Assembly (NCBI GenBank): GCA_020850355.1
Contig: JADZEX010000014.1
Location: forward strand, 1-64,000
Direction: 5' to 3'
Origin: Fimbriimonadaceae bacterium
Lineage (GTDB): Bacteria > Armatimonadota > UBA10988
DNA: 64,000 nucleotides
Within the stretch, counting starts at the first letter, position 1. Every line of letters begins with the position of its first letter. Below are positions 1 through 64,000 of the stretch, piece by piece. Under the pieces are notes generated by a model, which saw nothing but the letters and a program-made list of their open reading frames with translations, did not search any database and was not told where the DNA came from. The position numbers and the translations under genes were made by a program.

Positions 1-1091
1 AGCTCGTCGATCCAGAGCACGCAGGGCGCCACCGCTTCGGCCACGGCCAGCGCCTTGCGCATGTTCGACTCGGACTCGCCGACGTACCGGCCGAACACCG
101 AGCCGACATCGAAGCGCAGCAGCGGCAGCTCCCAGAGCGCGCCCACTGCTTTGGCGGCGAGCGACTTGCCGGTGCCCTGCACGCCGATCAGCAGGCAGCC
201 GCGGGGTTCCGGCAGGCCGAACTCGCGGGCCCGTTCGGTGAAACTGGTGCGCCGCTTGCGGAGCCAGTCCTTGAGGGCGGTCAACCCGCCGATGTTGGCG
301 AACTTGGCGTCGCTTTCGTAATACTCCAGGGTGCCCGACTTGCGGACCACCTGCTTCTTCTCCGACAGCACCACGTCAACGTCCAGCCGCTCCAGGCGGC
401 CGTCCATCACCAGGGCCTTGGCGAAGACATTCTCGGCCTCGGCGCTGGTCAGGCCCAGGGCGGCCTTGACGAAGGCCTCTTTGCCCTCCTGATCGAGATC
501 GACGACCTGGCTGCCATCTTTGCTGACGCTGGTGATGATGCGGTCGAGGATCGCTTCGAGGTCCTTGTAGCCTGGCAGCTCGAAGTCGACGACCGTGATG
601 TCCTTCTCGAGGTGGCTCGGGACCTTCATCACCGGCGAGATAATCAACACCGTCTTGTAGCTGCTGTAGGGCAGCTTCAGCGCCAGGTCACGCAGCCGTC
701 GTTCGACCGAGGGGGCCGTGATGAACGGGTCGAAGTCCTTCAGCACGAACAGCGCGCCACGGGCACCGCGGCCGTCTTCGCCCCACTGGTCGACGAAGTC
801 CAGCGCCTCCAAGGCCTGGTCGACCTCGACGGTCGAGCTGCGCGTCTTGCGCGGTGGGGGCAGCGGGCTGCCGCCCCGGCCGCGTCCGCCTGGCGGCTCG
901 CTGGCGCGGACCGGCGTGCGACCATCGGCGGTGGTCCAGCCCTCGGTGACTGACCAGCAGAACAGCTCCTTCTCGTGCTGCCGCGCGATCTGGCGCAGCG
1001 TCCGCAGCACGCGGGGCTCTTCCCAGGAAACCAGATACAGCACCGGGTAGCGGGCGCGGATCAGAACGTCGAGTTCGCGCTGGATGTCCAT
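1..1091 (-). CDS. AAA-family ATPase, Ycf46-like (3' end outside window)
   Basis: This is a partial gene of 363 visible codons that continues past the left edge. It resembles the Ycf46/slr0374 type of AAA ATPase, which has an N-terminal regulatory region followed by one AAA domain. The start MDIQRELDVLIRARYP matches the family N-terminus and is preceded by GGGAGAG. A mid-region with EKDITVVDF and TSAEAENVFAKALV leads to Walker A GVQGTGKS at residues 303-310, then the VGESESNMRKAL stretch and Walker B CVLWIDEL at about 356-363, where the window cuts it. The segment around residues 60-100 is Arg/Pro/Gly-rich and probably disordered. In cyanobacteria the family has been linked to inorganic-carbon metabolism, but no such link is visible here. 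It is transcribed away from the GH127 gene. The family call is firm and the cellular role unknown. Confidence 0.85.
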   Translation of the reverse strand, partial: MDIQRELDVLIRARYPVLYLVSWEEPRVLRTLRQIARQHEKELFCWSVTEGWTTADGRTPVRASEPPGGRGRGGSPLPPPRKTRSSTVEVDQALEALDFVDQWGEDGRGARGALFVLKDFDPFITAPSVERRLRDLALKLPYSSYKTVLIISPVMKVPSHLEKDITVVDFELPGYKDLEAILDRIITSVSKDGSQVVDLDQEGKEAFVKAALGLTSAEAENVFAKALVMDGRLERLDVDVVLSEKKQVVRKSGTLEYYESDAKFANIGGLTALKDWLRKRRTSFTERAREFGLPEPRGCLLIGVQGTGKSLAAKAVGALWELPLLRFDVGSVFGRYVGESESNMRKALAVAEAVAPCVLWIDE

Positions 1092-1145
1092 CAGGGGTCG
1101 CTCTCCCCACGCGGCGACACCTCTTCCGGGCGCCGCACTCCCACC

Positions 1146-1174
1146 ATCATAACGCCAACCGCGCCAATCTGACA
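1146..1174 (-). promoter_or_regulatory. Candidate promoter for the Ycf46-like ATPase
   Basis: On the minus strand TGTCAG (1174-1169) and TATGAT (1151-1146) are 17 bp apart. The -10 is good and the -35 weak. The predicted start lies about 48 nt upstream of the ATG at 1091. Confidence 0.4.
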
Positions 1175-1242
1175 GCCGCTCGCCCGCCAGCAGGAGCCCC
1201 GCGTCGGCGGGGCGAAGCTGCCGCGGTGGCTCGGAGCGCTCC

Positions 1243-3969
1243 ATGCTGCACGGCTCGCCGCTCTTGCTGACCCTCTCCCTGGCCCTGCCGCCGCTGCGCG
1301 GCGAGTTGGCCGCCACGCCGCCGCCCGGCGCCAGCCACCGCTGGGGTGGGGTGGTCGGGCAACGGCTCGAAGCCAACCTGCAGCAATGGCTGCTGGCCGC
1401 GCCGGAGGCCAATCCGGGCTGGCTGGAGATGTTCCGCCGCCGGGACCGCCAGCCGCCGCCGGATCTGCTGCCCTGGTCGGGCGAGTTCCTCGGCAAGTTC
1501 CAGGTCAGTGCCATCGCCTGCGCCCGGCTGCACGACAGCCCGGCGCTGAGCCGACAGATCGACGACCTGTTCGAGGAGCTGGCGGGCTGCCAGGATCCCG
1601 ACGGCTACCTCGGGCCCTGGCCGCGGGCGGAGCGGCTGCGCGGGCAGTGGGACCTGTGGGGCCACTATCACCTGCTCAGCGCGCTGCTCGACTGGCACGA
1701 GGCGACCGGCAGCACGGCCGCGCTGGCCGTCGCCCGACGGATCGGCAACTGCTGCGTGGCGGTCTTCGACGGCGAGCGGCGGGTGCTCAGCGCCGGCAGC
1801 CCCGAGATGAACATGGCCATCTTGACCGGCCTGCTGCGCCTGCACCGGCTGACCGGCGAGCCGGCCTACCTCGCCCTGGCTCGCGAGGTCGAGCGCGACT
1901 GGCAGAGCGCCGGCGACTACCTGCGGGCCGGGTTGGCCAACACGCCGTTCTACCGTACGCCGCGCCCGCGCTGGGAGAGCCTGCACTGCCTGCAGGGCCT
2001 GCTGGAGCTGTTTCGGCTGACTGGCGACGCCGACTACCGCACCGCGCTGCTGAACCTCTGGCACTCGATCCGGGCGCTCGATGTGCACCACACCGGTGGG
2101 TTCACCACCGGCGAGCAGGCCGTCGGCGACCCGTACGCTGGCGGTGCGATCGAGACCTGCTGCACCGTCGCCTGGATGGCCCTGACCGCCGACGTGCTGC
2201 ACCTGACCGCCGACCCGCGGGCGGCCGACGAGCTGGAGCGGTCGTGCTACAACGCTGGCCTCGGCGCGCAGCATCCGTCGGGGCGCTGGTGGACCTACAA
2301 CACCCCGATGGATGGCGTGCGCAAGGCCTCGGCGCACGACATCGTGTTCCAGGCGCGGCCCGGCACGCCGGAGCTGAACTGCTGCTCGGTGAACGGCCCG
2401 CGAGTGCTCGGGTTGCTCGGCGATTGGGCGGTCCTGCGCGACGCCGCCGGCCTGCCGGTCAGCTACTACGGTCCCGGCGAGAGCCGCGTCAGTTTGGCCG
2501 ACGGCACCGCGGTGCGGCTGACCCAGGTCACCGACTACCCCTGCCAGCCGCAGGTCACGCTGACCGTGCACCCGGCCCGGCCGGTCGAGTTCGCGCTGCG
2601 GCTGCGGATCCCGGGCTGGTCGCAGCGCACGCTGGTGATCGCCGGGGACCAGGTGCTGCGGCCCGCGGCGGGGCAGTGGCTGGCCCTGCGGCGGACCTGG
2701 CAGGCTGGCGACACGGTGCGGCTGGCGTTTGACTTCGGGCTGCGCCGGCAGGCCGGCGAGGGCGCCTGCGCGGGCCGGGTGGCGCTCTGGCGTGGTCCGC
2801 TGCTGTTGGCCTGGGACCAGCGCCACAACCGGCGCGACGAGGCGGAGCTGCCAACCCTCGACGGCGCCGACCTGCAACCGCGCGAGGTGGCGCCGAACGG
2901 CCCGGCGCCCCGGCCGTGGGTCTTGCTGGAGGTCGGCCCGGCCGACCGCCGGGTGCTGCTTTGCGACTTTGCCAGTGCGGGCGCGGCGGGCAATCCGTAC
3001 CGCAGTTGGCTGCCCGCCAGCGGCGCCGGGCCGGGGGAGTTCAGTCGGCTGGAGCCGGCCGAGGAGGCCGTCCTGCCGCCCGGACCGGTGGTGCTGCAGT
3101 GGGGCCCGCCGGCGGTGGCCCGGCCGCTGACCACAGTGCAGCGCCTGGTGATCGCCACCGACCCGACCGCGGCGCCGCTCCACGAACTGCGCCCGGAGCT
3201 GCCGGCGGCGCAAGTCGAGCTGCCGGCCGGGCGCTACTGCTGGCAGGTCGTGCGCACCGCTGACGGCCGCGACGAGGTCTGCCGGGACGGCTGGGGCTGG
3301 TTCACGGTGCAGCCCGGCGCGCGCCCGCAGGCCGCGCAGCTCCCGCCGCCGCTGCGCCTGCGCGACGACGGCGCCCTGGTCGCGGCGGCGCTGGCTGGCG
3401 ACCCGACCCCGCAGTGGGGCGAGCTGGCCGCCGCGCAGGGCTGGCAGCCGAGCAGCGGTCCGGCCGGCGCGCCGGACACGGCGTTGCAGCTTGGCGAACC
3501 AGGCAGCCAGCTCCGCTACCGCTTCGCCTACCTGCCCGCCGGTGACTTCAGCGCGCTGGCCTGGTTCCGGCTGGACTCCTGGCCGACCGGCCGGATCGCC
3601 CAGGTGCTCAGCCTGTGGTGCCAGAGCGGCGACGATCCGCTGCGGCTGACCATCGACGGCCAGCGGCTGCATCTGCGGACTGAGGGCTTCTGGAGCCAGC
3701 CCACGGCCGGCGTCGCGATCACGCTGGGACGCTGGTATCATATCGCTGGCGTCCGGCAGGGCCCGCGGCTGCGGCTGTATGTCGACGGGCAACTGGCCAG
3801 CGAGACCGCCTGCGCCGCGACCGGGCCGAGTTCGGCGACGACGCAGCTCGGTGTTGGCTGCAACCCGTTGTTCGGCGGCGACGAGCGCCTGCCCGGCGCG
3901 GCGGCCGCCGCCGCGCTGTACGCCCGAGCGCTGACCGCGGCCGAGGTCGCCGCGGCGGCCGGCCGGTAG
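1243..3969 (+). CDS. Secreted GH127-like beta-L-arabinofuranosidase with C-terminal LamG-type domain
   Basis: A 908-residue protein with an N-terminal signal peptide (about residues 1-22, LLLTLSLALPPLRG). Residues about 30-620 are the (alpha/alpha)6 barrel and beta domains of the GH127/DUF1680 family, which remove terminal beta-L-arabinofuranose. The zinc-thiolate active site seen in characterised GH127 enzymes is intact: E304-T-C306 in AIETCC and C380-C381 in NCCSVNG. The last 170 residues or so (SALAWFRLDSW, WYHIAGVRQ, LYVDGQLA) form a concanavalin/LamG-like fold that probably binds polysaccharide or the cell surface. The start follows a GGAGCG ribosome site. It fits a plant-polysaccharide role together with the PL10 lyase and other glycosidases in the window. 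The exact sugar specificity is not proven, since related families GH137, GH142 and GH146 share parts of this fold. Confidence 0.88.
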   Translation: MLHGSPLLLTLSLALPPLRGELAATPPPGASHRWGGVVGQRLEANLQQWLLAAPEANPGWLEMFRRRDRQPPPDLLPWSGEFLGKFQVSAIACARLHDSPALSRQIDDLFEELAGCQDPDGYLGPWPRAERLRGQWDLWGHYHLLSALLDWHEATGSTAALAVARRIGNCCVAVFDGERRVLSAGSPEMNMAILTGLLRLHRLTGEPAYLALAREVERDWQSAGDYLRAGLANTPFYRTPRPRWESLHCLQGLLELFRLTGDADYRTALLNLWHSIRALDVHHTGGFTTGEQAVGDPYAGGAIETCCTVAWMALTADVLHLTADPRAADELERSCYNAGLGAQHPSGRWWTYNTPMDGVRKASAHDIVFQARPGTPELNCCSVNGPRVLGLLGDWAVLRDAAGLPVSYYGPGESRVSLADGTAVRLTQVTDYPCQPQVTLTVHPARPVEFALRLRIPGWSQRTLVIAGDQVLRPAAGQWLALRRTWQAGDTVRLAFDFGLRRQAGEGACAGRVALWRGPLLLAWDQRHNRRDEAELPTLDGADLQPREVAPNGPAPRPWVLLEVGPADRRVLLCDFASAGAAGNPYRSWLPASGAGPGEFSRLEPAEEAVLPPGPVVLQWGPPAVARPLTTVQRLVIATDPTAAPLHELRPELPAAQVELPAGRYCWQVVRTADGRDEVCRDGWGWFTVQPGARPQAAQLPPPLRLRDDGALVAAALAGDPTPQWGELAAAQGWQPSSGPAGAPDTALQLGEPGSQLRYRFAYLPAGDFSALAWFRLDSWPTGRIAQVLSLWCQSGDDPLRLTIDGQRLHLRTEGFWSQPTAGVAITLGRWYHIAGVRQGPRLRLYVDGQLASETACAATGPSSATTQLGVGCNPLFGGDERLPGAAAAAALYARALTAAEVAAAAGR

Positions 3970-4014
3970 CGCGCACTCGACGTCGTAGTGCGACTGCATC
4001 ACGCTGTAGGTCAG

Positions 4015-4031
4015 CGGCGGCGTAGCCGCCG
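4015..4031 (+). other. Short GC hairpin between GH127 and next gene
   Basis: CGGCGGC and GCCGCCG form a perfect 7-bp stem around a 3-nt loop, just before the ribosome-binding region of the gene at 4053. There is no T-run, so it is not a classical intrinsic terminator. Confidence 0.35.
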
Positions 4032-4052
4032 GAGGAATAGGAGCAGGACCCG

Positions 4053-4775
4053 ATGACCGTTCGTCTGCGCCAGCAGCTCCAGCCCTTGCTGGCGATTCTC
4101 GAACCGGTCCACGGCCCCCGGCTGCGGGCGGTGATCGCGTACGGACCGTGGTGCCTCGATGACGACCGCAGCCTGCCGAAGCAGGTGCTGGTGGTGCTCG
4201 ACGACGCGGCCAGCGCCCAACTGCGCGCCACGGCGCCGCAGGTCGGCCTGCTCCGGCGGCAGGGCATCGAGCCGTTCTTCCTGAGCCAGCCCGAGCTGGC
4301 CCGCAGTCTGGACGTTTTCCCGCTCGAGTTCCTCGACATGCAGGCCTGCTACGAGGTCGTCGCGGGCGACGACCTGCTGGCCGACCTGACCTTCCCGCCG
4401 GCGGCGTTGCGGCTACAGATCGAGGAAGAGCTGCGCGGCGGGTTGCACCGGCTGCGGCAGGAGGTCGGCCGGTACGGGCACCATCCGAAGGTGATGCGGC
4501 AGGTCCTGGCGCAGAGCTTCAGCGCTCTGCACCGCGTCTGGCGGGCCCTGCTGCGGCTGCGCGACGCGGAGATGCCGGCCGCGGTCGAGGCGTTGCTGCA
4601 ACAGGTCGCCGCGGTCTGGGAGCTCGATCCGCAGTTGCTGGGAAAGCTGCACCGCCTGGAGCTGGGCCAGTGGCGGCCGGAGCCGACGGCCGTCGAGACC
4701 CTGGTCGACGACTACGACCGGCTGCTGGAGCGGTTGATCGACCGGGTCGACACGCTGCTGACGGAAGGGCGCTGA
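4053..4775 (+). CDS. Putative nucleotidyltransferase-fold protein
   Basis: A 240-residue soluble protein with no signal peptide or membrane segment. The N-terminal part (YGPWCLDDD then VLVVLDD at about residues 30-50) loosely resembles the GS-x-AxG...D-x-D core of minimal nucleotidyltransferases, but the canonical Gly-Ser is missing. Residues about 125-235 are helical and HEPN-like in texture (HHPKVMRQVLAQSFSALHRVW). The ribosome site AGGAGCAGG is well placed. The next gene starts 3 nt after its stop, so the two are almost certainly co-translated. The function is unknown and the nucleotidyltransferase reading is inference from a weak motif. Confidence 0.6.
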   Translation: MTVRLRQQLQPLLAILEPVHGPRLRAVIAYGPWCLDDDRSLPKQVLVVLDDAASAQLRATAPQVGLLRRQGIEPFFLSQPELARSLDVFPLEFLDMQACYEVVAGDDLLADLTFPPAALRLQIEEELRGGLHRLRQEVGRYGHHPKVMRQVLAQSFSALHRVWRALLRLRDAEMPAAVEALLQQVAAVWELDPQLLGKLHRLELGQWRPEPTAVETLVDDYDRLLERLIDRVDTLLTEGR

Positions 4776-4778
4776 GGC

Positions 4779-6299
4779 ATGGCGACCGAGCTGCAGACCA
4801 AGGAGTGGAGCGAGCCGCAGTTGCGGCAGCGCCTCGAACCACATCTCCGCCGTCGCCCCGAGGCGGCCACGCTGGGCGACATCGTCGCCGAGACCGGGCT
4901 GCCAGCCGAGCGCACCGAGCCGGTCCTGCGGCAACTGCTCGACGAGTTCAACGGCCGCCTGGCGGTCGACGCCAATGGCGAGCTGGTCTACAGCTTCCCA
5001 CGCGGGCTGCACCGCGACTCGACCTGGGCCGAACAACGGCAGAAGTTGCTCGAGACCGCCTGGAACCTCTTCAAGATCGGCTACAAGGCTGGCATCGCCG
5101 TCTTCCTGGTGCTCTACTTCGTGGTCTTCCTGGTGATCATGATCGCCGCGGTCGTGGCGATGTTCAGCGCCAACAAGGACGGTGATCTGGACCTCGACGG
5201 GTGCGGCGACGGTTGCGGCGATGGCTGTGGCGATGGCTGCGGCACCGCGCTCTGGCTGGCGCCGGACCCGTTCACGACCAGCCGTGCGGTGGGTGGGTCG
5301 TTTCAGAGCCGCGGGCCGACGGCCTACCGACAGCAGCCGAAAGCCGCCAAGAAGAAAGAGCCGGCCGTTTGGCTGAGGGTCTTCGAGTTCGTCTTTGGCG
5401 AAGAGCAGGCCAGGCCCGACCCGCTGGCCGAAGAGCGCGACCTGCTGGCCTTCATCCGCGACCACCAGGGCCGGATCAGCGCGACCGACATTGCCGCGCT
5501 GACCGGGCGCAGCCTGGCGAACGCCGAGCAGGTGGCGTTGCACCTGATGGTCGCCCACGACGGCGAGGCCGAGGTCAGCGACGACGGGCAGATCGTCTAC
5601 AGCTTCGACAAGCTGATGGTCACCGCGGGCCACAGCGAACGGCCGACCGCGCGGCGCTGGTCGTGGTGGTGGGAACGGCCCGAACAGCCCGGCGTGCTCA
5701 ACCGCAACGACACCACCACGAATGTGGTGATTGCGGTCATGAACACCTTCAACCTGCTTTGGTCGGGCTACTTCACGCTGGCCGGGGTGGGGCAGTTGCC
5801 GGGCCTGCTGTGGCCACTGCTGGGGCCGGTGCCGTTGGGATTCAGCATCCTGTTCTTTCTGATCCCGCTGCTCCGCCGGGCGCGCCTGGACGTCGCCAAC
5901 CAGGAGCGCGGGCTGCGCAACCGGATCCGCGAGGTCGCCCGCAAGCTGTTCGCGAAGCACGTCGTCTCGCGGCAACTGCGCAGCCTGAACGCCGACGATC
6001 TACTGCGCTTCGAGCGGGAGCTGGGCGACCAGGTGCATACCGTCGGGCAGCTCAGCGAGGTGCTGGAACAGCTCGCGAAGGCCTGGGAGGCCGACACCGA
6101 GTTGGACGAGAACGGCCGCCGGACCTACGCCTTTGGGCGCCTGCAGGCCGAGTGGCAGGCCGCCGAACAGATGCGCGCCAGTGTCAATCCCGACCGCTGG
6201 AAGCTGGCCGAGCTGTCGTTCGACAGCGACGATGAGAGCGTCGAGATTGAGGACGAGTGGCGGCAACGGATGACGGGAGAGCCGGGTGGCGACGGTTAA
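4779..6299 (+). CDS. Membrane protein with three winged-helix-like modules and a Cys-Gly-Asp repeat
   Basis: A 506-residue protein of a family I recognise only as hypothetical. It carries three similar modules, each ending in a YxF-type strand: residues about 20-75 (VYSFPRGL), about 215-290 (VYSFDKLM) and about 395-460 (TYAFGRLQ). The first two look like winged helices that pair an IVAETGLP or IAALTGRS helix with a beta wing. A membrane helix lies at about 104-129 and a hairpin pair at about 315-355. Between the first helix and module two is a perfect tetrapeptide repeat, DGCG x4, at residues 140-155. It is bracketed by a nucleotidyltransferase-like gene and another membrane protein that starts inside its 3' end. 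A signalling or scaffold role at the membrane is possible but unproven. Confidence 0.75.
   Translation: MATELQTKEWSEPQLRQRLEPHLRRRPEAATLGDIVAETGLPAERTEPVLRQLLDEFNGRLAVDANGELVYSFPRGLHRDSTWAEQRQKLLETAWNLFKIGYKAGIAVFLVLYFVVFLVIMIAAVVAMFSANKDGDLDLDGCGDGCGDGCGDGCGTALWLAPDPFTTSRAVGGSFQSRGPTAYRQQPKAAKKKEPAVWLRVFEFVFGEEQARPDPLAEERDLLAFIRDHQGRISATDIAALTGRSLANAEQVALHLMVAHDGEAEVSDDGQIVYSFDKLMVTAGHSERPTARRWSWWWERPEQPGVLNRNDTTTNVVIAVMNTFNLLWSGYFTLAGVGQLPGLLWPLLGPVPLGFSILFFLIPLLRRARLDVANQERGLRNRIREVARKLFAKHVVSRQLRSLNADDLLRFERELGDQVHTVGQLSEVLEQLAKAWEADTELDENGRRTYAFGRLQAEWQAAEQMRASVNPDRWKLAELSFDSDDESVEIEDEWRQRMTGEPGGDG
5196..5243 (+). repeat. Four tandem 12-nt units encoding DGCG
   Basis: Four in-frame 12-bp repeats encode Asp-Gly-Cys-Gly, with synonymous changes between units (GGG/GGT/GGC, TGC/TGT). 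The synonymous drift suggests the peptide repeat is selected or old rather than a fresh slippage event. See the host membrane protein. Confidence 0.85.
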
Positions 6300-7035
6300 G
6301 GAACGGGCCGGGTTGCTGGCGACCTGGACCGCCCGCGGCTGGCGGACGGCGCAGCCGTGGCTGGGCCGGGCGCTGTGGCTGCTCAGCGGCCTGCTGTGGA
6401 CCGGCCTCTGGCTGCTGGCCCGGCTGGCAGCGGCCAGCAAGCGCGCGGTCTACGGCGCCCTGCTGCTGGCCGCGTTGGCGCTCTGGGGCGCCTGGGCCGT
6501 CAGCCGCGACGGCTACGAGGTCGGCTTCTGGGCCGTCCAGATCGGCGCTTTCGCGCACTTGGTGTGGCTGGTGCCGGCCTGGGAGCGCTACTTGGCGCGG
6601 TTGGAGTTCCGCCTCGCCAGTGAGCCGGCGGCCGGCGGTCGGCATGTCGACAGCGATCTGCTGGCGCGCTTCCGAGCGCGCCCGGTCTGGGTCTGGGTGA
6701 TCCTCAAGCTGGCGGGCCTGTTGTTGCTGATTCGCATCTGGTGGGGCCTGGCCGCCGACACGCAGGTGCTCCTGACCTCGCTCGTGACGGGCTTCGCGGC
6801 CTGGTGGCTGGCGGTCTGGGCGGCGTTGCTGCTGTGGACCGAGCGCCGCCGGCGGGCGCGCTGGTACCTCCGCGGCCCGCGCCTGCCCGACCTCGCTGCC
6901 GCTGAGGCGCGGTGCCTCACCCGTTGGCCGCGGCTGGCCCCCGTGGCCGCCTGGCGACAGCGGCTAGCGGCGCCGTTCGCCGACCTCGGTTGGCCGCGGG
7001 CGCTGCTCTGCCCGTGGGGCGAGTGCTCCGACTAG
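6286..7035 (+). CDS. Multi-pass membrane protein of unknown function
   Basis: A 249-residue protein with about four to six hydrophobic helices (ALWLLSGLLWTGLWLLA, GALLLAALALWGAWAV, FWAVQIGAFAHLVWLV, VWVILKLAGLLLLI, FAAWWLAVWAALLLW). It has a basic RRRRAR loop and a C-terminal tail ending in CPWGECSD. The start is GTG, with GGGAGAG 5 nt upstream inside the preceding gene, and the two reading frames overlap by 14 nt, so translational coupling is likely. I do not recognise the family. The neighbours suggest it forms a membrane complex with the winged-helix protein upstream and possibly the ABC-2-like permease downstream. Confidence 0.7.
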   Translation: MATVKERAGLLATWTARGWRTAQPWLGRALWLLSGLLWTGLWLLARLAAASKRAVYGALLLAALALWGAWAVSRDGYEVGFWAVQIGAFAHLVWLVPAWERYLARLEFRLASEPAAGGRHVDSDLLARFRARPVWVWVILKLAGLLLLIRIWWGLAADTQVLLTSLVTGFAAWWLAVWAALLLWTERRRRARWYLRGPRLPDLAAAEARCLTRWPRLAPVAAWRQRLAAPFADLGWPRALLCPWGECSD

Positions 7036-7118
7036 CCGACCTGCCGCCACTCGGGAACGTCTGGCCCGCGGCGCTCGTTCAGGACGGCCGGGGGCGCGGT
7101 CCTGCTGCCCAACACCGT

Positions 7119-7193
7119 GGCAGGGCCCATGGGTCGCTTGCCACCGCTGCGGCCCTGCCGAATCGAGTTTGGCCTTCCCCGGGCTGGGGAAGG
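7119..7193 (+). other. Two stem-loops in the leader of the ABC-2-like permease
   Basis: In the 268-bp gap before the permease, GGCAGGGCC (7119-7127) pairs perfectly with GGCCCTGCC (7151-7159), and CCTTCCCC (7173-7180) pairs with GGGGAAGG (7186-7193) around a 5-nt loop. Neither is followed by a T-run. The rest of the gap shows no gene. Confidence 0.45.
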
Positions 7194-7303
7194 GATCGCC
7201 ACAGAGTGACCGGGTCGACCTTGACTTCGCGGCCCTGGTGGGCGACGGTTGGGTGTATCGCAAGGGGTCTTGGCCGGGCAGCCCGCGGCCCGGGGAGGGT
7301 GCC

Positions 7304-8836
7304 ATGGGTTACGATCTCTGGCAGCGGCTGGTAGTCTGGGAAGTCCGCCACGCGCTGCGCGGTAAGCTGTTCTGGGTGATGGCGGCGGCCGTCGCGGCGG
7401 TGCCGTGGCTGGTGGCGGCCGACTGCGGCCTGCCGGCACAGCTCGGCGCGGGCCTGGCCGCCAGCCAGGTGACGGTGACCTTCCTGGTCGCCCTCTGGAC
7501 GGTCTTCGCCGTCAAGCGACAGCTCGACAAGGATGTCAGCGACGACTGGCTGTTGGTGCTCAGCTACCGCCAGTCGCTGGCCTCCCGGTTCGTGGCGGGT
7601 GGCGTGCTGGGCCTGCTGTTGGTCGCCGTGGCCGCCGTCGCGCTCTGGTCGAGCGGCCTGACGAGCGACAGCAGCGACCTCAGCCAGAGCCTGGGCCTGC
7701 TCTGCATCAGCCTGCTGCAACCGCTCGCGATTGCCGCCATCGTGGTCGCCGCGGCCGACTTCCTGCTGGCCAGCACCCCGCTGGTGTTGTTCGTGGTCAC
7801 GGTCCTGGCGCTCGGCAGCGAGCTGGTGCCGGTCTTCGGATTTGCCGTGCCGCTGGCGATGGCCAGCGCTGACAACGCCGACGCCGCCGTCACCGCCGGC
7901 CTGCTGGCGGTCTGCTGCATTGGGATCTGCAGCCTGTTGTTGCTGCTCGGCTGGCGCAAGGCCGAGGACTTCTGGGCCTACCTGCGGATCGCCAAGGCCA
8001 AGGCCGAGCGCGACGGCGCCAGCCTTGGCGAGGTCCGTGGGGCCGTGCAGCAGCAAGCCGCGCAGCGCCGGCGGGGCGACCACTCCAGCACCGCCAACCT
8101 CCGCGCGCGGTGGCGGCGACACGGCTGGGAGCCGCTCTGGGCCTTCGACCTGGCGCGCTACCCGGCCTGGGTCCGCCCGCGGCGCGAACACCTTTGGGTC
8201 GGTGTGCTGCTGCTGGTCGGCCTGATCTACACGCTGGTCTACGCCGCGGTGTACGAGTCCAACGCTTGGATCTACCTCAGCTACTTCGGCTGGTGGGTCC
8301 TCGCCGCGACAACCCTGCTGCGGGTGCTGGTGAGTGCGGCCGGGATCGTGGTGCAGGAAGAGGAGCAGGGCACCCTGGCGGCGCTGCTGGTGACGCCGCA
8401 AGGCGCCCGGTGGATCCTCTGGGTCAAGCTGGGCGTCGTGCTGCGGCAGGCGTTGCCCGCGCTGCTGGTGCTGACGGTCTGGCAGCAGGTCTGGCTGCGA
8501 GGTCTGCCCGGGGAGCTGACCGCCGGCCTGTGGGCGCAGGTGCCGGCCCTGGCCGTCTGCGGGCTGCTCTGTTCGGCGGTCGCCGGCTCTCGACTCCTGG
8601 CCACCATCCTGGCCTTTGCCGCCAGCGGCACCACCCTGATTGCGGCAGCCTGGCTGACGCTTCAGATCGTCTCCTGCTGGCGCCCGGACGGTGACTGGTC
8701 ACTCTCCAAGACGTGGCTGGAGAGCCTGGTGATGGCGCGAGCGGCGGGGCTGGCCACCCTGGTGGGTCTGGTCACGCTGCTCTGGACGGTCCTGGTCCGG
8801 CCCTGCGGGCGCCTGCTCTACCGGCAGGCCGCCTGA
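7304..8836 (+). CDS. ABC-2-type transporter permease-like membrane protein
   Basis: The 510-residue protein has about twelve predicted helices in two halves joined by a charged cytoplasmic linker (about residues 225-290). The chosen ATG is preceded by GGGGAGGG at good spacing. An in-frame extension to 7169 is open but has no ribosome site and poor coding character. The second half contains the stretch VQEEEQGTLAALLVTP, followed by a hydrophobic six-helix block. This matches the amphipathic elbow of ABC-2 exporters (QERESGTLELLLVTP in relatives). The ATPase partner would bind the cytoplasmic side, but no ATP-binding gene is adjacent, so the partner must be encoded elsewhere or the protein acts alone. 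The substrate is unknown. Confidence 0.75.
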   Translation: MGYDLWQRLVVWEVRHALRGKLFWVMAAAVAAVPWLVAADCGLPAQLGAGLAASQVTVTFLVALWTVFAVKRQLDKDVSDDWLLVLSYRQSLASRFVAGGVLGLLLVAVAAVALWSSGLTSDSSDLSQSLGLLCISLLQPLAIAAIVVAAADFLLASTPLVLFVVTVLALGSELVPVFGFAVPLAMASADNADAAVTAGLLAVCCIGICSLLLLLGWRKAEDFWAYLRIAKAKAERDGASLGEVRGAVQQQAAQRRRGDHSSTANLRARWRRHGWEPLWAFDLARYPAWVRPRREHLWVGVLLLVGLIYTLVYAAVYESNAWIYLSYFGWWVLAATTLLRVLVSAAGIVVQEEEQGTLAALLVTPQGARWILWVKLGVVLRQALPALLVLTVWQQVWLRGLPGELTAGLWAQVPALAVCGLLCSAVAGSRLLATILAFAASGTTLIAAAWLTLQIVSCWRPDGDWSLSKTWLESLVMARAAGLATLVGLVTLLWTVLVRPCGRLLYRQAA

Positions 8837-8860
8837 CGCAACCGCGTCGCCGCTGCGCTG

Positions 8861-8890
8861 TCGACTCCGGTGAAGCCTCGCCGGAGTTGA
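8861..8890 (+). promoter_or_regulatory. Hairpin burying the ribosome-binding site of the CHAP/URO-D gene
   Basis: TCGACTCCGG (8861-8870) and CCGGAGTTGA (8881-8890) form a 10-bp stem with one G-U pair and a 10-nt loop. The only Shine-Dalgarno sequence for the ATG at 8892, GGAG at 8883-8886, lies in the 3' arm, so folding would block initiation. It could also act as a weak end signal for the upstream gene. Confidence 0.5.
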
Positions 8891-8891
8891 C

Positions 8892-10364
8892 ATGCGCTGG
8901 TTGCCCCTGCTGGTCTTGCTGCCTCGCCTCGCCGCGGCGGCGCTGGTGGCCGGGCCCTGGGCCGCCGACGCCGGGCTGACCGCCTACACCGAGACCACCG
9001 GCCGGCCGGTCGTGCGGGCCGGTGAGGCCAACCCGCTGCGCGCCTATCACGGCTCCTGCACCTGGTTCGTGCATGCCGTCTGTCCCTTCGAACTGCCGAC
9101 CCGGGGCCAGCCGCGAGAGTACCTCGACCGGGCCCTGGAGCGCGGCTACCCGATCGCCGGGATGCCGCAGCCGGGGGCGGTGGCGGTCTGGGGCGACGGG
9201 GCGGGAGGCGGCCGCGGGCATTTGGCGTATGTCACCGCGGTGGAGGTGGAGCCGGCCAGCTTCGACCTCTGGGACAGCAACTGGGCCAGCCCGCCGGATC
9301 ACCGCGTGCGCTGGCGACGGCACGCCGTCGACGACCCGAAGCTGCTGGGCTTCATCCTGCCACCGCAGCCGGAGCAGCCTGTGACCGCCCGTCAACGCTT
9401 CCTGGCCACCTTCGTCGAGGGCCGGCGCGGCTGCCCGCCGTACCACGAGCGCAGCGTGCGCGAGGAGGTGCTGGCGGGCTGGGAAGCCGCCGGGCATCCC
9501 CGTGCCAGCGTCGAGCCGCTGCTCGACTTCGATCCCTGGCAGACCGGCGGCTACTTCGGCCCGCCGAGCATCGACTTCCGGCCGCGTCCGCCGTTGCAGC
9601 ACGCCATCCGCGACCTCAGCGAGGTGGAGACCTGGTTGGCCAGTCACCAGCCGGCCGGCCGCTACGCCGCCGACTGGGACGCGCAGATCGCCCGCTTGCA
9701 GGGGCGCGACTGGCCGGCCGGGCTGAACTGCACCCGCGGCCTGTTGCAGGCCCTGGGCGTCACCGACGGCGGCTCGTTGGCTGACCTGCTGCTCTTCCTG
9801 GCCGACCAGCCGGCCGCCGTCGAACGCCTGATGGGCCACCTCGCCGAGCTGACCTGCACGCTGATCGAACCCGCGCTGCGCTCGTTCGCGGCCGACTACC
9901 TGGTGATTGGCGAGCCCATCGCCAGCCAGCACGCGCCGGTGATCTCGCCGACGATGTTCCGCCGCTACTGCCTGCCGCTCTACCAGCGCCTGATCACCTG
10001 CGCCCGCGGAGTCGGCGTGCCGGTGATCATCTGGGAGAGTTACGGGCAGATCAGCCCACTCTTGCCCGTCGTGCTCGAGGCGGGGGTGGACGCCATCTGG
10101 ATCGGTCACGCCGCCGGCTCGGGCGTCGACTACCACCGTTTGCGGCAGCGCTATGGGCCGGCGTTGGGGTTGATCGGCGGGATCGACAACCGCTGGCTGC
10201 GCGGACCGTTGGAGCGCCTGGCGCCGGCCGTCGAACGGTTCGTCACGCCGTTGCTGGAGAGCGGTCGCTACGCGCCGATGCTCGACGACCGGGTCCGCCC
10301 GAACATCACTCCGCAGGCCTTCGCCGAGTACCGGCGGGTGATGGCGCGCCTGCTGGGGCGCTGA
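8892..10364 (+). CDS. CHAP-domain secreted protein fused in frame to a URO-D-fold enzyme
   Basis: The frame is open for 490 codons and contains two unrelated proteins. Residues 1-27 are a signal peptide. Residues about 45-157 are a CHAP amidase/peptidase domain with Cys56 (GSCTWFV), His110 (RGHLAYV) and Asn130 (DSNW), the usual catalytic set, ending with LLGFILP as CHAP domains do. Residues 164-490 match the uroporphyrinogen decarboxylase/MtaA TIM barrel from its very first residue, since VTARQRFLATF aligns with MTGRQRVLAAF of the homologue at 23202. Residue 164 is a GTG with GGAG 6 nt upstream, so the barrel could be made alone. The barrel lacks the His-x-Cys zinc ligands. A secreted URO-D barrel would be odd. 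A lost stop codon or sequence error is the main alternative. Confidence 0.75.
   Translation: MRWLPLLVLLPRLAAAALVAGPWAADAGLTAYTETTGRPVVRAGEANPLRAYHGSCTWFVHAVCPFELPTRGQPREYLDRALERGYPIAGMPQPGAVAVWGDGAGGGRGHLAYVTAVEVEPASFDLWDSNWASPPDHRVRWRRHAVDDPKLLGFILPPQPEQPVTARQRFLATFVEGRRGCPPYHERSVREEVLAGWEAAGHPRASVEPLLDFDPWQTGGYFGPPSIDFRPRPPLQHAIRDLSEVETWLASHQPAGRYAADWDAQIARLQGRDWPAGLNCTRGLLQALGVTDGGSLADLLLFLADQPAAVERLMGHLAELTCTLIEPALRSFAADYLVIGEPIASQHAPVISPTMFRRYCLPLYQRLITCARGVGVPVIIWESYGQISPLLPVVLEAGVDAIWIGHAAGSGVDYHRLRQRYGPALGLIGGIDNRWLRGPLERLAPAVERFVTPLLESGRYAPMLDDRVRPNITPQAFAEYRRVMARLLGR
9371..9384 (+). promoter_or_regulatory. Internal ribosome site and GTG start for the URO-D domain
   Basis: GGAG at 9371-9374, a 6-nt spacer and GTG at 9381-9383 fall exactly at the domain boundary. 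The same bases contain a TGA (9382-9384) in the +1 frame, giving the GTGA stop/start overlap typical of coupled genes if the upstream frame were shifted by one base. Confidence 0.5.
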
Positions 10365-10370
10365 CGCGGC

Positions 10371-11570
10371 TCACAGCGCGCGCATCAGCAGCCCCTTGAG
10401 GTACTGGCCTTCAGGGAACGACAGCAGCACCGGGTGGTCGGCTGGCTGGCCGAGCCATTGCAGCACCTGCAGGTCGCGCCCGGCCTCGGCTGCGGCCGCG
10501 GCAACGAGCGACTGCAGCAGCGCCGCGTCGACCGCGCCGCTGCAACTGAAGGTGGCCAGCAGCCCGCCGGGGGCGAGCACCCGCAGCGCGGCTTGATTCA
10601 GGTCGCGGTAGCCCCGCGTGGCGCGTTCGAGCTGTTTGCGGCTGGCGGCGAACTTCGGCGGGTCCAGCACAATCAGGTCAAACTCCCGCCGCTCCTCACG
10701 CCAACCACGGAGCGCGTCGAAGACGTTGGCGGCCACGAACTCCTGTCCGTCCTGGCCGTTGGCCGTGGCGTTGGCGGCCGCCAGGGCCAGCGCGGCGGCG
10801 GAGCTGTCGACATGCGTCACTGCCGCGGCGCCGGCCGCGGCGGCGTGCAGGCCAAAGCCGCCGCTGTAGCTGAAGGCGTTGAGCACCCGCCGTCCGGCCG
10901 CCCAGGCCGCCACCGCGGCGCGATTGTCGCGCTGGTCGAGGTAGCAGCCGGTCTTGTGGCCGGTCAGCAGGTCGACGCCGAAGTGCAGGCCGTGCTCCAG
11001 GATGTCCACCGTGGCCGGCGGCGCCTCGCCCCACAGCAACCCGCTGCGCGGCTCCAGCCCTTCATGCGTGCGGCGCTCTTCGCTGTCGGAGCGTTCGACG
11101 ATCCCTCGCGCGCCGAGACCGGCCAGGGCCGCGCTGACGACGGGTCGCCAGGATTCCAGGCAAGCGCTGAGGAACTGCACCACCAGCCAGTCGCCGTAGC
11201 GGTCGACGATCAGCCCGGGCAAGCCATCGGCCTCGCCAAAGACCAGCCGGCAGGCGGTGTCGGAGGCTGTCAGGCGCCCGGCCCGCCGGGCTATCGCGGC
11301 GGCGATCCGGCGGGCGATGAAGGCCTCGTCGATCGACTCGTCGGCGAAGCTGAGCACGCGCACGGTGATCTGCGAGTGGTCGTTCCAGCCGCCGCGGGCC
11401 AGAAAGCGGCCCTTCTCGTCGACCACCTCGACCACCGCGCCGGCCGGCAGGTTTCGCGGCGGCTTGTGCAGCGCGTTGGCGAAGATCCAGGGATGCCGCG
11501 CCAGTAGCCCGCGGGCGCGCTCGCGCGGCACGGTCACGCGGGGGGTGTCACCGAGCGGGTAGGGCAGCAC
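10371..11570 (-). CDS. rlmI: Class I SAM-dependent RNA methyltransferase, RlmI-like
   Basis: The likely product of 399 residues matches the RlmI/YccW family, which methylates C5 of a 23S rRNA cytosine (position 1962 in E. coli). An N-terminal PUA-like segment (LLARHPWIFANALH) is followed by the central EEHR-like domain (GLPGLIVDRYGDWLV, DSEERRTHEGL) and a Rossmann methyltransferase domain (VLNAFSYSGGFGLHAA, then DLIVLDPPKFAASR, then LLATFSCSG with the catalytic Cys). The GTG at 11570 overlaps the last base of the preceding stop (TAGTG). It gives the expected length, whereas the frame upstream of it lies within the neighbouring gene. It is the last gene of the guaA-hpt-rho-redoxin run and converges with the CHAP/URO-D gene. 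Confidence 0.88.
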   Translation of the reverse strand: MLPYPLGDTPRVTVPRERARGLLARHPWIFANALHKPPRNLPAGAVVEVVDEKGRFLARGGWNDHSQITVRVLSFADESIDEAFIARRIAAAIARRAGRLTASDTACRLVFGEADGLPGLIVDRYGDWLVVQFLSACLESWRPVVSAALAGLGARGIVERSDSEERRTHEGLEPRSGLLWGEAPPATVDILEHGLHFGVDLLTGHKTGCYLDQRDNRAAVAAWAAGRRVLNAFSYSGGFGLHAAAAGAAAVTHVDSSAAALALAAANATANGQDGQEFVAANVFDALRGWREERREFDLIVLDPPKFAASRKQLERATRGYRDLNQAALRVLAPGGLLATFSCSGAVDAALLQSLVAAAAAEAGRDLQVLQWLGQPADHPVLLSFPEGQYLKGLLMRAL

Positions 11571-12532
11571 TACGGCCCGATCGTCGCCGGGCCCGAGCGC
11601 GTCGTGGCGCCGGCCGGTTCGGCGACCGGGCCAGCCGGGGGGATCGGCCGCGGCAGGTCGGCGGCGGTCCGCCAACGGCCGTCCGGGTCGATCCGGCCGA
11701 CCGCCTGCAGCGCGTAGACATGCCCCGGTTGCAGCAGCAGCACCTTGCGATAGGTCACCGCCGCTTCGGGATAGAGCCGCGCGACCTCCAGGCAGTAGGC
11801 CAGCCAGAGCGTCGCCATCAGGTCGTTGCCGCGCTGTTCAGCGAGCATCCGGGCGTCCTCCAGCGCGGCACTGACGAAGCCGCCCTGGATCAACGACCAG
11901 CCCTGCCCGATGCGTTGCCGGGTCTGCTCGTCGCTCGGCCGGGTGACCGGCGCCGGGCCGCTGGTGGCGGCAGTGGCCGGTGCGGCGGCCGCCGGCTGGG
12001 CGGCTTCCTCGGCGGCCTTGGTCAACTCATCGAAGAGCTGCTTGCAGGCCGCCAGCGCCGCCGGTCCGAGGTCGGTGTTGCTCTCGGTCGCGTCGAAGCG
12101 GCGGTAGACCTTGCCGTCGGGATGGACCACCACCAGCACCGCGCTGGTGTCAACGCCGTACTGCCGCGCCACCGACTGCCCGCTGTCGTGGGCCACCGGC
12201 ACCGTCAGGCCGTTGTCCTTGACCAGCTTCTGCACGCTCCCGGACTGCGAGAAGTTGATCACGAAGGCGACCGGCTTGACCTGCAGCGCGGTGAGCTGCG
12301 TCTGGGCCGACTCGATGAAGCCGAGCGCCTTGGCGCCGTCCTGGCTGCGCGGGTCGCAGAACGCCACCAGCGCGCCGCCCGGCCTGCGGAGGGCGTCCAG
12401 GCTGACCGCCGGACCGTTCACCGGCCGCGCCGCGAAGCGTGGCGCCGGCAGTCCAGTCTGCGCCCCGGCCCGCACCGACTGCCCCTGCACCGTGGCGGCG
12501 CAGAGCAAGGTCGCCCACAAGATCGTCCGCAT
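11570..12532 (-). CDS. Secreted thioredoxin-like protein with TPR-like tail
   Basis: A 320-residue protein with a signal peptide (MRTILWATLLCAATVQGQ). Residues about 28-165 have the AhpC/TlpA thioredoxin fold (LPAPRFAARPVNG, GGALVAFCDPRSQDGAKAL, VDTSAVLVVVHPDGKVYRRF), but the CxxC pair is reduced to a single Cys, so it is probably not an ordinary disulfide reductase. After an Ala/Pro linker (about 170-205) comes a helical TPR-like region (about 210-285: FVSAALEDARMLAEQRG, YPEAAVTYRKVLLLQPGHVYALQAVGRI). It sits between rho and rlmI and shares the operon. A single-Cys redox or scaffold role in the periplasm is likely, with the substrate unknown. Confidence 0.75.
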   Translation of the reverse strand: MRTILWATLLCAATVQGQSVRAGAQTGLPAPRFAARPVNGPAVSLDALRRPGGALVAFCDPRSQDGAKALGFIESAQTQLTALQVKPVAFVINFSQSGSVQKLVKDNGLTVPVAHDSGQSVARQYGVDTSAVLVVVHPDGKVYRRFDATESNTDLGPAALAACKQLFDELTKAAEEAAQPAAAAPATAATSGPAPVTRPSDEQTRQRIGQGWSLIQGGFVSAALEDARMLAEQRGNDLMATLWLAYCLEVARLYPEAAVTYRKVLLLQPGHVYALQAVGRIDPDGRWRTAADLPRPIPPAGPVAEPAGATTRSGPATIGP

Positions 12533-12560
12533 GGTCGGCTCCCCGAGCCCCGGCCGGCGG

Positions 12561-13856
12561 CTAGCCAGGCCCGCCGCGTCGGAACTCCTTCTCGATCAAC
12601 TGGATGAAGTCGTTGTTCGACTCCGTGCTGCGTAGCCGGTCGATGAAGAGCTGCGTCGCCTCTTCGGTCTCCAGGGCGGTCAAGATGCGGCGCAGGAAGT
12701 AGTTGGCCTTGAGGGTGTCGCGGTCCAGCAGCAACTCGCAGTGGCGGGTCGACGACTGCGCCACGTTGATCGCCGGGAAGATCCCCCGCTCGGCCAACGA
12801 GCGGTCCAGCCGCAGGTCCATGTTGGCGGTCGCCTTCATCTCCTCGTAGATGTAATCGTCCATCCGCGAGCCGGTGTCCACCAGAATCGTGGCGATCACC
12901 GTCAAGCTGCCGCCATCTTCGATCTTGCGCGCGGCGCCGAAGAAGTGCTTCGGCTCATAGAGCGCCGCGGGGTCGAAACCACCGGTCTGGGTGCGGCCGC
13001 TGGGCGGCACCGTCAGGTTGCTGGCGCGGGCGTAGCGGGTCAAGCTGTCGAGCAACAGCACGACGTTCTCGCCATGCTCGACCAGCCGCCGCGCGCGCTC
13101 CAACGCCAGTGACGCCAGCCGCATGTGGTTTTCGGGCTTCTGGTCAAAGGTCGACGCGATCACCTCGCCATCGACGCTGCGCTGGATGTCGGTGACCTCT
13201 TCGGGTCGCTCGTCAATCAGCAGCACCATCAGGTGGCTCTCGGTGTAGTTGACCATCACGCTCTGCGCGATTTGCTTCAGCAGCGTGGTCTTGCCGGCCG
13301 TCGGCGGCGCCACAATCAGGCCGCGCTGGCCCTGACCGACCGGGCAGATCAGGTCGACCACCCGCATCGCGGTATCCGACGACTTCGTCTCGAGGTCGTA
13401 GCGCGGCTGCGGGAAGATCGGCACCAGTTCCTCGAACTTCGGGCGGTTGCGCCCGGATTCGGGGTTGTGCATGTTGAGCGCTTCGATGTGCAGCAGGCTG
13501 AAGTAGCGCTCGTTGTCTTTCGGCGGGCGCACCTGCCCGGCAATCATGTCGCCGGTGCGGAGCCCGAAGCGCTTGATCTGCGACTGCGACACGTAGACGT
13601 CGTCGGCGCCCTGCGAGTAGCCGGCGAGGCGCATGAAGCCGAATCCATCGGGCAGCACCTCGAGCAGGCCGCTGCGGAAGATCAGGTTGCGGTTCTCGCT
13701 CTGCTGCTTCAGGACATGGAAGATCAGGTCCTTCTTCTTGTAGTTCGCGAAGTCCGGTACGTTCACTTCGCGGGCTACTTCGGCCAACTCGGCTGAGGTC
13801 AGCGCTTCGAGGCTGATCAGGTCCCAGGTCTTCTTAGCGGTCTCGGTCTGTCCCAC
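12561..13856 (-). CDS. rho: Transcription termination factor Rho
   Basis: The 431-residue protein is a full-length Rho without the long insertion some phyla carry. An N-terminal SAP-like helical region (about 12-50), the cold-shock-type RNA-binding domain (about 58-125, [14 protein letters not shown]) and the ATPase core follow in order. Walker A APPTAGKT is at 183-190, Walker B-type [14 protein letters not shown] at 265-278 and the arginine finger R371. The start is GTG with GGGAGAG upstream. Aligned to E. coli Rho at a constant offset of 5, four pocket positions differ: K181 to Thr186, M219 to Ile224, G337 to Ala342 and G339 to Ala344. The catalytic Lys189 and Ser271 are kept. The almost complete lack of hairpin-plus-T-run terminators in this window fits strong use of Rho. 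Confidence 0.97.
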
Positions 13857-13951
13857 GGATCTACTCTCCCTGCCGGCTGTTCACGGGCGGGTGTCCCGCG
13901 CCGGCTTGCGTTGGCCCCATGGGGGCCGGGTCGGGGCCGCGGCGGCCCGCG

Positions 13952-14506
13952 CTAGCGATGCTCCCACACTTCACGGCGCAAGATGCCGACGTATGGCAAC
14001 TGCCGATAGGCCTGCGCGTAATCCAGTCCATATCCCACCACAAACTCATCGGGAATCGCGATCCCGAGGTACTCCACAGGCACCTCCACCTGACGGCGCG
14101 CCGGCTTGCTCAGCAGCGCGACGGTCGCCAGACTGGCTGGTCTGGCCGCCAGCAGCGTTCGCTGCAGCGCGCGCAGCGTGACGCCGGTGTCGACGATATC
14201 TTCCACCAACAGCACCTCGCGCCCCGCCAGGTCACGGCTCGGGGGCTTCGTCCAGGTGACCTGCCCCGAACTGCTGGCCGCGTCGCCGTAGCTCGCCACG
14301 CCGACGAAGTCCAACTCCAACGGCATCCGCAACCGGCGCACCAGGTCCGCGACAAAGATGCAGGCGCCGTTCAGGACGCCGAGCAGCAGCACCGGCCGCT
14401 GGCCGTAGTCGCGGTTCAACTGCGCCGCCAACTCGGCGACCAGCCCCGCAAGGGCGGCTTCATCGAGCAGCACCGCCGCGATGTCCGGTGCCAGGACCGT
14501 GCTCAT
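13952..14506 (-). CDS. hpt: Hypoxanthine phosphoribosyltransferase
   Basis: A 184-residue cytosolic purine-salvage enzyme that makes IMP or GMP from hypoxanthine or guanine and PRPP. The PRPP loop VLLVEDIVDTGVT spans residues 98-110, with the flexible-loop Ser-Tyr counterpart VASYGDAASSSG at about 70-81 and the C-terminal PDEFVVGYGLDYAQAYRQLP base-binding region at about 151-170, all as in bacterial Hpt. The ATG lies 7 nt after the guaA stop, and rho follows 95 nt downstream, so it is in the guaA operon. The pairing with GMP synthase makes a compact guanine-nucleotide unit. Confidence 0.95.
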   Translation of the reverse strand: MSTVLAPDIAAVLLDEAALAGLVAELAAQLNRDYGQRPVLLLGVLNGACIFVADLVRRLRMPLELDFVGVASYGDAASSSGQVTWTKPPSRDLAGREVLLVEDIVDTGVTLRALQRTLLAARPASLATVALLSKPARRQVEVPVEYLGIAIPDEFVVGYGLDYAQAYRQLPYVGILRREVWEHR

Positions 14507-14513
14507 CGCGCCC

Positions 14514-16064
14514 TCACTCCCACTCGATCGTCGCGGGCGGCTTCGAGCTGTAGTCGAAGAGACAGCGATTGATGCCCCGCACTTCGTTCACGATGCGGGT
14601 CGCGATGCGCTCCAGCAGCTCGTGCGGCAGGCGCGCCGGGCGGGCCGTCATGAAGTCGTCGGTGACCACCGCCCGGATGATGATCGGATGCGCATAGGTC
14701 CGCGCGTCGCCCATCACGCCGACACTGCGGACCGGCGCCAGGACCGTGAAGTACTGCGAGATCTGCCGCTCGAGGCCCGCGGCGGCGACCTCGGCGCGCA
14801 GGATCGCGTCGCTCTCGCGGACCATCCGAATCCGCTCGGCGGTCAAGTCACCGAGCACCCGCACCGCCAGGCCAGGGCCTGGGAAGGGCTGGCGCCAGAC
14901 CAGGCTGGTCGGCAACCCGAGCTCTTCGCCGACCCGGCGGACCTCGTCCTTGAAGAGCAGCCGCAGCGGCTCGACCAGCTCGAAGCCAAGTTCGGCCGGT
15001 AGCCCGCCAACATTGTGGTGCGACTTGATGGTGGCGGCCTTCGACGAGCCGCTTTCGATCACGTCGGGATAGATGGTGCCCTGGGCCAGGAAGCCGAACT
15101 CGCCGGCCTGGCGCTGCGCGTCGCGGAAGGTGTTGATGAACTCGGCGCCGATGATCTTGCGCTTGCGCTCCGGGTCGTCGACCCCCGCCAGCGCCGTCAT
15201 GAAGCGCTCGGTGGCGTCCACCACGATCAGCTCCAGGCCGGCGTAACCGCCGAAGGCCCGCTCGACGTCGTCGCGTTCGCCGGCCCGTAGCAGACCATGG
15301 TCGACGAAGACGCAGGTCAACTGCTGGCCAATGGCCCGATGCACGAGCGCCGCCATGACCGCCGAATCGACTCCGCCGCTGAGCGCGCAGAGCACCCGGC
15401 CGGTGCCGACTTGGGCCCGGATGCCGGCGACCGCCCGCTCGACGAAGTTGCCCATCGTCCAACTGGCGTCGCAGCCGCAGACCTGATGCACGAAGTTGGC
15501 CAGCAACTGCGAGCCCTGCGGGGTGTGCGTCACTTCGGGGTGGAACTGCACCCCGTAGAGCCGCCGCGCCACGTCGCCAGCGGCGGCCACCCCGCACGAG
15601 GCGGTGGTCGCCAGCACCGCGAACCCGGCCGGCAACCGCTGCACGGCGTCGCCGTGGCTCATCCAGCAGTCCATCGTGGGCGGCAGGTCGCCGGACAGCG
15701 GGGAGGGGGTTTGCCAGGTCAGGGCCGCTGCGCCGTACTCCCGGCGGCCGCCGCCACGGACCTCGCCACCGAGCTGGTGCGCCAACAACTGCAGGCCATA
15801 GCAGATCCCCAGCACGGGCACCCCGAGCTGCCAGATCCCAGGGTCGCAGGCCGGGGCGCCGTCCTCGTAGACCGAGGCCGGCCCGCCGGAGAGGATCAGG
15901 CCCGCGGGCTGCCGTCGGGCGATCTCGGCGGCCGGCAGATCACAGGGCACGATCTCGGCGTAGACCTGCTGCTCGCGCACTTTGCGCGCAATCAGTTGGC
16001 TGTACTGCGCCCCGCAGTCGAGGACCAGGATCCGTTGCGATGGAACAGGTTGCGAGCCGGTCAC
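14514..16064 (-). CDS. guaA: GMP synthase (glutamine-hydrolysing)
   Basis: A 516-residue enzyme converting XMP to GMP with ATP and glutamine. The class I amidotransferase domain (about 9-195) has the nucleophile Cys88 in LGICYGLQL and the FHPEVTHT motif. The ATP-pyrophosphatase PP-loop SGGVDSAV and the C-terminal dimerisation domain (ending PPATIEWE) follow. The GTG at 16064 is chosen because AGAAGGAG lies 7-8 nt upstream and the length then matches E. coli GuaA (525). The frame is open further upstream but that part lies within the leader. It is the first gene of a minus-strand operon with hpt and rho and has its own good promoter. Confidence 0.96.
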
Positions 16065-16149
16065 GCCCGCGCTCCTTCTGTGTTGGTAACCTTGTGGCGT
16101 CCGGCCACCGCGGGGTGTCGGAGGGACCACGTGTGGAGCCGAGGAGATC

Positions 16150-16170
16150 CGCAGAGCAGGGCGCTCTGCG
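16150..16170 (-). other. 5'-terminal hairpin of the guaA transcript
   Basis: CGCAGAGC and GCTCTGCG form a perfect 8-bp stem with a 5-nt loop. It begins only about 3 nt after the start predicted from the promoter at 16180-16208, so it would cap the mRNA. Confidence 0.5.
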
Positions 16171-16179
16171 ACAATCCCC

Positions 16180-16208
16180 ATGATAGCACACGCCGCCGCC
16201 GCCGTCAA
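16180..16208 (-). promoter_or_regulatory. Sigma-70-type promoter of the guaA operon
   Basis: TTGACG (16208-16203), a 17-bp spacer and TATCAT (16185-16180) make the best promoter match I saw in the window. The predicted start near 16173 gives a leader of about 110 nt before the guaA GTG. Confidence 0.65.
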
Positions 16209-16242
16209 ATGCTCGCGGCGGGAAATCGTCGCCGCCCGCGCC

Positions 16243-18189
16243 TCATTTCATCTGCGGCAAGATGATCCCGCGGAGGATGATCTTCTGGCAGAACAGGAAG
16301 ATCAGCAGCACTGGGATCGAGTTCACGATGAACGAGGCCATCACCAGCCACGGCGTGCCGCTGAGGGTCTGGCTGAACTGGTAGGTCCAGACCGCCACGG
16401 TCCACATCGAGCGGTCCTGGCAGACGATGATCGCCCACTCCCAGCCGTTGTAGGCGTGGATGAACGCGTTCAACATGCTGAGCGCCAGGATCGGCTTGAC
16501 CAGCGGCACCGAGATCCGCCAGAAGACCATCCACTCGGGCGCGCCGTCGATGCTGGCGGCCTCGTAGAGCTCCTTCGGCAGGCTGTCGAAGAAGCCCTTC
16601 AGCATGAAGATGGTCATGCCGTTGGCGGCACCCGGCAGCACCAGCGCGGCGAAGGTGTTGAGCAGGCCGAGGTCGCGGAGCAGCAGGAACCCCGGGATTG
16701 CGGCCACCGCCGCCGGGAAGGCCATCGTGGCAAGGCAGAAGACGATGATCTTCTCGCCGTTGCGCAGCCGGAAGCGACTCAGCGCGTAGCCGGCCAGCGG
16801 GTTGACCGTCAGGGTGATCAGAATCGCCAGCAGCACCAGGGTAATGGTGTTGCGCACGGCCCGTCCGCGGTGCAGCAGATAGTCGAAGACGGTGGCGTAG
16901 TTGCCGGTCAGGCGGTCCCAGACGAACTCCCGCTCGTGGTGGCGGAAAGTCACCAGCAGCGCCTCGCCGAAGGGCAGCCGCAACTGCTCCAACTGCGTCA
17001 ACTGCAGGCCGTAGGCCTGGTTGATCCCGGCCAGGTCGTGATGCTGCCGCAGCGCGAACCGCTGAAAGGCCAGCTCCGGGAGCGTCGCGCGGATGGTCCA
17101 CTCGCCGACCGGAATGGTCGCCCGCAGGAAGTCCATCCAGACCTTCGCCAGCGGCCCGTCGGGCACGGTCGCGGTGAGCTGCACGGCGTCCCAGCCGGCG
17201 ACCGCCTGCCAGGGCTGGCCGCTGCCGCCCATCACGTCGTTGAAGTACTCCAGGTTGCGGAAGCGCTGCACCAGAAAGGCCTGGAAAGCCGCTGCCCGCG
17301 CCGTGCTGAGCTGCACCTCGACGTGGCGCAGCGGGAAGCCGTTGAGCAGGAACTTGTCCCACGCCGCCAGCACCGCCGGCGGGCTGGCGGCTGGGACCGG
17401 GTAGGGCAGCCGGGCCAGCTCCACCGCGCTCTCGACGGCCAGCTCCTTGCCGGCGAACTCCTCCCAGACGTACCGCAGCGCCGCCGGACGCAGGTAGCCG
17501 GCCGGGGCGTCCTGGCTCAGGAAGGGCGTGTAGCGGTTCTGACGGTAGGCCTCGCGGAACTCCAGCAGGTCGCGGTAGCGGGTGTCGACCAGCGGCACGT
17601 ACCCGGCCTGGTCAATCGGCTCCCCGCTCCACTCGCTGGCCGAGACCATCGCGAAGTCCTCGACGGCGATTTCCCAAGCCCGGTTGACGGCCTCCAGCGT
17701 CTGGTACTTGCCCCGCAGGAACGGCGCCACGAAGCGCGGGTCGTAGGCCAGCACGGCCTCCCGGGCGTCCCAGGTGCGGGCGAACTCGCCGTAATCGGCG
17801 GCGGCGCGCTCGACACCGGGGTCGGTGAGGCGGGCCAACTGCGCCGCCGCCCACTGGTCGGAGGCCGCGGTCTCGTCGCCGATCTGGGTCCACAGCGACC
17901 AGTCCACCGGGAGGTCCGGGAAGAACGACCGCAGTTGCCGCAACGAGCCGCGGTGGGCCGCCGGGAAGAAGCTGCAGAGCGTGCTCATCAGCCGGTCCGG
18001 ACGCGACCAGACATAGCGCGGCAGCGGGCTGCGGCGCTCGTAGTCGAAGCTGTTGCTGACCGAGCCGGTGAGCATGATCAGGAACGGCACGACCATCGTC
18101 AGGCCGCCCAGGCAGAGCGCCAGGTAGATCCCCAGCGTCAACATGCGGCCCTTGAACTTGCGGTGGTCGGCGTAGCTTAGGATCGCCAT
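16243..18189 (-). CDS. Sugar ABC transporter permease, MalG-like, with a ~395-residue extracytoplasmic insert
   Basis: The 648-residue protein is a MalG-type inner-membrane permease of the CUT1 sugar-importer family. Helix 1 is at about 17-42. The remaining helices begin at about 446 ([14 protein letters not shown]), and the ATPase-contact EAA loop is at 543-550 (EAASIDGA). Between helix 1 and helix 2 lies an insert of about 395 residues, where typical MalG proteins have a short loop. By topology it is outside the membrane. It contains two similar stretches, [18 protein letters not shown] (about 180-200) and [22 protein letters not shown] (about 375-400), which suggest an internal duplication. 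It starts 1 nt after the stop of the fused binding-protein/permease gene. No ATPase gene is nearby, so a shared MsmK/UgpC-type ATPase is likely. Confidence 0.88.
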
Positions 18190-18190
18190 C

Positions 18191-20878
18191 TCAGTCCCCC
18201 TTCGCCTGCCGGAAGTCGACCCGCCGCAGGATCCGCAACTGCAGGTAGGTGAAGGCGATCAGCATGCTGCCGAGGATCCAGGCGTAGGAGGTCGCCAGGC
18301 TGAAGCGCAGGTTGACATACGCCTCTTGCCAGATCGCCATGCCCATCACCATGGTCTCTTTGCCCGGCCCGCCGAAGGTCAGCAGGAAGATGGCGCCCAT
18401 CGACTGGAACGTGCCGATGAAGGTGCCGACGAAGTTGATCAGCACCAGCGGCAGAATCGTCGGGATGGTGATGTGCCGGATCCGCTGCAAGATCCCGGCC
18501 CCGTCGATGGTCGCCGCCTCGTACAGCTCGTCGGGGACGCTCTTCAGCGCCGCCAGGTAGATCAAGCTGCCGATCCCCGCGCCGGCCCAGACCCCGGGGA
18601 TGATCACGCAGGCCATCACGGTCGCCGGGTTGCCCAGCCAGTCGATCGGCTTGATGGTCTCCGGCAGCCAGCCCGACAGCCAAGGCAGCAGGCGGATGGT
18701 CGCCAGGAAGCCGGTCAGCACCTGGTTGATGGTGCCGCTGGCGGTGCCCACGAACATCTCCTTCCAGAGCAGCGTGACGACCAGTCCGCTGGTCATCTGG
18801 GGCAGGAAGAAGAGCGTTCGGAAGAGGATCTTGAAGCGCGGTACCTCGCTCAGCAGCAGCGCCAGGACGATCGGCGTGAAGAAGGCCAGGCCGAGGCTCC
18901 AGAGCACGAACCGAAAGGTCGTCGAAATGTAGACCCAGGTGTTCGGGTCGAGCCAGATGCTGATGAAGTTGTCGAGCCCGACCAGCGGCGAGCGGCCGAC
19001 GATCTTGTAGTCCTGGAAGGCCATCAACAGGCCGCGCCCGAGCGGGTAGTAGCCCCACACCGCGATGCTGCAGAGCGCCGGCAGGAGCATCACGAAGGGC
19101 AACCAGCCGCGGTAGACCCCAGCCGTCGACTGCACCCGCCGCAGTTGGTCACGGACGATCAGCACCCCGAAGAAGAGGAACAGCAGGGCCGCCAGAGCGA
19201 CCACCAGCCGGGCCTTCGGCCGGTAGGGTTGCAGCGCCTCGGGCGGCCGTTCGAACATGATGCCGGTGTTGGCGTCCTGCTCCAACTGCTTCAGCGCGCT
19301 GCGGTAGTCGAAGCCCTCGCCACTTGGGCGGAGCACCAGGTCGATCGCCTCGCGCTTGTAGAAGTCGCGGAACTGCAGCCACTTGCCCATGAAGGGCTCG
19401 ACCACTTCGAGGATCTCACCGCGCTCGATCTGCTCCCACATCGCCAGATTCTCGGGCGGCATCTCGCGAATGTAGTCGTCGAAACCGAGCCGGTGCAGGT
19501 CGCGCGGGTTGAGGAACTTGGCCTGCCCGGCGGCGACCTTGCGGCGGATCACCTCGTCGCTGCCCTCGGGGCTGCAGATCCCGCCCATCACTTCCCAGAC
19601 CAGGTCGCGGTACTGCTTCTTGGCCGCCGCGCTGTCGCCGCCGCGGCGCAGCACGTCCTTGCCGATCATGAAGAAGGAGTTGCTCGCCTGCAGCACCGGC
19701 CGCTGCGCCGCGGTGCGACCAGGGAACGGCAACATGCCCATGTCGGACGGGTCCAGCCCGGCGTTCTCGAACTCGGTCATGTCGCCCGACCAGAGCGGGT
19801 ACATCGCCAGGTCGCGCCCCAGCCGCTTCACCGTGTCCATGATGTTGGCCGTGGTGACGCTGATGCTGCCGTGGATCACCTGATCTTCGCTGAAGCGCAG
19901 CGGGCGACCCTGGAAGACCACCTGCCCGGCGCTGACCTGCTCGGCGGTCAACTCGACGGGCTCTTTGGTCTGCCGGTCCAGGATCCACGGGGCCCAGCGC
20001 AACCGGTGGTAGAACTCCACCGCGGCGGCGCACTCCGGACTGGCGACATTGCAGCGCCAGACCGGTTTGACGTTCTGCAGGTCTTCCCCGGTGTCCGGGG
20101 CGTGGAAGTCGGTGGCCTGCTCGTTGAAGATATAGTCGCGGCCGGTGGTCGGGCTGCGGCGAGTCTGCACGACGATGCTTGAGCCGGTCGTGGCGACCCA
20201 CGGGGCAAAGGCCCAGGACTCCGGGGTCAGCTCCAGCCCGAAGGTCTTCTTGGCGGGATCGTACAGCTTGCGGACCCAACGGATGTACTCGTCATAGGTC
20301 CGTGGAGGTTGCGTTGGATCGAGGCCGGCCTGCTGCAACAGGCTCTTGCTGTACAGAATGCCGACGTAGGTGCCGCCGCGGTTCGGCAGCGCATAGGCGA
20401 TCCCGTCAACGGTCACGACCTGCCGGTAGAGTGGCTTGATCTGCATCCAGCCCGGCCACTTTGCTTCGTCGGCGTCGATCTGACCATTCAGGTCTGGTTG
20501 GCCGTTCGGCAGTCGTTTTGGCTGGCCCGAGGCCAGGATGCCGTCCTGGCCGATCCACTCGGTGAGCGGGTAGGCCAGCCCTTGCGAGACCGCCTGTCGG
20601 ATGTCGGTCTCGAAGATGTCCGGCCCGATGTTGGCGGCCATCGCCATCGCCAGTGAGGCCCGCGCCCCCTGGGCCGGCATCGAGACCCCGTCCCACTGCT
20701 TCAGACGCACGTTTGGGTGGGCCTGCAGCCAGTTGCGCAGATTCTGCGGCAGCCGTTGCTGGGTGTTGAAGCGCGAGGTGACCGAGATGTCGAAGGTCTC
20801 GCCCAGCGCCGGCCCGACAGCCAGCCAGCCCACAATCGCGACAGCGGTCCACCAGCGCAGCAACTTCACGGCAGGCAC
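18191..20878 (-). CDS. Solute-binding protein fused to MalF-like ABC permease
   Basis: An 895-residue fusion. Residues 1-27 are a signal peptide or membrane anchor. Residues about 28-540 form an extracellular type-1 sugar-binding protein (SRFNTQQRLP, GPDIFETDIRQAV, YVGILYSKSLLQQAGLDP). A helix at about 556-578 then leads to a MalF-type permease (about 590-890) with the EAA motif at 787-794 (EAATIDGA). The fusion tethers the receptor to its own channel, so the importer needs no diffusing binding protein. The GTG start has GGAG 8 nt upstream, and the gene is divergent from the secreted FN3 gene. Together with the inserted MalG-like partner it should form a heterodimeric sugar importer. The sugar is unknown, but the neighbours suggest plant or algal oligosaccharides. 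Confidence 0.9.
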   Translation of the reverse strand: MPAVKLLRWWTAVAIVGWLAVGPALGETFDISVTSRFNTQQRLPQNLRNWLQAHPNVRLKQWDGVSMPAQGARASLAMAMAANIGPDIFETDIRQAVSQGLAYPLTEWIGQDGILASGQPKRLPNGQPDLNGQIDADEAKWPGWMQIKPLYRQVVTVDGIAYALPNRGGTYVGILYSKSLLQQAGLDPTQPPRTYDEYIRWVRKLYDPAKKTFGLELTPESWAFAPWVATTGSSIVVQTRRSPTTGRDYIFNEQATDFHAPDTGEDLQNVKPVWRCNVASPECAAAVEFYHRLRWAPWILDRQTKEPVELTAEQVSAGQVVFQGRPLRFSEDQVIHGSISVTTANIMDTVKRLGRDLAMYPLWSGDMTEFENAGLDPSDMGMLPFPGRTAAQRPVLQASNSFFMIGKDVLRRGGDSAAAKKQYRDLVWEVMGGICSPEGSDEVIRRKVAAGQAKFLNPRDLHRLGFDDYIREMPPENLAMWEQIERGEILEVVEPFMGKWLQFRDFYKREAIDLVLRPSGEGFDYRSALKQLEQDANTGIMFERPPEALQPYRPKARLVVALAALLFLFFGVLIVRDQLRRVQSTAGVYRGWLPFVMLLPALCSIAVWGYYPLGRGLLMAFQDYKIVGRSPLVGLDNFISIWLDPNTWVYISTTFRFVLWSLGLAFFTPIVLALLLSEVPRFKILFRTLFFLPQMTSGLVVTLLWKEMFVGTASGTINQVLTGFLATIRLLPWLSGWLPETIKPIDWLGNPATVMACVIIPGVWAGAGIGSLIYLAALKSVPDELYEAATIDGAGILQRIRHITIPTILPLVLINFVGTFIGTFQSMGAIFLLTFGGPGKETMVMGMAIWQEAYVNLRFSLATSYAWILGSMLIAFTYLQLRILRRVDFRQAKGD

Positions 20879-20892
20879 TCACAAGGCTCCGA

Positions 20893-20999
20893 CAGGCAGG
20901 AGCGGCGGAACGCGCTTTCGACAGGGCCGCGGGGAGTCCTTTCGGGTTGCCCCGCAGGATCGCCCACCGGTCTGCCCAACCAAGGGCCGGAGACCTGCC
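20893..20999 (+). promoter_or_regulatory. B12-box-like leader upstream of the FN3 gene (possible cobalamin-riboswitch remnant)
   Basis: The bases just before the ATG at 21000 read GGCCGGAGACCTGCC, matching the 3' B12 box of cobalamin riboswitches at the whole GGAGACCTGCC core. GGCAGG at 20895-20900 can pair with its CCTGCC (20994-20999) to close about 93 nt, and GCGGGG/CCCCGC forms an inner stem. The other conserved core segments are not convincingly present, and the space is short for a full element. The ribosome site GGAG lies in the box. Confidence 0.22.
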
Positions 21000-22433
21000 A
21001 TGCGCGGTGTCGCACCAGCTCGTCGTTGGTTCCTGCTGCTGCTGCTCCCGGCCGTGGCCCTAGCCGACGAGCGGATCGGCTTCCGCGAGGATGGCAGCAG
21101 CACCACGGGCCGGACCATCGATCCGTGGCCGGGTCTGAGCGGGGTGGCCGCGGTGGAGCACAGCGGGCTCGAAGGCCTGCTGTCGGAGGAGGTGACGATC
21201 ACCCCAGCGGAGCCGGCGCGGCGCTATCTGGAGCCCGAAGAGGGCGACCTGCGGCCACCAGCGCGGGTGGCCTTCGAGGGTGGCTGCTCCGGCGACCGTT
21301 ACGTCCGGATCTGGCACGAAGCGAGTCACGAGACCGCTGGCCAGATCGCGCTGTCGCTGCGCCTCAGCCGCGCCGCGGAGTACGTCGTGCAGGCCCGGCT
21401 GCGCGGCCACGGCAGCCTGACGCTGCGCTGCGCTGACCAACAGACCGCCGGCCGCAGCAGCAGCGACGCCTGGCAGTGGCAGCCGCTCGGCCGGTTGCGG
21501 CTGCCGGCGGGCGAGGTGTCGCTACAAATCGAGAGCGACTCAGACGGCCTGGCCGTGGACCTGCTCTGGCTGACCACCACCGCCGAGCCGCCGCCGATGG
21601 TGGACGACCGGCCGACCGCCCCGGCGGCGGTGCAGGGCTTGCGCGGGGAGTTCCGGGAGCCGAACCTGCTGCAGCTCTCCTGGACCGCGTCAGCCGACCC
21701 GGCGGTGACGCGCTACGACGTCCACGTCGGCGCCGCTCCGCGGTTCACGGCCGACAACTCCAGCCTGCTCAGCTCGGCTGCGGCCACCACCGCCTGCGAC
21801 TGGGGCCTGGCGCCGGGGCGGGTGGTCTATTACCAGGTCCGTGCGGTCAGCAGCCGCGGCATCGCCGCGGCCCCGGCCGAGCTGCGCGTCGTCTGGCCGA
21901 CCTGGCCGACCGCCACAGTCGAGCTGGCCGCCAGCGCGGCGCGGCTCAGTGGGGGGCTGCAACCCGGCGTCTCGCGCGGCGTGGAGCATGTCTGGTTGCC
22001 GCTGCCAGCCGCGGCCAGCGGACCGCGGCCGCGGGCCGAGTGGGAGGTCGTGGTGCCCCGCGCCGGGCGCTACTACGTCTGGGCGCGGTACGCCACCTAC
22101 GATGCGCGCACCGTCGGGCTGCTCTGGCTGACGGCCCCCAGCGAGCAGCGCGCGATGGGTGTCAACTGGCGGCTGCGGCTGCCCGGTACGCTGCCCCGCC
22201 ACCTCAACGGGGTGGAGCCCGGGGCCGAGATCTGGTTCAGCGACAAGTGGCTGGCCGGCTTCTGGGCCGGACCGACCGACTACCTGGACCTGTCCGCCGG
22301 CACGCAGCGGGTCGGTGTCGAGTTCGAGCCGACCCAATCGCCCCGCGGGCCGCGCCTGGCGACGGTCTGGTTGAGCAGCGATCCGAGCTTCCGCCCGCCG
22401 GGCTACGACCCGCGGATCGACTTCGTGAAGTAG
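21000..22433 (+). CDS. Secreted protein with fibronectin type III and carbohydrate-binding-like modules
   Basis: The likely product of 477 residues starts with a signal peptide (RRWFLLLLLPAVALA). The ATG at 21000 follows GGAGAC at good spacing, and the frame upstream of it belongs to the divergent gene's leader. Residues about 50-190 look like a jelly-roll, golvesin or CBM-like sandwich (DRYVRIWHEAS, EYVVQARLRG). Residues about 193-285 are a fibronectin type III domain (LLQLSWTASADPAVTRYDVHV, VVYYQVRAVSSRGIAAAP). Residues about 295-460 are a second sandwich (AEWEVVVPRAGRYYVWARY). No catalytic domain is visible. It is probably a surface or secreted polysaccharide-binding protein, divergent from the sugar importer. 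Confidence 0.75.
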   Translation: MRGVAPARRWFLLLLLPAVALADERIGFREDGSSTTGRTIDPWPGLSGVAAVEHSGLEGLLSEEVTITPAEPARRYLEPEEGDLRPPARVAFEGGCSGDRYVRIWHEASHETAGQIALSLRLSRAAEYVVQARLRGHGSLTLRCADQQTAGRSSSDAWQWQPLGRLRLPAGEVSLQIESDSDGLAVDLLWLTTTAEPPPMVDDRPTAPAAVQGLRGEFREPNLLQLSWTASADPAVTRYDVHVGAAPRFTADNSSLLSSAAATTACDWGLAPGRVVYYQVRAVSSRGIAAAPAELRVVWPTWPTATVELAASAARLSGGLQPGVSRGVEHVWLPLPAAASGPRPRAEWEVVVPRAGRYYVWARYATYDARTVGLLWLTAPSEQRAMGVNWRLRLPGTLPRHLNGVEPGAEIWFSDKWLAGFWAGPTDYLDLSAGTQRVGVEFEPTQSPRGPRLATVWLSSDPSFRPPGYDPRIDFVK

Positions 22434-22440
22434 CCGCCGG

Positions 22441-23103
22441 TCAGCGCCCGCTGGCGAGCACCGCGTCGAGTTCCTCGGCGGCGGTCAGCCGGCGGCCGGC
22501 CGCGCTGGCCTGCTGTTGCGCCAGCAGGTGCCGCAGTTGCTGGTAGAGCCGCCGGTTGGCCGCGCGGCAGGCGGCGTGGCTACCGTGGTTGCGGCAGTCC
22601 AGAATCAGGCTGTCGAACGGCTCGCCGTCGCGCGTCTGCAGCTCGATCCGCCGCCACGGGGCGTAGATGCTGCGGACCCAGCGCACCGCGGTCAGCTCGC
22701 CGGCGGGGATCTCAAACGAGAGGGCGTCCCCGCGGTAAGTCAGCCCCTGCGAGGTGACCCGGAGGAAGCCGACATCGTCGTCGGTTTCGACCAGCCGGCG
22801 CGGCACCTGACCGGCGTAGACCGGATGCGCCAGGCCGACGAAGGTGAGTTGCGAGTCGTCGCCGATCTCGCCGAGCGCCTGCAGCTTGGCGGCCACCCGG
22901 CGCCGCAGCCAACCGTTGCCGAAGAGAATCAGCCGGTCGAAGACCAGCGCCAGGTAGGCGGCGATCAGCGCCAGGCCGAAGACCCCCGGCAGCGCCATCG
23001 AGGCCAGCGCGGTGACCAGCGTCCCGGCGAAGACCAGGGCGCCGACCAGCGGCATGAAGCGGGCTTTGTACTCGCAGAAGGCGCGCTCGTGAACAGCGCT
23101 CAT
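22441..23103 (-). CDS. Membrane-anchored protein of unknown function
   Basis: A 220-residue protein with two adjacent membrane helices near the N-terminus (about 17-37 and 40-60, LVGALVFAGTLVTALASM and GVFGLALIAAYLALVF), followed by a cytosolic beta-rich domain. The latter (LRVTSQGLTYRGDALSFEIPAGELTAVRW, IELQTRDGEPFDSLIL) resembles a PH-like fold and ends in a helical tail. The ATG at 23103 is preferred to one 12 nt further upstream because GAGGTG lies directly in front of it. It converges with the FN3 gene and diverges from a URO-D gene. I do not recognise a named family. Confidence 0.65.
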   Translation of the reverse strand: MSAVHERAFCEYKARFMPLVGALVFAGTLVTALASMALPGVFGLALIAAYLALVFDRLILFGNGWLRRRVAAKLQALGEIGDDSQLTFVGLAHPVYAGQVPRRLVETDDDVGFLRVTSQGLTYRGDALSFEIPAGELTAVRWVRSIYAPWRRIELQTRDGEPFDSLILDCRNHGSHAACRAANRRLYQQLRHLLAQQQASAAGRRLTAAEELDAVLASGR

Positions 23104-23201
23104 GTGGCACCTCAACCGATCCTACCATACCGCGCCGGCGGCTGGCGCAAACCCGGCAGGAACCCCGGCCGCGTCGCCGAAGCGGCGCGCCGGAGCAGTT
23201 C

Positions 23202-24341
23202 ATGACCGGACGACAGCGGGTGCTCGCGGCATTCGACCATGTCGAGCCCGACCGCGTGCCGTTCTTTGAGCAGGCCTTCGCCAGCGATGTCGCCAGCGCC
23301 CTGCTGGGTCGACCGGCCGCGACCGGGACGACCCTGCTCCATTATGAAGAGGCGGCGGCCTGGATGCGCGGCGAAGCGGCGCACGCGCAGTGGGTGGAGC
23401 AGTGCTACGACGACGTGATCGCGATCGCGCGGCACACCCAGCAGGACATGATCTGTCCGCCCTGGCGCCGGCCGCAGCGACCCACCCGGCAGACCGACAC
23501 CTATGACTTCCTCTACGGCGACCCCGCCGGGCTGTGGGATCTGTGGCGTTACAATCCCGACTCGAAGACCTTCTACCTGGTCCAGACCAACCGCCGCAGC
23601 AGCGCAGAACCCGACGACCTGGCCGCGCACGTCGCCCAGGTCGAACAGGCTGCCGCCAGCGCCAGCGTGCCGGCGCTGGACCCGCAGGACTGGCACCTGC
23701 GCCTGCAACGCGACTGTCCCGACCTGCTGGTGCCGGCGCCCGGGGCGTTGGTGATTCCGCTGCAACCGGTCTGGCTGATGGCCTGTCGCCTGCGCCCGGA
23801 CCTGGTCGCCCGCTGGCTCGACGCGATGTGCGACCTGGCGATTCGCAGCGCCACCGCCTGGGCCGCCGCCGGCTTCACGATCGTCTGGGGTGGCGGCGAC
23901 TTCGCCGACAATCACGGCCCGACCTACGGCCCGCAGGTCTTTCGCGAGCTGGTCCTGCCCCGCGTCCAGCGCTACGTCGCGGCGCTGCACCGTCTCGGCA
24001 TGCGCTACGTCTACCGCACCGATGGCAACCTGGAGTGCATCGCCGACGAGTTCTTCCGGCAGTCGGGGATTGACGGTTACGGTGAGATCGACTACGACGC
24101 CGGGATGCGGATTCCCGACCTCCAACCGCGCTACGGCGACACCGTCACCTTCTGGGGCGACGTGCCGTGCGGCAGCTTGTTGCATCGCGGCAGCGCCGCC
24201 GAGGTCGCCGACTTCGTCGGGCGCCGGCTGCAGCAGTGCCGCGGCCGCGGAGGTTGGATTCTGGGGTCCTCCAACTCGATCGTGCCGGGCACCCCGCCGG
24301 CCAACGTGATGGCGATGGTCGCAGCGCTGCACGCGGGGTAG
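23202..24341 (+). CDS. URO-D/MtaA-fold protein lacking zinc ligands
   Basis: A 379-residue TIM-barrel protein of the uroporphyrinogen decarboxylase superfamily, which includes HemE and the corrinoid methyltransferases MtaA and MtbA. The N-terminus MTGRQRVLAAFDHVEPDRVP is typical of the methyltransferase-like clade. However, the His-x-Cys motif is replaced by RTDGNLE (about residues 269-275), and the late Cys by a Ser/Asn-rich GSSNSIVPGTPPANV, so zinc-thiolate chemistry is unlikely. The HemE substrate arginines are also not evident. Its substrate may be an unrelated methoxy or carboxylated compound. GGAG precedes the ATG. A cobalamin adenosyltransferase gene lies directly downstream on the other strand. 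Confidence 0.85.
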   Translation: MTGRQRVLAAFDHVEPDRVPFFEQAFASDVASALLGRPAATGTTLLHYEEAAAWMRGEAAHAQWVEQCYDDVIAIARHTQQDMICPPWRRPQRPTRQTDTYDFLYGDPAGLWDLWRYNPDSKTFYLVQTNRRSSAEPDDLAAHVAQVEQAAASASVPALDPQDWHLRLQRDCPDLLVPAPGALVIPLQPVWLMACRLRPDLVARWLDAMCDLAIRSATAWAAAGFTIVWGGGDFADNHGPTYGPQVFRELVLPRVQRYVAALHRLGMRYVYRTDGNLECIADEFFRQSGIDGYGEIDYDAGMRIPDLQPRYGDTVTFWGDVPCGSLLHRGSAAEVADFVGRRLQQCRGRGGWILGSSNSIVPGTPPANVMAMVAALHAG

Positions 24342-24344
24342 GGT

Positions 24345-24911
24345 TCAGGCTGGCCCGAAGCCGCGCCGACCGGGCCGCAGCGCGCCGCCGGCCTCTTGCC
24401 GCAGCTCGAACCAGCGGGCGTAGAGCCACAACAGGTCGGCCAGGCGGTTGAGGTAGCGCAGCAGCTCGCGGTGGTCTTCGGCGCCCTGATCGAACAGCGC
24501 CACCACCCGCCGCTCGGTGCGCCGGCAGACGGTGCGCGCGACATCGAGCTGCGAACCCAGCACCGTCGCCCCCGGCAGGGCCCAGTCGCTGAGCATTCCC
24601 GGCAAGGCCTCGAGTTCGGCCACCTGCGCCCCGAGCCCGGCGACCTGCGCGGGCGTCAGCCGGGTCTTCAGCCGCCCGCGCTCGGCCGGCGGACATGCCA
24701 GCTCCGCGCCGACCACGAACAGCTCGCGCTGGACCGCCTCGAGCCGCGTCGCCAACGGGTCGTCGCCGGCCAGGGCGCGGGCCAGGCCGAGGTGAGCGCC
24801 GAGCTCATCCAGACAACCGTAGGCCTCGACCCGCGGGTCGGCCTTCGAGACGCGCGGGCCGTGGAACAACTGCGTCGTGCCGCCGTCGCCGCGCTGCGTT
24901 GCGATACTCAA
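24345..24911 (-). CDS. Cob(I)alamin adenosyltransferase, PduO/MMAB type
   Basis: A 188-residue cytosolic enzyme that transfers adenosyl from ATP to cob(I)alamin. The N-terminal ATP-binding segment (QRGDGGTTQLF, KADPRVEAYGCLDELGAHLG), the central LDVARTVCRRTERRVVAL and the C-terminal LNRLADLLWLYAR all match the family. The start codon is TTG at 24911 with GGAGGAG 6 nt upstream, inside the end of the sulfatase gene, so the two are co-translated. It would supply adenosylcobalamin to the class II ribonucleotide reductase at 37.2 kb. Its location beside URO-D-fold genes suggests a wider corrinoid context. Confidence 0.93.
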   Translation of the reverse strand: MSIATQRGDGGTTQLFHGPRVSKADPRVEAYGCLDELGAHLGLARALAGDDPLATRLEAVQRELFVVGAELACPPAERGRLKTRLTPAQVAGLGAQVAELEALPGMLSDWALPGATVLGSQLDVARTVCRRTERRVVALFDQGAEDHRELLRYLNRLADLLWLYARWFELRQEAGGALRPGRRGFGPA

Positions 24912-24914
24912 CGA

Positions 24915-26330
24915 CTACTCCTCCAAGAAGCGACCTCGCTCGCCGTGCAGCTCGCGCTCGCGGGCGTTCCAGAGGCTGGCCAGCCCCAGGTCGACGAGGT
25001 GCTCCAAACCCAGCTTGAAGCCATCGCCGGTGCGTGTCAGCCAGCCCTGCAGCTCGGCCTCCAGCGCGGCGGTGAGGGCCTGGTGGCCGGGGCTGCCGGC
25101 GAGGTTGTGCAGTTGGTCGGGGTCGGCGACGTTGTCGTAGAGCAGCCACGGCCGGCCATCGGCCCAGCGGGCATAGGTGTGGCGCGCGGTGCGCACGCCG
25201 CGCCACTCGGCGACGTTTTGGGTAAGCCCCTCGTCGACCGCCATGAGATCGAGCAGGAACGACGATCTTGGGCCCGCGGCGCTGCGGCCGCGAAGCGTGG
25301 CGCTGAGGTCGCTGCCCTGCATCGTCGCCGGCACCTCGAGGCCGAGCATCCCCAACAGGGTGGGCGTGAAGTCGGCGATCGAGAAGCAGACGGGATGGTC
25401 GGCGCCGGCCGGCACCTCGCCGGGCCAGCGCACCACGAAGGGGATTTTGGCCGCCTCGTCCCACGGCTGCTGCTTCCGGACGCGGCCGTGCGACCAGAGC
25501 ATCTCGCCGTGATCGGAGGTGTAGACGACGATGGTGTTGGCGGCCTGCCCGCTGGCGTCGAGCGCTTCCAGCAGGCGCATCAACTGGTGGTCCAGCGCGC
25601 TGATGGCACCGTAGTACTGGGCGTGCGCCAGCCGCACATCGTCCAGCCGGCCGAGCGCCTGCGGCGGCGCGCCGTCGCGCAGACCGAGCGGGTCGGGGGG
25701 CTGGACGTTCGGGGCCAGCGCCAGACGTTGCGGGTCGTACAGGTCGCGGTACCAGCGCGGCAGCAGTTGAAACGGGTTGTGCGGCGGGCCGAAGCTGAGG
25801 AACAGGCAGAACGGCTGGTCCGACGGCTGGGCCAGGAAGTCGCAGGCGAGGTCGGTCTGGAACTCCGGTTCGTAGCCCGGGATCGGCAGCAGATCCGGCG
25901 TGTCGCGGTAGTAGCTGCTGGCGAGGTAGTGGTGGATGCAGTTGTGGACGGCCCAGTAGTCGAACCCGTGGCGCCGCGGGCCGGGCGGTGTGAACTTGCT
26001 GCGCGGCACGCCGTCGAGGTGCCACTTGCCGATGTAGCCGGTGCGGTAGCCCGCGTCGCGGGTCAGCTCGCCGATGGTCAGCGCGTCGTCGGGCAGCGGG
26101 ATGTCGTTCACCGGCACGCGGTTGGTCAGCGGATACTGCCCGGTCAACAGCATCGCCCGCGAGGGGGTGCAGACCGGGCAGTTGGCGACGGTGTTGACAC
26201 AGCGCGTGCCCTCGGCGCGCAGCCGGTCGTAGGCCGGCGTCAGCAGCGGGTGCGCGGGATGGTCGATGTCGCGGCTGCGGAGTTGGTCGGCGAAGACGAA
26301 CAGCACGTTCGGGCGGTCGCTGGCGGGCAT
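24915..26330 (-). CDS. Type I (formylglycine) sulfatase, cytosolic
   Basis: A 471-residue arylsulfatase-family enzyme. The formylglycine motif CTPSR has Cys54 (VCTPSRAMLLTG), followed by the usual GYRTGYIGKWHLDG (about 95-108), the C-terminal YTSDHGEML metal/sulfate-binding motif and AAKIPFVVRWPG. The N-terminal metal site is FVFADQLR, with a single Asp as in a common bacterial subfamily. There is no signal peptide, which is unusual for polysaccharide sulfatases, so it may act on imported sulfated oligosaccharides or small sulfate esters. GGAG precedes the ATG. It forms an operon with the cobalamin adenosyltransferase. No maturase (anSME or FGE) lies in the window. Confidence 0.93.
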   Translation of the reverse strand: MPASDRPNVLFVFADQLRSRDIDHPAHPLLTPAYDRLRAEGTRCVNTVANCPVCTPSRAMLLTGQYPLTNRVPVNDIPLPDDALTIGELTRDAGYRTGYIGKWHLDGVPRSKFTPPGPRRHGFDYWAVHNCIHHYLASSYYRDTPDLLPIPGYEPEFQTDLACDFLAQPSDQPFCLFLSFGPPHNPFQLLPRWYRDLYDPQRLALAPNVQPPDPLGLRDGAPPQALGRLDDVRLAHAQYYGAISALDHQLMRLLEALDASGQAANTIVVYTSDHGEMLWSHGRVRKQQPWDEAAKIPFVVRWPGEVPAGADHPVCFSIADFTPTLLGMLGLEVPATMQGSDLSATLRGRSAAGPRSSFLLDLMAVDEGLTQNVAEWRGVRTARHTYARWADGRPWLLYDNVADPDQLHNLAGSPGHQALTAALEAELQGWLTRTGDGFKLGLEHLVDLGLASLWNARERELHGERGRFLEE

Positions 26331-26380
26331 CCGGAGGCTCCGCTGCCGAGTTCGCGGCGGCGGGCCGCTTCCCTGCCGCG

Positions 26381-26409
26381 TTGTCGCTGCGGCAGCCCCG
26401 TGATACGAT
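26381..26409 (+). promoter_or_regulatory. Promoter of the GT-C gene, predicting a leaderless mRNA
   Basis: TTGTCG (26381-26386), a 17-bp spacer and TACGAT (26404-26409) are followed by the ATG only 6 nt later (26416). Transcription would therefore begin at or within a base or two of the start codon, and no Shine-Dalgarno sequence is present. Confidence 0.5.
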
Positions 26410-26415
26410 GCGCCT

Positions 26416-28092
26416 ATGCCTGCGCGATGGTCGCGGTTCTGGTTGCCGATTGGCGTGGCGCTGACGGCGGCGGTGGCCTACCTGGCGGTCGGTCCCGGTA
26501 TCTTCCCGATGGATGACGCCTACATCCACGCCGTCTACGCGCGGCATCTGGCGACCACCGGTCAGCTCACCTTCAACCTCAACCCGCCCGACCAGGGGCT
26601 CGGCACCACCAGCATCCTGTGGCCGTTGCTGCTGGCGGCGCTGCAGCCGCTCGGCGGGGTGGTCGTGGCGGCGCGCCTGTGGGGCTTGCTGGCCTGGGCC
26701 GCCTGCGCGGTCTGCCTGACTGTGATCGCCGGCTGGATGACCGGCGACGCGCGCCGCGGGCGCACCGCGGCCTGCGTCGTGCTGCTCTCGGGCAACCTCG
26801 TCTGGTTCACGCTCAGTGGCATGGAGACGATGCTCTGGGTGGCCTGCGGCCTCGGCGCGGTGGTGGCCTACCAACGCCGCCGCTTCGCGCTGGCCGGGGT
26901 CCTGCTGGGTCTGCTGATGCTGACCCGCATCGAGGGCTTTGTGCTGCTGTTCAGCCTGCTGGCGGTCGAACTGCTGGCCGAGCGCCGCCTGACCCGCGGG
27001 CCGTGGCTGGCGACGGCGCTGGCGTTCCTACTGCTCTCGCCGTGGCTGGTCTACGTCCATGGCCAGACCGGGAAGTGGCTGCCGACCAGCTATCAGGGCA
27101 AGAAGCATGCCCAGATGCGCGGCGCGGTGCAGACCGTCCGGACGGCGCTCGGCGGCGGGGCCGTCGCGGCGCGGATCGACGAAGAGCATCTCCCCATCTG
27201 GACCATCGCCATCTACCCGCTCGGCGCGCTGGGCTACGGCGCGGCCTTTGTGGCGGGCGGGGCCTACCTGCCGGGGCCGCGGCTGCCGTTGGGCGGGGAG
27301 TTGGGCCGGATCACCGATGGCGTGGCCTATGCGGTGATCCCGTTGAGCCTGCTGTTGTACTGGCTTGCCTGGCCGACATTGCGGCGAGCCGGGCGGACCG
27401 CCCGCCACGTCGTGGGTGCCCCTGCCACGCAGCGCGCGTTGCTGGTCCTGGCGCTCTGGTTCCTGCTGCACAACCTGGCCTACTGGGCGAAGCTGCCGAC
27501 GCCGGGCACGGCGAGTCGCTACCAGGTGGTCAACCACCTGGCCTGGTGGCTGCTGCTGGCGGTCGGGGCGCTGGCGCAGCAGCCCCGCCGGGGGCGCTGG
27601 CCGCTGGTCTTGGTGGCGGCGCTGGCGCTGGTCAACTGCGGCTGGTGGTGGACCGTCTACCGCGCCGACGTGCGCCACATGCGCGACGTGCGGTTGGCCG
27701 CGGCGGAGTACATCGCGGCCCGCACCGCGCCGACCGACGTCGTCGCGGCGCACGATATTGGGGCGTTGGGTTGGGCGATGCAGCGGCGCTGCGTCGATCT
27801 CGGCGGGCTGATCGACCCCGGCTGGCTGAACGCCGCCAAGGCCGACCGGCAGGCCGCCTACCTGCAGGAGCAGCGGGCCACCTGGCTGGTGCTGCCCGAC
27901 AAGCACAGCAGCGAGGCGAAGGGCTTCTTCGACTACGCCGAGTTCCTCGGTCTGCGTGGCAATCCGCAGATCCGCTACCAGCCGGTGCAGTCGTTCGAGA
28001 ACGACTACGGGGAGTGGCGGCGGGGCGCGATGTCGACCTGGAACGCGCTCCCCGCGGTGACCATCTACCGGCTCGACTGGACCGCGCCATGA
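26416..28092 (+). CDS. GT-C-fold membrane glycosyltransferase-like protein
   Basis: A 558-residue protein with about ten to twelve membrane helices. The first extracytoplasmic loop carries a DDAYIHAVYARHLATTG motif (about residues 33-49) with the Asp-Asp typical of GT-C polyprenyl-phosphate-sugar transferases. TLSGMETMLW (about 133-142) resembles the SGMET element of the AftB/mannosyltransferase-like families. The C-terminal ~130 residues (DVVAAHDIGALGWAMQRRCVDLGGLIDP) form a soluble extracytoplasmic domain seen in the same family. It probably transfers a sugar from a lipid carrier to a cell-envelope glycan, with donor and acceptor unknown. It is apparently translated from a leaderless transcript. 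The next gene overlaps its stop as ATGA. Confidence 0.8.
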   Translation: MPARWSRFWLPIGVALTAAVAYLAVGPGIFPMDDAYIHAVYARHLATTGQLTFNLNPPDQGLGTTSILWPLLLAALQPLGGVVVAARLWGLLAWAACAVCLTVIAGWMTGDARRGRTAACVVLLSGNLVWFTLSGMETMLWVACGLGAVVAYQRRRFALAGVLLGLLMLTRIEGFVLLFSLLAVELLAERRLTRGPWLATALAFLLLSPWLVYVHGQTGKWLPTSYQGKKHAQMRGAVQTVRTALGGGAVAARIDEEHLPIWTIAIYPLGALGYGAAFVAGGAYLPGPRLPLGGELGRITDGVAYAVIPLSLLLYWLAWPTLRRAGRTARHVVGAPATQRALLVLALWFLLHNLAYWAKLPTPGTASRYQVVNHLAWWLLLAVGALAQQPRRGRWPLVLVAALALVNCGWWWTVYRADVRHMRDVRLAAAEYIAARTAPTDVVAAHDIGALGWAMQRRCVDLGGLIDPGWLNAAKADRQAAYLQEQRATWLVLPDKHSSEAKGFFDYAEFLGLRGNPQIRYQPVQSFENDYGEWRRGAMSTWNALPAVTIYRLDWTAP

Positions 28093-28445
28093 GCGAGCCG
28101 ACCCTGCGCGACCTGCAGGCCGTCTGCGACCAGTGGATTCGCGAGCATGGCGGTTACTGGGACGAGTGGGCCAACCTGGCGCGGCTGACCGAGGAGACCG
28201 GCGAGGTGGCCGCCGCCTTCCAGCGCGCCCGCGGCTTCCGGCCGCGCCCCAGCGAGGTCGATCTGCCGGGCGAGTTGGGTGATCTGCTGTGGGTCCTGCT
28301 GGTGATCGCCAACCAGCAGGGCGTCGACTTGAGTGAGCAGTTTGGCCGCGTGCTGGCCAAGGCGACGGCTCGCGACGGCGCGGCCTGGCAGCGCTGGGCG
28401 GCCGCTGGCGGGGCCGCGGCAGCGCGTGACGCGGCGGAGGACTGA
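28089..28445 (+). CDS. MazG-like nucleotide pyrophosphohydrolase
   Basis: A 118-residue cytosolic all-alpha NTP pyrophosphatase of the MazG/YpjD type. The metal-binding EExxE helix is in ARLTEETGEVAAAF (about residues 33-46) and the ExxD partner helix in GELGDLLWVLLVIAN (about 61-75). The family hydrolyses non-canonical or excess dNTPs to NMP and PPi. The ATG overlaps the upstream stop (ATGA), so it is coupled to the GT-C gene. The C-terminal tail is Ala-rich. Confidence 0.88.
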   Translation: MSEPTLRDLQAVCDQWIREHGGYWDEWANLARLTEETGEVAAAFQRARGFRPRPSEVDLPGELGDLLWVLLVIANQQGVDLSEQFGRVLAKATARDGAAWQRWAAAGGAAAARDAAED

Positions 28446-28446
28446 C

Positions 28447-29208
28447 CTGGACATCGTCGCCTACAACCGCGAACGCTGGAACCGCCAGGTGGCGCTCGGC
28501 AACCCGTGGACCCGGCCGGTCGACGCCGCGACCATCGCCGCGGCTCGCGAGGGGCGCTTCAGTGTGCTGCTGACCGAGCAGATCACGGTGCCGCGGGACT
28601 GGTTCCCGGCCGACCTGCGGGGTTGCCGGCTGCTCTGCCTGGCCTGCGGCGGCGGCCAGCAGGGACCGACCTTCGCGGCGGCGGGGGCGGCCGTCACGGT
28701 CTTCGACCTGTCGCCGGCGCAGTTGCAGCAGGACCGGCTGGTGGCGACACGCGAGGGCCTCGAGCTGCGCACCGTGGAGGGCGACATGCGCGACCTGAGC
28801 GCCTTCGCCGACGGCAGCTTCGACCTGGTCTTCCACCCCGTCTCGAACCTCTTCTGCCCCGAGGTGCGGCCGGTCTGGCGCGAAGTCGCCCGCGTCTTGC
28901 GGCCAGGCGGCGAGCTGCTGGCTGGGTTCAGGAACCCGGACTACTACATCTGGGAGCGCAGTGCCAGCGGCGGCTTCGAGTTGCGTTACCGGCTGCCGTT
29001 CGACCCGCGCCGCGAGGATCCCGCCGCGATGCAGGCGATGTTCGGCGACGATAGCCCGTGGGAGTTCAGCCACAGCCTGACCGACCTGATCGGCGGCCAG
29101 TTGGCGGCTGGACTGCGGCTGGTCGACCTGTACGAAGACACCCAGCCCGACCCGCCCGGCGACTACCTGCCGGCCTACCTCGCCACCCGCGCCGCGAAGC
29201 CCGTCTGA
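28447..29208 (+). CDS. Class I SAM-dependent methyltransferase, probable CTG start
   Basis: The likely product has 253 residues. The N-terminus DIVAYNRERWNRQVALGNPW is the conserved start of a methyltransferase subfamily of unknown substrate. SAM-binding motif I is LLCLACGGGQQG (about 60-71) and motif II VTVFDLSPAQL, followed by FDLVFHPVSNLFC and VLRPGGELLAGF. The codon matching the usual initiator Met is CTG at 28447, with a perfect GGAGG 6 nt upstream. The nearest GTG (28426) has no ribosome site, and no in-frame ATG is close. It begins 1 nt after the MazG-like stop, so it belongs to the same plus-strand run. The substrate is unknown. Confidence 0.8.
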   Translation: MDIVAYNRERWNRQVALGNPWTRPVDAATIAAAREGRFSVLLTEQITVPRDWFPADLRGCRLLCLACGGGQQGPTFAAAGAAVTVFDLSPAQLQQDRLVATREGLELRTVEGDMRDLSAFADGSFDLVFHPVSNLFCPEVRPVWREVARVLRPGGELLAGFRNPDYYIWERSASGGFELRYRLPFDPRREDPAAMQAMFGDDSPWEFSHSLTDLIGGQLAAGLRLVDLYEDTQPDPPGDYLPAYLATRAAKPV

Positions 29209-29261
29209 GAGGTCCCGCGCCGCCCGGCGCGAAGCTCGTTCGTCACCCAAGGAAGATGCCC

Positions 29262-31892
29262 ATGGCTGGCCGCACGCTGCACGTGATCTCGCACTCGCAC
29301 TGGGATCGCGAGTGGTACATGCCCTTCGAACTGCACCGCCGGCGGCTGGTCAAGCTGCTCGACGACCTGCTGGAGGTGATCGACCGCGACCCCGAGTTCG
29401 GCAGCTTCCACCTCGACGGGCAGACCATCCCGTTGGACGACTACCTGGCGGTGCGCCCGCAGCAACGCGCCCGGCTGCAGGCGGCGGCGCAGGCCGGGCG
29501 GCTGACCGTCGGGCCGCACTACATCCTGCAGGACGAGTTCCTGACCAGCGCCGAGGCGCAGGCCCGCAACCTGCTCTACGGATTGCGCCACGCGGCCGAG
29601 TTCGGCGAGCCGCTGCGAGTCGGCTACCTCGCCGACTCCTTCGGTCACATCGGCCAGATGCCGGCCCTGTTGCGAGGCTTCGGCATCGACAACGCGGTGT
29701 TCGGCCGGGGCGTCAACCGGCTCAACCCCCAGGCCTCGCCCGACGCGCCGCTCAGCGAGCGGGGGTACCCCAGCGAACTGTGTTGGGAGGGCAGCGACGG
29801 CAGCCAGGTGCTGGGCATCTTCATGGCCAACTGGTACGCCAACGCGATGGACATCCCCAGCGACCAGGCGGCCTGCGTGGCGCGCTTCGAAGCGATCCGC
29901 GACGCCGCGCTGCGCTATGCCACGACGCCGCACCTGCTGCTGATGAACGGCTGCGACCACACCCCCTGCCAGCTCCACATCAGCACCCTGATCGGCCAGG
30001 CGCGCGAGGCGTTGGACGACGTGGTGGTCCATAGCCGGCTCGACGACTACGTGCGCGCGGTGCAGGCGACGGTGATCGACCTGGAGCTGGCCCGCGGCGA
30101 GCTGCGCAGCGAGTACACCGACGGCTGGGGCACCTTGACCAATGTGCTCAGCTCGCGGCTCTATCTGAAGCAGGCCAACACCCGTTGCCAGGACCTCCTT
30201 GAAAAGCACCTCGAACCGCTGCAGGCGGTCGACTTTGCGCTGGGCGGCGGGATCGACCGCGACTTTCGGGCCTACCTCTGGAAGCTGCTGCTGCAGAACC
30301 ACCCGCACGACAGCATCTGCGGCTGCAGTTGCGACCAGGTACACCAGGAAATGGAGACCCGCTTCGCGAAGGTCGAGCAACTTGCCGACCAGCTCGCCAA
30401 GGAGTCCTTCGAGCGTCTCGCCGGCCGGGTCGACACCAGCGCGCTGCCCGCCGACGCGGTCGCTGTGGTGGTCTACAACCCGCTCGGCACGGCGCGCCGC
30501 GAAGTGGTCGAGGTCGAGGTGAGCTTCGAGCAGGGCGTCGAGGTCGACGAAGTAGCGGTCTGTGATGCGGCCGGCGCGCCGGTGCCAGCGACGGTCAAGG
30601 AAGACCACGGACTGGTCTGGGACTACGCCCTGCCGGACGACCGCTTCCGGGTGCCGTTCCACTGCCGCCGCCTGACTGTCGAGCTGCTGGCCGACGTCCC
30701 GGCCTGCGGCTACGCCACCTATCAGATCGCCCCGAGCAGCGCCGCGCCGCCGCCCGAGCCGGAGGTCGGCGACGTGATTGAGAACGAGTGGCTGCGTGTC
30801 GAGCGCTGCGACGGCTACACCGTCAACCTGCTGGACAAGCGCACGGGCCGCACCTGGGAAGGGCTCAACCTGCTGCTGCTGGGCGGTGACGAGGGCGACG
30901 AGTACAACTACCGGCAGCCGGCCGACGACGCACTGGTCGGCCTGGAGCCCGAGACCTGCGGCCACCACCACGACGACGAGGAGTGCGACCATCAGCACGG
31001 CGAGGTCGCGCTGGCCTGGAGCAACCCGCTCAGTGCGGGCTGGGCGCTGACCGGGTCGTTCGTGCGCGAAGGTGCCGACGAGCATGACGTGCAGCAGATC
31101 GGCGCGACCGTCTGGCTGGCCTTGCCAACCCACTCGCCGCGGCTCGATGTGCAGGTGGTGCTGGAGAACTACAACGCCACCGACTTCCGACTGCGGGCGC
31201 ACTTCCCAACCGACACGGCGACCGGTGTGGTGCAGGCCGATGGCCACTTCGAGGTGGTCGAACGGGCCATCACGCCGTGGTCGGGGTGGACCAACCCCAG
31301 CAACTGCCAGCCCTGCCAGCAGTTTGTCGACCTCAGCGACGAGCGTGGCGGGCTGACCGTGGCGGTGCGCGGATTGCCCGAGTACGAGGTGCTGCGCGAC
31401 GGGCGCAACACGCTGGCCCTGACGCTCTTGCGTGGGACCGGCGAGATCGGCGACTGGGGCGTCTTCCCGACGCCCGAGGCGCAGTGTCAGGGCACGCAGC
31501 TTGCCGACTACAGCCTGCTGCCGCATCCCGGCGCGCTGGCCGCCGAGGGCGTCGACGCCCTGGCCCGCGGCTTCGCCCTGCCGTTGACCGCGCGCCAGAC
31601 CGACCGGCACCCCGGCGAACTGCCGCCGCGCGGTTCGTGGGTCGCGCTGCAGCCCAGCACGCTGGTGCTCTCGGCGTTGCGCGTCGCCGAGGACCGCGAC
31701 GAGCTGATCGTGCGGTTCTACAACCCTTACGCCACGCCGGTTGAGGCGACGGTGCAGTGCGGCCTGCCGGTGACCGCGGTGCACCGCTGCAATCTCAACG
31801 AAGAACCGGCCGCGGCGCTGCCGCTGGTGGCCGGCGCGGTGCGGCTGGCGGTGGGGGCCAAGGAGATCGTCAGCCTGGCGCTACGCTGCTGA
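29262..31892 (+). CDS. GH38 alpha-mannosidase family glycosidase
   Basis: An 876-residue cytosolic enzyme of family GH38, the retaining, zinc-dependent alpha-mannosidases that include MngB-like mannosylglycerate hydrolases. The zinc-ligand segment HSHWDREW is at residues 11-18. The nucleophile is Asp125 in GYLADSFGH and the helical domain ends near NHPHDSICGCS. The start at 29262 has AAGGA 8 nt upstream, and the ATG 6 nt earlier overlaps that site. An unusual acidic/His-rich insert, ETCGHHHDDEECDHQHGE at 564-581, lies in the beta-sandwich part and could bind an extra metal. It is part of a sugar-catabolism stretch with the isomerase and the heparinase-type lyase downstream. Specificity, whether alpha-mannoside or mannosylglycerate, is not resolved. 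Confidence 0.9.
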   Translation: MAGRTLHVISHSHWDREWYMPFELHRRRLVKLLDDLLEVIDRDPEFGSFHLDGQTIPLDDYLAVRPQQRARLQAAAQAGRLTVGPHYILQDEFLTSAEAQARNLLYGLRHAAEFGEPLRVGYLADSFGHIGQMPALLRGFGIDNAVFGRGVNRLNPQASPDAPLSERGYPSELCWEGSDGSQVLGIFMANWYANAMDIPSDQAACVARFEAIRDAALRYATTPHLLLMNGCDHTPCQLHISTLIGQAREALDDVVVHSRLDDYVRAVQATVIDLELARGELRSEYTDGWGTLTNVLSSRLYLKQANTRCQDLLEKHLEPLQAVDFALGGGIDRDFRAYLWKLLLQNHPHDSICGCSCDQVHQEMETRFAKVEQLADQLAKESFERLAGRVDTSALPADAVAVVVYNPLGTARREVVEVEVSFEQGVEVDEVAVCDAAGAPVPATVKEDHGLVWDYALPDDRFRVPFHCRRLTVELLADVPACGYATYQIAPSSAAPPPEPEVGDVIENEWLRVERCDGYTVNLLDKRTGRTWEGLNLLLLGGDEGDEYNYRQPADDALVGLEPETCGHHHDDEECDHQHGEVALAWSNPLSAGWALTGSFVREGADEHDVQQIGATVWLALPTHSPRLDVQVVLENYNATDFRLRAHFPTDTATGVVQADGHFEVVERAITPWSGWTNPSNCQPCQQFVDLSDERGGLTVAVRGLPEYEVLRDGRNTLALTLLRGTGEIGDWGVFPTPEAQCQGTQLADYSLLPHPGALAAEGVDALARGFALPLTARQTDRHPGELPPRGSWVALQPSTLVLSALRVAEDRDELIVRFYNPYATPVEATVQCGLPVTAVHRCNLNEEPAAALPLVAGAVRLAVGAKEIVSLALRC

Positions 31893-31940
31893 GGCAGGAT
31901 CCGGGCGCGCGGCGGCGAACCGCCGGGCGGGAGCCGTGCT

Positions 31941-32759
31941 GTGAAGATCGCGTTCATGACGTTCGCCTGCCCCGAGTGGGAGCTGTCGGAGGTGCTGGGC
32001 ACCGCCTGCGAGCTCGGCTATGACGGCCTCGAGCCGCGCCTCGACTCGCAGCACAGGCACGGCATCGAAGTCGACCTGAGCAGCGCTGGCCGCGCCGCCG
32101 TGAAGCGGCAGGCCGCCGACTCCGACATCGCGCTGTGCTGTCTGGCGACCAGCCTGCAGTATATCAAGGTCACCCCCGGCGACCGCGCCAAGCTGCTCGA
32201 CGACACCAAGGCCCGGCTCGCGTTGGCCCACGACCTCGGCGTGCCCGGCCTGCGGGTCTTCGCCGGGGGCCTGCCGCAGGGTACCAGCCTCGACGACGGG
32301 CTGGCCGCCGCGGCCGAGAACCTCCGCAGCGCCGGCGAACTGGCGCAACAGGCCGGCGTCGAGCTCTGGCTGGAGACGCACGACACGGTCTGCCAGGCCG
32401 TCCATGCCGCCCAGATCGTCGAGGCCTGCGCGCACCCGGCGGTCAACTTCAACTACGATGTGATGCACCCGTACCGCCTGGGCGAGGACCTCGACACCAC
32501 GTTCGCCGCGCTGGGCGACCGGATTCGGCACTGTCATTGGCACGATGCGCCGTGCGCCGAGGGCCAGCCGTTCATCTGCCGCTTCGGCGAGGGCGCGCTG
32601 CCGCTGGTCGAAATGCTCCGCCGGCTGCAGGCCAAGGGCTTCAGCGGCTACCTCAGCGGCGAGTGGTTCAACGACCAGCTCGGCGCCACGCCGGGCGACT
32701 CGCTGGCGCACTACCTCACCGCGACGCTCGAACTGCTGGCCGCGGCCGAGGTCGCCTGA
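31941..32759 (+). CDS. Sugar phosphate isomerase/epimerase-like TIM-barrel protein
   Basis: A 272-residue member of the xylose isomerase-like AP-endonuclease-2 fold. The barrel opens with KIAFMTFACPEWELSEVLGTACELGYDGLEPR. The metal-site acids and histidines appear as ELWLETHDTV (about 135-144), FNYDVMHPYR (about 170-179), HCHWHDA (about 197-203) and LSGEWFN (about 235-241), the family's E-D-H-E set. The start is GTG, with GGGAG upstream. The gap to GH38 is 48 nt, so they are probably one operon. It could act on a keto-sugar or uronate intermediate, but the exact reaction is unknown. Confidence 0.85.
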   Translation: MKIAFMTFACPEWELSEVLGTACELGYDGLEPRLDSQHRHGIEVDLSSAGRAAVKRQAADSDIALCCLATSLQYIKVTPGDRAKLLDDTKARLALAHDLGVPGLRVFAGGLPQGTSLDDGLAAAAENLRSAGELAQQAGVELWLETHDTVCQAVHAAQIVEACAHPAVNFNYDVMHPYRLGEDLDTTFAALGDRIRHCHWHDAPCAEGQPFICRFGEGALPLVEMLRRLQAKGFSGYLSGEWFNDQLGATPGDSLAHYLTATLELLAAAEVA

Positions 32760-32832
32760 GCGCGGTCCGCTTGCTGGCACCCGCCGCCCGCGGCGGACGT
32801 CGAAGGCTGCAACAGAGGCCGGGAGCTCTCGC

Positions 32833-35643
32833 ATGACGCCTTGGACGACGTTCGCCCTGTTGGGTCTGCTACTGACCGTCGCGGCCGCCGAGGCCGAACC
32901 GGCGACGCTTTACAAGCCACGCAATCTGGCCATTGCCCGCCAGAACCTGGCGCGCTATGCCTGGGCCAAGTCGCTCGTGGCCGGCTGGCAACGGCAGACC
33001 AGGCTGGTCCTGGAGCGCGACCGGGCCTGGCTGGAGGAACTCGTCCCGCAGCTCACTCCAGGCACGACTTACGGTCAGACCTGCCCGGTCTGTGTCGGCG
33101 AGAAGTCGGCGATGGGCGAGACGGCGCTCGTCTGGGACGTCTTGCGGCCGGACGAGATCAAGTGCAAGTATTGCAGCACCGTCTTCCCGCACCCCGACTA
33201 CCCTGAGACCGGTCGGCTCGAGTGCCCGCGAATGGGGCAGAGCTGCTCCTACTACCTGAACGACGCCGAGCGGGCCAACCCGGCCGACGTCAGCGGCAAG
33301 CTGGCGTTCCGGTGGGCCTCCTGGCCGATGCACACGAGTTGGTCCGGCGCGATTCGCGAGCGGCGCGCAGGCTGGGTCGCTGGTCAGGTGGCTCCGCTGA
33401 CGCAGCTCTACGCGGTGACCGGTGAGGCCGTCTACGCCGAGCGGCTGGTCTGGTGCCTCGACGCCCTGGCGAAGGCCTGGCCGGGCTGGCTGCTGCACAG
33501 CTACAACGGCACCATCGCCGACTGCCCGCCGGCTGTCGCTGCGGCCGAACTGGGCCGCAACCCGCGGGCCGGGAAGTTCGCCAAAGAGCTGATCGTCACG
33601 GCCTTCCCGCACCTCGTCGACACCAACAAGGACGGCTTCGGCGAGCTCAACAACGGTTTCTGGGGCGCTGGCCAACTGCACCCCAGCGCCGGCAGCGACA
33701 CCTCGATCCTGTTCGACTGCGCAGTCGCCTACGACCTGCTGCGTGACGCCCGCGACGCCGCGGGGCAGCCCTTGCTGCCGGCCGCCGAGCGGCAGCGGAT
33801 CGAACGGGACCTGCTGCTGGCCGGCGCCGACATCTGGGCCAACTACCGCGAGATCAACAACAAGTGCGGCCCCGGCCGGGCCTTCGCCGGGGCCATCGCC
33901 ATCTTGTTCGGCCGTCCGGACCAGGCGCGCTTCGCGATCGAGGGCTTCGAGCGGCTGATCGAGGAGGCTTTCCACTTCGACGGCTTCTGTCGCGAGTCAC
34001 CCAGCTACTCGAACATGCACCTGGCGCTGATGGCCGACATCCCCGAGGTGCTGGCGGGCTACAGCGACCCGCCGGGCTACCAGCCGCCGGCCGGCGAGCG
34101 GTTCGACCAGTTCGATCCCCACCGCCACGTGCCGCGCTACCGGTTGGCCCTGGAGAGCATGGTGCGGGCGCTGGCCCCCGACGGCAAGTGTCCGGTAATC
34201 GGCGACACCCACGTCGGCACGGGCGTCAGTGCCGAGTACGCCGAGGTGCTCACGGCCCGCTATGGCAACGCCTATGCCGAGCTGTTGCAGACCGCCCTCG
34301 GTGCGCCGTTGGCGGAGCGCGGCTCGGCCTACGCGCTGTTCCACCGCGACCCCGAGCTGCGGGCCGGCGGCGACCAGCCGCGGCCGTTGCGCAGCGAGTG
34401 GTTCCCCGGCTGGCAGGTCGCCGTGCTCCGCGGCGGGTTGGCCGCGGCCAGCCCCACCGCGCTCTACCTCAACGCGTCGGCCTACCATGGGCACCGACAC
34501 CACGACACCCTCGGCCTGGTCTACTACGACCACGGCCGCGAGCTGGCCAGTGACCGGGGCTACATCTGGGACGACCCGCGGAACGCCTGGACCAGGTCCA
34601 CGCTGGCCCACAACATCGTCACGGTCGATGGTCAGGACCAGGTCGCCGGCGGACGCACCGCCGCGTTGGAGCTGTACGCCAACGGGCCGGGGATCGAGGT
34701 GGTCCAGGCAGCCTCGCCGAACGCCTATGCGCAGTGCCGCGAGTACCGGCGGACGCTGGCCCTGGTGCGCGTCTCGCCGCAGCAGACCTACGCGGTCGAC
34801 CTGTTCCGAGTCGCCGGCGGCCGGCGGCACACCTGGGGACTGCAGGCCAACGGGCGGTTGACCGACCTCAGCGGCCCCGCGCCGGAGCCGCTCGAAGAGA
34901 AGCTGAGCTGGCTGACCAACCTGCGGCAACGACGCCCGGCGCCAGCCGGTGCGGTGGCTACCTGGCAGGTGGCCCAGAGCAATCTGGAGCTGCGGCTGCT
35001 GAGCGACGCCGACCGGCTGATCCTGGCCGATGCCCCGGGCTGGCGTTCGTACAAGGGCGATCAGTTGCACGCCCCGCCGATTCAGCAGATCCTGGCCGAG
35101 CGGACCGGCACCGATCTCAGCAGTCGCTTCGTGGCGCTGCTGACGCCCTACCAGGGCGCCGGCTCACCCGTCCGGGCGGCGCGGCTGCTGCCCGGCGAGC
35201 CGGCCGACGAGAGCGCGGTGGCGCTGCGGATCGAGCTGGCCGACCGCACCGACCTGCTGGTGCTGGCACCCGATGCCACGCCGCGGCGGTATGGCGAGTT
35301 GACGGTCGCCGGCCGGGTCGGCTACCTCTCGCTGGGCCCCGACGGCCAGCCGCGCGCCGCCTGGCTGCTCGGCGGTACGGCGCTGCGGTATGGCGCGGTG
35401 CAACTCAGCGCCCCGGCCGCCCAGACCGAGCGGGCCGTGCGGGCGGTCGACGGGCTGGCGATCACCCTCGACGCCCCGCTGCCGCCGGCGGCGCGGGCTG
35501 GGCAATACCTGTTGGCGGGCGGCACCGGATTCGAGATTGCGGCGCTTGACGGACCGCGGGTGACGGTCCGCGACTATCCGCCGCCGGCCGGGCTGGAGCA
35601 GGTGAGTCTCCTGTCCGAGGTCCGCTGGCCGGCGGCGGAGTGA
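32833..35643 (+). CDS. Secreted heparinase II/III-family polysaccharide lyase
   Basis: A 936-residue protein with a signal peptide (residues 1-20, TFALLGLLLTVAAAEA). Residues about 25-420 are the (alpha/alpha) toroid of alginate/heparinase-type lyases. Residues about 425-930 are the beta-sandwich domain with the family-typical NASAYHGHRHHDTLGLVYYD and ELASDRGYIWDD motifs. A CxxC...CxxC set at Cys84/87 and Cys111/114 (TCPVCVGEK, KCKYCSTVF) forms a probable zinc ribbon near the N-terminus, as in a subgroup of these proteins. The ATG at 32833 starts the signal peptide; the open frame upstream of it overlaps the isomerase gene. The acidic polysaccharide it cleaves cannot be read from sequence. 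Confidence 0.87.
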   Translation: MTPWTTFALLGLLLTVAAAEAEPATLYKPRNLAIARQNLARYAWAKSLVAGWQRQTRLVLERDRAWLEELVPQLTPGTTYGQTCPVCVGEKSAMGETALVWDVLRPDEIKCKYCSTVFPHPDYPETGRLECPRMGQSCSYYLNDAERANPADVSGKLAFRWASWPMHTSWSGAIRERRAGWVAGQVAPLTQLYAVTGEAVYAERLVWCLDALAKAWPGWLLHSYNGTIADCPPAVAAAELGRNPRAGKFAKELIVTAFPHLVDTNKDGFGELNNGFWGAGQLHPSAGSDTSILFDCAVAYDLLRDARDAAGQPLLPAAERQRIERDLLLAGADIWANYREINNKCGPGRAFAGAIAILFGRPDQARFAIEGFERLIEEAFHFDGFCRESPSYSNMHLALMADIPEVLAGYSDPPGYQPPAGERFDQFDPHRHVPRYRLALESMVRALAPDGKCPVIGDTHVGTGVSAEYAEVLTARYGNAYAELLQTALGAPLAERGSAYALFHRDPELRAGGDQPRPLRSEWFPGWQVAVLRGGLAAASPTALYLNASAYHGHRHHDTLGLVYYDHGRELASDRGYIWDDPRNAWTRSTLAHNIVTVDGQDQVAGGRTAALELYANGPGIEVVQAASPNAYAQCREYRRTLALVRVSPQQTYAVDLFRVAGGRRHTWGLQANGRLTDLSGPAPEPLEEKLSWLTNLRQRRPAPAGAVATWQVAQSNLELRLLSDADRLILADAPGWRSYKGDQLHAPPIQQILAERTGTDLSSRFVALLTPYQGAGSPVRAARLLPGEPADESAVALRIELADRTDLLVLAPDATPRRYGELTVAGRVGYLSLGPDGQPRAAWLLGGTALRYGAVQLSAPAAQTERAVRAVDGLAITLDAPLPPAARAGQYLLAGGTGFEIAALDGPRVTVRDYPPPAGLEQVSLLSEVRWPAAE

Positions 35644-35652
35644 GTCGGCAGG

Positions 35653-36180
35653 CTAGAGCACGCCCCACTTGGTGGCCTCGGCGGGCACCGTGAAGGTCCG
35701 GCCGGCCAGCTCGCGGTCAAGCAGCAGCAGCGACGGCCCGGAGTTGCCGAGCAGCTTCAGGGTGTCGTGCAGCTCTTTGGCGGTGGCCACTTCCTCGACC
35801 TGTTCGCTGACAAACCACTGCAAGAAGTTGGCGGTGGCGTGGTCCTTCTCGGCCAGCGCCAGGTCGACGATCTCGTGGATCCAGGCCGTGACCTGCTGTT
35901 CGTGCGCCAGCACTTCCTCGAAGGCGGCCAGCGGTGTGGGCCACTCGGTCGCTGGCGCCTCAATCTCCTGCAGCCGGACCCGGCCGCCAGCGGCGTTGAG
36001 GTAGCCGTACATCATCAGGCCGTGATTCTCTTCTTCGCGGTGCTGCACCCGCATCCAATGCGCAAAGCCCTTCAGGCCCAAGTCCTCGAAGTAAGCAGCC
36101 ATCGACAGGTAAAGGTAGCCCGAGTGGATCTCTCGGGTGATCTGCAGGTTCAGTGCGGCTTGCACCTGCTCGCTCGGCAT
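35653..36180 (-). CDS. Ferritin
   Basis: A 175-residue non-haem bacterial ferritin (FtnA type) that oxidises and stores iron in a 24-subunit shell. The ferroxidase ligands are visible: Glu in TREIHSGYLYLSM (helix A), the Glu-Glu...His pattern in REEENHGLMMYGY (helix B), and later Glu/Gln in SEQVEEVATAKEL. The ATG at 36180 (MPSEQVQ) is preferred over a GTG 9 nt upstream because GGAG then sits 8 nt away. It is convergent with the lyase gene with a 9-nt gap. Oxidative or iron-storage duty is consistent with an aerobic or facultative host. Confidence 0.95.
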   Translation of the reverse strand: MPSEQVQAALNLQITREIHSGYLYLSMAAYFEDLGLKGFAHWMRVQHREEENHGLMMYGYLNAAGGRVRLQEIEAPATEWPTPLAAFEEVLAHEQQVTAWIHEIVDLALAEKDHATANFLQWFVSEQVEEVATAKELHDTLKLLGNSGPSLLLLDRELAGRTFTVPAEATKWGVL

Positions 36181-36214
36181 CGTCGGCACTCCATCCTAGG
36201 CGTTCCCGCCGGTC

Positions 36215-37072
36215 CTATCCACCGCCCGCGGGCGGGGTCCTTCCCACATCCTGCTGCAACGGCCCGCGCCGCGTTGTGCTGACCAGCAGCTCGTCGATCC
36301 AAAGGGTCTGCGGCTGGGGTAGCAGGCCCGGCCCGAAGTAGGGCAGCAGCAGGAACTGGTTGAACTGCATCGCTGGGAAGTCGACCGACCGCCAGACGAC
36401 GTTGGTCTGTTCGATCACCAGCCGACCATCGAACCAGCCCCTGACCACCCCGTCGCGGGCCCAGGTGCCGGCCGCCGGATCGACGCTATTGAGGCGAAAC
36501 TCGGCTTCGACGCAGTGCCAGCCGGCGTCGCTGAAAAGCACCGCCGCGCTGTCGAAGAGCTGCCCGTTGTAGCCGCCGCGCAGCGGGCCCTGGGTCAGGC
36601 CGTGCGGCGCGTCCTGGTTCTGAATGTCCTGCCCACCGAGCCGCAGCTTGCCGCCTACCGGCTCGATGTAGAGCGTCAGGTGCGACGCGGCCGGACCGTG
36701 CCACTTGCTGTTCGCGGTGGTCATGAAGTGCGTCAGGTGCGGGTGGTAGGGCTGCCCGCTCCAGCGCCAGCCGGGCGACAGCCGCAGGTAGTAGCGCAAG
36801 TAGACAACCGGCGTCGGCCGGTGCAGGTGCCGCGCGCCCTGCGAGTTGGCGGGCACGGTGCCGCCCGCGTTCCAGCGGTACTCGAGACAGCCGGCCCCCG
36901 CCACAGGACGGTCGCCGACGATCTCGAAACGCTCGCCGTCGTACCAGCCGCGGTCGACCAACCGGGCGTCGTCGAAGTGCTCCTCGAACAAGACGTCGTC
37001 CGCCGGCTCGTCGGCCGGCACGGCGCGGCAACCGGCCAGCAGCAGGCACAACGGCAACAGACCGCGGATCAT
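36215..37072 (-). CDS. Lipoprotein with polysaccharide lyase-like/concanavalin fold
   Basis: A 285-residue protein with a lipobox LLLAGC (Cys15), so it is membrane-anchored outside the cell. The body (LFEEHFDDARLVDRGWYDG, VYLRYYLRLSPGW, WHCVEAEFRLNS, VVRGWFDGRLVIEQTNV, LWIDELLVST) is a beta-jelly-roll of the LamG or PL20/GH16-like class. It has the ExF...DG pattern often seen in surface sugar-binding proteins. The catalytic residues of a known lyase family are not certain. A candidate role is binding or trimming acidic polysaccharides near the heparinase-type lyase and ferritin genes. Confidence 0.7.
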   Translation of the reverse strand: MIRGLLPLCLLLAGCRAVPADEPADDVLFEEHFDDARLVDRGWYDGERFEIVGDRPVAGAGCLEYRWNAGGTVPANSQGARHLHRPTPVVYLRYYLRLSPGWRWSGQPYHPHLTHFMTTANSKWHGPAASHLTLYIEPVGGKLRLGGQDIQNQDAPHGLTQGPLRGGYNGQLFDSAAVLFSDAGWHCVEAEFRLNSVDPAAGTWARDGVVRGWFDGRLVIEQTNVVWRSVDFPAMQFNQFLLLPYFGPGLLPQPQTLWIDELLVSTTRRGPLQQDVGRTPPAGGG

Positions 37073-37190
37073 CGCAGCACTCCCGGTCAGGCGGTTGTAA
37101 GCGCTGCCGCGGCGGCCGTCAAGCCGAGCGGCGCCGTGTCACCGCTCGGGCCGACTGGCGAGCCGACCCGGGCGGTGACGCCGGCTGAGG

Positions 37191-40100
37191 TCAGCTACAG
37201 CCGGTCGTCGAGCCGCAGCTCAGGCACTTCAGGCAGGTGCCGTTGCGGACCATCGTGAACTGCCCGCACTCGCCACACGGGTCGCCCTCGTAGCCCTTGA
37301 ACTTGGCCTCGGCGCGGCGGTCGGCCAGCGTGGCACCGCTCGCGGCGCCCTGCAACACCGCCACCTTGTCGCGCGGCGCTGGCGCCGTGGCGGCGCTGGT
37401 CTTGCCCGCGCTGCCGCCGCGGGCGGCGCTGCCATTGGCCGCCTGCGCTCCCGGTGGGGCGGGGATCTCCTCGTCCCAGTCGGTGTCGTCGTCGTCGTAG
37501 CTGCGGTCGCCGCGGACAGCATCGCCGCGCAGGTCCTCCGGGCTGACCTGCACCAGGTCATGGCGGCCGAGGTAGGTCATCGCCAGCTCGCGGAAGATGT
37601 AGTCGATCACCGAGGTCGACATGCGGATGTTGTCATGCCCGGCGACCATGCCGTTGGGCTCGAACCGCGTGAAGACGAAGGCGTCGACAAACTCCTCGAG
37701 CGGCACGCCGTGCTGCAGGCCGAGGCTGATGGCGATCGCGAAGCAGTTCATCAGGCTGCGGAAGGCGGCACCTTCCTTGTGCATGTCGATGAACACCTCG
37801 CCCAGCGTGCCGTCGGGGTACTCACCGGTCCGCAGGTAGACCTTGTGCCCACCGACTCGTGCCTTCTGGGTGTACCCGCTGCGCCGGTTTGGCAACAGGC
37901 GCCGCTTGTGCAGGTAACGGTAGACCAGCTTCTCGGCGACCTTTGCCGGGTCGTCGCCGACCCGCACCACCGGCGGCTCCGACGGCGGCTCGGGAGCCGC
38001 CTCCAGCGCCAGCGCCAGGGCCACGACATTGGCGTCGCCGTCGGCGGTGGTGGTGTTCAGCGGCTGGCTGAGCTTGCTGCCGTCGCGGTACAGGGCATTG
38101 GCTTTGAGCATCTGGCGCCACGACAGCAGGTAGGCGGCCTTGACATCCTCGACCGTCGCCTCGTGCGGCATGTTGATGGTCTTCGAGATGGCCCCCGAGA
38201 CAAAGGGCTGCACCGCACCCATGATCAGGATGTGGGACTCGACGCTGAGGTAGCGCTGCCCGTACTTGCCGCACTTGTTGGCGCAGTCGAAGACCGGCAG
38301 GTGCTCCGGCCGCAGGTGCGGCGCGCCCTCGACGGTCATCGTGCCGCAGCAGAAGTCGTTCGCCGCGCGGATGTCCTCGGCGGTGAAGCCGAGCCGCTCC
38401 AGCAGGTTGAGGTCCCAGCGCTCCAGCTCCGCGGCGCTCAAGCCGAGCTGCTGCTGGCAGAACTCCTCGCCCAGCACGTGCTTGTTGAAGACGAACGCGA
38501 TGTCGAAGGCACTGGCCAGCTCGGCCTCGAGCCGCTCCAAGGCCTCGGTCGTGAAGGCCTTCTCGCGGAGCGTCGCATGGTTGATGGCCGGCGCGTCGCG
38601 CAGTGTCCGGGCGCCGCGGCAGTAGCGCACCACGGCGTCGATCTGCGCCTCGCTGTAGCCCAGTCGCCGCAGCGCGGCGGGGACCGACTGGTTGATGATC
38701 TTGAAGTACCCACCGCCGGCGAGCTTCTTGAACTTGACCAGCGCAAAGTCGGGCTCGATCCCGGTGGTGTCGCAGTCCATCACCAGACCGATGGTGCCGG
38801 TCGGGGCGATGCAGGTGGTCTGGGCATTGCGGTAGCCGTGGGCTTCACCCAGCGCCAACGCCCGGTCCCAGCACTCGCGCGCGGTCTCGACGACCGCCGC
38901 CGGCAACTCGGCGGCCACCAGCGGCTGCGGCGTGATGCTCAGCGCTTCGTACTCCGCCGCTGGCGCCGCGCAGGCCGCCCGGCGATGGTTGCGGATCACC
39001 CGCAGCATCTCCTCGCGATTCTCGGCGAACCTCGCGAACGGCCCCAGTTCGGCCGCCATCTGCGCCGACGTGGCGTACGCCTCGCCGGTCAACACGGCGC
39101 TCAGCGCGGCCGCCCAGGCCCGCCCCGCGGCACTGTCGTAGGGCAACGCCATGCGCATCAGCAGCGCCCCAAGATTGGCATAGCCCAGCCCCAGCGTGCG
39201 GTACTCGTAGCTTAACTGCGCAATCTTCTCGCTCGGGAACTGCGCCATCAGCACGCTGATCTCGAGCACCATCGTCCACAGCCGGATCGCATGACGGTAA
39301 GCCCGCAGATCAAACTCGCCGTTGGCATCGGAGTAGAACTGGCAAAGATTGATGCTCGCAAGATTGCAGGCAGTATCATCCAGGAACATATACTCCGAGC
39401 AGGGGTTACTTGCATTGATCCTCCCGCCCTGCGGGCAGGTGTGCCACTCGTTGATGGTGGTATCGAACTGCAGGCCGGGATCGGCACAGGCCCAGGCGGC
39501 GCCGGCGATCTGGTCCCACAGGTGGCGGGCCGGCAGTTGCTTGACGGCGCGGTCGCTGACGCGGGAGCGCAGTTCCCACTGGCGGTCGTCGAGCACCGCC
39601 TGCAGGAAGGCCTGGCTCAGCCGCAACGAGTTGTTGGCATTCTGGCCGGCCACAGTGGTGTAGGCTTCCGACTGCCAGTCGACATCGAACTCCGGGAAGT
39701 CGATTTCGCAGAGCCCCTGGCGGGCCTGGCTGATCACCCGTTCGATGTAGTTCGGCGGCACGGCGGTGCCGACGGCGCTCTGGATGGCGTCGGCGAGGGG
39801 CCGGTTGGCGCGGGGATCGAACCGCTCGGAGTCGTCGCCCGGCCAGTCGCAGCAGGCCGCCATCACGGCGCTCAGGTGGCGCCGGCAGAGCTTACTGCCG
39901 GTGACCAGCGCGGCGACCTTCTGCTCCTCCTTGACCTTCCAGGTGATGAAGCCCTCGACATCCGGGTGGTCGATGTCGAGGCAGACCATCTTGGCGGCCC
40001 GGCGGGTGGTGCCACCCGACTTGATGGCCCCCGCGGCGCGGTCGCCGATCTTGAGGAACGACAGCAGCCCCGAACTGCGCCCGCCGCCGGAGAGCGACTC

Positions 40101-40778
40101 GCCTTCGCCGCGGAGGCGCGAGAAGTTGCTGCCGGTGCCGCTGCCGTACTTGAAGACCCGCGCCTCGCGAGTCCAGAGGTCCATGATGCCGCCCTCGTTG
40201 ACGAGGTCGTCGCTGACGCTCTGGATGAAGCAGGCGTGCGGCTGCGGATGCTCGTAGGCGTTGCGCGAGCGGCTCAGCAGCCCGCTGTCGGGATCGACAT
40301 AGGAGTGCCCCTGCGCCGGGCCGCTGATGCCGTAGGCCCAGTGCAGCCCGGTGTTGAACCACTGCGGCGAGTTCGGCGAGGCGAGCTGCGCCGCCAGCAT
40401 GTAGCACAGCTCGTCGTAGAAGGCCTGCCCATCGTCGGCGGAGTCGAAGTAGCCGTACCGCTCGCCCCAGTGGCGCCAGCAGCCGGCCAGACGGTGGAAG
40501 ACCTGCCGCGCATCGTCCTCCCCGCCGTAGATCTGCTGCCCAGCGGCATCGAGCCGGGGCTGCCCGGCGGCGTCGGTCAGCGGCACGCCGGCGCGCCGGA
40601 AGTACTTCTGAGCGAGAATGTCGCCGGCGACCTGCGACCAGCCCGCCGGCACGGCGAACTGCGGCAGCTCGAAGACGACCGAACCGTCAGGATTCGTTAT
40701 GCGCGACGACCGCTGCTCGAACTCCAGATCGGCGTAGGGACTCTCCCCCGGCCGCGTGAACCACCGCTCGATCTTCAT
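37191..40778 (-). CDS. nrdJ: Adenosylcobalamin-dependent ribonucleoside-diphosphate reductase (class II)
   Basis: The 1195-residue, oxygen-independent enzyme makes dNDPs using adenosylcobalamin to generate the thiyl radical. Hallmarks are [18 protein letters not shown] with the first redox Cys, [21 protein letters not shown] with the radical Cys loop, the phosphate-binding [15 protein letters not shown], and the C-terminal Cys-rich tail CGECGQF...[14 protein letters not shown], which re-reduces the site. The ATG at 40778 with GGAGAGG upstream is chosen over the one 60 nt earlier. A low-complexity linker (about 1085-1150) precedes the tail. It depends on the cobalamin adenosyltransferase function found at 24.3 kb. 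Two NrdR-box-like sites lie upstream. Confidence 0.96.
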
Positions 40779-40864
40779 CGTGTACCTCTCCGCGGACTCC
40801 CGTCCGGCAACCGCATCCGTGCTCCCATTGACATCCACCGCTCGGCACCGGTTTCAGCGCACGG

Positions 40865-40880
40865 ACACAACATCTTGTGG
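40865..40880 (-). promoter_or_regulatory. NrdR box 1 (proximal)
   Basis: ACACAACATCTTGTGG, with a CACAA...TTGTG palindrome, matches 13 of 16 positions of the NrdR consensus ACACWATATATWGTGT. It lies about 87 nt upstream of the nrdJ start. Confidence 0.7.
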
Positions 40881-40896
40881 TCTGACCCTGACCTGT

Positions 40897-40912
40897 CCCC
40901 AATATGTTGTGC
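40897..40912 (-). promoter_or_regulatory. NrdR box 2 (distal)
   Basis: CCCCAATATGTTGTGC matches about 12 of 16 NrdR positions. The gap to box 1 is 16 bp and the centre-to-centre distance 32 bp, about three helical turns, as in known tandem NrdR operators. The rest of the 394-bp gap (40779-41172) holds the candidate promoters for both flanking genes and no gene. Confidence 0.65.
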
Positions 40913-40933
40913 GACGGTCGGACGGGGACCTCT

Positions 40934-40962
40934 ACCGTACCGACCGCCGGAGGCCTTGTCAA
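40934..40962 (-). promoter_or_regulatory. Candidate nrdJ promoter
   Basis: On the minus strand TTGACA (40962-40957) and TACGGT (40939-40934) are 17 bp apart. The -35 is perfect and the -10 weak. The NrdR-like boxes then lie just downstream of the predicted start, where a bound repressor would block elongation or initiation. Confidence 0.45.
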
Positions 40963-41116
40963 GCTCCGCTGGCGGAATCGGCCGGGTCGCTCTGGGAGCG
41001 CGCTGGACGGCCGGCCTGGTGCCTGGATCGGCTTGCCGGGCGACTTCGCTGCAACGGGCTGGCGGCCTAACAAAAGATGAAGGGGCGGGATGGCCGCGCG
41101 GAAGTCGGGCGGGCGG

Positions 41117-41144
41117 TTACCACTGCTGTGCGATGAGTCATACT
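41117..41144 (+). promoter_or_regulatory. Weak candidate promoter for the gene at 41173
   Basis: TTACCA and CATACT are separated by 16 bp, each matching 4 of 6 consensus bases. Confidence 0.3.
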
Positions 41145-41172
41145 GAAAGGATCGAAGCTGGAGGGTCAGGCC

Positions 41173-41670
41173 GTGGCGCAACCCAAGGCGAAGCGGCTGA
41201 ATCAGCAACAGGACCGGATCTGGGTCCAGTCGATGGCGGCGATGACGGCATTCATGCTGTTGGTCGTGGGCTATCGCTGGTACCAGGAACGGCAGCCGCC
41301 GGAAATCCGCTATGGTTTGTCGGGCGTGGTCGCGGGCGAGCAGACCGGCGGGCAGGTCGTGCTGCGTCTCAACAACGCCCCCGCGCTGAGTGCCGACGGG
41401 GGCGCGGTGGTGGTCCGCGCCGGCAACCTGGAGGCCTTCGTGGTCCGTCTGCCGGGGGGCACCTACGCGGTCTTCGACTGCTTCTCGGCCCAGGGCGAGC
41501 GGGTCAAGTACGACATCGCGCGCGGGTTGTTTGCCTACCTCAAGGACGAGACCGTCGGCTTCGATCGTTCCTCGGGCGCCTGCCTCACCAGTGGCGTCGA
41601 GGACCGGCTGTTGCGCTACATCAGCATCGCCACGCCCGAGACGGTGGAGTTTCAGACCAATCCGCAGTAG
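41173..41670 (+). CDS. Single-pass membrane protein of unknown function
   Basis: A 165-residue protein with a basic N-terminus, one membrane helix (about residues 20-37, MAAMTAFMLLVVGYRWY) and an extracytoplasmic beta-rich domain. The latter includes VVLRLNNAPALSADGGAVVVRAGNLEAFVVRLPGGTYAVFDC and two Cys that could form a disulfide. The start is GTG with GGAGGG well placed. It precedes the DUF262/DUF1524 gene by 87 nt on the same strand, so they may be co-transcribed. I do not recognise the family. Confidence 0.65.
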   Translation: MAQPKAKRLNQQQDRIWVQSMAAMTAFMLLVVGYRWYQERQPPEIRYGLSGVVAGEQTGGQVVLRLNNAPALSADGGAVVVRAGNLEAFVVRLPGGTYAVFDCFSAQGERVKYDIARGLFAYLKDETVGFDRSSGACLTSGVEDRLLRYISIATPETVEFQTNPQ

Positions 41671-41757
41671 GGCAGCATGACCCGCGCGGGACCGCGGCCA
41701 GGGCGGGCCAGGCCAACGCCAGCCACCGTGCGACCTGCTGCGGCTGGAGTTCGCTGG

Positions 41758-43449
41758 ATGAACGCAGCGACGGTCAACTACCGGACCTTGGTCGGCAACG
41801 GCCGCGTCTTCCTGGTGCCGCCGTTCCAGCGTGACTACTCCTGGCGCGACGAGCAGTGGGAGGACCTCTGGTCTGACATCCTCGGTCTGGTGGGACGGCC
41901 CGCCGAGCAGCATTACCTCGGCGCGGTCGTGCTGACCAATGCGGGCGGGCGGGAATACCGTGTGATCGATGGGCAGCAGCGGCTGGCCACCCTGATGGTC
42001 CTGACGCTGGCGGTCATTGACCGGCTGCAACAGCTCGCCGACCAGGGCATCGAGGCTCAGACCAACCGGGAGCGAGCCGCGGAGCTGCGGCGGAACTTCG
42101 TCGGACAGAAGGACCCTGCCAGTCTCCGCGAGGTGGGCAAGCTGCGGCTGAACCGCTCTGACGACGCCTTCTTCCGGCAGTGCCTCGTCAACCTCGAAGC
42201 ACCCCGCAATGAGCGCTCGCTGACGGACTCCAATCGGTTGCTCTGGGAATGCCTGCAGTACTTCCGCCGTTGCCTGGCCGCCGAACCGAGCCTCGCCGAC
42301 GACGGCTTCGCGCTGGCCTCCCTGGTGTCGGCCGTGATTGCCGACCAGGTGCTGGTGATCCAGATCACTGCCAGCGACGACGTCAACGCCTACACGGTGT
42401 TCGAGACCCTCAACGCTCGCGGCACCGAGCTGACCGCCACCGACCTGCTGAAGAACTACCTCTTCTCACGGGTCAGCACCCCGTCCGATATGGAGGATCT
42501 GCAGGAGCAGTGGCAGGAGCTGGTGGACATCGTGCAGCAGCGCCAGTTGCCGACCTTTCTCCGCTACCACATGCTCTGTGAGAATCCGCACGTGCGCAGC
42601 CAGCAGCTCTTCAAGCTGGTCCGCGAGCAGGTCGCCGAGCCGGCGGCGGTGTTCCAACTAACCACCGACCTGCTGCGCCGCGCCGATCTCTTCGCCGCCC
42701 TCAGCGAGCCCGGCAGCAGCTTCTGGTTGGACTACCCGGGCGCCAGCCGGCCGGTCGCCGAGCTCTGCCTGTTCGGCGTGCAGCAGCCGACCCCGCTGCT
42801 CTTCGCGGCCGCTGAGCGCCTCGCAGGCCACGAGTTCGTGAAGGTCCTGCGAATGGTCAGCGACCTGACGTTCCGTTACACTGTCGTCGGTCGCCTCAAT
42901 CCCAGCGAGCTGGAGCGGGTCTACCACCATGCCGCCAAGGCCGCGCTGAGTGATCGCCGGACAAGTCCCGCGCGGATCGCCGCGGCGCTGCGGGAGGTCG
43001 CCGTGCCCGACGCGCGGTTCCGCCAGGATTTCGCCCAGCTCAGTCTGGCTGGTCGCAAGCTCGGGCTGAAGCGTTACATCCTGGCCAAGCTACAGTCGCA
43101 CCTCAGCGGCACCGAGCTGAACCCGGAGACTGCCCCCGTGACCGTCGAGCATGTGCTGCCGAGGAATCCGGGTCCCGGGTGGGAGCAGGCCTTCCCCGGC
43201 CAGGTGCAGCGGGAACTGGTCGAGCGAGTCGGCAACCTCGCCCTGCTGAGCCGCGCCGCCAACCACCAGTTGGCGAACGCCGACTACGCAGCCAAGCTGC
43301 CGGCGTACGAGGCCAGCGAGTACGCCCTGACCCGCGCCATCCCCGAGATGGCGCCCGAGGAGTGGACGCCCGCCTACCTCGAAGAGCGGCAACGCCGCCT
43401 CGCGGATCTGGCGGTGCTGGCCTGGCGGGTCGACTTCCCCGAGGAGTGA
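41758..43449 (+). CDS. GmrSD-like protein (DUF262 + DUF1524), putative modification-dependent nuclease
   Basis: The likely product has 563 residues and joins both GmrSD domains in one chain. The N-terminal DUF262 ParB-like domain has PFQRDYSW (22-29) and VIDGQQRL (69-76). The C-terminal DUF1524 domain has the HNH-like core VEHVLPRN (463-470) and the VGNLALLSRAANHQLAN element. Enzymes of this type (GmrSD, BrxU, SspE) restrict DNA with modified bases, usually with NTP hydrolysis by DUF262. The ATG at 41758 has GGAG 8 nt upstream and starts where homologues begin; a longer frame from 41677 lacks a ribosome site. No methyltransferase or Dnd genes flank it, so a type IV-like standalone role is likely. 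Confidence 0.88.
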   Translation: MNAATVNYRTLVGNGRVFLVPPFQRDYSWRDEQWEDLWSDILGLVGRPAEQHYLGAVVLTNAGGREYRVIDGQQRLATLMVLTLAVIDRLQQLADQGIEAQTNRERAAELRRNFVGQKDPASLREVGKLRLNRSDDAFFRQCLVNLEAPRNERSLTDSNRLLWECLQYFRRCLAAEPSLADDGFALASLVSAVIADQVLVIQITASDDVNAYTVFETLNARGTELTATDLLKNYLFSRVSTPSDMEDLQEQWQELVDIVQQRQLPTFLRYHMLCENPHVRSQQLFKLVREQVAEPAAVFQLTTDLLRRADLFAALSEPGSSFWLDYPGASRPVAELCLFGVQQPTPLLFAAAERLAGHEFVKVLRMVSDLTFRYTVVGRLNPSELERVYHHAAKAALSDRRTSPARIAAALREVAVPDARFRQDFAQLSLAGRKLGLKRYILAKLQSHLSGTELNPETAPVTVEHVLPRNPGPGWEQAFPGQVQRELVERVGNLALLSRAANHQLANADYAAKLPAYEASEYALTRAIPEMAPEEWTPAYLEERQRRLADLAVLAWRVDFPEE

Positions 43450-43450
43450 G

Positions 43451-44866
43451 CTACCCGCCGGCCTGGCGCACCGCGTCGAGGTAGTCAGCCAGGCGCAGCA
43501 GCCGGCGGTTGTACGTGCCGACCTGGATCTTGCCGCCCTCGACCCAGCGCCCGGCGTCGTCCAGGCTGGTCAGCCAGGGCGTGATCTCGGCCGCCAGCTT
43601 GTCGCGCTGCGTCCGCCATTCGGCCGCCGAACGCTGTTTGGTGCGCTCCGCAACCACCGCGGCGTGTTCCTTGGCAATGGTCCGCTCGACGCTGGCGATG
43701 GTGCTGCTGGCGTAGTCGGACTTGAAGCTGTAGTGCGTCGGCAGGTCGGCGTCGCTGTAGGTCAGCTCGTAGGTGTCCTTCACGAAGTACAGCGGCCGGT
43801 TGGTGTGCAGCTCGTAGAACCGCGCCCAGGTGCCGTCGGGCAGACGGCTCTCGCGGTACCAGCGCAGCGCGGCCGGCAGCGGGGCGAGGTACTTGCGGTC
43901 ACCGGTTTCGACCCACAGATCCACCAGCATCCGCAGCACGCCAGCGCTCTCACCGCCGGTGACGCTGGGCGGCTCGAACTTGCGGGCCCAGGCCGGCTCC
44001 ATCTGATGGTTGTACTGCTGCGCCCAGACCGGTTGCGGCTCGGGCATCTGGGCCAGCAGAATGAAGTCCCCGGCGCGCAGCGCCGCGGCGCGGTACTTCG
44101 CCTGCCCGTACAGGCGGTGCGCCAGCAGCAGCGTGGCGATGCAGTCGCGGAGGGTCTCGTCGTTGAAGGTGTAGTAGCTGGCGTAGTTGAGCTTCGGGAA
44201 GGTCCGCGACCAGCTCTCGGGATAGCGGGCCGGCAGCACCGGCGTGGCCGGGTCGGCCGGCTGGTCGAAGCGCTGCGCGAACGCCCCGTTGGGGTACTGC
44301 GCCGCGAGCAGGTGCTCCAGGGCATAGACCACCGCGTCGTGGATCGCCGGGTCGGCCGGCTGCAGTCGCCCGTCGAGGGTCATCAGGAAGCGCAGCGCCA
44401 GTTGCGTGGTGTCGTCGTCGAGGGTGCTGGTGTTGCGGCGGTTGCCGCGCGCAGTGTCGCCAGCCAGCACGTCGCGGCGGTACCACCAACGCTTCGACGC
44501 GGTCGGGTCGAAGTCGATCAGGTAGTCCCAGCCGCCGGACTCCAGTTGGCCCCAGACCAGCGCCCGTCCAACCTGGTGGGCGGCGCGCAGGTAGCGGTCG
44601 TCGGCGGTCACCTCGGAGGCGCGCAGCAGCGCCAGGCCGACCGCCGGTGTGCCCGGTTCCTGGACCCAGATCTGCGACGCGGTGGCCGTCTCCTCGCCCG
44701 CCCGGGCGCTGAAGTCGGCGGCGTACCACCAGAGGTACCCGCCCTGCGTGGCGACGTGCTGCGTGAAGTAGTCGGTGGCACGGTCCATCGTCTGCTTCAC
44801 CGCGGCGGGGTCGGGCGCGGCCCAGACGGCAGATACGCAGCAGGTCAGCAGGAGCAGACGACGCAT
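43451..44866 (-). CDS. Secreted pectate lyase, PL10 family
   Basis: A 471-residue protein with a signal peptide (residues 1-16, RRLLLLTCCVSAVWA). The (alpha/alpha)3 toroid of PL10 shows the conserved WWYRRDVLAGD (127-137), QYPNGAFAQRF (190-200) and YYTFNDETLRD (231-241) motifs. PL10 enzymes cleave polygalacturonate by beta-elimination using an Arg base and calcium. The C-terminal region is longer than in some relatives and includes a helical 'KEHAAVVAERTKQRSAAEW' stretch. It is convergent with the GmrSD-like gene, with 1 nt between stops. It fits the pectin/arabinan theme shared with the GH127 enzyme. Confidence 0.87.
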   Translation of the reverse strand: MRRLLLLTCCVSAVWAAPDPAAVKQTMDRATDYFTQHVATQGGYLWWYAADFSARAGEETATASQIWVQEPGTPAVGLALLRASEVTADDRYLRAAHQVGRALVWGQLESGGWDYLIDFDPTASKRWWYRRDVLAGDTARGNRRNTSTLDDDTTQLALRFLMTLDGRLQPADPAIHDAVVYALEHLLAAQYPNGAFAQRFDQPADPATPVLPARYPESWSRTFPKLNYASYYTFNDETLRDCIATLLLAHRLYGQAKYRAAALRAGDFILLAQMPEPQPVWAQQYNHQMEPAWARKFEPPSVTGGESAGVLRMLVDLWVETGDRKYLAPLPAALRWYRESRLPDGTWARFYELHTNRPLYFVKDTYELTYSDADLPTHYSFKSDYASSTIASVERTIAKEHAAVVAERTKQRSAAEWRTQRDKLAAEITPWLTSLDDAGRWVEGGKIQVGTYNRRLLRLADYLDAVRQAGG

Positions 44867-44918
44867 CGGGATTCTCCCAACGACAGGGCCGTTTTCACCA
44901 CAGGCCGCGACGTTCCTG

Positions 44919-45761
44919 TCAGCGCAGGTAGCGTTCGCGCGGGTTGAAGTCGCCGCGGCTCGGCCATGGCGGCAGCGGCAGCACCTCGCCGCTAAGCACC
45001 GCCTGCCCCTCGCCGACCACCACCTCGTCCCACCGCACCGGTACCGGGAAGTGCAGCGCCGCGTCGAGGTCCAACAACGGATTGAGCCGCTCCAGCACGC
45101 TGGCGCGCAGCTCGTCGCTCAACTCGACTCGGCCGGTTTCGAGCACCGCATCGCGCAGCATCAAGCAGCGGTGCTCTTCGACCACCAACCGGCCAGTGAT
45201 GCTGGCGTTGAAGGCGGCGAAGATCAACGGGATCTTGGCGCGGGCGACCAGTTGGCCGTGCTCAAAGGTCAGCCGTGGGTCAGACAGCTCGGCAAAGGCG
45301 TCGCGGGCGTAAGCGTCCAGGTCGCCGTCGCGGAAGGTCACGGTCAGGCGCTGCCGCCCGACGCGCGTCAGGCGCAGCTCGCCGGCGGTCAGGGCCGGGG
45401 TCAGGTCGTAGACCAGATCCTCGGCGCGGAACTCAATCTCGGCGGCCTGGAGCTGGTCGAGGCTGACTTCGCGGGCGGTTAGCAGCAACTGCCCAAGCCG
45501 CGCCTGCGGCGCCCGCGGCCGCGGCAAGGGGGCCAGCGCGGCAAGTGGCAGGCGACGGGCGTCGACGCTGGCGAGCGTCACCGTCACCTGCTCCAGGTGG
45601 CCGATACTGCCCGGCTCGGCCGGCGCCGTGACGGTTGCCTGAACCTGCCGGGCGTCGGCGAAGTCGCGCCGGAGCTGGGCTGTCAGGGCGGCGCTGAGGT
45701 CGCCGCCGAGCAGGCTGAGACCGGCCAGGGCGGTCAGTACGAGGCTTAGCAGGGCGGCCAT
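44919..45761 (-). CDS. DUF2993/LmeA-like phospholipid-binding protein
   Basis: A 280-residue protein with an N-terminal hydrophobic segment (MAALLSLVLTALAGLSLLGG) and the extended beta-structure of the DUF2993 (LmeA) family, related to TULIP lipid-binding folds. LmeA of mycobacteria binds phospholipids during mannan elongation. Here the LQAAEIEFRAEDLVYDLT and LSDPRLTFEHGQLVARAKIPL stretches match the family. The ATG directly follows the livF stop, so it is translationally coupled. The role is probably envelope lipid handling. Confidence 0.8.
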   Translation of the reverse strand: MAALLSLVLTALAGLSLLGGDLSAALTAQLRRDFADARQVQATVTAPAEPGSIGHLEQVTVTLASVDARRLPLAALAPLPRPRAPQARLGQLLLTAREVSLDQLQAAEIEFRAEDLVYDLTPALTAGELRLTRVGRQRLTVTFRDGDLDAYARDAFAELSDPRLTFEHGQLVARAKIPLIFAAFNASITGRLVVEEHRCLMLRDAVLETGRVELSDELRASVLERLNPLLDLDAALHFPVPVRWDEVVVGEGQAVLSGEVLPLPPWPSRGDFNPRERYLR

Positions 45762-46487
45762 TCACTCACCCAGATAGGCCTTGCGGACCTCGTCGTTGGC
45801 AGCGAGGTTGGCGCAGGCATCGCTTAGAATCACGCGGCCCGTCTCCAGCACATAGCCGCGGCTGGCGGTGGCCAGGGCCATCTGGGCGTTCTGCTCGACC
45901 AGCAGAATGGTCACCCCGGCGGTGGCCTGGATGTCGGCGATGATCCGGAAGATCTCGCGGACCAGCAGCGGCGCCAGCCCCAGGCTTGGCTCGTCCAGCA
46001 GCAGCAGCCGGGGGCGCGCCATCAGGGCGCGGCCGATCGCCAGCATCTGCTGCTCGCCCCCGCTGAGCGTCCCGCCGCTCTGGTAGCGCCGCTCGGCGAG
46101 CCGCGGGAAGAGCTGGTAGACGCGGTCCAGGTCCTCCCGGCGGGCGCGCCCACGAGCGAAGGCGCCAAGCTGCAGATTCTCGTCGACGCTCATCGCGGCG
46201 AAGATGCGGCGACCCTCGGGCGACTGCGAGATGCCGGCGGCGACGATCTGGTGGGGCGGCCAGCGGGTGATGTCCTGGCCGTCGAAGACGATCCGACTGC
46301 CCGGCGCGGCCGGCACGAGGCCGGAGATGCTGCGCAAGGTGGACGACTTGCCGGCGCCGTTGGCGCCGATCAGCGTGGCAATCTCGCCCGCCTGGATCGC
46401 GAACGAGACGTCGTGCAGGGCGTGGATCCCGCCGTAGTAGACGTTCAGGGATTCGACTGCCAAAAGCGGCGCGTTGCCGTTGACGCT
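45762..46487 (-). CDS. livF: ABC transporter ATP-binding protein, LivF-like
   Basis: A 241-residue cytosolic ABC ATPase of the branched-chain amino-acid (HAAT) family. Walker A is GANGAGKSS (about 40-48), the Q-loop region SQSPEGRRIF, signature LSGGEQQ, Walker B LLLLDEPSLGLAP, and H-loop equivalents are intact. The second GTG (46487) is preferred as start because GAGG then sits 8 nt upstream. No LivG, LivH, LivM or LivJ genes are adjacent, so it is an orphan that probably serves transporters encoded elsewhere. The DUF2993 gene follows without a gap. Confidence 0.88.
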   Translation of the reverse strand, partial: SVNGNAPLLAVESLNVYYGGIHALHDVSFAIQAGEIATLIGANGAGKSSTLRSISGLVPAAPGSRIVFDGQDITRWPPHQIVAAGISQSPEGRRIFAAMSVDENLQLGAFARGRARREDLDRVYQLFPRLAERRYQSGGTLSGGEQQMLAIGRALMARPRLLLLDEPSLGLAPLLVREIFRIIADIQATAGVTILLVEQNAQMALATASRGYVLETGRVILSDACANLAANDEVRKAYLGE

Positions 46488-46593
46488 CACCGCGCACACC
46501 TCACGCTGGCGGCAGGATGACCGGTCGGGCGAGCCAAGTCAAGGGCCGCCAATCACGCCTACGGTGCCGCAAGCGTCCGAATCGGCGCGGATT

Positions 46594-46623
46594 TTTGCAG
46601 GGATCGCGCCGATGTGCTACTAT
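46594..46623 (+). promoter_or_regulatory. Candidate promoter of the RRM-protein gene
   Basis: TTTGCA (46594-46599) and TACTAT (46618-46623) with an 18-bp spacer. The predicted start near 46630 falls in the hairpin described next. Confidence 0.4.
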
Positions 46624-46654
46624 CTGCGGCGCCGAGAAAGGAGTGGCGCCGCGG
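46624..46654 (+). other. Perfect hairpin at the 5' end of the RRM transcript
   Basis: GCGGCGCC (46626-46633) pairs with GGCGCCGC (46645-46652). A further G-U and a C-G pair extend it to 10 bp around the 11-nt loop GAGAAAGGAGT. It abuts the -10 and could be an operator palindrome or a leader stem, depending on the true start. Confidence 0.5.
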
Positions 46655-46694
46655 ATCGCGACGGCCGGAAGCAGGGCCTGCGGCGGAGACCAGT

Positions 46695-47285
46695 ATGTCC
46701 AGGAAGCTATTTGTGGGGAGCCTCTCGTGGGGCACCGATGACGCCTCGCTCCGCGCGGCCTTCGAAGGTTTCGGCCCGCTGGAAGAGGCGGTGGTGATCC
46801 GCGACCGCGAGACCGGTCAGTCGCGCGGCTTTGCGTTTGTCACCTTCGCCGATGTCGAGTCGGCCACCAAGGCGCAACGGGCCATGGATGGTGCCGACCT
46901 CGACGGTCGCCGCCTCCGGATCGACTTCGCACGCGACGACGCGGGCGGTGGCGGTGGCGGCGGTGGCGGGTTCGGCGGTCCACCGCGGCGCGGCGGCTTC
47001 GACCGCCCGCCTGGCGGCGACCGGCCGCCCGGCGGCGGGTTCGACCGGCCTCGCTCCGGCGGGTTCGACCGGCCCGGCGGCGACCGACCGGGCGGCGATC
47101 GCCCGTTCCGGCGCCCCTTGCCCGGCCCGCCACCGGAGCCGATTCCCGCGCCTCCACCGCCGGCGGCACCGGAGCGCAAGAAGGCCAAGAAGCCGGGCCG
47201 CGCCTTCGACGACGCTGGCGACGACGACGACTTGGACGACCGCCCGCGGGGCGGCCCGAGCGAACGCGGCACCAAACGTTGGTGA
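46695..47285 (+). CDS. RRM-domain RNA-binding protein with Gly/Arg/Pro-rich tail
   Basis: The 196-residue protein has a single RNA-recognition motif (residues 2-80) with RNP2 KLFVGSL and RNP1 RGFAFVTF, resembling the cyanobacterial Rbp and bacterial cold-inducible RRM proteins. After a Gly-run it has an RGG/FDRP-type low-complexity tail (about 84-150), a Pro-rich stretch, and an acidic/basic end. Such proteins bind single-stranded RNA and are often cold- or stress-induced. GGAG is 7 nt before the ATG. The structured 5' leader suggests post-transcriptional control, but this is inference. Confidence 0.88.
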   Translation: MSRKLFVGSLSWGTDDASLRAAFEGFGPLEEAVVIRDRETGQSRGFAFVTFADVESATKAQRAMDGADLDGRRLRIDFARDDAGGGGGGGGGFGGPPRRGGFDRPPGGDRPPGGGFDRPRSGGFDRPGGDRPGGDRPFRRPLPGPPPEPIPAPPPPAAPERKKAKKPGRAFDDAGDDDDLDDRPRGGPSERGTKRW

Positions 47286-47297
47286 GCCCGACCGAGG

Positions 47298-47316
47298 CCC
47301 GCCCGCGGAGGGCGGG
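47298..47316. terminator. Hairpin between convergent genes
   Basis: CCCGCCC and GGGCGGG form a perfect 7-bp stem around GCGGA in the 49-bp gap between the RRM gene and the CBM-like gene. It has no T-run on either strand, so it would be at best an imperfect intrinsic terminator or a 3'-end stabiliser. Confidence 0.35.
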
Positions 47317-47334
47317 TCGACGAGTCTCGCCGCA

Positions 47335-48324
47335 CTAACGTTCGGTCAGCACCAGGCTGTCGAACTCTGCTGTGCTGCCGGCGCCTTCGACCATGGCCAC
47401 CGCAGCCACGATGGTGGCCGCGGGGTAGCCATCGGGCAACGCCTCCAGCGTTACCCGCGTCCACTGCCCGTCGGCCGCCGGGTACTCCGCCACCTGCTGC
47501 CCGACCCAGCCATTCAGCGTGGCGTAGTCAAACTTCAGCGTCGCCCGACCGCTCAGGACGCGGACCCAGCCGCTCAGCGTGTAGCTCCGCCGGCGGTCCA
47601 GCGCGACCGGGTCGTGGACCCACACCGCCCACTCGCCGGGCGACTCCAGCCGCAGCCCGCAACGGCCGTCGTGGGCGGCCTCCGGGCCCCAGCGCGCCAC
47701 CGCCTGGCTGTTCGGGGCGGCGTGCAGCGCAAAGTTGGCCGGCGTCGTGGCGGTGCCGGTCTCGGCGGACCCGTTTTGCAGCAGGTTGGCCGCCTCCTGC
47801 TCCGCCCGCGGCAGCTCCCAGAAGCCACAGTCGTCGACCAGCAGCTCGCCGGCGCCCTCCAGCGCCACCGCGAAGGTCACCTGGTCGGCGTCGGGGTACT
47901 CCTGGCGCCAATCGGCCACCCGCACGGGCCGCCAGTCCGGGCCCGGCGGCAGCAGGCCACTGGTGCTCGAACCGAGATAGCGCTCGCCCTGGTGGAAGTC
48001 CAGCTTGACTTGCGCGCTGCCCGGCCCAGTCACCCGCAACCAGGCCTCGCCCAAGTAGCTGTGGGTCGCGGACAACGGCCGGCGGCCGCTGACCACGCCA
48101 CCGTAGCTCCCCGTGCCGGCAATCCGCAGCGCCTGGCGACCGCCGTGACCGCCGGCCACCCGGCTGGTGGTGTAGGCCCCGCCATCGTTCTGGAAGAGCG
48201 CCCAGCCAGCGGCCAGTCCCGGCCCGGCGACGGCCTGCTCGAAGTCGGCGTCGGTCAGCAGATTGGCCGGTGGCTGCAGCAAGGACAGCGCAACGGCCAG
48301 CCAAGGGGCGTAGATCGCAGACAT
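47335..48324 (-). CDS. Secreted protein with two carbohydrate-binding-like jelly-roll modules
   Basis: A 329-residue protein with an N-terminal signal peptide (about residues 1-18). Two tandem modules of about 145 residues each follow the CBM4/9/22 galactose-binding-like pattern. Each opens with a LLTDADFEQ or LLQNGSAET motif, has GGRQALRIAGTGSYGGV or DGRCGLRLESPGEW in the core, and ends with DDCGFWELPRA or EFDSLVLTER. No catalytic domain is visible. It is a probable secreted glycan-binding protein, transcribed in the same direction as the Nramp-like gene but 57 nt downstream of its stop. Confidence 0.75.
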   Translation of the reverse strand: MSAIYAPWLAVALSLLQPPANLLTDADFEQAVAGPGLAAGWALFQNDGGAYTTSRVAGGHGGRQALRIAGTGSYGGVVSGRRPLSATHSYLGEAWLRVTGPGSAQVKLDFHQGERYLGSSTSGLLPPGPDWRPVRVADWRQEYPDADQVTFAVALEGAGELLVDDCGFWELPRAEQEAANLLQNGSAETGTATTPANFALHAAPNSQAVARWGPEAAHDGRCGLRLESPGEWAVWVHDPVALDRRRSYTLSGWVRVLSGRATLKFDYATLNGWVGQQVAEYPAADGQWTRVTLEALPDGYPAATIVAAVAMVEGAGSTAEFDSLVLTER

Positions 48325-48381
48325 CGCAGCACTCCGCTGCTGGCAGCTTGCGCCATCGCGGGGCGGCGCGTCAAGAGGCGC

Positions 48382-49635
48382 TCAGCCAGACAGCCCGGGG
48401 GCAACCGTCAGGACCAGCAGCAAGAGGGTCAGCAGGATCAGCGCCAAGACCATCGCGCCGCCGATCAGATTGGCGACGGTCCCGTTGACATGCTTGCCCA
48501 GCAGCCGGCGGTCGTTGACCAGCTTCAGCATCACCAGCAGCACCAGCGGCAGCAACACGCCGTTGAGTGTCTGGCTGGCCAGCATCACCTCAATCAGCGA
48601 CGGGAACGGCAGCAGGATCACCGCCGCACCGCCGACGATGAAGATGGTGTAGAACCAGAAGAAGACCGGGGCCTGGCGCCAACTGCGGCTGACCCCGGAC
48701 TCCCAGCCAAAGGCCTCGCAGACGACGTAGGCGGTTGATAACGGCAGCACCGCCGCGCTGAAGATGCTGGCGTTGAACAGCCCCAACGCAAACAAGGTGG
48801 CAGCGTGACGGCCGGCCAGCGGTTCGAGCGCCCGCGCGGCATCCTCGGCGGCCTGCACCGTGATCCCGGCGGGATGCAACGTGGCGGCGCACGCGATGGT
48901 GATGAAGCCGGCGACGAACACCGCGAAGACCGAACCGACCACCACATCGACTCGCTCGTAGGCGTAGTCTTGCAGCTTCAGCCCCTTGTCGACGATCGAG
49001 CTCTGCTGATAGAACTGCATCCACGGCGCGATGGTGGTGCCGATGATGGTCACGAAGATGGTCACATAGCCCACGTCGAGGCGGAAGCTGGGGGTCACCA
49101 TCGCCTGCCCGACCACGCTCCAGTCGGGCCGGGCCATGAAGCCCGAGGCGACGTAGGCCAGGTAGATCACGCTGGCCACCAGGAAGATCCGCTCGACCTG
49201 CTTGTAGCTGCCCTTGACGATCAGCAGCCAGACCCCGACCGCCGCCAGAGGCACGGCGACGTAACGACTGATGCCGAAGATCTCCAGGCTGGCGGCGACC
49301 CCGGCAAACTCGCTGACGGTGTTGGCGAAGTTGGCGACCACCACGATGCCGATGATCAGCGCGGTCAGCCGCACGCCGAAACTCTCCCGGATCAGGTCGG
49401 CCAGACCCTTGCCGGTGACCACCCCCAGCCGGGCGCTCATCTCCTGCACCACAATCAGCGCCAGGGTCACCAGGCCGAGCATCCAAAGCAGGTCGTAGCC
49501 ATACCGCGCGCCCGCCACGGAGTAGGTGGTGATGCCGCCCGCGTCGTTGTCGACATTGGCGGTGATGATGCCGGGACCGAGCACCGCCAGGAGCATCAGC
49601 AGCCGCACGCGGATCGGGCGCCAGCGCTGGCTCAT
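48382..49635 (-). CDS. Nramp-family divalent metal transporter with altered metal-site residues
   Basis: A 417-residue membrane protein with about eleven helices. The TM1 unwound segment, DPGN in transition-metal Nramps, is DNDAGG (residues 29-34). The TM6 methionine-proline-histidine motif is instead APW (203-205). The conserved TM6 Met is a filter against alkaline-earth metals in classical Nramps, and its replacement by Ala is a feature of Nramp-related magnesium transporters. Together with the MgtE-like sensor encoded 21 nt upstream this argues for Mg2+ or another hard divalent ion, not iron. It is the second gene of that operon. Topology is as in the LeuT fold. Confidence 0.88.
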   Translation of the reverse strand: MSQRWRPIRVRLLMLLAVLGPGIITANVDNDAGGITTYSVAGARYGYDLLWMLGLVTLALIVVQEMSARLGVVTGKGLADLIRESFGVRLTALIIGIVVVANFANTVSEFAGVAASLEIFGISRYVAVPLAAVGVWLLIVKGSYKQVERIFLVASVIYLAYVASGFMARPDWSVVGQAMVTPSFRLDVGYVTIFVTIIGTTIAPWMQFYQQSSIVDKGLKLQDYAYERVDVVVGSVFAVFVAGFITIACAATLHPAGITVQAAEDAARALEPLAGRHAATLFALGLFNASIFSAAVLPLSTAYVVCEAFGWESGVSRSWRQAPVFFWFYTIFIVGGAAVILLPFPSLIEVMLASQTLNGVLLPLVLLVMLKLVNDRRLLGKHVNGTVANLIGGAMVLALILLTLLLLVLTVAPGLSG

Positions 49636-49656
49636 CGGCTCTCTCCGGCGGACCGC

Positions 49657-50922
49657 CTAGTGGTAGAACCGCGGCAACCGCTTCTTCCAACTGGTCGGGA
49701 TGATCTTGTCGAGCGCGTCGTCGGCGGTGACGATGCCGTGCAGCCGGCCTTCGTCGTCGACCACCGGCACCGCCAGCAGGTTGTACTTACTGACCGCCTG
49801 CGCCACGTCGTCCTGACTGTCGGTCAGCCGGACCGACTTGACGCGATTGTGCATGATGTCGCGGACCTTCTCATCAGGCGCCGCCAGCACCAGCTCGCGC
49901 AGCGAGAAGACGCCGCGCAGGCTCATATCGGGATCGACCACATAGAGGTAGTACATCGTCTCGGCTTCGTGGCCCTGCGTGCGGATCAACTGCAGCACCT
50001 GCCCCGCCGTCAGCTCCGGCCCGAGGGCCACGAACTCGGTGTTCATGATGCCGCCGGCGGAGTCGTCCGGGTAGCTCAGCAGCTTGCGGACGTCGCGTGC
50101 CTCCTCGACCTGCATCAGGCTCAGGACCAGCTCGCTGCGCTCCTGCGACAGCTCGGCCAGCAGGTCGGCGGCCTCGTCGGGGGCCATCTCCTCCAGCACA
50201 TCAGCCACCCGGTCGTCGGTCATCGACTCGACCAGCGACGCCTGGAACTCCGGTTCGACCTCTTCCAGCGCGTCGGCCACGGTCTTGACGTCGAGACTCT
50301 CCAGCAGGCGGCTGCCCTCGTTGGGGCTCAGGTCGTGGATGATCTCGGCCAGGTCGGCCGGGTGGAGGTCGCCGATCTTGTCGCTCGGTACCCGCAGCCG
50401 GACATTGTCGTCGCCCGGCAAGAACTCCACATCGTGCCACGAGATGCTGGCGGACGTCGCCGCTTCCTTGCCGCCCTTGCGCCGCTGCAGGCGCTGTGCC
50501 AATCCCGGCCAGCCCATCCGGCGCAACAGCCCGGCCCCGCCGATGTCGACGTTGGCGAGGTAGAGCTGGTTGCTGACCCGTGCCAGTTCGAGGTCGTTGA
50601 CCCGCACCACGCGGATGTCGTTGGTGTCGATCAACTGCTTGTCGAGCATGTCCTGCGCCAGCAGAAAATGCTGCTCGCCGGGCGTGAAGGGAGTCACCGC
50701 CGCGATGTCGCAACTCAGGGCGATGGCCGGTGCCACCAGCGCGGCGACCTGCTCGACGGCGATGTGTTGCACGCTGCCGTCGTTGCGGCGAACCACGATC
50801 GCCACCACCGGCGGGTAGCCTCCGGGCTCCGGCAAGCCGGCGACGAGGTCTTCGAGCTTCCCGACGCGCTCGCTCTCCAGGTCGGCGACGGGTCTGTTCA
50901 GCAGCGTGCTCAAGAAGGGCAT
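49657..50922 (-). CDS. Channel-less MgtE-like protein: PRC-barrel, MgtE_N and CBS domains
   Basis: A 421-residue soluble protein. A PRC-barrel-like start (LLNRPVADLESERVGKLEDLVA) is followed by a linker, an MgtE N-terminal helical domain (about 185-290, LHPADLAEIIHDLSPNEGSRLLESL and EMAPDEAADLLAELSQERSELVL), and two CBS motifs (about 298-415, MNTEFVALGPELTAGQVL and MHNRVKSVRLTDSQDDVAQAV, with the VVDDEGRLHGIVT strand). These are the Mg2+-sensing parts of MgtE, but the five-helix pore is absent. In MgtE they close the channel when Mg2+ is high. Here they could regulate the Nramp-like transporter that follows. It has its own candidate promoter. Confidence 0.88.
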   Translation of the reverse strand: MPFLSTLLNRPVADLESERVGKLEDLVAGLPEPGGYPPVVAIVVRRNDGSVQHIAVEQVAALVAPAIALSCDIAAVTPFTPGEQHFLLAQDMLDKQLIDTNDIRVVRVNDLELARVSNQLYLANVDIGGAGLLRRMGWPGLAQRLQRRKGGKEAATSASISWHDVEFLPGDDNVRLRVPSDKIGDLHPADLAEIIHDLSPNEGSRLLESLDVKTVADALEEVEPEFQASLVESMTDDRVADVLEEMAPDEAADLLAELSQERSELVLSLMQVEEARDVRKLLSYPDDSAGGIMNTEFVALGPELTAGQVLQLIRTQGHEAETMYYLYVVDPDMSLRGVFSLRELVLAAPDEKVRDIMHNRVKSVRLTDSQDDVAQAVSKYNLLAVPVVDDEGRLHGIVTADDALDKIIPTSWKKRLPRFYH

Positions 50923-50969
50923 ACCAGCACCCCGTAACCGCCGTGGCCAGGCGCAACAGTGGGAAACGA

Positions 50970-50986
50970 CGACCCGGATCGGGTCG
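50970..50986 (-). other. Perfect palindrome at the start of the Mg-sensor transcript
   Basis: CGACCCG and CGGGTCG form a 7-bp stem with a 3-nt loop, beginning at the predicted transcription start. It could be an mRNA-capping hairpin or a repressor operator. Confidence 0.45.
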
Positions 50987-50991
50987 CCCCC

Positions 50992-51020
50992 AGGGTAGCA
51001 CGGCGGCCGGTTGGCGTCAA
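50992..51020 (-). promoter_or_regulatory. Candidate promoter of the Mg-sensor/Nramp operon
   Basis: TTGACG (51020-51015), a 17-bp spacer and TACCCT (50997-50992), with a TGC extension of the -10. The predicted start is near 50985. The leader of about 60 nt is too short for an M-box. Confidence 0.5.
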
Positions 51021-51102
51021 CGCCGGCAGCCCGCTCCGGACCGTCTGCCGACGGCCCCGCAGAGGCTCTGGGAGCGCGCTACCGAACGTCCGCCGCCGCC
51101 CG

Positions 51103-52140
51103 TTACCGCAGCCGCCAGCCCGTCGGATCCACTTCCAGCACGGTCTGCCCGGCGTACTGCGCGCAGGTCGCGTGCATCGCGGGCAGGTCGTCGAACCAGC
51201 CGACGATGTGCGCCGCGCTGAAGACGTCGCCGGCCCGCGTTGGGCGGCCGTGGACCTCTTCGATCATCACGATGATGTCGCCGTGGCGCTGGCTGCACCA
51301 GGCCTCGTAGACCACGCTCGGTTCCAAGGTCAGCCCCGCCAGCCACGGCCCGGCCGCGCCGGTCTGCGGGTCGCGGGTGTGGTAGGCCCGCATGAAGTGC
51401 TCCGGCACTGCGTTCAGATCGCGCCGGTAGCCGAACTTGAGGTCGGGCGGGAAGGGTGTCAAGAACTCGCTGGAGGGGATCCGCAGTCCTTGCGGGCCGC
51501 TCAGGTAGCTGAGGTAGATCTCGCTGAAGGTGTCGCCGCCGACATGCCGCACGCAGCCGGGGGTGTCGTTGCGTAGAAACAGCTCCGGCGAGTCGTTGAC
51601 GCACTCGATGCGGTCCATCAGCACGAACCAGCGCTCCCCGCGCGGGAAGACCACCACCTGCGTCCAGCGCGAGCCGGGCACCCGACCCGGTGCGGCGTAC
51701 TGGAACTGGGCCGTGGTCGTCACCGCCACGAAGTCGGCCGTCTCGAGCACCGTCGGCTCCACGGGGTGCAGGCGGTGGCAGAACTGCGGGCCTTCAACCA
51801 TCCGCTTGCGGTGACTGCTGCCGTGCGCGTTGCGGGCATACTCAATGTGAGCGGCGTCGCGGTGGTTCTCGTGCCAGACGTACCGCCCAACGCCGTCGCC
51901 ATCGGGTGCGAACACCTCGTCGGCGTACTGGTCGTCGCTACCTGGTTCCATCAACCAGTCGATCACCATCAGGCCGTCGCCGATTTCGCGGAAGCCGGTG
52001 GTCTTGTCGAGGAAACTCTGCTTCTCGATGCCGGTCATCCAACGCAACGGGTCGCGCTTCGGGATCACCGCTTGCAGCAGATCGGTGTCCACCGTCAACG
52101 CCCGCCCGTCGTCGGTCACGCTGGCCCACGCTTGTGCCAC
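51103..52140 (-). CDS. Protein of unknown function
   Basis: A 345-residue cytosolic protein with no signal peptide, membrane helix or motif that I can assign. It is rich in Trp/Tyr-Asp-His patterns such as YVWHENHRDAAHIEYARN and EIYLSYLSGPQGLRIPSSEF. The texture is that of a beta-sandwich or aldose-epimerase-like sugar-binding fold, but that is a guess. The start is GTG with AGGAG 7 nt upstream. It follows a URO-D-fold gene by 50 nt on the same strand and may share its pathway. Confidence 0.65.
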   Translation of the reverse strand: MAQAWASVTDDGRALTVDTDLLQAVIPKRDPLRWMTGIEKQSFLDKTTGFREIGDGLMVIDWLMEPGSDDQYADEVFAPDGDGVGRYVWHENHRDAAHIEYARNAHGSSHRKRMVEGPQFCHRLHPVEPTVLETADFVAVTTTAQFQYAAPGRVPGSRWTQVVVFPRGERWFVLMDRIECVNDSPELFLRNDTPGCVRHVGGDTFSEIYLSYLSGPQGLRIPSSEFLTPFPPDLKFGYRRDLNAVPEHFMRAYHTRDPQTGAAGPWLAGLTLEPSVVYEAWCSQRHGDIIVMIEEVHGRPTRAGDVFSAAHIVGWFDDLPAMHATCAQYAGQTVLEVDPTGWRLR

Positions 52141-52190
52141 GGTCGGCTCCTACGCCCGGCGCAAGTGTGACATCACCGCTGGTCTGGTGG

Positions 52191-53324
52191 TCAGTACCGG
52201 CCGTAGGTCCGCGCCGTCTCGACCATTGCCCGCAGGTTGGCGTCGGGCGTGTCGCGGCCGCACTGGTCGCCGGTCGACAGGATGAACCCGCCGCCCGCCG
52301 CGCCGTCGTCGATCGCCTGCCGGCTGGCCGCCACCACCTCGTCGACACTGCCGCGCAGCATCACCTCGGTGGTGTGCAGGTTGCCCTTGAGCACAATCTG
52401 GTCGCCAAAGCGGGCCTTCAGATCGGCCAGCACGCAGTTGCCCATCGGCGGGATCTCGAGCGGGTCGATCACCGTCAGGCGCGTCTCCGTGGCGGCGATC
52501 TCGACCAGCTCCTGCTCCGGCCCGCAGCTATGGACATGCGTCGGGATGCCCAGCTCGGAGGCCAGCTCGGTCGCCCGCTGCAACGGCGGCAGGCCGAGCT
52601 CGCGGAAGATCGTCGGCGTCTGCCAGATCAGCGAGCCGCTGGCGCCGCAGAACAGGAAGTCCGGCCGCGGGTCCATCGCGGCGATCTGCTCGAACCGCCG
52701 CTCCAGCCGGGCGACCATGTCGCGCGAGCGCTGCCGGTACGGCTCCGGGTCGTCGTAGTAACGCAGCACATCGTCCTCATTGTGCAGGTGCAACGTGCTG
52801 GCGCCGCTGGCCAGACCGAGCACGCCCTGGTCGCCGATCATCTCGCGGGCCAGCTTCCACAGCTCGATTCCGCGCGGCCACTCCTTGACCCCCGTGACCG
52901 GCTCCCAGGTCGCTGGGACGGCGGGCAGGCCAATCTTCTCGGGCTTCACCCGCGACGGCGGGTTGTCGGCCCAGTAGACGCAGATCAGCGGCTGCCAGTG
53001 ACCGCTCTGGGTGTCGAACATCTGCGTCACCGGCGCCCCGTCGGGCATCCGGTGGACGATCCGCTCTTCCCACCGCAGCACCGCCGCCGGGTCGGCGTCG
53101 AAGTCGATGGTGATCGTGTAGCACTCGATGCCGGCATCGATGTCGAAGAACTTGGCAGCGTCCAGGTAGGCCTTCCAGAGCGGTGGGTCCTGGTAGAGGT
53201 AGATGTCCCAGAACTTCTTGCCGGTCAGCCGGCACGGCACCATGTTGGAGATGTCCGGCGCGCACGGCACGCAGTCCGGCACTTCGCCGTGCAACACCGC
53301 CAGCAACCGCTCCCGCGAGGTCAT
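52191..53324 (-). CDS. URO-D/MtaA-fold protein with zinc-ligand motif
   Basis: A 377-residue TIM-barrel protein of the uroporphyrinogen decarboxylase superfamily. Unlike the other two homologues in the window it keeps the His-x-Cys...Cys pattern of corrinoid:thiol methyltransferases: HSCG (about residues 271-274) and a late Cys in STGDQCGRD (about 349-357). In MtaA and MtbA these three residues bind zinc that activates a thiol. A methyl-transfer role is therefore more likely than haem synthesis. No corrinoid-binding partner protein is encoded next to it. It is divergent from the ATPase/TOPRIM cassette and upstream of the unknown protein. Confidence 0.87.
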   Translation of the reverse strand: MTSRERLLAVLHGEVPDCVPCAPDISNMVPCRLTGKKFWDIYLYQDPPLWKAYLDAAKFFDIDAGIECYTITIDFDADPAAVLRWEERIVHRMPDGAPVTQMFDTQSGHWQPLICVYWADNPPSRVKPEKIGLPAVPATWEPVTGVKEWPRGIELWKLAREMIGDQGVLGLASGASTLHLHNEDDVLRYYDDPEPYRQRSRDMVARLERRFEQIAAMDPRPDFLFCGASGSLIWQTPTIFRELGLPPLQRATELASELGIPTHVHSCGPEQELVEIAATETRLTVIDPLEIPPMGNCVLADLKARFGDQIVLKGNLHTTEVMLRGSVDEVVAASRQAIDDGAAGGGFILSTGDQCGRDTPDANLRAMVETARTYGRY

Positions 53325-53408
53325 CGTCGGTCCCCGAAGTCAGGAGGGGTGCTGCAACCAAGCGGCCAGGGGAGGAGACGGGCTGCTGGCGACCAAGGAC
53401 GGCGCACG

Positions 53409-54689
53409 ATGATTCGCCAGTTGCGGCTGCAGAACTTCAAGAACTTCCGCGACGCCACCCTCGAGCTGGCGCCGTTCACCATCCTGGTCGGCGCCAACGC
53501 CAGCGGCAAGAGCAACCTGCGCGACGCCTTTCGGGTGCTCCACGGCATCGGCCGCGGTTACAGCCTGGCCGACATCTTCGGCGAGAAGTACACCGAGGGC
53601 GGCGAACTCGTCTGGCGCGGCGTGCGGGGCGGCGCCACGGGGGCGGTTCGGCGCGGTGAGAGCAGCTTCGCACTGCGCCTGCAGGCTGAGGTTTTGCAGG
53701 GCCTGGTGCCCGTCGAAGGCGAGTACCACCTCGAAGCGCAGGGACCCACACCGCGGGCCGGTCTGCGGGTGCAGGGAGAGAGTCTCTCGGTGGCTGGCGG
53801 CCCGGAGTACGACTCTGCCTGGCCGAGCGACCCTCCGCACCAGACCCACGAGGACCTGCTGACCGTGCGGTTCCGCGCACCCGGTCGCAGGCTCCTTCCG
53901 GTGCGTGACTTCCCCAACAGTCAGCCGGTCCTTTGCGCCGTGGCTGCCGGTACACTGGCCGATGGCGCCGCGTCCGAGGTCGCCGCAGCCGCCGAGCAGG
54001 TGCGCCAACAGCTCCTCGGCCTGCGCGCCTTCGAACCTGACCCCGAGGCCTGCCGCCGGGCGGCCGTGCCCGGTCAGACCCACCTCGGCGACCGCGGTGA
54101 GAACCTGGCGGCAGTCCTACAGGCCCTTTGCGCCGCGCCCGCGCAGCGCGCCGTGCTGCTCTCCTGGCTGCGCGAGCTGACGCCGATGGATGCCGTCGAC
54201 CTGGAGTTTCCGGCGGATCCCGCGGGACGGATCATCGTGCAACTGGTCGAAGCCGACGGCCAGCACACGACCGCCTATAGCGCCTCCGACGGCACCTTGC
54301 GGTTCTTGGCTTACCTGGCCCTGCTACTCGGTCCGACGCCGCCACGGCTGGTCTTCCTGGAGGAGATTGAGAACGGCATTCACCCGGCCCGGTTGCAGTT
54401 GCTGGTGGATCTGATCGACCGTCAGACCAGCGCCGGCCGGCTGCAGGTCGTCGCGACCACGCACTCCGCGGTGCTGCTGCAACTGCTGGGGCCCGACCGG
54501 ATCGGCAACGTGCGGCTGATCCACCGTCCCGAGGGCAGCCCCGATGCCGAGATCCGGCCAGCGCTGTCGCTGCCCGATGCCGAGCGCGTCCTGCGGGAGC
54601 ACAATCCCGCTGAGCTGATGGCCGCCGGCTGGTTCGAGACGGCGGCCGAGTTCGGCTGGCCCGCCGCGGACGACGAGGTGGGGCGATGA
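53409..54689 (+). CDS. AAA-type (OLD/RecF-like) ATPase of a putative defence cassette
   Basis: A 426-residue ATPase. Walker A is GANASGKS (28-35), in the typical N-terminal context IRQLRLQNFKNFRDATLEL of RecF/OLD/AAA21 proteins. The ABC-like signature SDGTLRFLAYLALLL (about 294-308), Walker B RLVFLEEIENGIHP (about 315-328) and H-loop TTHSAVLLQ (about 351-359) complete the head domain. The middle 150 residues replace the long coiled coil of SMC relatives. The stop overlaps the next start (ATGA), so the small TOPRIM-like protein is produced with it. Split ATPase/TOPRIM pairs resemble PARIS or OLD-type anti-phage systems, though the exact family is not assigned here. Confidence 0.85.
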   Translation: MIRQLRLQNFKNFRDATLELAPFTILVGANASGKSNLRDAFRVLHGIGRGYSLADIFGEKYTEGGELVWRGVRGGATGAVRRGESSFALRLQAEVLQGLVPVEGEYHLEAQGPTPRAGLRVQGESLSVAGGPEYDSAWPSDPPHQTHEDLLTVRFRAPGRRLLPVRDFPNSQPVLCAVAAGTLADGAASEVAAAAEQVRQQLLGLRAFEPDPEACRRAAVPGQTHLGDRGENLAAVLQALCAAPAQRAVLLSWLRELTPMDAVDLEFPADPAGRIIVQLVEADGQHTTAYSASDGTLRFLAYLALLLGPTPPRLVFLEEIENGIHPARLQLLVDLIDRQTSAGRLQVVATTHSAVLLQLLGPDRIGNVRLIHRPEGSPDAEIRPALSLPDAERVLREHNPAELMAAGWFETAAEFGWPAADDEVGR

Positions 54690-55285
54690 GCCTCAAGGTG
54701 CTGGCGATCCCCGAGGACGGCCGGTACGACCAGTACATCGTCAGGCCGTTGCTGCAGGGCCTGCTGGCTTCCCTCGGCAAGCCAAGTGCCAAGGTGCTAG
54801 TCCATTCCGGATGCGGCGGATACGCCGACCTGCTCCGCTGGGAATGCCTCCAAGAGATCGTCCAGCAGTACCGCGGCATGGTCGACCTGTTCGTGGTCTG
54901 CGTCGACCGCGACGGTGACCCCAATCGCCGCGCGGTGCTCAACGGGCTGGAGGACCAGGCCACGAAGCTGCTGGCGGATCGACCCGGTCAGCAGTTGATC
55001 GGGGTCGAGGCCTGGCAGGAGGTCGAGGTCTGGTTCTTGGCGGCGGTCGACGATCTGCCGCGCGACTGGCCGTGGGTGGCGTTGCGCGACGAGCGGGACT
55101 CCAAGGAGCGCTACTTCGAGCCGTTCATGGACGGCCAGGATCCCAAGTGGCGGGAGAAGGCGGACCATGGCCTGCGGGACTGGGCGGCGCAGATCAAGGC
55201 CAGGACAACTCGCGTCGGCGCCCTCTGCGACGAGGTGGCCGCGTTGCGTGACCGGCTCCAGGACTCTCTTGATCAGACCGCCTGA
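54686..55285 (+). CDS. DUF4276/TOPRIM-like partner protein
   Basis: A 199-residue protein, the second gene of the cassette. The residues arrange as a TOPRIM-like metal site: Glu10 in AIPEDGRYDQYIVRPLL, Asp74, Asp76 and Asp78 in VCVDRDGDPN, and Glu112/114 in VEAWQEVEVWFLA, which is the DUF4276 signature region. TOPRIM proteins cut nucleic acid or pass a signal to an effector. Here the ATPase would control it. The C-terminus (about 155-195) is helical. It is convergent with the next gene, 2 nt apart. Effector activity is inference. Confidence 0.78.
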   Translation: MSLKVLAIPEDGRYDQYIVRPLLQGLLASLGKPSAKVLVHSGCGGYADLLRWECLQEIVQQYRGMVDLFVVCVDRDGDPNRRAVLNGLEDQATKLLADRPGQQLIGVEAWQEVEVWFLAAVDDLPRDWPWVALRDERDSKERYFEPFMDGQDPKWREKADHGLRDWAAQIKARTTRVGALCDEVAALRDRLQDSLDQTA

Positions 55286-55287
55286 AC

Positions 55288-55815
55288 CTACTCGGCCGGC
55301 TCCTGGACTCCGGCGTAGAGCGCGCCGTACTCCTTGACCCACCACTGCTCGTCGAGCTTCACCAGCCGCACCGGGCGGGGGCGGTCGGCGCCGCTCGAGA
55401 GCAGCTCCAGAATGCAGGTCTGGCGGTCGTCCTGCCAGGTGGCCTTGCCGTAGCGCAGCGCGAAGTCGTCAGGGTCCATCTGGTAGCTGTTGGCGGGCTC
55501 GGCGCCGACGCAGTAGCTGCGAAAGATGAACGGCTTGGTGCGCAGTTGCGCCAGGAACAGCTCGTTCTGCTGCCAGCGTGGGTCGGCGCAGACCAGGTCG
55601 AGCATCGCCGCGCCGTCGTCGCTGCGGTGGGTGTCGGCGGCCTGGTAGACGAACAGGGCCTCGAACCAGCAGTGCAGGGCGCCCTCGGGGGTGGTCGCCT
55701 CGGTGGCCAGCCGGTCGCGGAACTCGGCGACGTCGGCGGGTAGCGCGGCGCGGGCGACGAAACTGACCGACACGACCGCAGCCACCAGGACGGCTGCGGC
55801 AACGACCCGCTTCAA
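55288..55815 (-). CDS. Secreted DUF6935-like protein, TTG start
   Basis: The likely product has 175 residues, starting with a signal peptide (LKRVVAAAVLVAAVVSVSFVARA). The TTG at 55815 has a perfect GGAGG 7 nt upstream, while the open frame further upstream has no site. The mature part contains KPFIFRSYCVGAEPANSY and GADRPRPVRLVKLDEQWWVKEY, which resemble the DUF6935 pattern (RSY.GA.P.N.Y and GADSPR...W). The function of that family is unknown. No link to its neighbours is clear. Confidence 0.7.
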   Translation of the reverse strand: MKRVVAAAVLVAAVVSVSFVARAALPADVAEFRDRLATEATTPEGALHCWFEALFVYQAADTHRSDDGAAMLDLVCADPRWQQNELFLAQLRTKPFIFRSYCVGAEPANSYQMDPDDFALRYGKATWQDDRQTCILELLSSGADRPRPVRLVKLDEQWWVKEYGALYAGVQEPAE

Positions 55816-55918
55816 GGCGGTTCCTCCAGGGCGATCCTGGCGATTCGACGCCAGCGCGGGCCAGCGGTTCCAGGAGGTTGGCCCACCGCCACCACGAACT
55901 GCCCCGCGGGAGGTGGCG

Positions 55919-56878
55919 ATGCCGTCACTGCAACCTCTGCTGGCCCTCGACATCAGCGGCTCGCGGGCCCTGCTGGCCGTCCTTGACCCCCAGCATCAGG
56001 TCCTGGCACGGGCCGAGGTGCCCAACCGCGAGGAGCCCGCCGAGCGCTACTGGCCGCGCATTCGGGCCGCCGCGCTGGGGCTGGCCGCGCCCTGGCCGCC
56101 GGCCGCCGCCGGCATCTCGTTCGGCGGGCCGGTCGGCCGCGATGGCCGCATCCATAGCATTCACGTCGGCGGCTGGGGTGACCTCGACCCCGCCGGCGAC
56201 CTCGCCGGCGCCTTGGCGCGGCCGGTGGCGATTGAGAACGACGCCAACTGCGGCGCCGTCGGGGAGGCCCGCGTGGGCGCCTGGGGTCAGCCGCACACCC
56301 TCGTCTTTCTGACCTGCTCGACCGGCATCGGCGGCGGGATCTACAGCGGCGGCAGCCTCTTCCGCGGGACCCGCGGCCTGGCCGGCGAGGTCGGCCACAT
56401 CGTGCTCGACCCGTCCGGGGTGCGCTGTCCCTGCGGCGCCCGCGGCTGTTTCGAGGCGCTTTGCAGCGGCACCGCCATCGCCCGCCGGGCGTCGGCCGCG
56501 GTGGCCGCCTGTCGCGATGGCCGCTCCACGCTGGTCAACGCCATCGTGGCCGGCGAGATCCCCGGGGCCCGGCCCGTCTTCGCTGCCGCCGCCGCGGGCG
56601 ACCGCCTGGCGCGTGAAGTGCTTGACGCTGTCTTCGCCGACTACGCCCGCGGGATCGGCGCGGTGCAGAATCTCTGCGACCCCGACCTGATCGTGGTCGG
56701 TGGCGGCGTCTCACTGGCCGGCCCGGCGCTCACGGTGCCGGTCGCGGCCCTGGCCCGGCAGTGGGTGATGGCCGACAAGCGCGACCTGATCCGCTTCGAG
56801 GTTGCCTCGCTGGGCCTCGACGCCCAGTTGCACGGTGCGGCATGCCTCGCCGCCGACCGCTTGGAGCACGGCGCATGA
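55919..56878 (+). CDS. ROK-family sugar kinase
   Basis: A 319-residue cytosolic kinase of the ROK family, which phosphorylates glucose, N-acetylmannosamine, fructose or similar sugars. ATP-binding DISGSRAL (11-18), catalytic base Asp108 in ENDANCGA, GIGGG (136-140) and the zinc motif GH...CPCGARGCFE with His160, Cys170, Cys172 and Cys177 are present. No N-terminal helix-turn-helix is present, so it is an enzyme rather than a NagC/Mlc-type repressor. It begins an operon with the aminotransferase and cyclodeaminase-like genes. Confidence 0.92.
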   Translation: MPSLQPLLALDISGSRALLAVLDPQHQVLARAEVPNREEPAERYWPRIRAAALGLAAPWPPAAAGISFGGPVGRDGRIHSIHVGGWGDLDPAGDLAGALARPVAIENDANCGAVGEARVGAWGQPHTLVFLTCSTGIGGGIYSGGSLFRGTRGLAGEVGHIVLDPSGVRCPCGARGCFEALCSGTAIARRASAAVAACRDGRSTLVNAIVAGEIPGARPVFAAAAAGDRLAREVLDAVFADYARGIGAVQNLCDPDLIVVGGGVSLAGPALTVPVAALARQWVMADKRDLIRFEVASLGLDAQLHGAACLAADRLEHGA

Positions 56879-58029
56879 ACTACAGCCAGGCCGCCCTGGG
56901 ACTGCCCGGGTCGGGCATCCGCCGGATGTTCACCCTCGCGGCCCAGATGAGCGATGTCTGCAACCTCTCGGTCGGGCAGCCCGACTTCCCGACGCCGCCC
57001 CACATCATCGACGCCTACGTCGCGGCGCTGCGCGAGGGGCAGACGCGCTACACCCTCGACCAGGGCCACCCCGCGCTGCTCGAAGCGCTGGCCGAGACCT
57101 ATACCGCCCGCTACGGGTTGCCCGTCAGCCCGGACAATGTCCTGGTCACCTGCGGCGGCTGCGAGGCGGTCTACGTCGCGCTCCGGACAATCCTCAATCC
57201 CGGCGACGAGGTCCTTCTGTTCGAGCCTGCCTTTGTGCTGTTCAAGCCCATCGTCGAGCTCTGCGGCGCGGTGCCGGTGATCCTGCCGACGCGCGCCGAG
57301 GACGGCTTCCTGCCAGACCTGGAGCAGATTCGCGAGGCGCTCACCGCGCGCACCACCTGCGTGGTGGTCAACTCCCCCAGCAACCCGACCGGAGCGGTCT
57401 GGCCCGCCGAACTGCTCGCCGCACTGGTCCAACTGGTCCGCCAGCGCGGTCTCTGGCTGCTGGCCGACGAGGTCTACGAGCGGATCGTCTTCGACACACC
57501 CTACGTCCACGCCGCGCGGCTGGCCGGTGGCCTGGCCAACGTCCTGGCGGTCGGCAGCTTCAGCAAGACCTACAGCATGGCCGGGATGCGGATCGGTTAC
57601 CTGCTGGCCGACGCAGCGACCCTCCAGATGGCGCGCAAGGTCCACATGTACACCAGCAACGTCGCCAACACCGCCGGCCAGTTGGCGGCCGTGGCGGCGC
57701 TGCGCGGGCCGCAGGAGCCGGTCGAGGCGATGGTCGCGGCCTACCGCGCGCGGCGCGACCGGCTGGTCGAGCTGGTTGCGACGACGCCACAACTGACCTG
57801 CTACACGCCGCAGGGCGCCTTCTACCTGTCGCCGGCGCTACCGCCGCAGGTCGACGCCGGCGAGTTGTGCCTGCAGATGCTCCAAGAGACCGGCGTCTGC
57901 TGCGTGCCGGGCGGCACCTTCGGCGAGACCTGCCGCCATACGTTTCGGATCGCCTACAGCGTCGCCCCGGCGACAATCGATGAGGCGTTCAGGAGAATCC
58001 GTCGATGGCTCGCCCAACGCTCGTTCTGA
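56875..58029 (+). CDS. Class I/II PLP-dependent aminotransferase
   Basis: A 384-residue fold-type I enzyme of the aspartate aminotransferase superfamily. The cofactor lysine is Lys231 in SFSKTYSMAGMRIGY, with NSPSNPTG (166-173) and ADEVYERI (197-204) binding PLP, and the C-terminal Arg in FRIAYSV contacting the substrate carboxylate. It overlaps the ROK stop as ATGA. The subgroup is close to AspC/PatA-like enzymes, with the amino donor not resolved. The next gene starts 25 nt inside its 3' end. Confidence 0.92.
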   Translation: MNYSQAALGLPGSGIRRMFTLAAQMSDVCNLSVGQPDFPTPPHIIDAYVAALREGQTRYTLDQGHPALLEALAETYTARYGLPVSPDNVLVTCGGCEAVYVALRTILNPGDEVLLFEPAFVLFKPIVELCGAVPVILPTRAEDGFLPDLEQIREALTARTTCVVVNSPSNPTGAVWPAELLAALVQLVRQRGLWLLADEVYERIVFDTPYVHAARLAGGLANVLAVGSFSKTYSMAGMRIGYLLADAATLQMARKVHMYTSNVANTAGQLAAVAALRGPQEPVEAMVAAYRARRDRLVELVATTPQLTCYTPQGAFYLSPALPPQVDAGELCLQMLQETGVCCVPGGTFGETCRHTFRIAYSVAPATIDEAFRRIRRWLAQRSF

Positions 58030-58988
58030 CCCGCGCCGACCTCGCCGGGCGGATCGGCTTCGAGGCCGTGATCCCGGTGATCGAAACCTGTCTGGCCGCC
58101 CACGAGCGCGGCGAGGACCTGTTGCCGCCGAAGCTGATCGTCGAGCTGCCGGGCGGCATCGCGGCCTGCCTGGCGGGTTACACCAAAGCCCAGCACGCGT
58201 TGACCTTGAAGTGCGGCCAAGAACGCGCGGCCAACCGCCAACGCGAGCTGCCGACGATCCACGCTCACGTGCTGCTCTACGACCCGGACACCGGCGAGCT
58301 GCTGATGATCTGCGAGGGCCTGCTGCCAACCGTGCTGCGCACCGCCGCCGCGGCCGCCGTGGCCGCAAAGCACCTGGCGCGCCCTGACAGCCGCGTCGCC
58401 ACGGTGATCGGCGCGGGTCAACTCGGCCGCCAGACCGCTCTCGCCGCGGCCCAGGTGAGCGACCTCGAGCAGCTCTGGATCTGCGACGCGTTGCCGGCGG
58501 CGGCGACCGCCCTGGCGACGGAGCTGCGCGCGGCCGGGCTGCCGGCCGCCGTCGCCACCCCCGCCGCGGCGGTGGCGCAGAGCGACCTGGTCTACACCTG
58601 CACCAACAGCACCCAGCCCATCGTGCCCGCGAACGCGGTGCGGCCGGGCACCCACCTGAGTTGCATGGGCGCCGACCTGCACACCAAGATAGAGTGCGCA
58701 CCGGACCTGCTCCCCCGCTGCCGGCTGTACGCTGACAGCATCGCCCAATGCACCGCTCGCGGCGAAGCCAGCCAGGCCATCGCTGCCGGTCTGCTGCCAG
58801 CCGAGCCGTTCGTCGCCACCCTCGGCGCCGTGATCGCCGGCACCGCCCCCGGCCGCCGCGGCGCCGGCGAGATCACCCTCTACGACGGCACCGGCCTGGG
58901 CGTCCAGGACACCGCCATCGCCAGCCTGATCTACCGCCTCGCCACGGACCTGGGCCTCGGCACCGCCGTGCGGTTCGGGGCGACCTGA
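58005..58988 (+). CDS. Ornithine cyclodeaminase/mu-crystallin family protein
   Basis: A 327-residue NAD(P)-binding enzyme. The Rossmann motif is GAGQLGRQ (136-143), with the substrate lysine in TLKCGQE (about 67-73), LLPTVLRTAA (about 107-115) and SCMGADLHTKIE (about 222-233), as in the family. Members are ornithine cyclodeaminases, ketimine reductases, or alanine/2,3-diaminopropionate dehydrogenases. The exact substrate is unclear. The start overlaps the upstream gene, so it is co-translated. Together the three genes suggest amino-acid or amino-sugar metabolism. Confidence 0.88.
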   Translation: MARPTLVLTRADLAGRIGFEAVIPVIETCLAAHERGEDLLPPKLIVELPGGIAACLAGYTKAQHALTLKCGQERAANRQRELPTIHAHVLLYDPDTGELLMICEGLLPTVLRTAAAAAVAAKHLARPDSRVATVIGAGQLGRQTALAAAQVSDLEQLWICDALPAAATALATELRAAGLPAAVATPAAAVAQSDLVYTCTNSTQPIVPANAVRPGTHLSCMGADLHTKIECAPDLLPRCRLYADSIAQCTARGEASQAIAAGLLPAEPFVATLGAVIAGTAPGRRGAGEITLYDGTGLGVQDTAIASLIYRLATDLGLGTAVRFGAT

Positions 58989-59104
58989 CGCTGATCCGGC
59001 GCGCACCCGCTCGCTCCAGACGGTGGCTGGCAGGCGGTTCTGGATCGGGCTAATCCGCGTCACCGTGCGCCCGCTGTTCGTGTGCCGCGCGGGATCGGTC
59101 GGAG

Positions 59105-60532
59105 TCAGCCGCACTCGGTGCGGGCGGCGACGACGAGGCGGGTCAGCTCGGCGTCCAGGGCCGGGTCCAGCGGCGGGGGCTGGTGGCTGTGCAGGAGGCT
59201 GGCGCGACGGTCGACGCAACGGCGTTCGAGGCTGCTGGCGCCGGCGTCGAGCCAGGCCTGGTAGTACTCGCGGTCGAGCAGCCGTGGGAACCAGAGCTCG
59301 CGGCGGAAGTGCTGCACGGTGTGCTCGCGCTCGATGAAGGTGCCGCTGCCGCCGGCGGCGGCGACGATTTCGTCGACCGCCAGCGTGGCGGCGTCGAAGG
59401 TCGTCTCGCGGAGCAGGCTCTCGACGTAGCCGATGGCCTCGTCCTGGAGCACCAGCAGGTCGAGGCTGGCGGCCTGGTCGACGCCGCTGATGCCGAGGTG
59501 GCCGAAGATGTCGGCGCCGGCGGCCGCGCCGAGGGCGAGGGTGATGCCGACTTCCAGCCCGGCTTGGGCGTCGGGGCGCTTGGCGTCGGTGAGGCCGACA
59601 TTGATGTAGACCGGCAGCCCGTAGTGCTTGCCCATCTGGGTCAGCGCGACGCCGAAGATGGCCTGCTCCGGGCCGCTGAAGATGAGCTGGGTGGTGCGCA
59701 TGTCGAAGGCGTGGCAGATGCCGCCGTAGCAGACCGGCAGGCCGGGTTGGATGAGCTGCGTGCAGACCAGGCCGGCGAGGATCTCGGCGTTCTCCTGGAC
59801 CAACGTCCCGGCGACCGTGGCCGGCGCGCTGAAGCCCATCTGGGCCATCGGGCCGATCGGCACCGGCAGGTTCAGGCGGGCCGTCTCGAACAGCAGATCG
59901 AGCCCGTCGAAGGGGAGGCGCAGCGGGCTGATCGGCTCCAGGAAGGGGTAGGCCAGCGGCTGCGCGGCGGCGGCGGCGCGGCTGCCGCGGACCGCGATCA
60001 TCAGCTCGTTCAACCAGCGTGCGCTGGCGCGGTCGTGGTACCAGAAGGTGACCGGCTTGGTGGTGTGGCGGAGCAGCTCGGCGAACACCGCCACGCAGCG
60101 ACCGCCGACCGGCAGCTCCTGCGGGTCGGCCATCGCGCCGACCACGGTCAGGCCGTCGAGCGCGTCACCCAACCTGGCGGCGCTGGCGACATCGGCCAGG
60201 CTGGCGTAGCGTCGCGGGGCGCCAAGCTGCTCGAGCCAGGAGGCTTCGCCAGCGATGCTGTTGTAGTTGCGGCAACCCTGGCCGAACCGGGCCACCCGCT
60301 GCGGGTCGCGGCCGTAGATAGTGAACTGCTTGCCGCAGACCCCCAACGCCCAGGTCACCAGCTCGGCCGGCAGCCGGACCCGCTGGGTCGCCCAGTCGAC
60401 GGCCGCGCCATGGTCGGCGCAGCGGCGGAGGACTTCGGGGTGCGGCACCGTCACGCCGGCCCGTTGCAGCACCTCCAGCGAGGCCTGGTGGACCTGCTCG
60501 AGCTGAGCGTCGCTGAGGAAGCGCACCTGCAT
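59105..60532 (-). CDS. MttB-family trimethylamine methyltransferase-like protein, non-pyrrolysine
   Basis: A 475-residue TIM-barrel protein of the MttB superfamily, which demethylates quaternary or tertiary amines onto a corrinoid protein. The start (ATG 60532, GGAGG upstream) gives the conserved MQVRFLSDAQLEQVHQASLEVLQRAGV. There is no in-frame TAG, so it is a non-pyrrolysine member as for MtgB-type glycine betaine or other betaine methyltransferases. The central GHLGISGVDQAASLDLLVLQDE and C-terminal FIEREHTVQHFRRELWFP are typical. No cognate corrinoid protein (MttC/MtgC) or activating RamA lies in the window. It is in an operon with the GH4 gene. Confidence 0.9.
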   Translation of the reverse strand: MQVRFLSDAQLEQVHQASLEVLQRAGVTVPHPEVLRRCADHGAAVDWATQRVRLPAELVTWALGVCGKQFTIYGRDPQRVARFGQGCRNYNSIAGEASWLEQLGAPRRYASLADVASAARLGDALDGLTVVGAMADPQELPVGGRCVAVFAELLRHTTKPVTFWYHDRASARWLNELMIAVRGSRAAAAAQPLAYPFLEPISPLRLPFDGLDLLFETARLNLPVPIGPMAQMGFSAPATVAGTLVQENAEILAGLVCTQLIQPGLPVCYGGICHAFDMRTTQLIFSGPEQAIFGVALTQMGKHYGLPVYINVGLTDAKRPDAQAGLEVGITLALGAAAGADIFGHLGISGVDQAASLDLLVLQDEAIGYVESLLRETTFDAATLAVDEIVAAAGGSGTFIEREHTVQHFRRELWFPRLLDREYYQAWLDAGASSLERRCVDRRASLLHSHQPPPLDPALDAELTRLVVAARTECG

Positions 60533-60545
60533 CGCGGTCCTCCTG

Positions 60546-61847
60546 TCACTGCGCAAACTGCGGCAGCCAGGCGGCCTGGGCTGCCAGCAGCGCGTCGGCC
60601 AGGCGCTCCGCGGTGTCGAGACTGGGCACCGCGCCGTCCAGCAACAGCGCCTGCACGAACTTCAGCCGGCTGCCTTCCAGGGCTGCCTCGACGACGGTCT
60701 CGACCCACTGGAAGCGAGTCGCCAGCGTGCCCGCCAGCACCGCCGCCAGGGGCGGCTGCTGGATCGGCTGCAGGCCCGCTCCGGTGGCCAGGCAAGGGCT
60801 TTCGATCACCGCCTCGGCCGGCAGGTTCGGAACCTGTCCGCGGTTCGGCAGGTTGGCCGAGTAGACCACGCCGCAGTCGCCGCGGATGCTCTCGATGATG
60901 GCGGTGACCTGCTCGTGTTCACCGCCGGTGCGCTGCAGGAAGTCGGCGCTAAGAGGCTGCGGACCGAGCGCCAGTTCGCGCATCTCGGCATAGCGTCGGT
61001 CCCCGCTGGCGATGCACTCCTCAAAACTGAAGGCATCGACGCCCAGGGTCTGGCCGTAGTAGGCGCCGCCGGGGAAGAGCCACGGGAAGAACTCGCTAAT
61101 GTGCCGGTCGAGCACCGCCGGGAACGCGCCGCAGAGGCGCGTGAGGTGCCACGCGAAGGGCTCCTCGGCGCCGTCGCGGCGGCTATCGGCAAGCTCCAGC
61201 AGCCGTGGCAGGAGATCCTGGCCGGCGCGGCGGAGGGCGGTGAACCAGGTCAGGTGGTTGATCCCGACGGCCTCGTAGCGTAGCTCCTCGAGCGGCACGT
61301 CGAGCGCCCTGGCGAGGTACTGCCCGACATGAAAGACACCGTGGCAGAGCCCGATCACGGGGGCGCCGGTGGCTTTGGCGATGCCGCGACAGACCGGCGA
61401 CATCGGGTTGCCATAGTTGATGAACAGCGCGTGGGGTGCCAGTTCGAGCACGTCGCGGGCGATGTCAACCATGGCCGGGATCATCCGCAGCGCGCGGGAG
61501 GTGCCGCCCGGCATCACCGTGTCGCCGACCGGTTGGTAGATGCCGAACTGCCGTGGCAGGTAGACGTCTTGCTCCCAGGCCCGCCGCCCGCCGACGCCGA
61601 CGGTGCAGATCACGGCGCTGGCGTCGGGCAGGACCTCCCGCCGGTCGGTGGCGGCGCTGAGTTGCAGCGCCGATCCGGCGGCGGCAATCATCTTGCGGGC
61701 CAGGCCGCTGGCCACGGCCAGGGCGTCCGGGTCGGGGTCAACCAGGCCCAGCTCGCCCTGCCAGCCGCGCTGTAGAATGTCGGTCAGCAGCCCCCGCGTA
61801 AACGACGCGCTGCCCGCCCCCAACAGAACCACTTTCTCAGTCAACAT
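60546..61847 (-). CDS. GH4 family glycosidase (alpha-galactosidase/alpha-glucosidase/galacturonidase-like)
   Basis: A 433-residue cytosolic enzyme of family GH4, which uses NAD+ and a divalent metal in a redox-elimination mechanism. The NAD-binding LLGAGSASF (8-16), substrate NPM (147-149), metal ligands Cys168 (GLCHGV) and His198 (AVGINHLTW) are intact. The ATG at 61847 with GGGAG 8 nt upstream is the family-typical start ([16 protein letters not shown]). The subtype (melibiase, 6-phospho-glucosidase or alpha-galacturonidase) cannot be set. The MttB-like gene follows 13 nt downstream. Confidence 0.92.
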
Positions 61848-61902
61848 CGGCACCACTCCCGCCGCCCGGCCGCGGCGCGCGGGCAGTTCGGGAGCCCGCC
61901 GG

Positions 61903-64000
61903 CTAGTCCTGCCCGGCCAGCCGGACACCGTCCCAAAGGCGCCAGGAGTCGCCGCCGTTGGCGGAGGTCAGCACGCAACGCTGCCGGCCAACCAGGTCGT
62001 TGCGATAGAACCAGAAGGTGGACCAGTAGTCGCACGACAGCAGCAGCTCGCCGCGCGGGGCGATGGTCAGGCGGTGGTAGTAGATGCTGTACTCGCCGAA
62101 CGGCGGCAGCATCACCAGTTGCGGGGCTTCCCAGGGCTGTCCCGGCCGCTTGCGCTGCCAAGTCAGCGCGGTGTGGTAGGTCAACGGGTACGGTTCAACC
62201 TGGCGCCGATTCAGGCGGTAGACCAGGTGCAGCGTATCGTCGGCGCCGCAGACCAGGCCAATGTAGGTCTGCGGCAGGTTGTGACCGGTAGGCTCCGGTG
62301 CCGTGAAGCCGCCGGCCGCGGAGTTCGGCTGCGACGAGCGGCAGTACAGGAACGGGGCGCCGTGGGTGCCGGTCAAGGTGTGCAGGTAGCCCTGGCTGTC
62401 CATCGTCAGGCTGGGGGTGTTGTGGACATCGTTGGCCGGCGCGCCGTGGCCGACGAAGGCCGGCGGGCTGAGCTGCCGGGTCTGCCGGTCGTAGGTCGCG
62501 ACGTAGGTCGGCACGCCAGGCACCTTGACCGCCGGATCGGTCGCTTCGCCCCAGATGATGTGCACCTGGTCCCCGCGGCTGACCAGACTGCTGGGCATCC
62601 CCGAGTGGCCCGATAGCCCAAGACTCTGGCCCGAGACGCGGACCGGTTGCCCCATCTCGATCCCGCCCGCGGCCACGGTCGGGACCACCAGCGTAAGCTC
62701 GTTGACCCGCCGCCAGAACAGCTTCGGGTCGGCTGCGCCGGGGACCGCGGTGTTGACCGCGAGCGGTGGCGGCCCGGCCAGCAGGTTGTGACCCGAGAAC
62801 TGCTCGAAGTCGATGCCGCGGCTGCGGGACTCGTCCGAGGGCACGACGTAGGCCCGGAAGCTGCGGCCGCGGTCGGAGGAGTGGCAGAGCAGCAGCTTGC
62901 GGCCGGACGACGCCAGCAGGTAGATCCCGCCGGTGCGGTCGAAGGCCACCTTCGGTGACGGCGCGCCGCTGATCGGGCCGTCGAAGGCCGGGACCCGGGC
63001 GACCACTGCCGCATTCAGGTCGAGCTCCTGCCAGACCCCGTCGACCGGCCGGCTGAGGCCGCGCGCGGTGCGCACGTAGGGCGTGCCGTCTGGCGCGACG
63101 TAGGGTTGCGGGTCGGTCGGGAAGGTCGGGGCGTCGCCAAACTGGGTGTCGACCTGGTCGTAGGGTCGGAGCTGAAGCGGCAGTTTCACGGCCGGTGGCT
63201 GGCCAGCGGTGACGGTCAGGCTCGACCAGGTGCTGAACTCGCCGCCGACCGGCGTGGCGCGCAGCCGCAGGCTGGCGCTGCCGGTGGCGGGGGCGGTGTA
63301 GCGTAGCGTGACCGGCAGCACCGTGCGGGGTGGCACGGTCAGCTCGGCCGGCGGCGCCGCGACGGACAGCGCCGGGTCACCGGGCTCCACCGCCAGCGCC
63401 ACCCGCCGCGGCGCGGCGCCCAGGTTGCGGAGGTTGAAGGTCACCTCGCCGGTCGTCGGCCGCGGCGCGAAGCGCTGTTGGCGGTAGGGCGTCAGCAGCC
63501 AGCGGTGCTCGGGCCAGTCGAACCAGCTCGCCCGGCTGGGGCTCCAGAGGCAGTGGTCGGGCAGGGCGTCGTCGCTGGCCCAACGGGTCAGGCCATCGCA
63601 CTGCACCACGCCGTAGGCCTGCGGCAGGTGCAGCCGCCAGAGCTGGCCAGCCCGCTGCGGATCAGCCGGCAGCTCGCCCGCCGCGCGGTGGTCGGCGACC
63701 GGCAGCGTCAGCACCGTGCGGCCCGCGGCGTCGCTGAGGGTCACCTCGCGCACCTCGGCGGGCAGCTCGGCCAGCTCGATCTTGAGGGCGCCCGGGGGCG
63801 GTCGGAACCAGACGTCGGCGGGTACCTCGGGCGAGCGAAAGACGAGTGGCTCCTCGTGTCGCGCGTCGCGGTGGCCGCGGGAGGTCTCGATCACAAAGCG
63901 CGGGCAGTTGGTGGTCAGCCCCCAGGCAAGGTCGTCGCCGTAGCGGTCGTTGCTGACCGTCACGTTGACGCCATAGACGCCCGGCGCACTGACGGTGGTG
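61903..64000 (-). CDS. BNR-repeat/sialidase-like propeller protein (5' end outside window)
   Basis: The visible 699 codons are the C-terminal part; the frame stays open to the right edge, so the N-terminus is missing. An N-terminal beta-sandwich portion ([21 protein letters not shown]) resembles a CARDB/NEW3-type domain. From about 280 residues into the visible part the sequence turns into a beta-propeller with Asp-box-like repeats ([23 protein letters not shown]) as in BNR_4 proteins. These bind or cleave sialylated or other acidic glycans, but no sialidase Arg triad can be assigned. It precedes the GH4 gene by 55 nt. Confidence 0.8.

Follow-up and report, generated by a model that had tools for sequence, protein, structure and literature searches.

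A MalG-type sugar permease of Armatimonadota carrying an array of glycosidase-related repeats, a candidate docking arm for a tethered receptor

In the CUT1 family of type I importers, permeases such as MalG, UgpE, SugB and AlgM2 have six transmembrane helices, a BPD_transp_1 domain, an EAA loop and a MalF-type partner, and the loop between their helices 1 and 2 is about 35 residues long. The EAA loop of these permeases is cytoplasmic. OpuA and GlnPQ belong to other importer families. A large external loop, P2, sits on E. coli MalF between helices 3 and 4, and its interaction with the binding protein MalE within the maltose transporter is the subject announced in the titles of Daus 2009 and Grote 2009, as cited in PMC3328499. 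Receptors covalently joined to a permease subunit are found in OpuA and GlnPQ (PMC11065425, PMC8025302). The permease pair considered here, encoded in a stretch of 64,000 nucleotides from a Fimbriimonadaceae bacterium (hereafter the window), resembles each of these designs in part. Its MalG-type subunit, the array MalG, has the features listed above for CUT1 permeases but about 400 residues between helices 1 and 2. Like MalF with its P2 loop, it is a CUT1 permease with a large external loop; here the loop belongs to MalG and joins its helices 1 and 2, its sequence is repetitive and unrelated to that of P2, and its contact with the receptor is predicted. As in OpuA and GlnPQ, a receptor is fused to the permease, but here it is MalF that bears the receptor, and the other subunit has a large arm of its own.

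The array MalG gene and its parts are as follows.

16243..18189, minus strand: MalG-type permease gene with the repeat-array insert (ORF, Pfam, PDB relatives, full-length homologues)
18067..18147, minus strand: transmembrane helix 1, about residues 15–41 (hydropathy of relatives; helix 12–41 in a low-confidence model)
16894..18054, minus strand: extracytoplasmic insert, residues 46–432 (alignments with relatives; six-helix parity)
16246..16893, minus strand: permease core, residues 433–648, five helices (BPD_transp_1 at 482–640; PDB relatives)
16492..16569, minus strand: EAA-type motif, 26 residues, cytoplasmic coupling loop (sequence; conserved in the window's clade)

The sole Pfam match of the 648-residue protein is BPD_transp_1 (residues 482–640, 59.8 bits against a cut-off of 26.4), and its PDB relatives AlgM2, SugB and MalG align to it only from about residue 430 on; from the window sequence alone the insert has no direct Pfam or PDB match. 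NCBIfam equivalog scores stay far under their cut-offs (UgpE 86.8 of 297 bits, MalG 75.1 of 261), and we read the protein as the MalG-type subunit in the permease pair of a CUT1-like type I sugar importer. In L081 and other relatives, hydropathy places one helix before the insert and five after it. Because the EAA loop (residues 541–566) follows helix 4 and is cytoplasmic, helix parity puts the helix 1–2 loop, and with it the insert, outside the cytoplasm, which rules out a cytoplasmic insert. An ordinary MalG loop is ruled out as well, as the insert does not align to one and L002, the plain MalG encoded in the same genome, has a stretch of roughly 35 residues between these helices. An earlier note on this DNA had proposed a MalG-type permease with a large external domain between helices 1 and 2, and Pfam, PDB alignments and helix parity confirm that reading; the size it gave, about 395 residues, comes out nearer 387. 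The architecture is well supported, whereas the mechanism considered below is a proposal.

The partner is encoded on the same strand.

18191..20878, minus strand: partner gene, solute-binding domain fused to a MalF-type permease, 895 aa (ORF, Pfam, PDB)
19199..20800, minus strand: solute-binding domain of the partner, about residues 27–560 (SBP_bac_1 at 50–263; sugar-binding proteins in PDB)
18224..19117, minus strand: MalF core of the partner, about residues 588–885 (PDB alignment)

That the partner is fused to a receptor had been noticed before and holds: SBP_bac_1 (50–263) and BPD_transp_1 (671–890) lie in one chain. Its stop is 1 base before the start of the array MalG, and the two genes therefore probably form one operon. 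Its MalF core aligns along the length of AlgM1, whereas its alignment to E. coli MalF begins only past residue 258, from which it follows that the partner MalF lacks the P2 loop. The tie between insert and fused partner extends across genomes, as the earlier note had supposed: among 291 Armatimonadota genomes, array and SBP-MalF fusion occur together in 138, the array alone in 11, the fusion alone in 3 and neither in 139, counts that we prefer to a Fisher p-value, which is inflated by the many related genomes they include. Several of the genomes with only one of the two are incomplete. In families f7, f8, f9, f16 and f17, no MalF lies beside the array gene in the fetched loci, L097 excepted, and most of these genomes carry the SBP-MalF fusion elsewhere. 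In 23 linked pairs, the distances among arrays follow those among binding domains beyond what both membrane cores account for (partial r 0.54, permutation p 0.0005), compared with a partial r of 0.08 (p 0.22) for array versus MalF-core distances; the array-binding domain signal is not unique, because the MalG core, too, covaries with the binding domain (partial r 0.40). As minor observations, the array MalG gene of L111–L120 (f16, f17) stands alone, the fetched flanks containing no MalF, and the SBP-MalF fusion at G008:C3:823343-825724 contains one in-frame TAG.

Homologues at 62–78% identity span residues 1–648 in Armatimonadetes and Lentisphaerae MAGs, and five loci in public genomes hold full-length or near full-length relatives within the same range of identity. 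Relatives conserve the insert over its whole length, so it is a genuine, inherited feature and not a product of chance or of an error in gene calling. The distribution of the array MalG was sampled in three phyla. It is present in 149 of the 291 Armatimonadota genomes (E < 1e-10; the insert alone matches in 51 of the 291 at E <= 0.001) and in 69 of 241 sampled genomes of the Lentisphaerota-containing phylum (E <= 1e-15), and none of 200 genomes of the third phylum, one that includes Oscillospiraceae, matches at 1e-10. In a tree of the permease core, built without the insert, all 64 sampled array MalGs fall on one side of a branch with support 100/99, against 26 plain MalGs, a small sample taken from around the genome's own plain MalG. 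Judged from the tree and the distribution, with frames open among the matches listed, the array was probably gained once, anciently, and kept across two phyla. A viral origin of the array was dropped, viral contigs having given no match. Retention of this kind, together with the many invariant positions in the array MalGs of the window's clade, speaks against a passenger domain that has no specific role and is slowly decaying; such a domain would fit the difficulty of recognising two of the repeats described next, R1 and R3, in the window's clade, and we regard it as very improbable.

The earlier note had seen two similar sub-stretches in the insert and suspected an internal duplication. Duplication there is, but the number was understated: the insert appears to hold five tandem repeats of about 55–75 residues, plain in distant relatives, degenerate but in register in the window protein.

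17758..17991, minus strand: repeat R1, residues 67–144, most degenerate (assigned by position only, by alignment to L032; hhalign match not significant, P 0.064)
17494..17721, minus strand: repeat R2, residues 157–232 (21.0 bits; hhalign P 6e-7)
17323..17466, minus strand: repeat R3, residues 242–289 (weak with the repeat HMM; hhalign P 2e-5)
17104..17286, minus strand: repeat R4, residues 302–362, clearest (23.3 bits; hhalign P 5e-11)
16912..17067, minus strand: repeat R5, residues 375–426, continuing into the segment before helix 2 (17.5 bits; hhalign P 2e-8)

An alignment of 34 relatives shows a recurring pattern close to YRxFLxxRYGxIxxLNxxYGTxYxSFxEIxLP...P.....DWxxFVxxxLPxxY. The repeat HMM (56 positions) was built from distant members, with the window protein and its close relatives left out; it finds five copies per protein in most distant relatives, ~70 residues apart and typically of 28–77 bits each, and in the window protein it gives the bit scores listed above, R1 and R3 being weak but in register. 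The maximum over 500 shuffles of the window insert was 4.3 bits, which with the register shared with relatives rules out chance repeats; the hhalign values come from a profile comparison of the window's clade. Structure prediction and a fold search, which the earlier note had suggested, could be carried out but yielded little: the models of the array MalG are poor (mean pLDDT 46.7 and 56.0, six sequences used each) because only six sequences were usable, and the search with the better model gave no significant match (best E 0.44). GH50, GH42 and GH14 enzymes are prominent in its list, which we do not take as independent proof of kinship. In L006:3-140 and L015, by a contig end, the array MalG lacks the normal N-terminus and has an unrelated hydrophobic stretch at its start instead, which probably reflects the assembly.

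Against the PDB, the insert profile matches GH14 beta-amylases (3voc, 4e-7) and GH42 beta-galactosidases, always over one short segment, and the profile of a single repeat matches GH42 1kwg (3e-9), GH14 3voc (5e-8), the GH50-type agarase 4bq4 (6e-4) and GH167 (2e-3). Pfam GH42 matches occur in 19 of 30 inserts (best 2e-21) and are repeatedly confined to about positions 148–213 of the 376 of that profile. These comparisons tie each repeat to a helical segment of ~35–60 residues in GH42 and GH14 TIM-barrel glycosidases, a segment that we take to follow the acid/base catalytic residue in these enzymes. The window protein itself has no direct GH42 match, and its kinship runs through its relatives. 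While each repeat matches one short segment of the enzymes, the insert differs from them in having no TIM barrel with catalytic residues, the catalytic parts being absent, and in presenting five copies of the segment in a row in a membrane transporter. The repeats also lack the five-residue AFWSQ stretch that GH42 1kwg has inside the motif and that presumably holds an active-site Trp. With neither this stretch nor any kinship to solute-binding proteins in its repeats, the insert does not look like the second receptor that had been suggested. Within the window's genome, the array profile occurs in tandem only in the array MalG permease and singly in other large proteins; the eight single-copy proteins tested by Pfam (L143–L150) are all GH42- or GH14-like. 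Several of these eight, about 1000 aa long and with only a partial GH42 match, may be undescribed glycosidases.

Such kinship raises the question whether the array itself is a sugar-binding surface, whose glycosidase-derived modules, standing in a row, would grip a long oligosaccharide before the fused receptor takes it over. The enzymes to which every repeat is related by one segment act on polysaccharides or oligosaccharides, and aromatic residues recur in each repeat; against this, the GH42 match starts only after the acid/base residue, the AFWSQ stretch is missing, and the invariant W and P positions of the repeats look structural, and we find the idea quite unlikely. It is improbable, too, that the tandem-copied glycosidase segment forms an external track feeding long oligosaccharides to the tethered receptor; if true, such an enzyme-derived substrate-relay arm would be an importer component of a so far undescribed type.

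In the reading that we favor, and to which we give a probability of about one in two, the array is an arm outside the cytoplasm on which the tethered receptor docks, and it replaces the missing MalF P2 loop. In this model, the helix 1–2 loop of MalG would have expanded to five tandem repeats that form a mainly helical arm, and this arm would serve as a docking and guiding surface for the binding domain fused to MalF. The arm might hold the tethered binding domain over the pore and help the hand-over of sugar, thereby doing the work of the E. coli MalF P2 loop, absent from the partner MalF. ATP hydrolysis would be provided by an unlinked MalK-type ATPase: no ATPase gene was seen beside the array MalG, and the one OB_MalK match in the window's genome, being unlinked, suggests a shared ATPase. 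We infer this docking and guiding of the tethered binding domain, the contact between the two being predicted; the pairing of array and fusion across genomes and the parallel divergence of array and binding domain speak for it indirectly. It counts against the docking reading that OpuA and GlnPQ, whose receptors are fused too, function with no arm of this sort.

The array is large, external and helical, and the length of the insert varies, the MalG ORFs spanning about 506 to 850 aa; those of families f16 and f17 are shorter (506–606 aa, with one or two recognisable repeats), and others reach 836–850 aa. These properties would also suit an envelope spacer or anchor, reaching not the receptor but a glycosidase, the cell wall or an outer-membrane porin. 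Such a role would leave the tight pairing with the receptor-fused MalF unexplained, and array MalG loci have no constant neighbour gene, glycosidase included: a GH29 adjoins L005, a CBM9-like protein adjoins L007, and in the window a sulfatase lies further off. We therefore regard a spacer or anchor as unlikely. For want of a constantly linked glycosidase gene, we also set aside the earlier proposal that the insert docks a surface glycosidase; docking of the tethered receptor fits better than either this or a second receptor.

No description of the array-importer family was found in the literature searched, which was covered in part, and a Fimbriimonas genome paper, in the passages found, counts sugar transporters and does not describe the family. 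It is apparently an undescribed importer family, widespread in Armatimonadota and in the Lentisphaerota-containing phylum. In this family, a fragment of an enzyme that cleaves carbohydrates has been copied several times and set on a sugar permease, and it co-occurs with a partner to which the receptor is fused. The family offers a second, independent case for asking by what means type I importers keep hold of their binding protein, and the array is a setting in which a recurrent enzyme segment can exist by itself as a repeat module.

Elsewhere in the window, two long ORFs near the importer (20913–22430 and 26416–28089, both plus strand) have no Pfam match. A 490-aa ORF at 8892–10361 (plus strand) joins a CHAP domain (52–118) to a URO-D domain (296–452); the fusion may be genuine, or the loss of a stop may have run two genes together.
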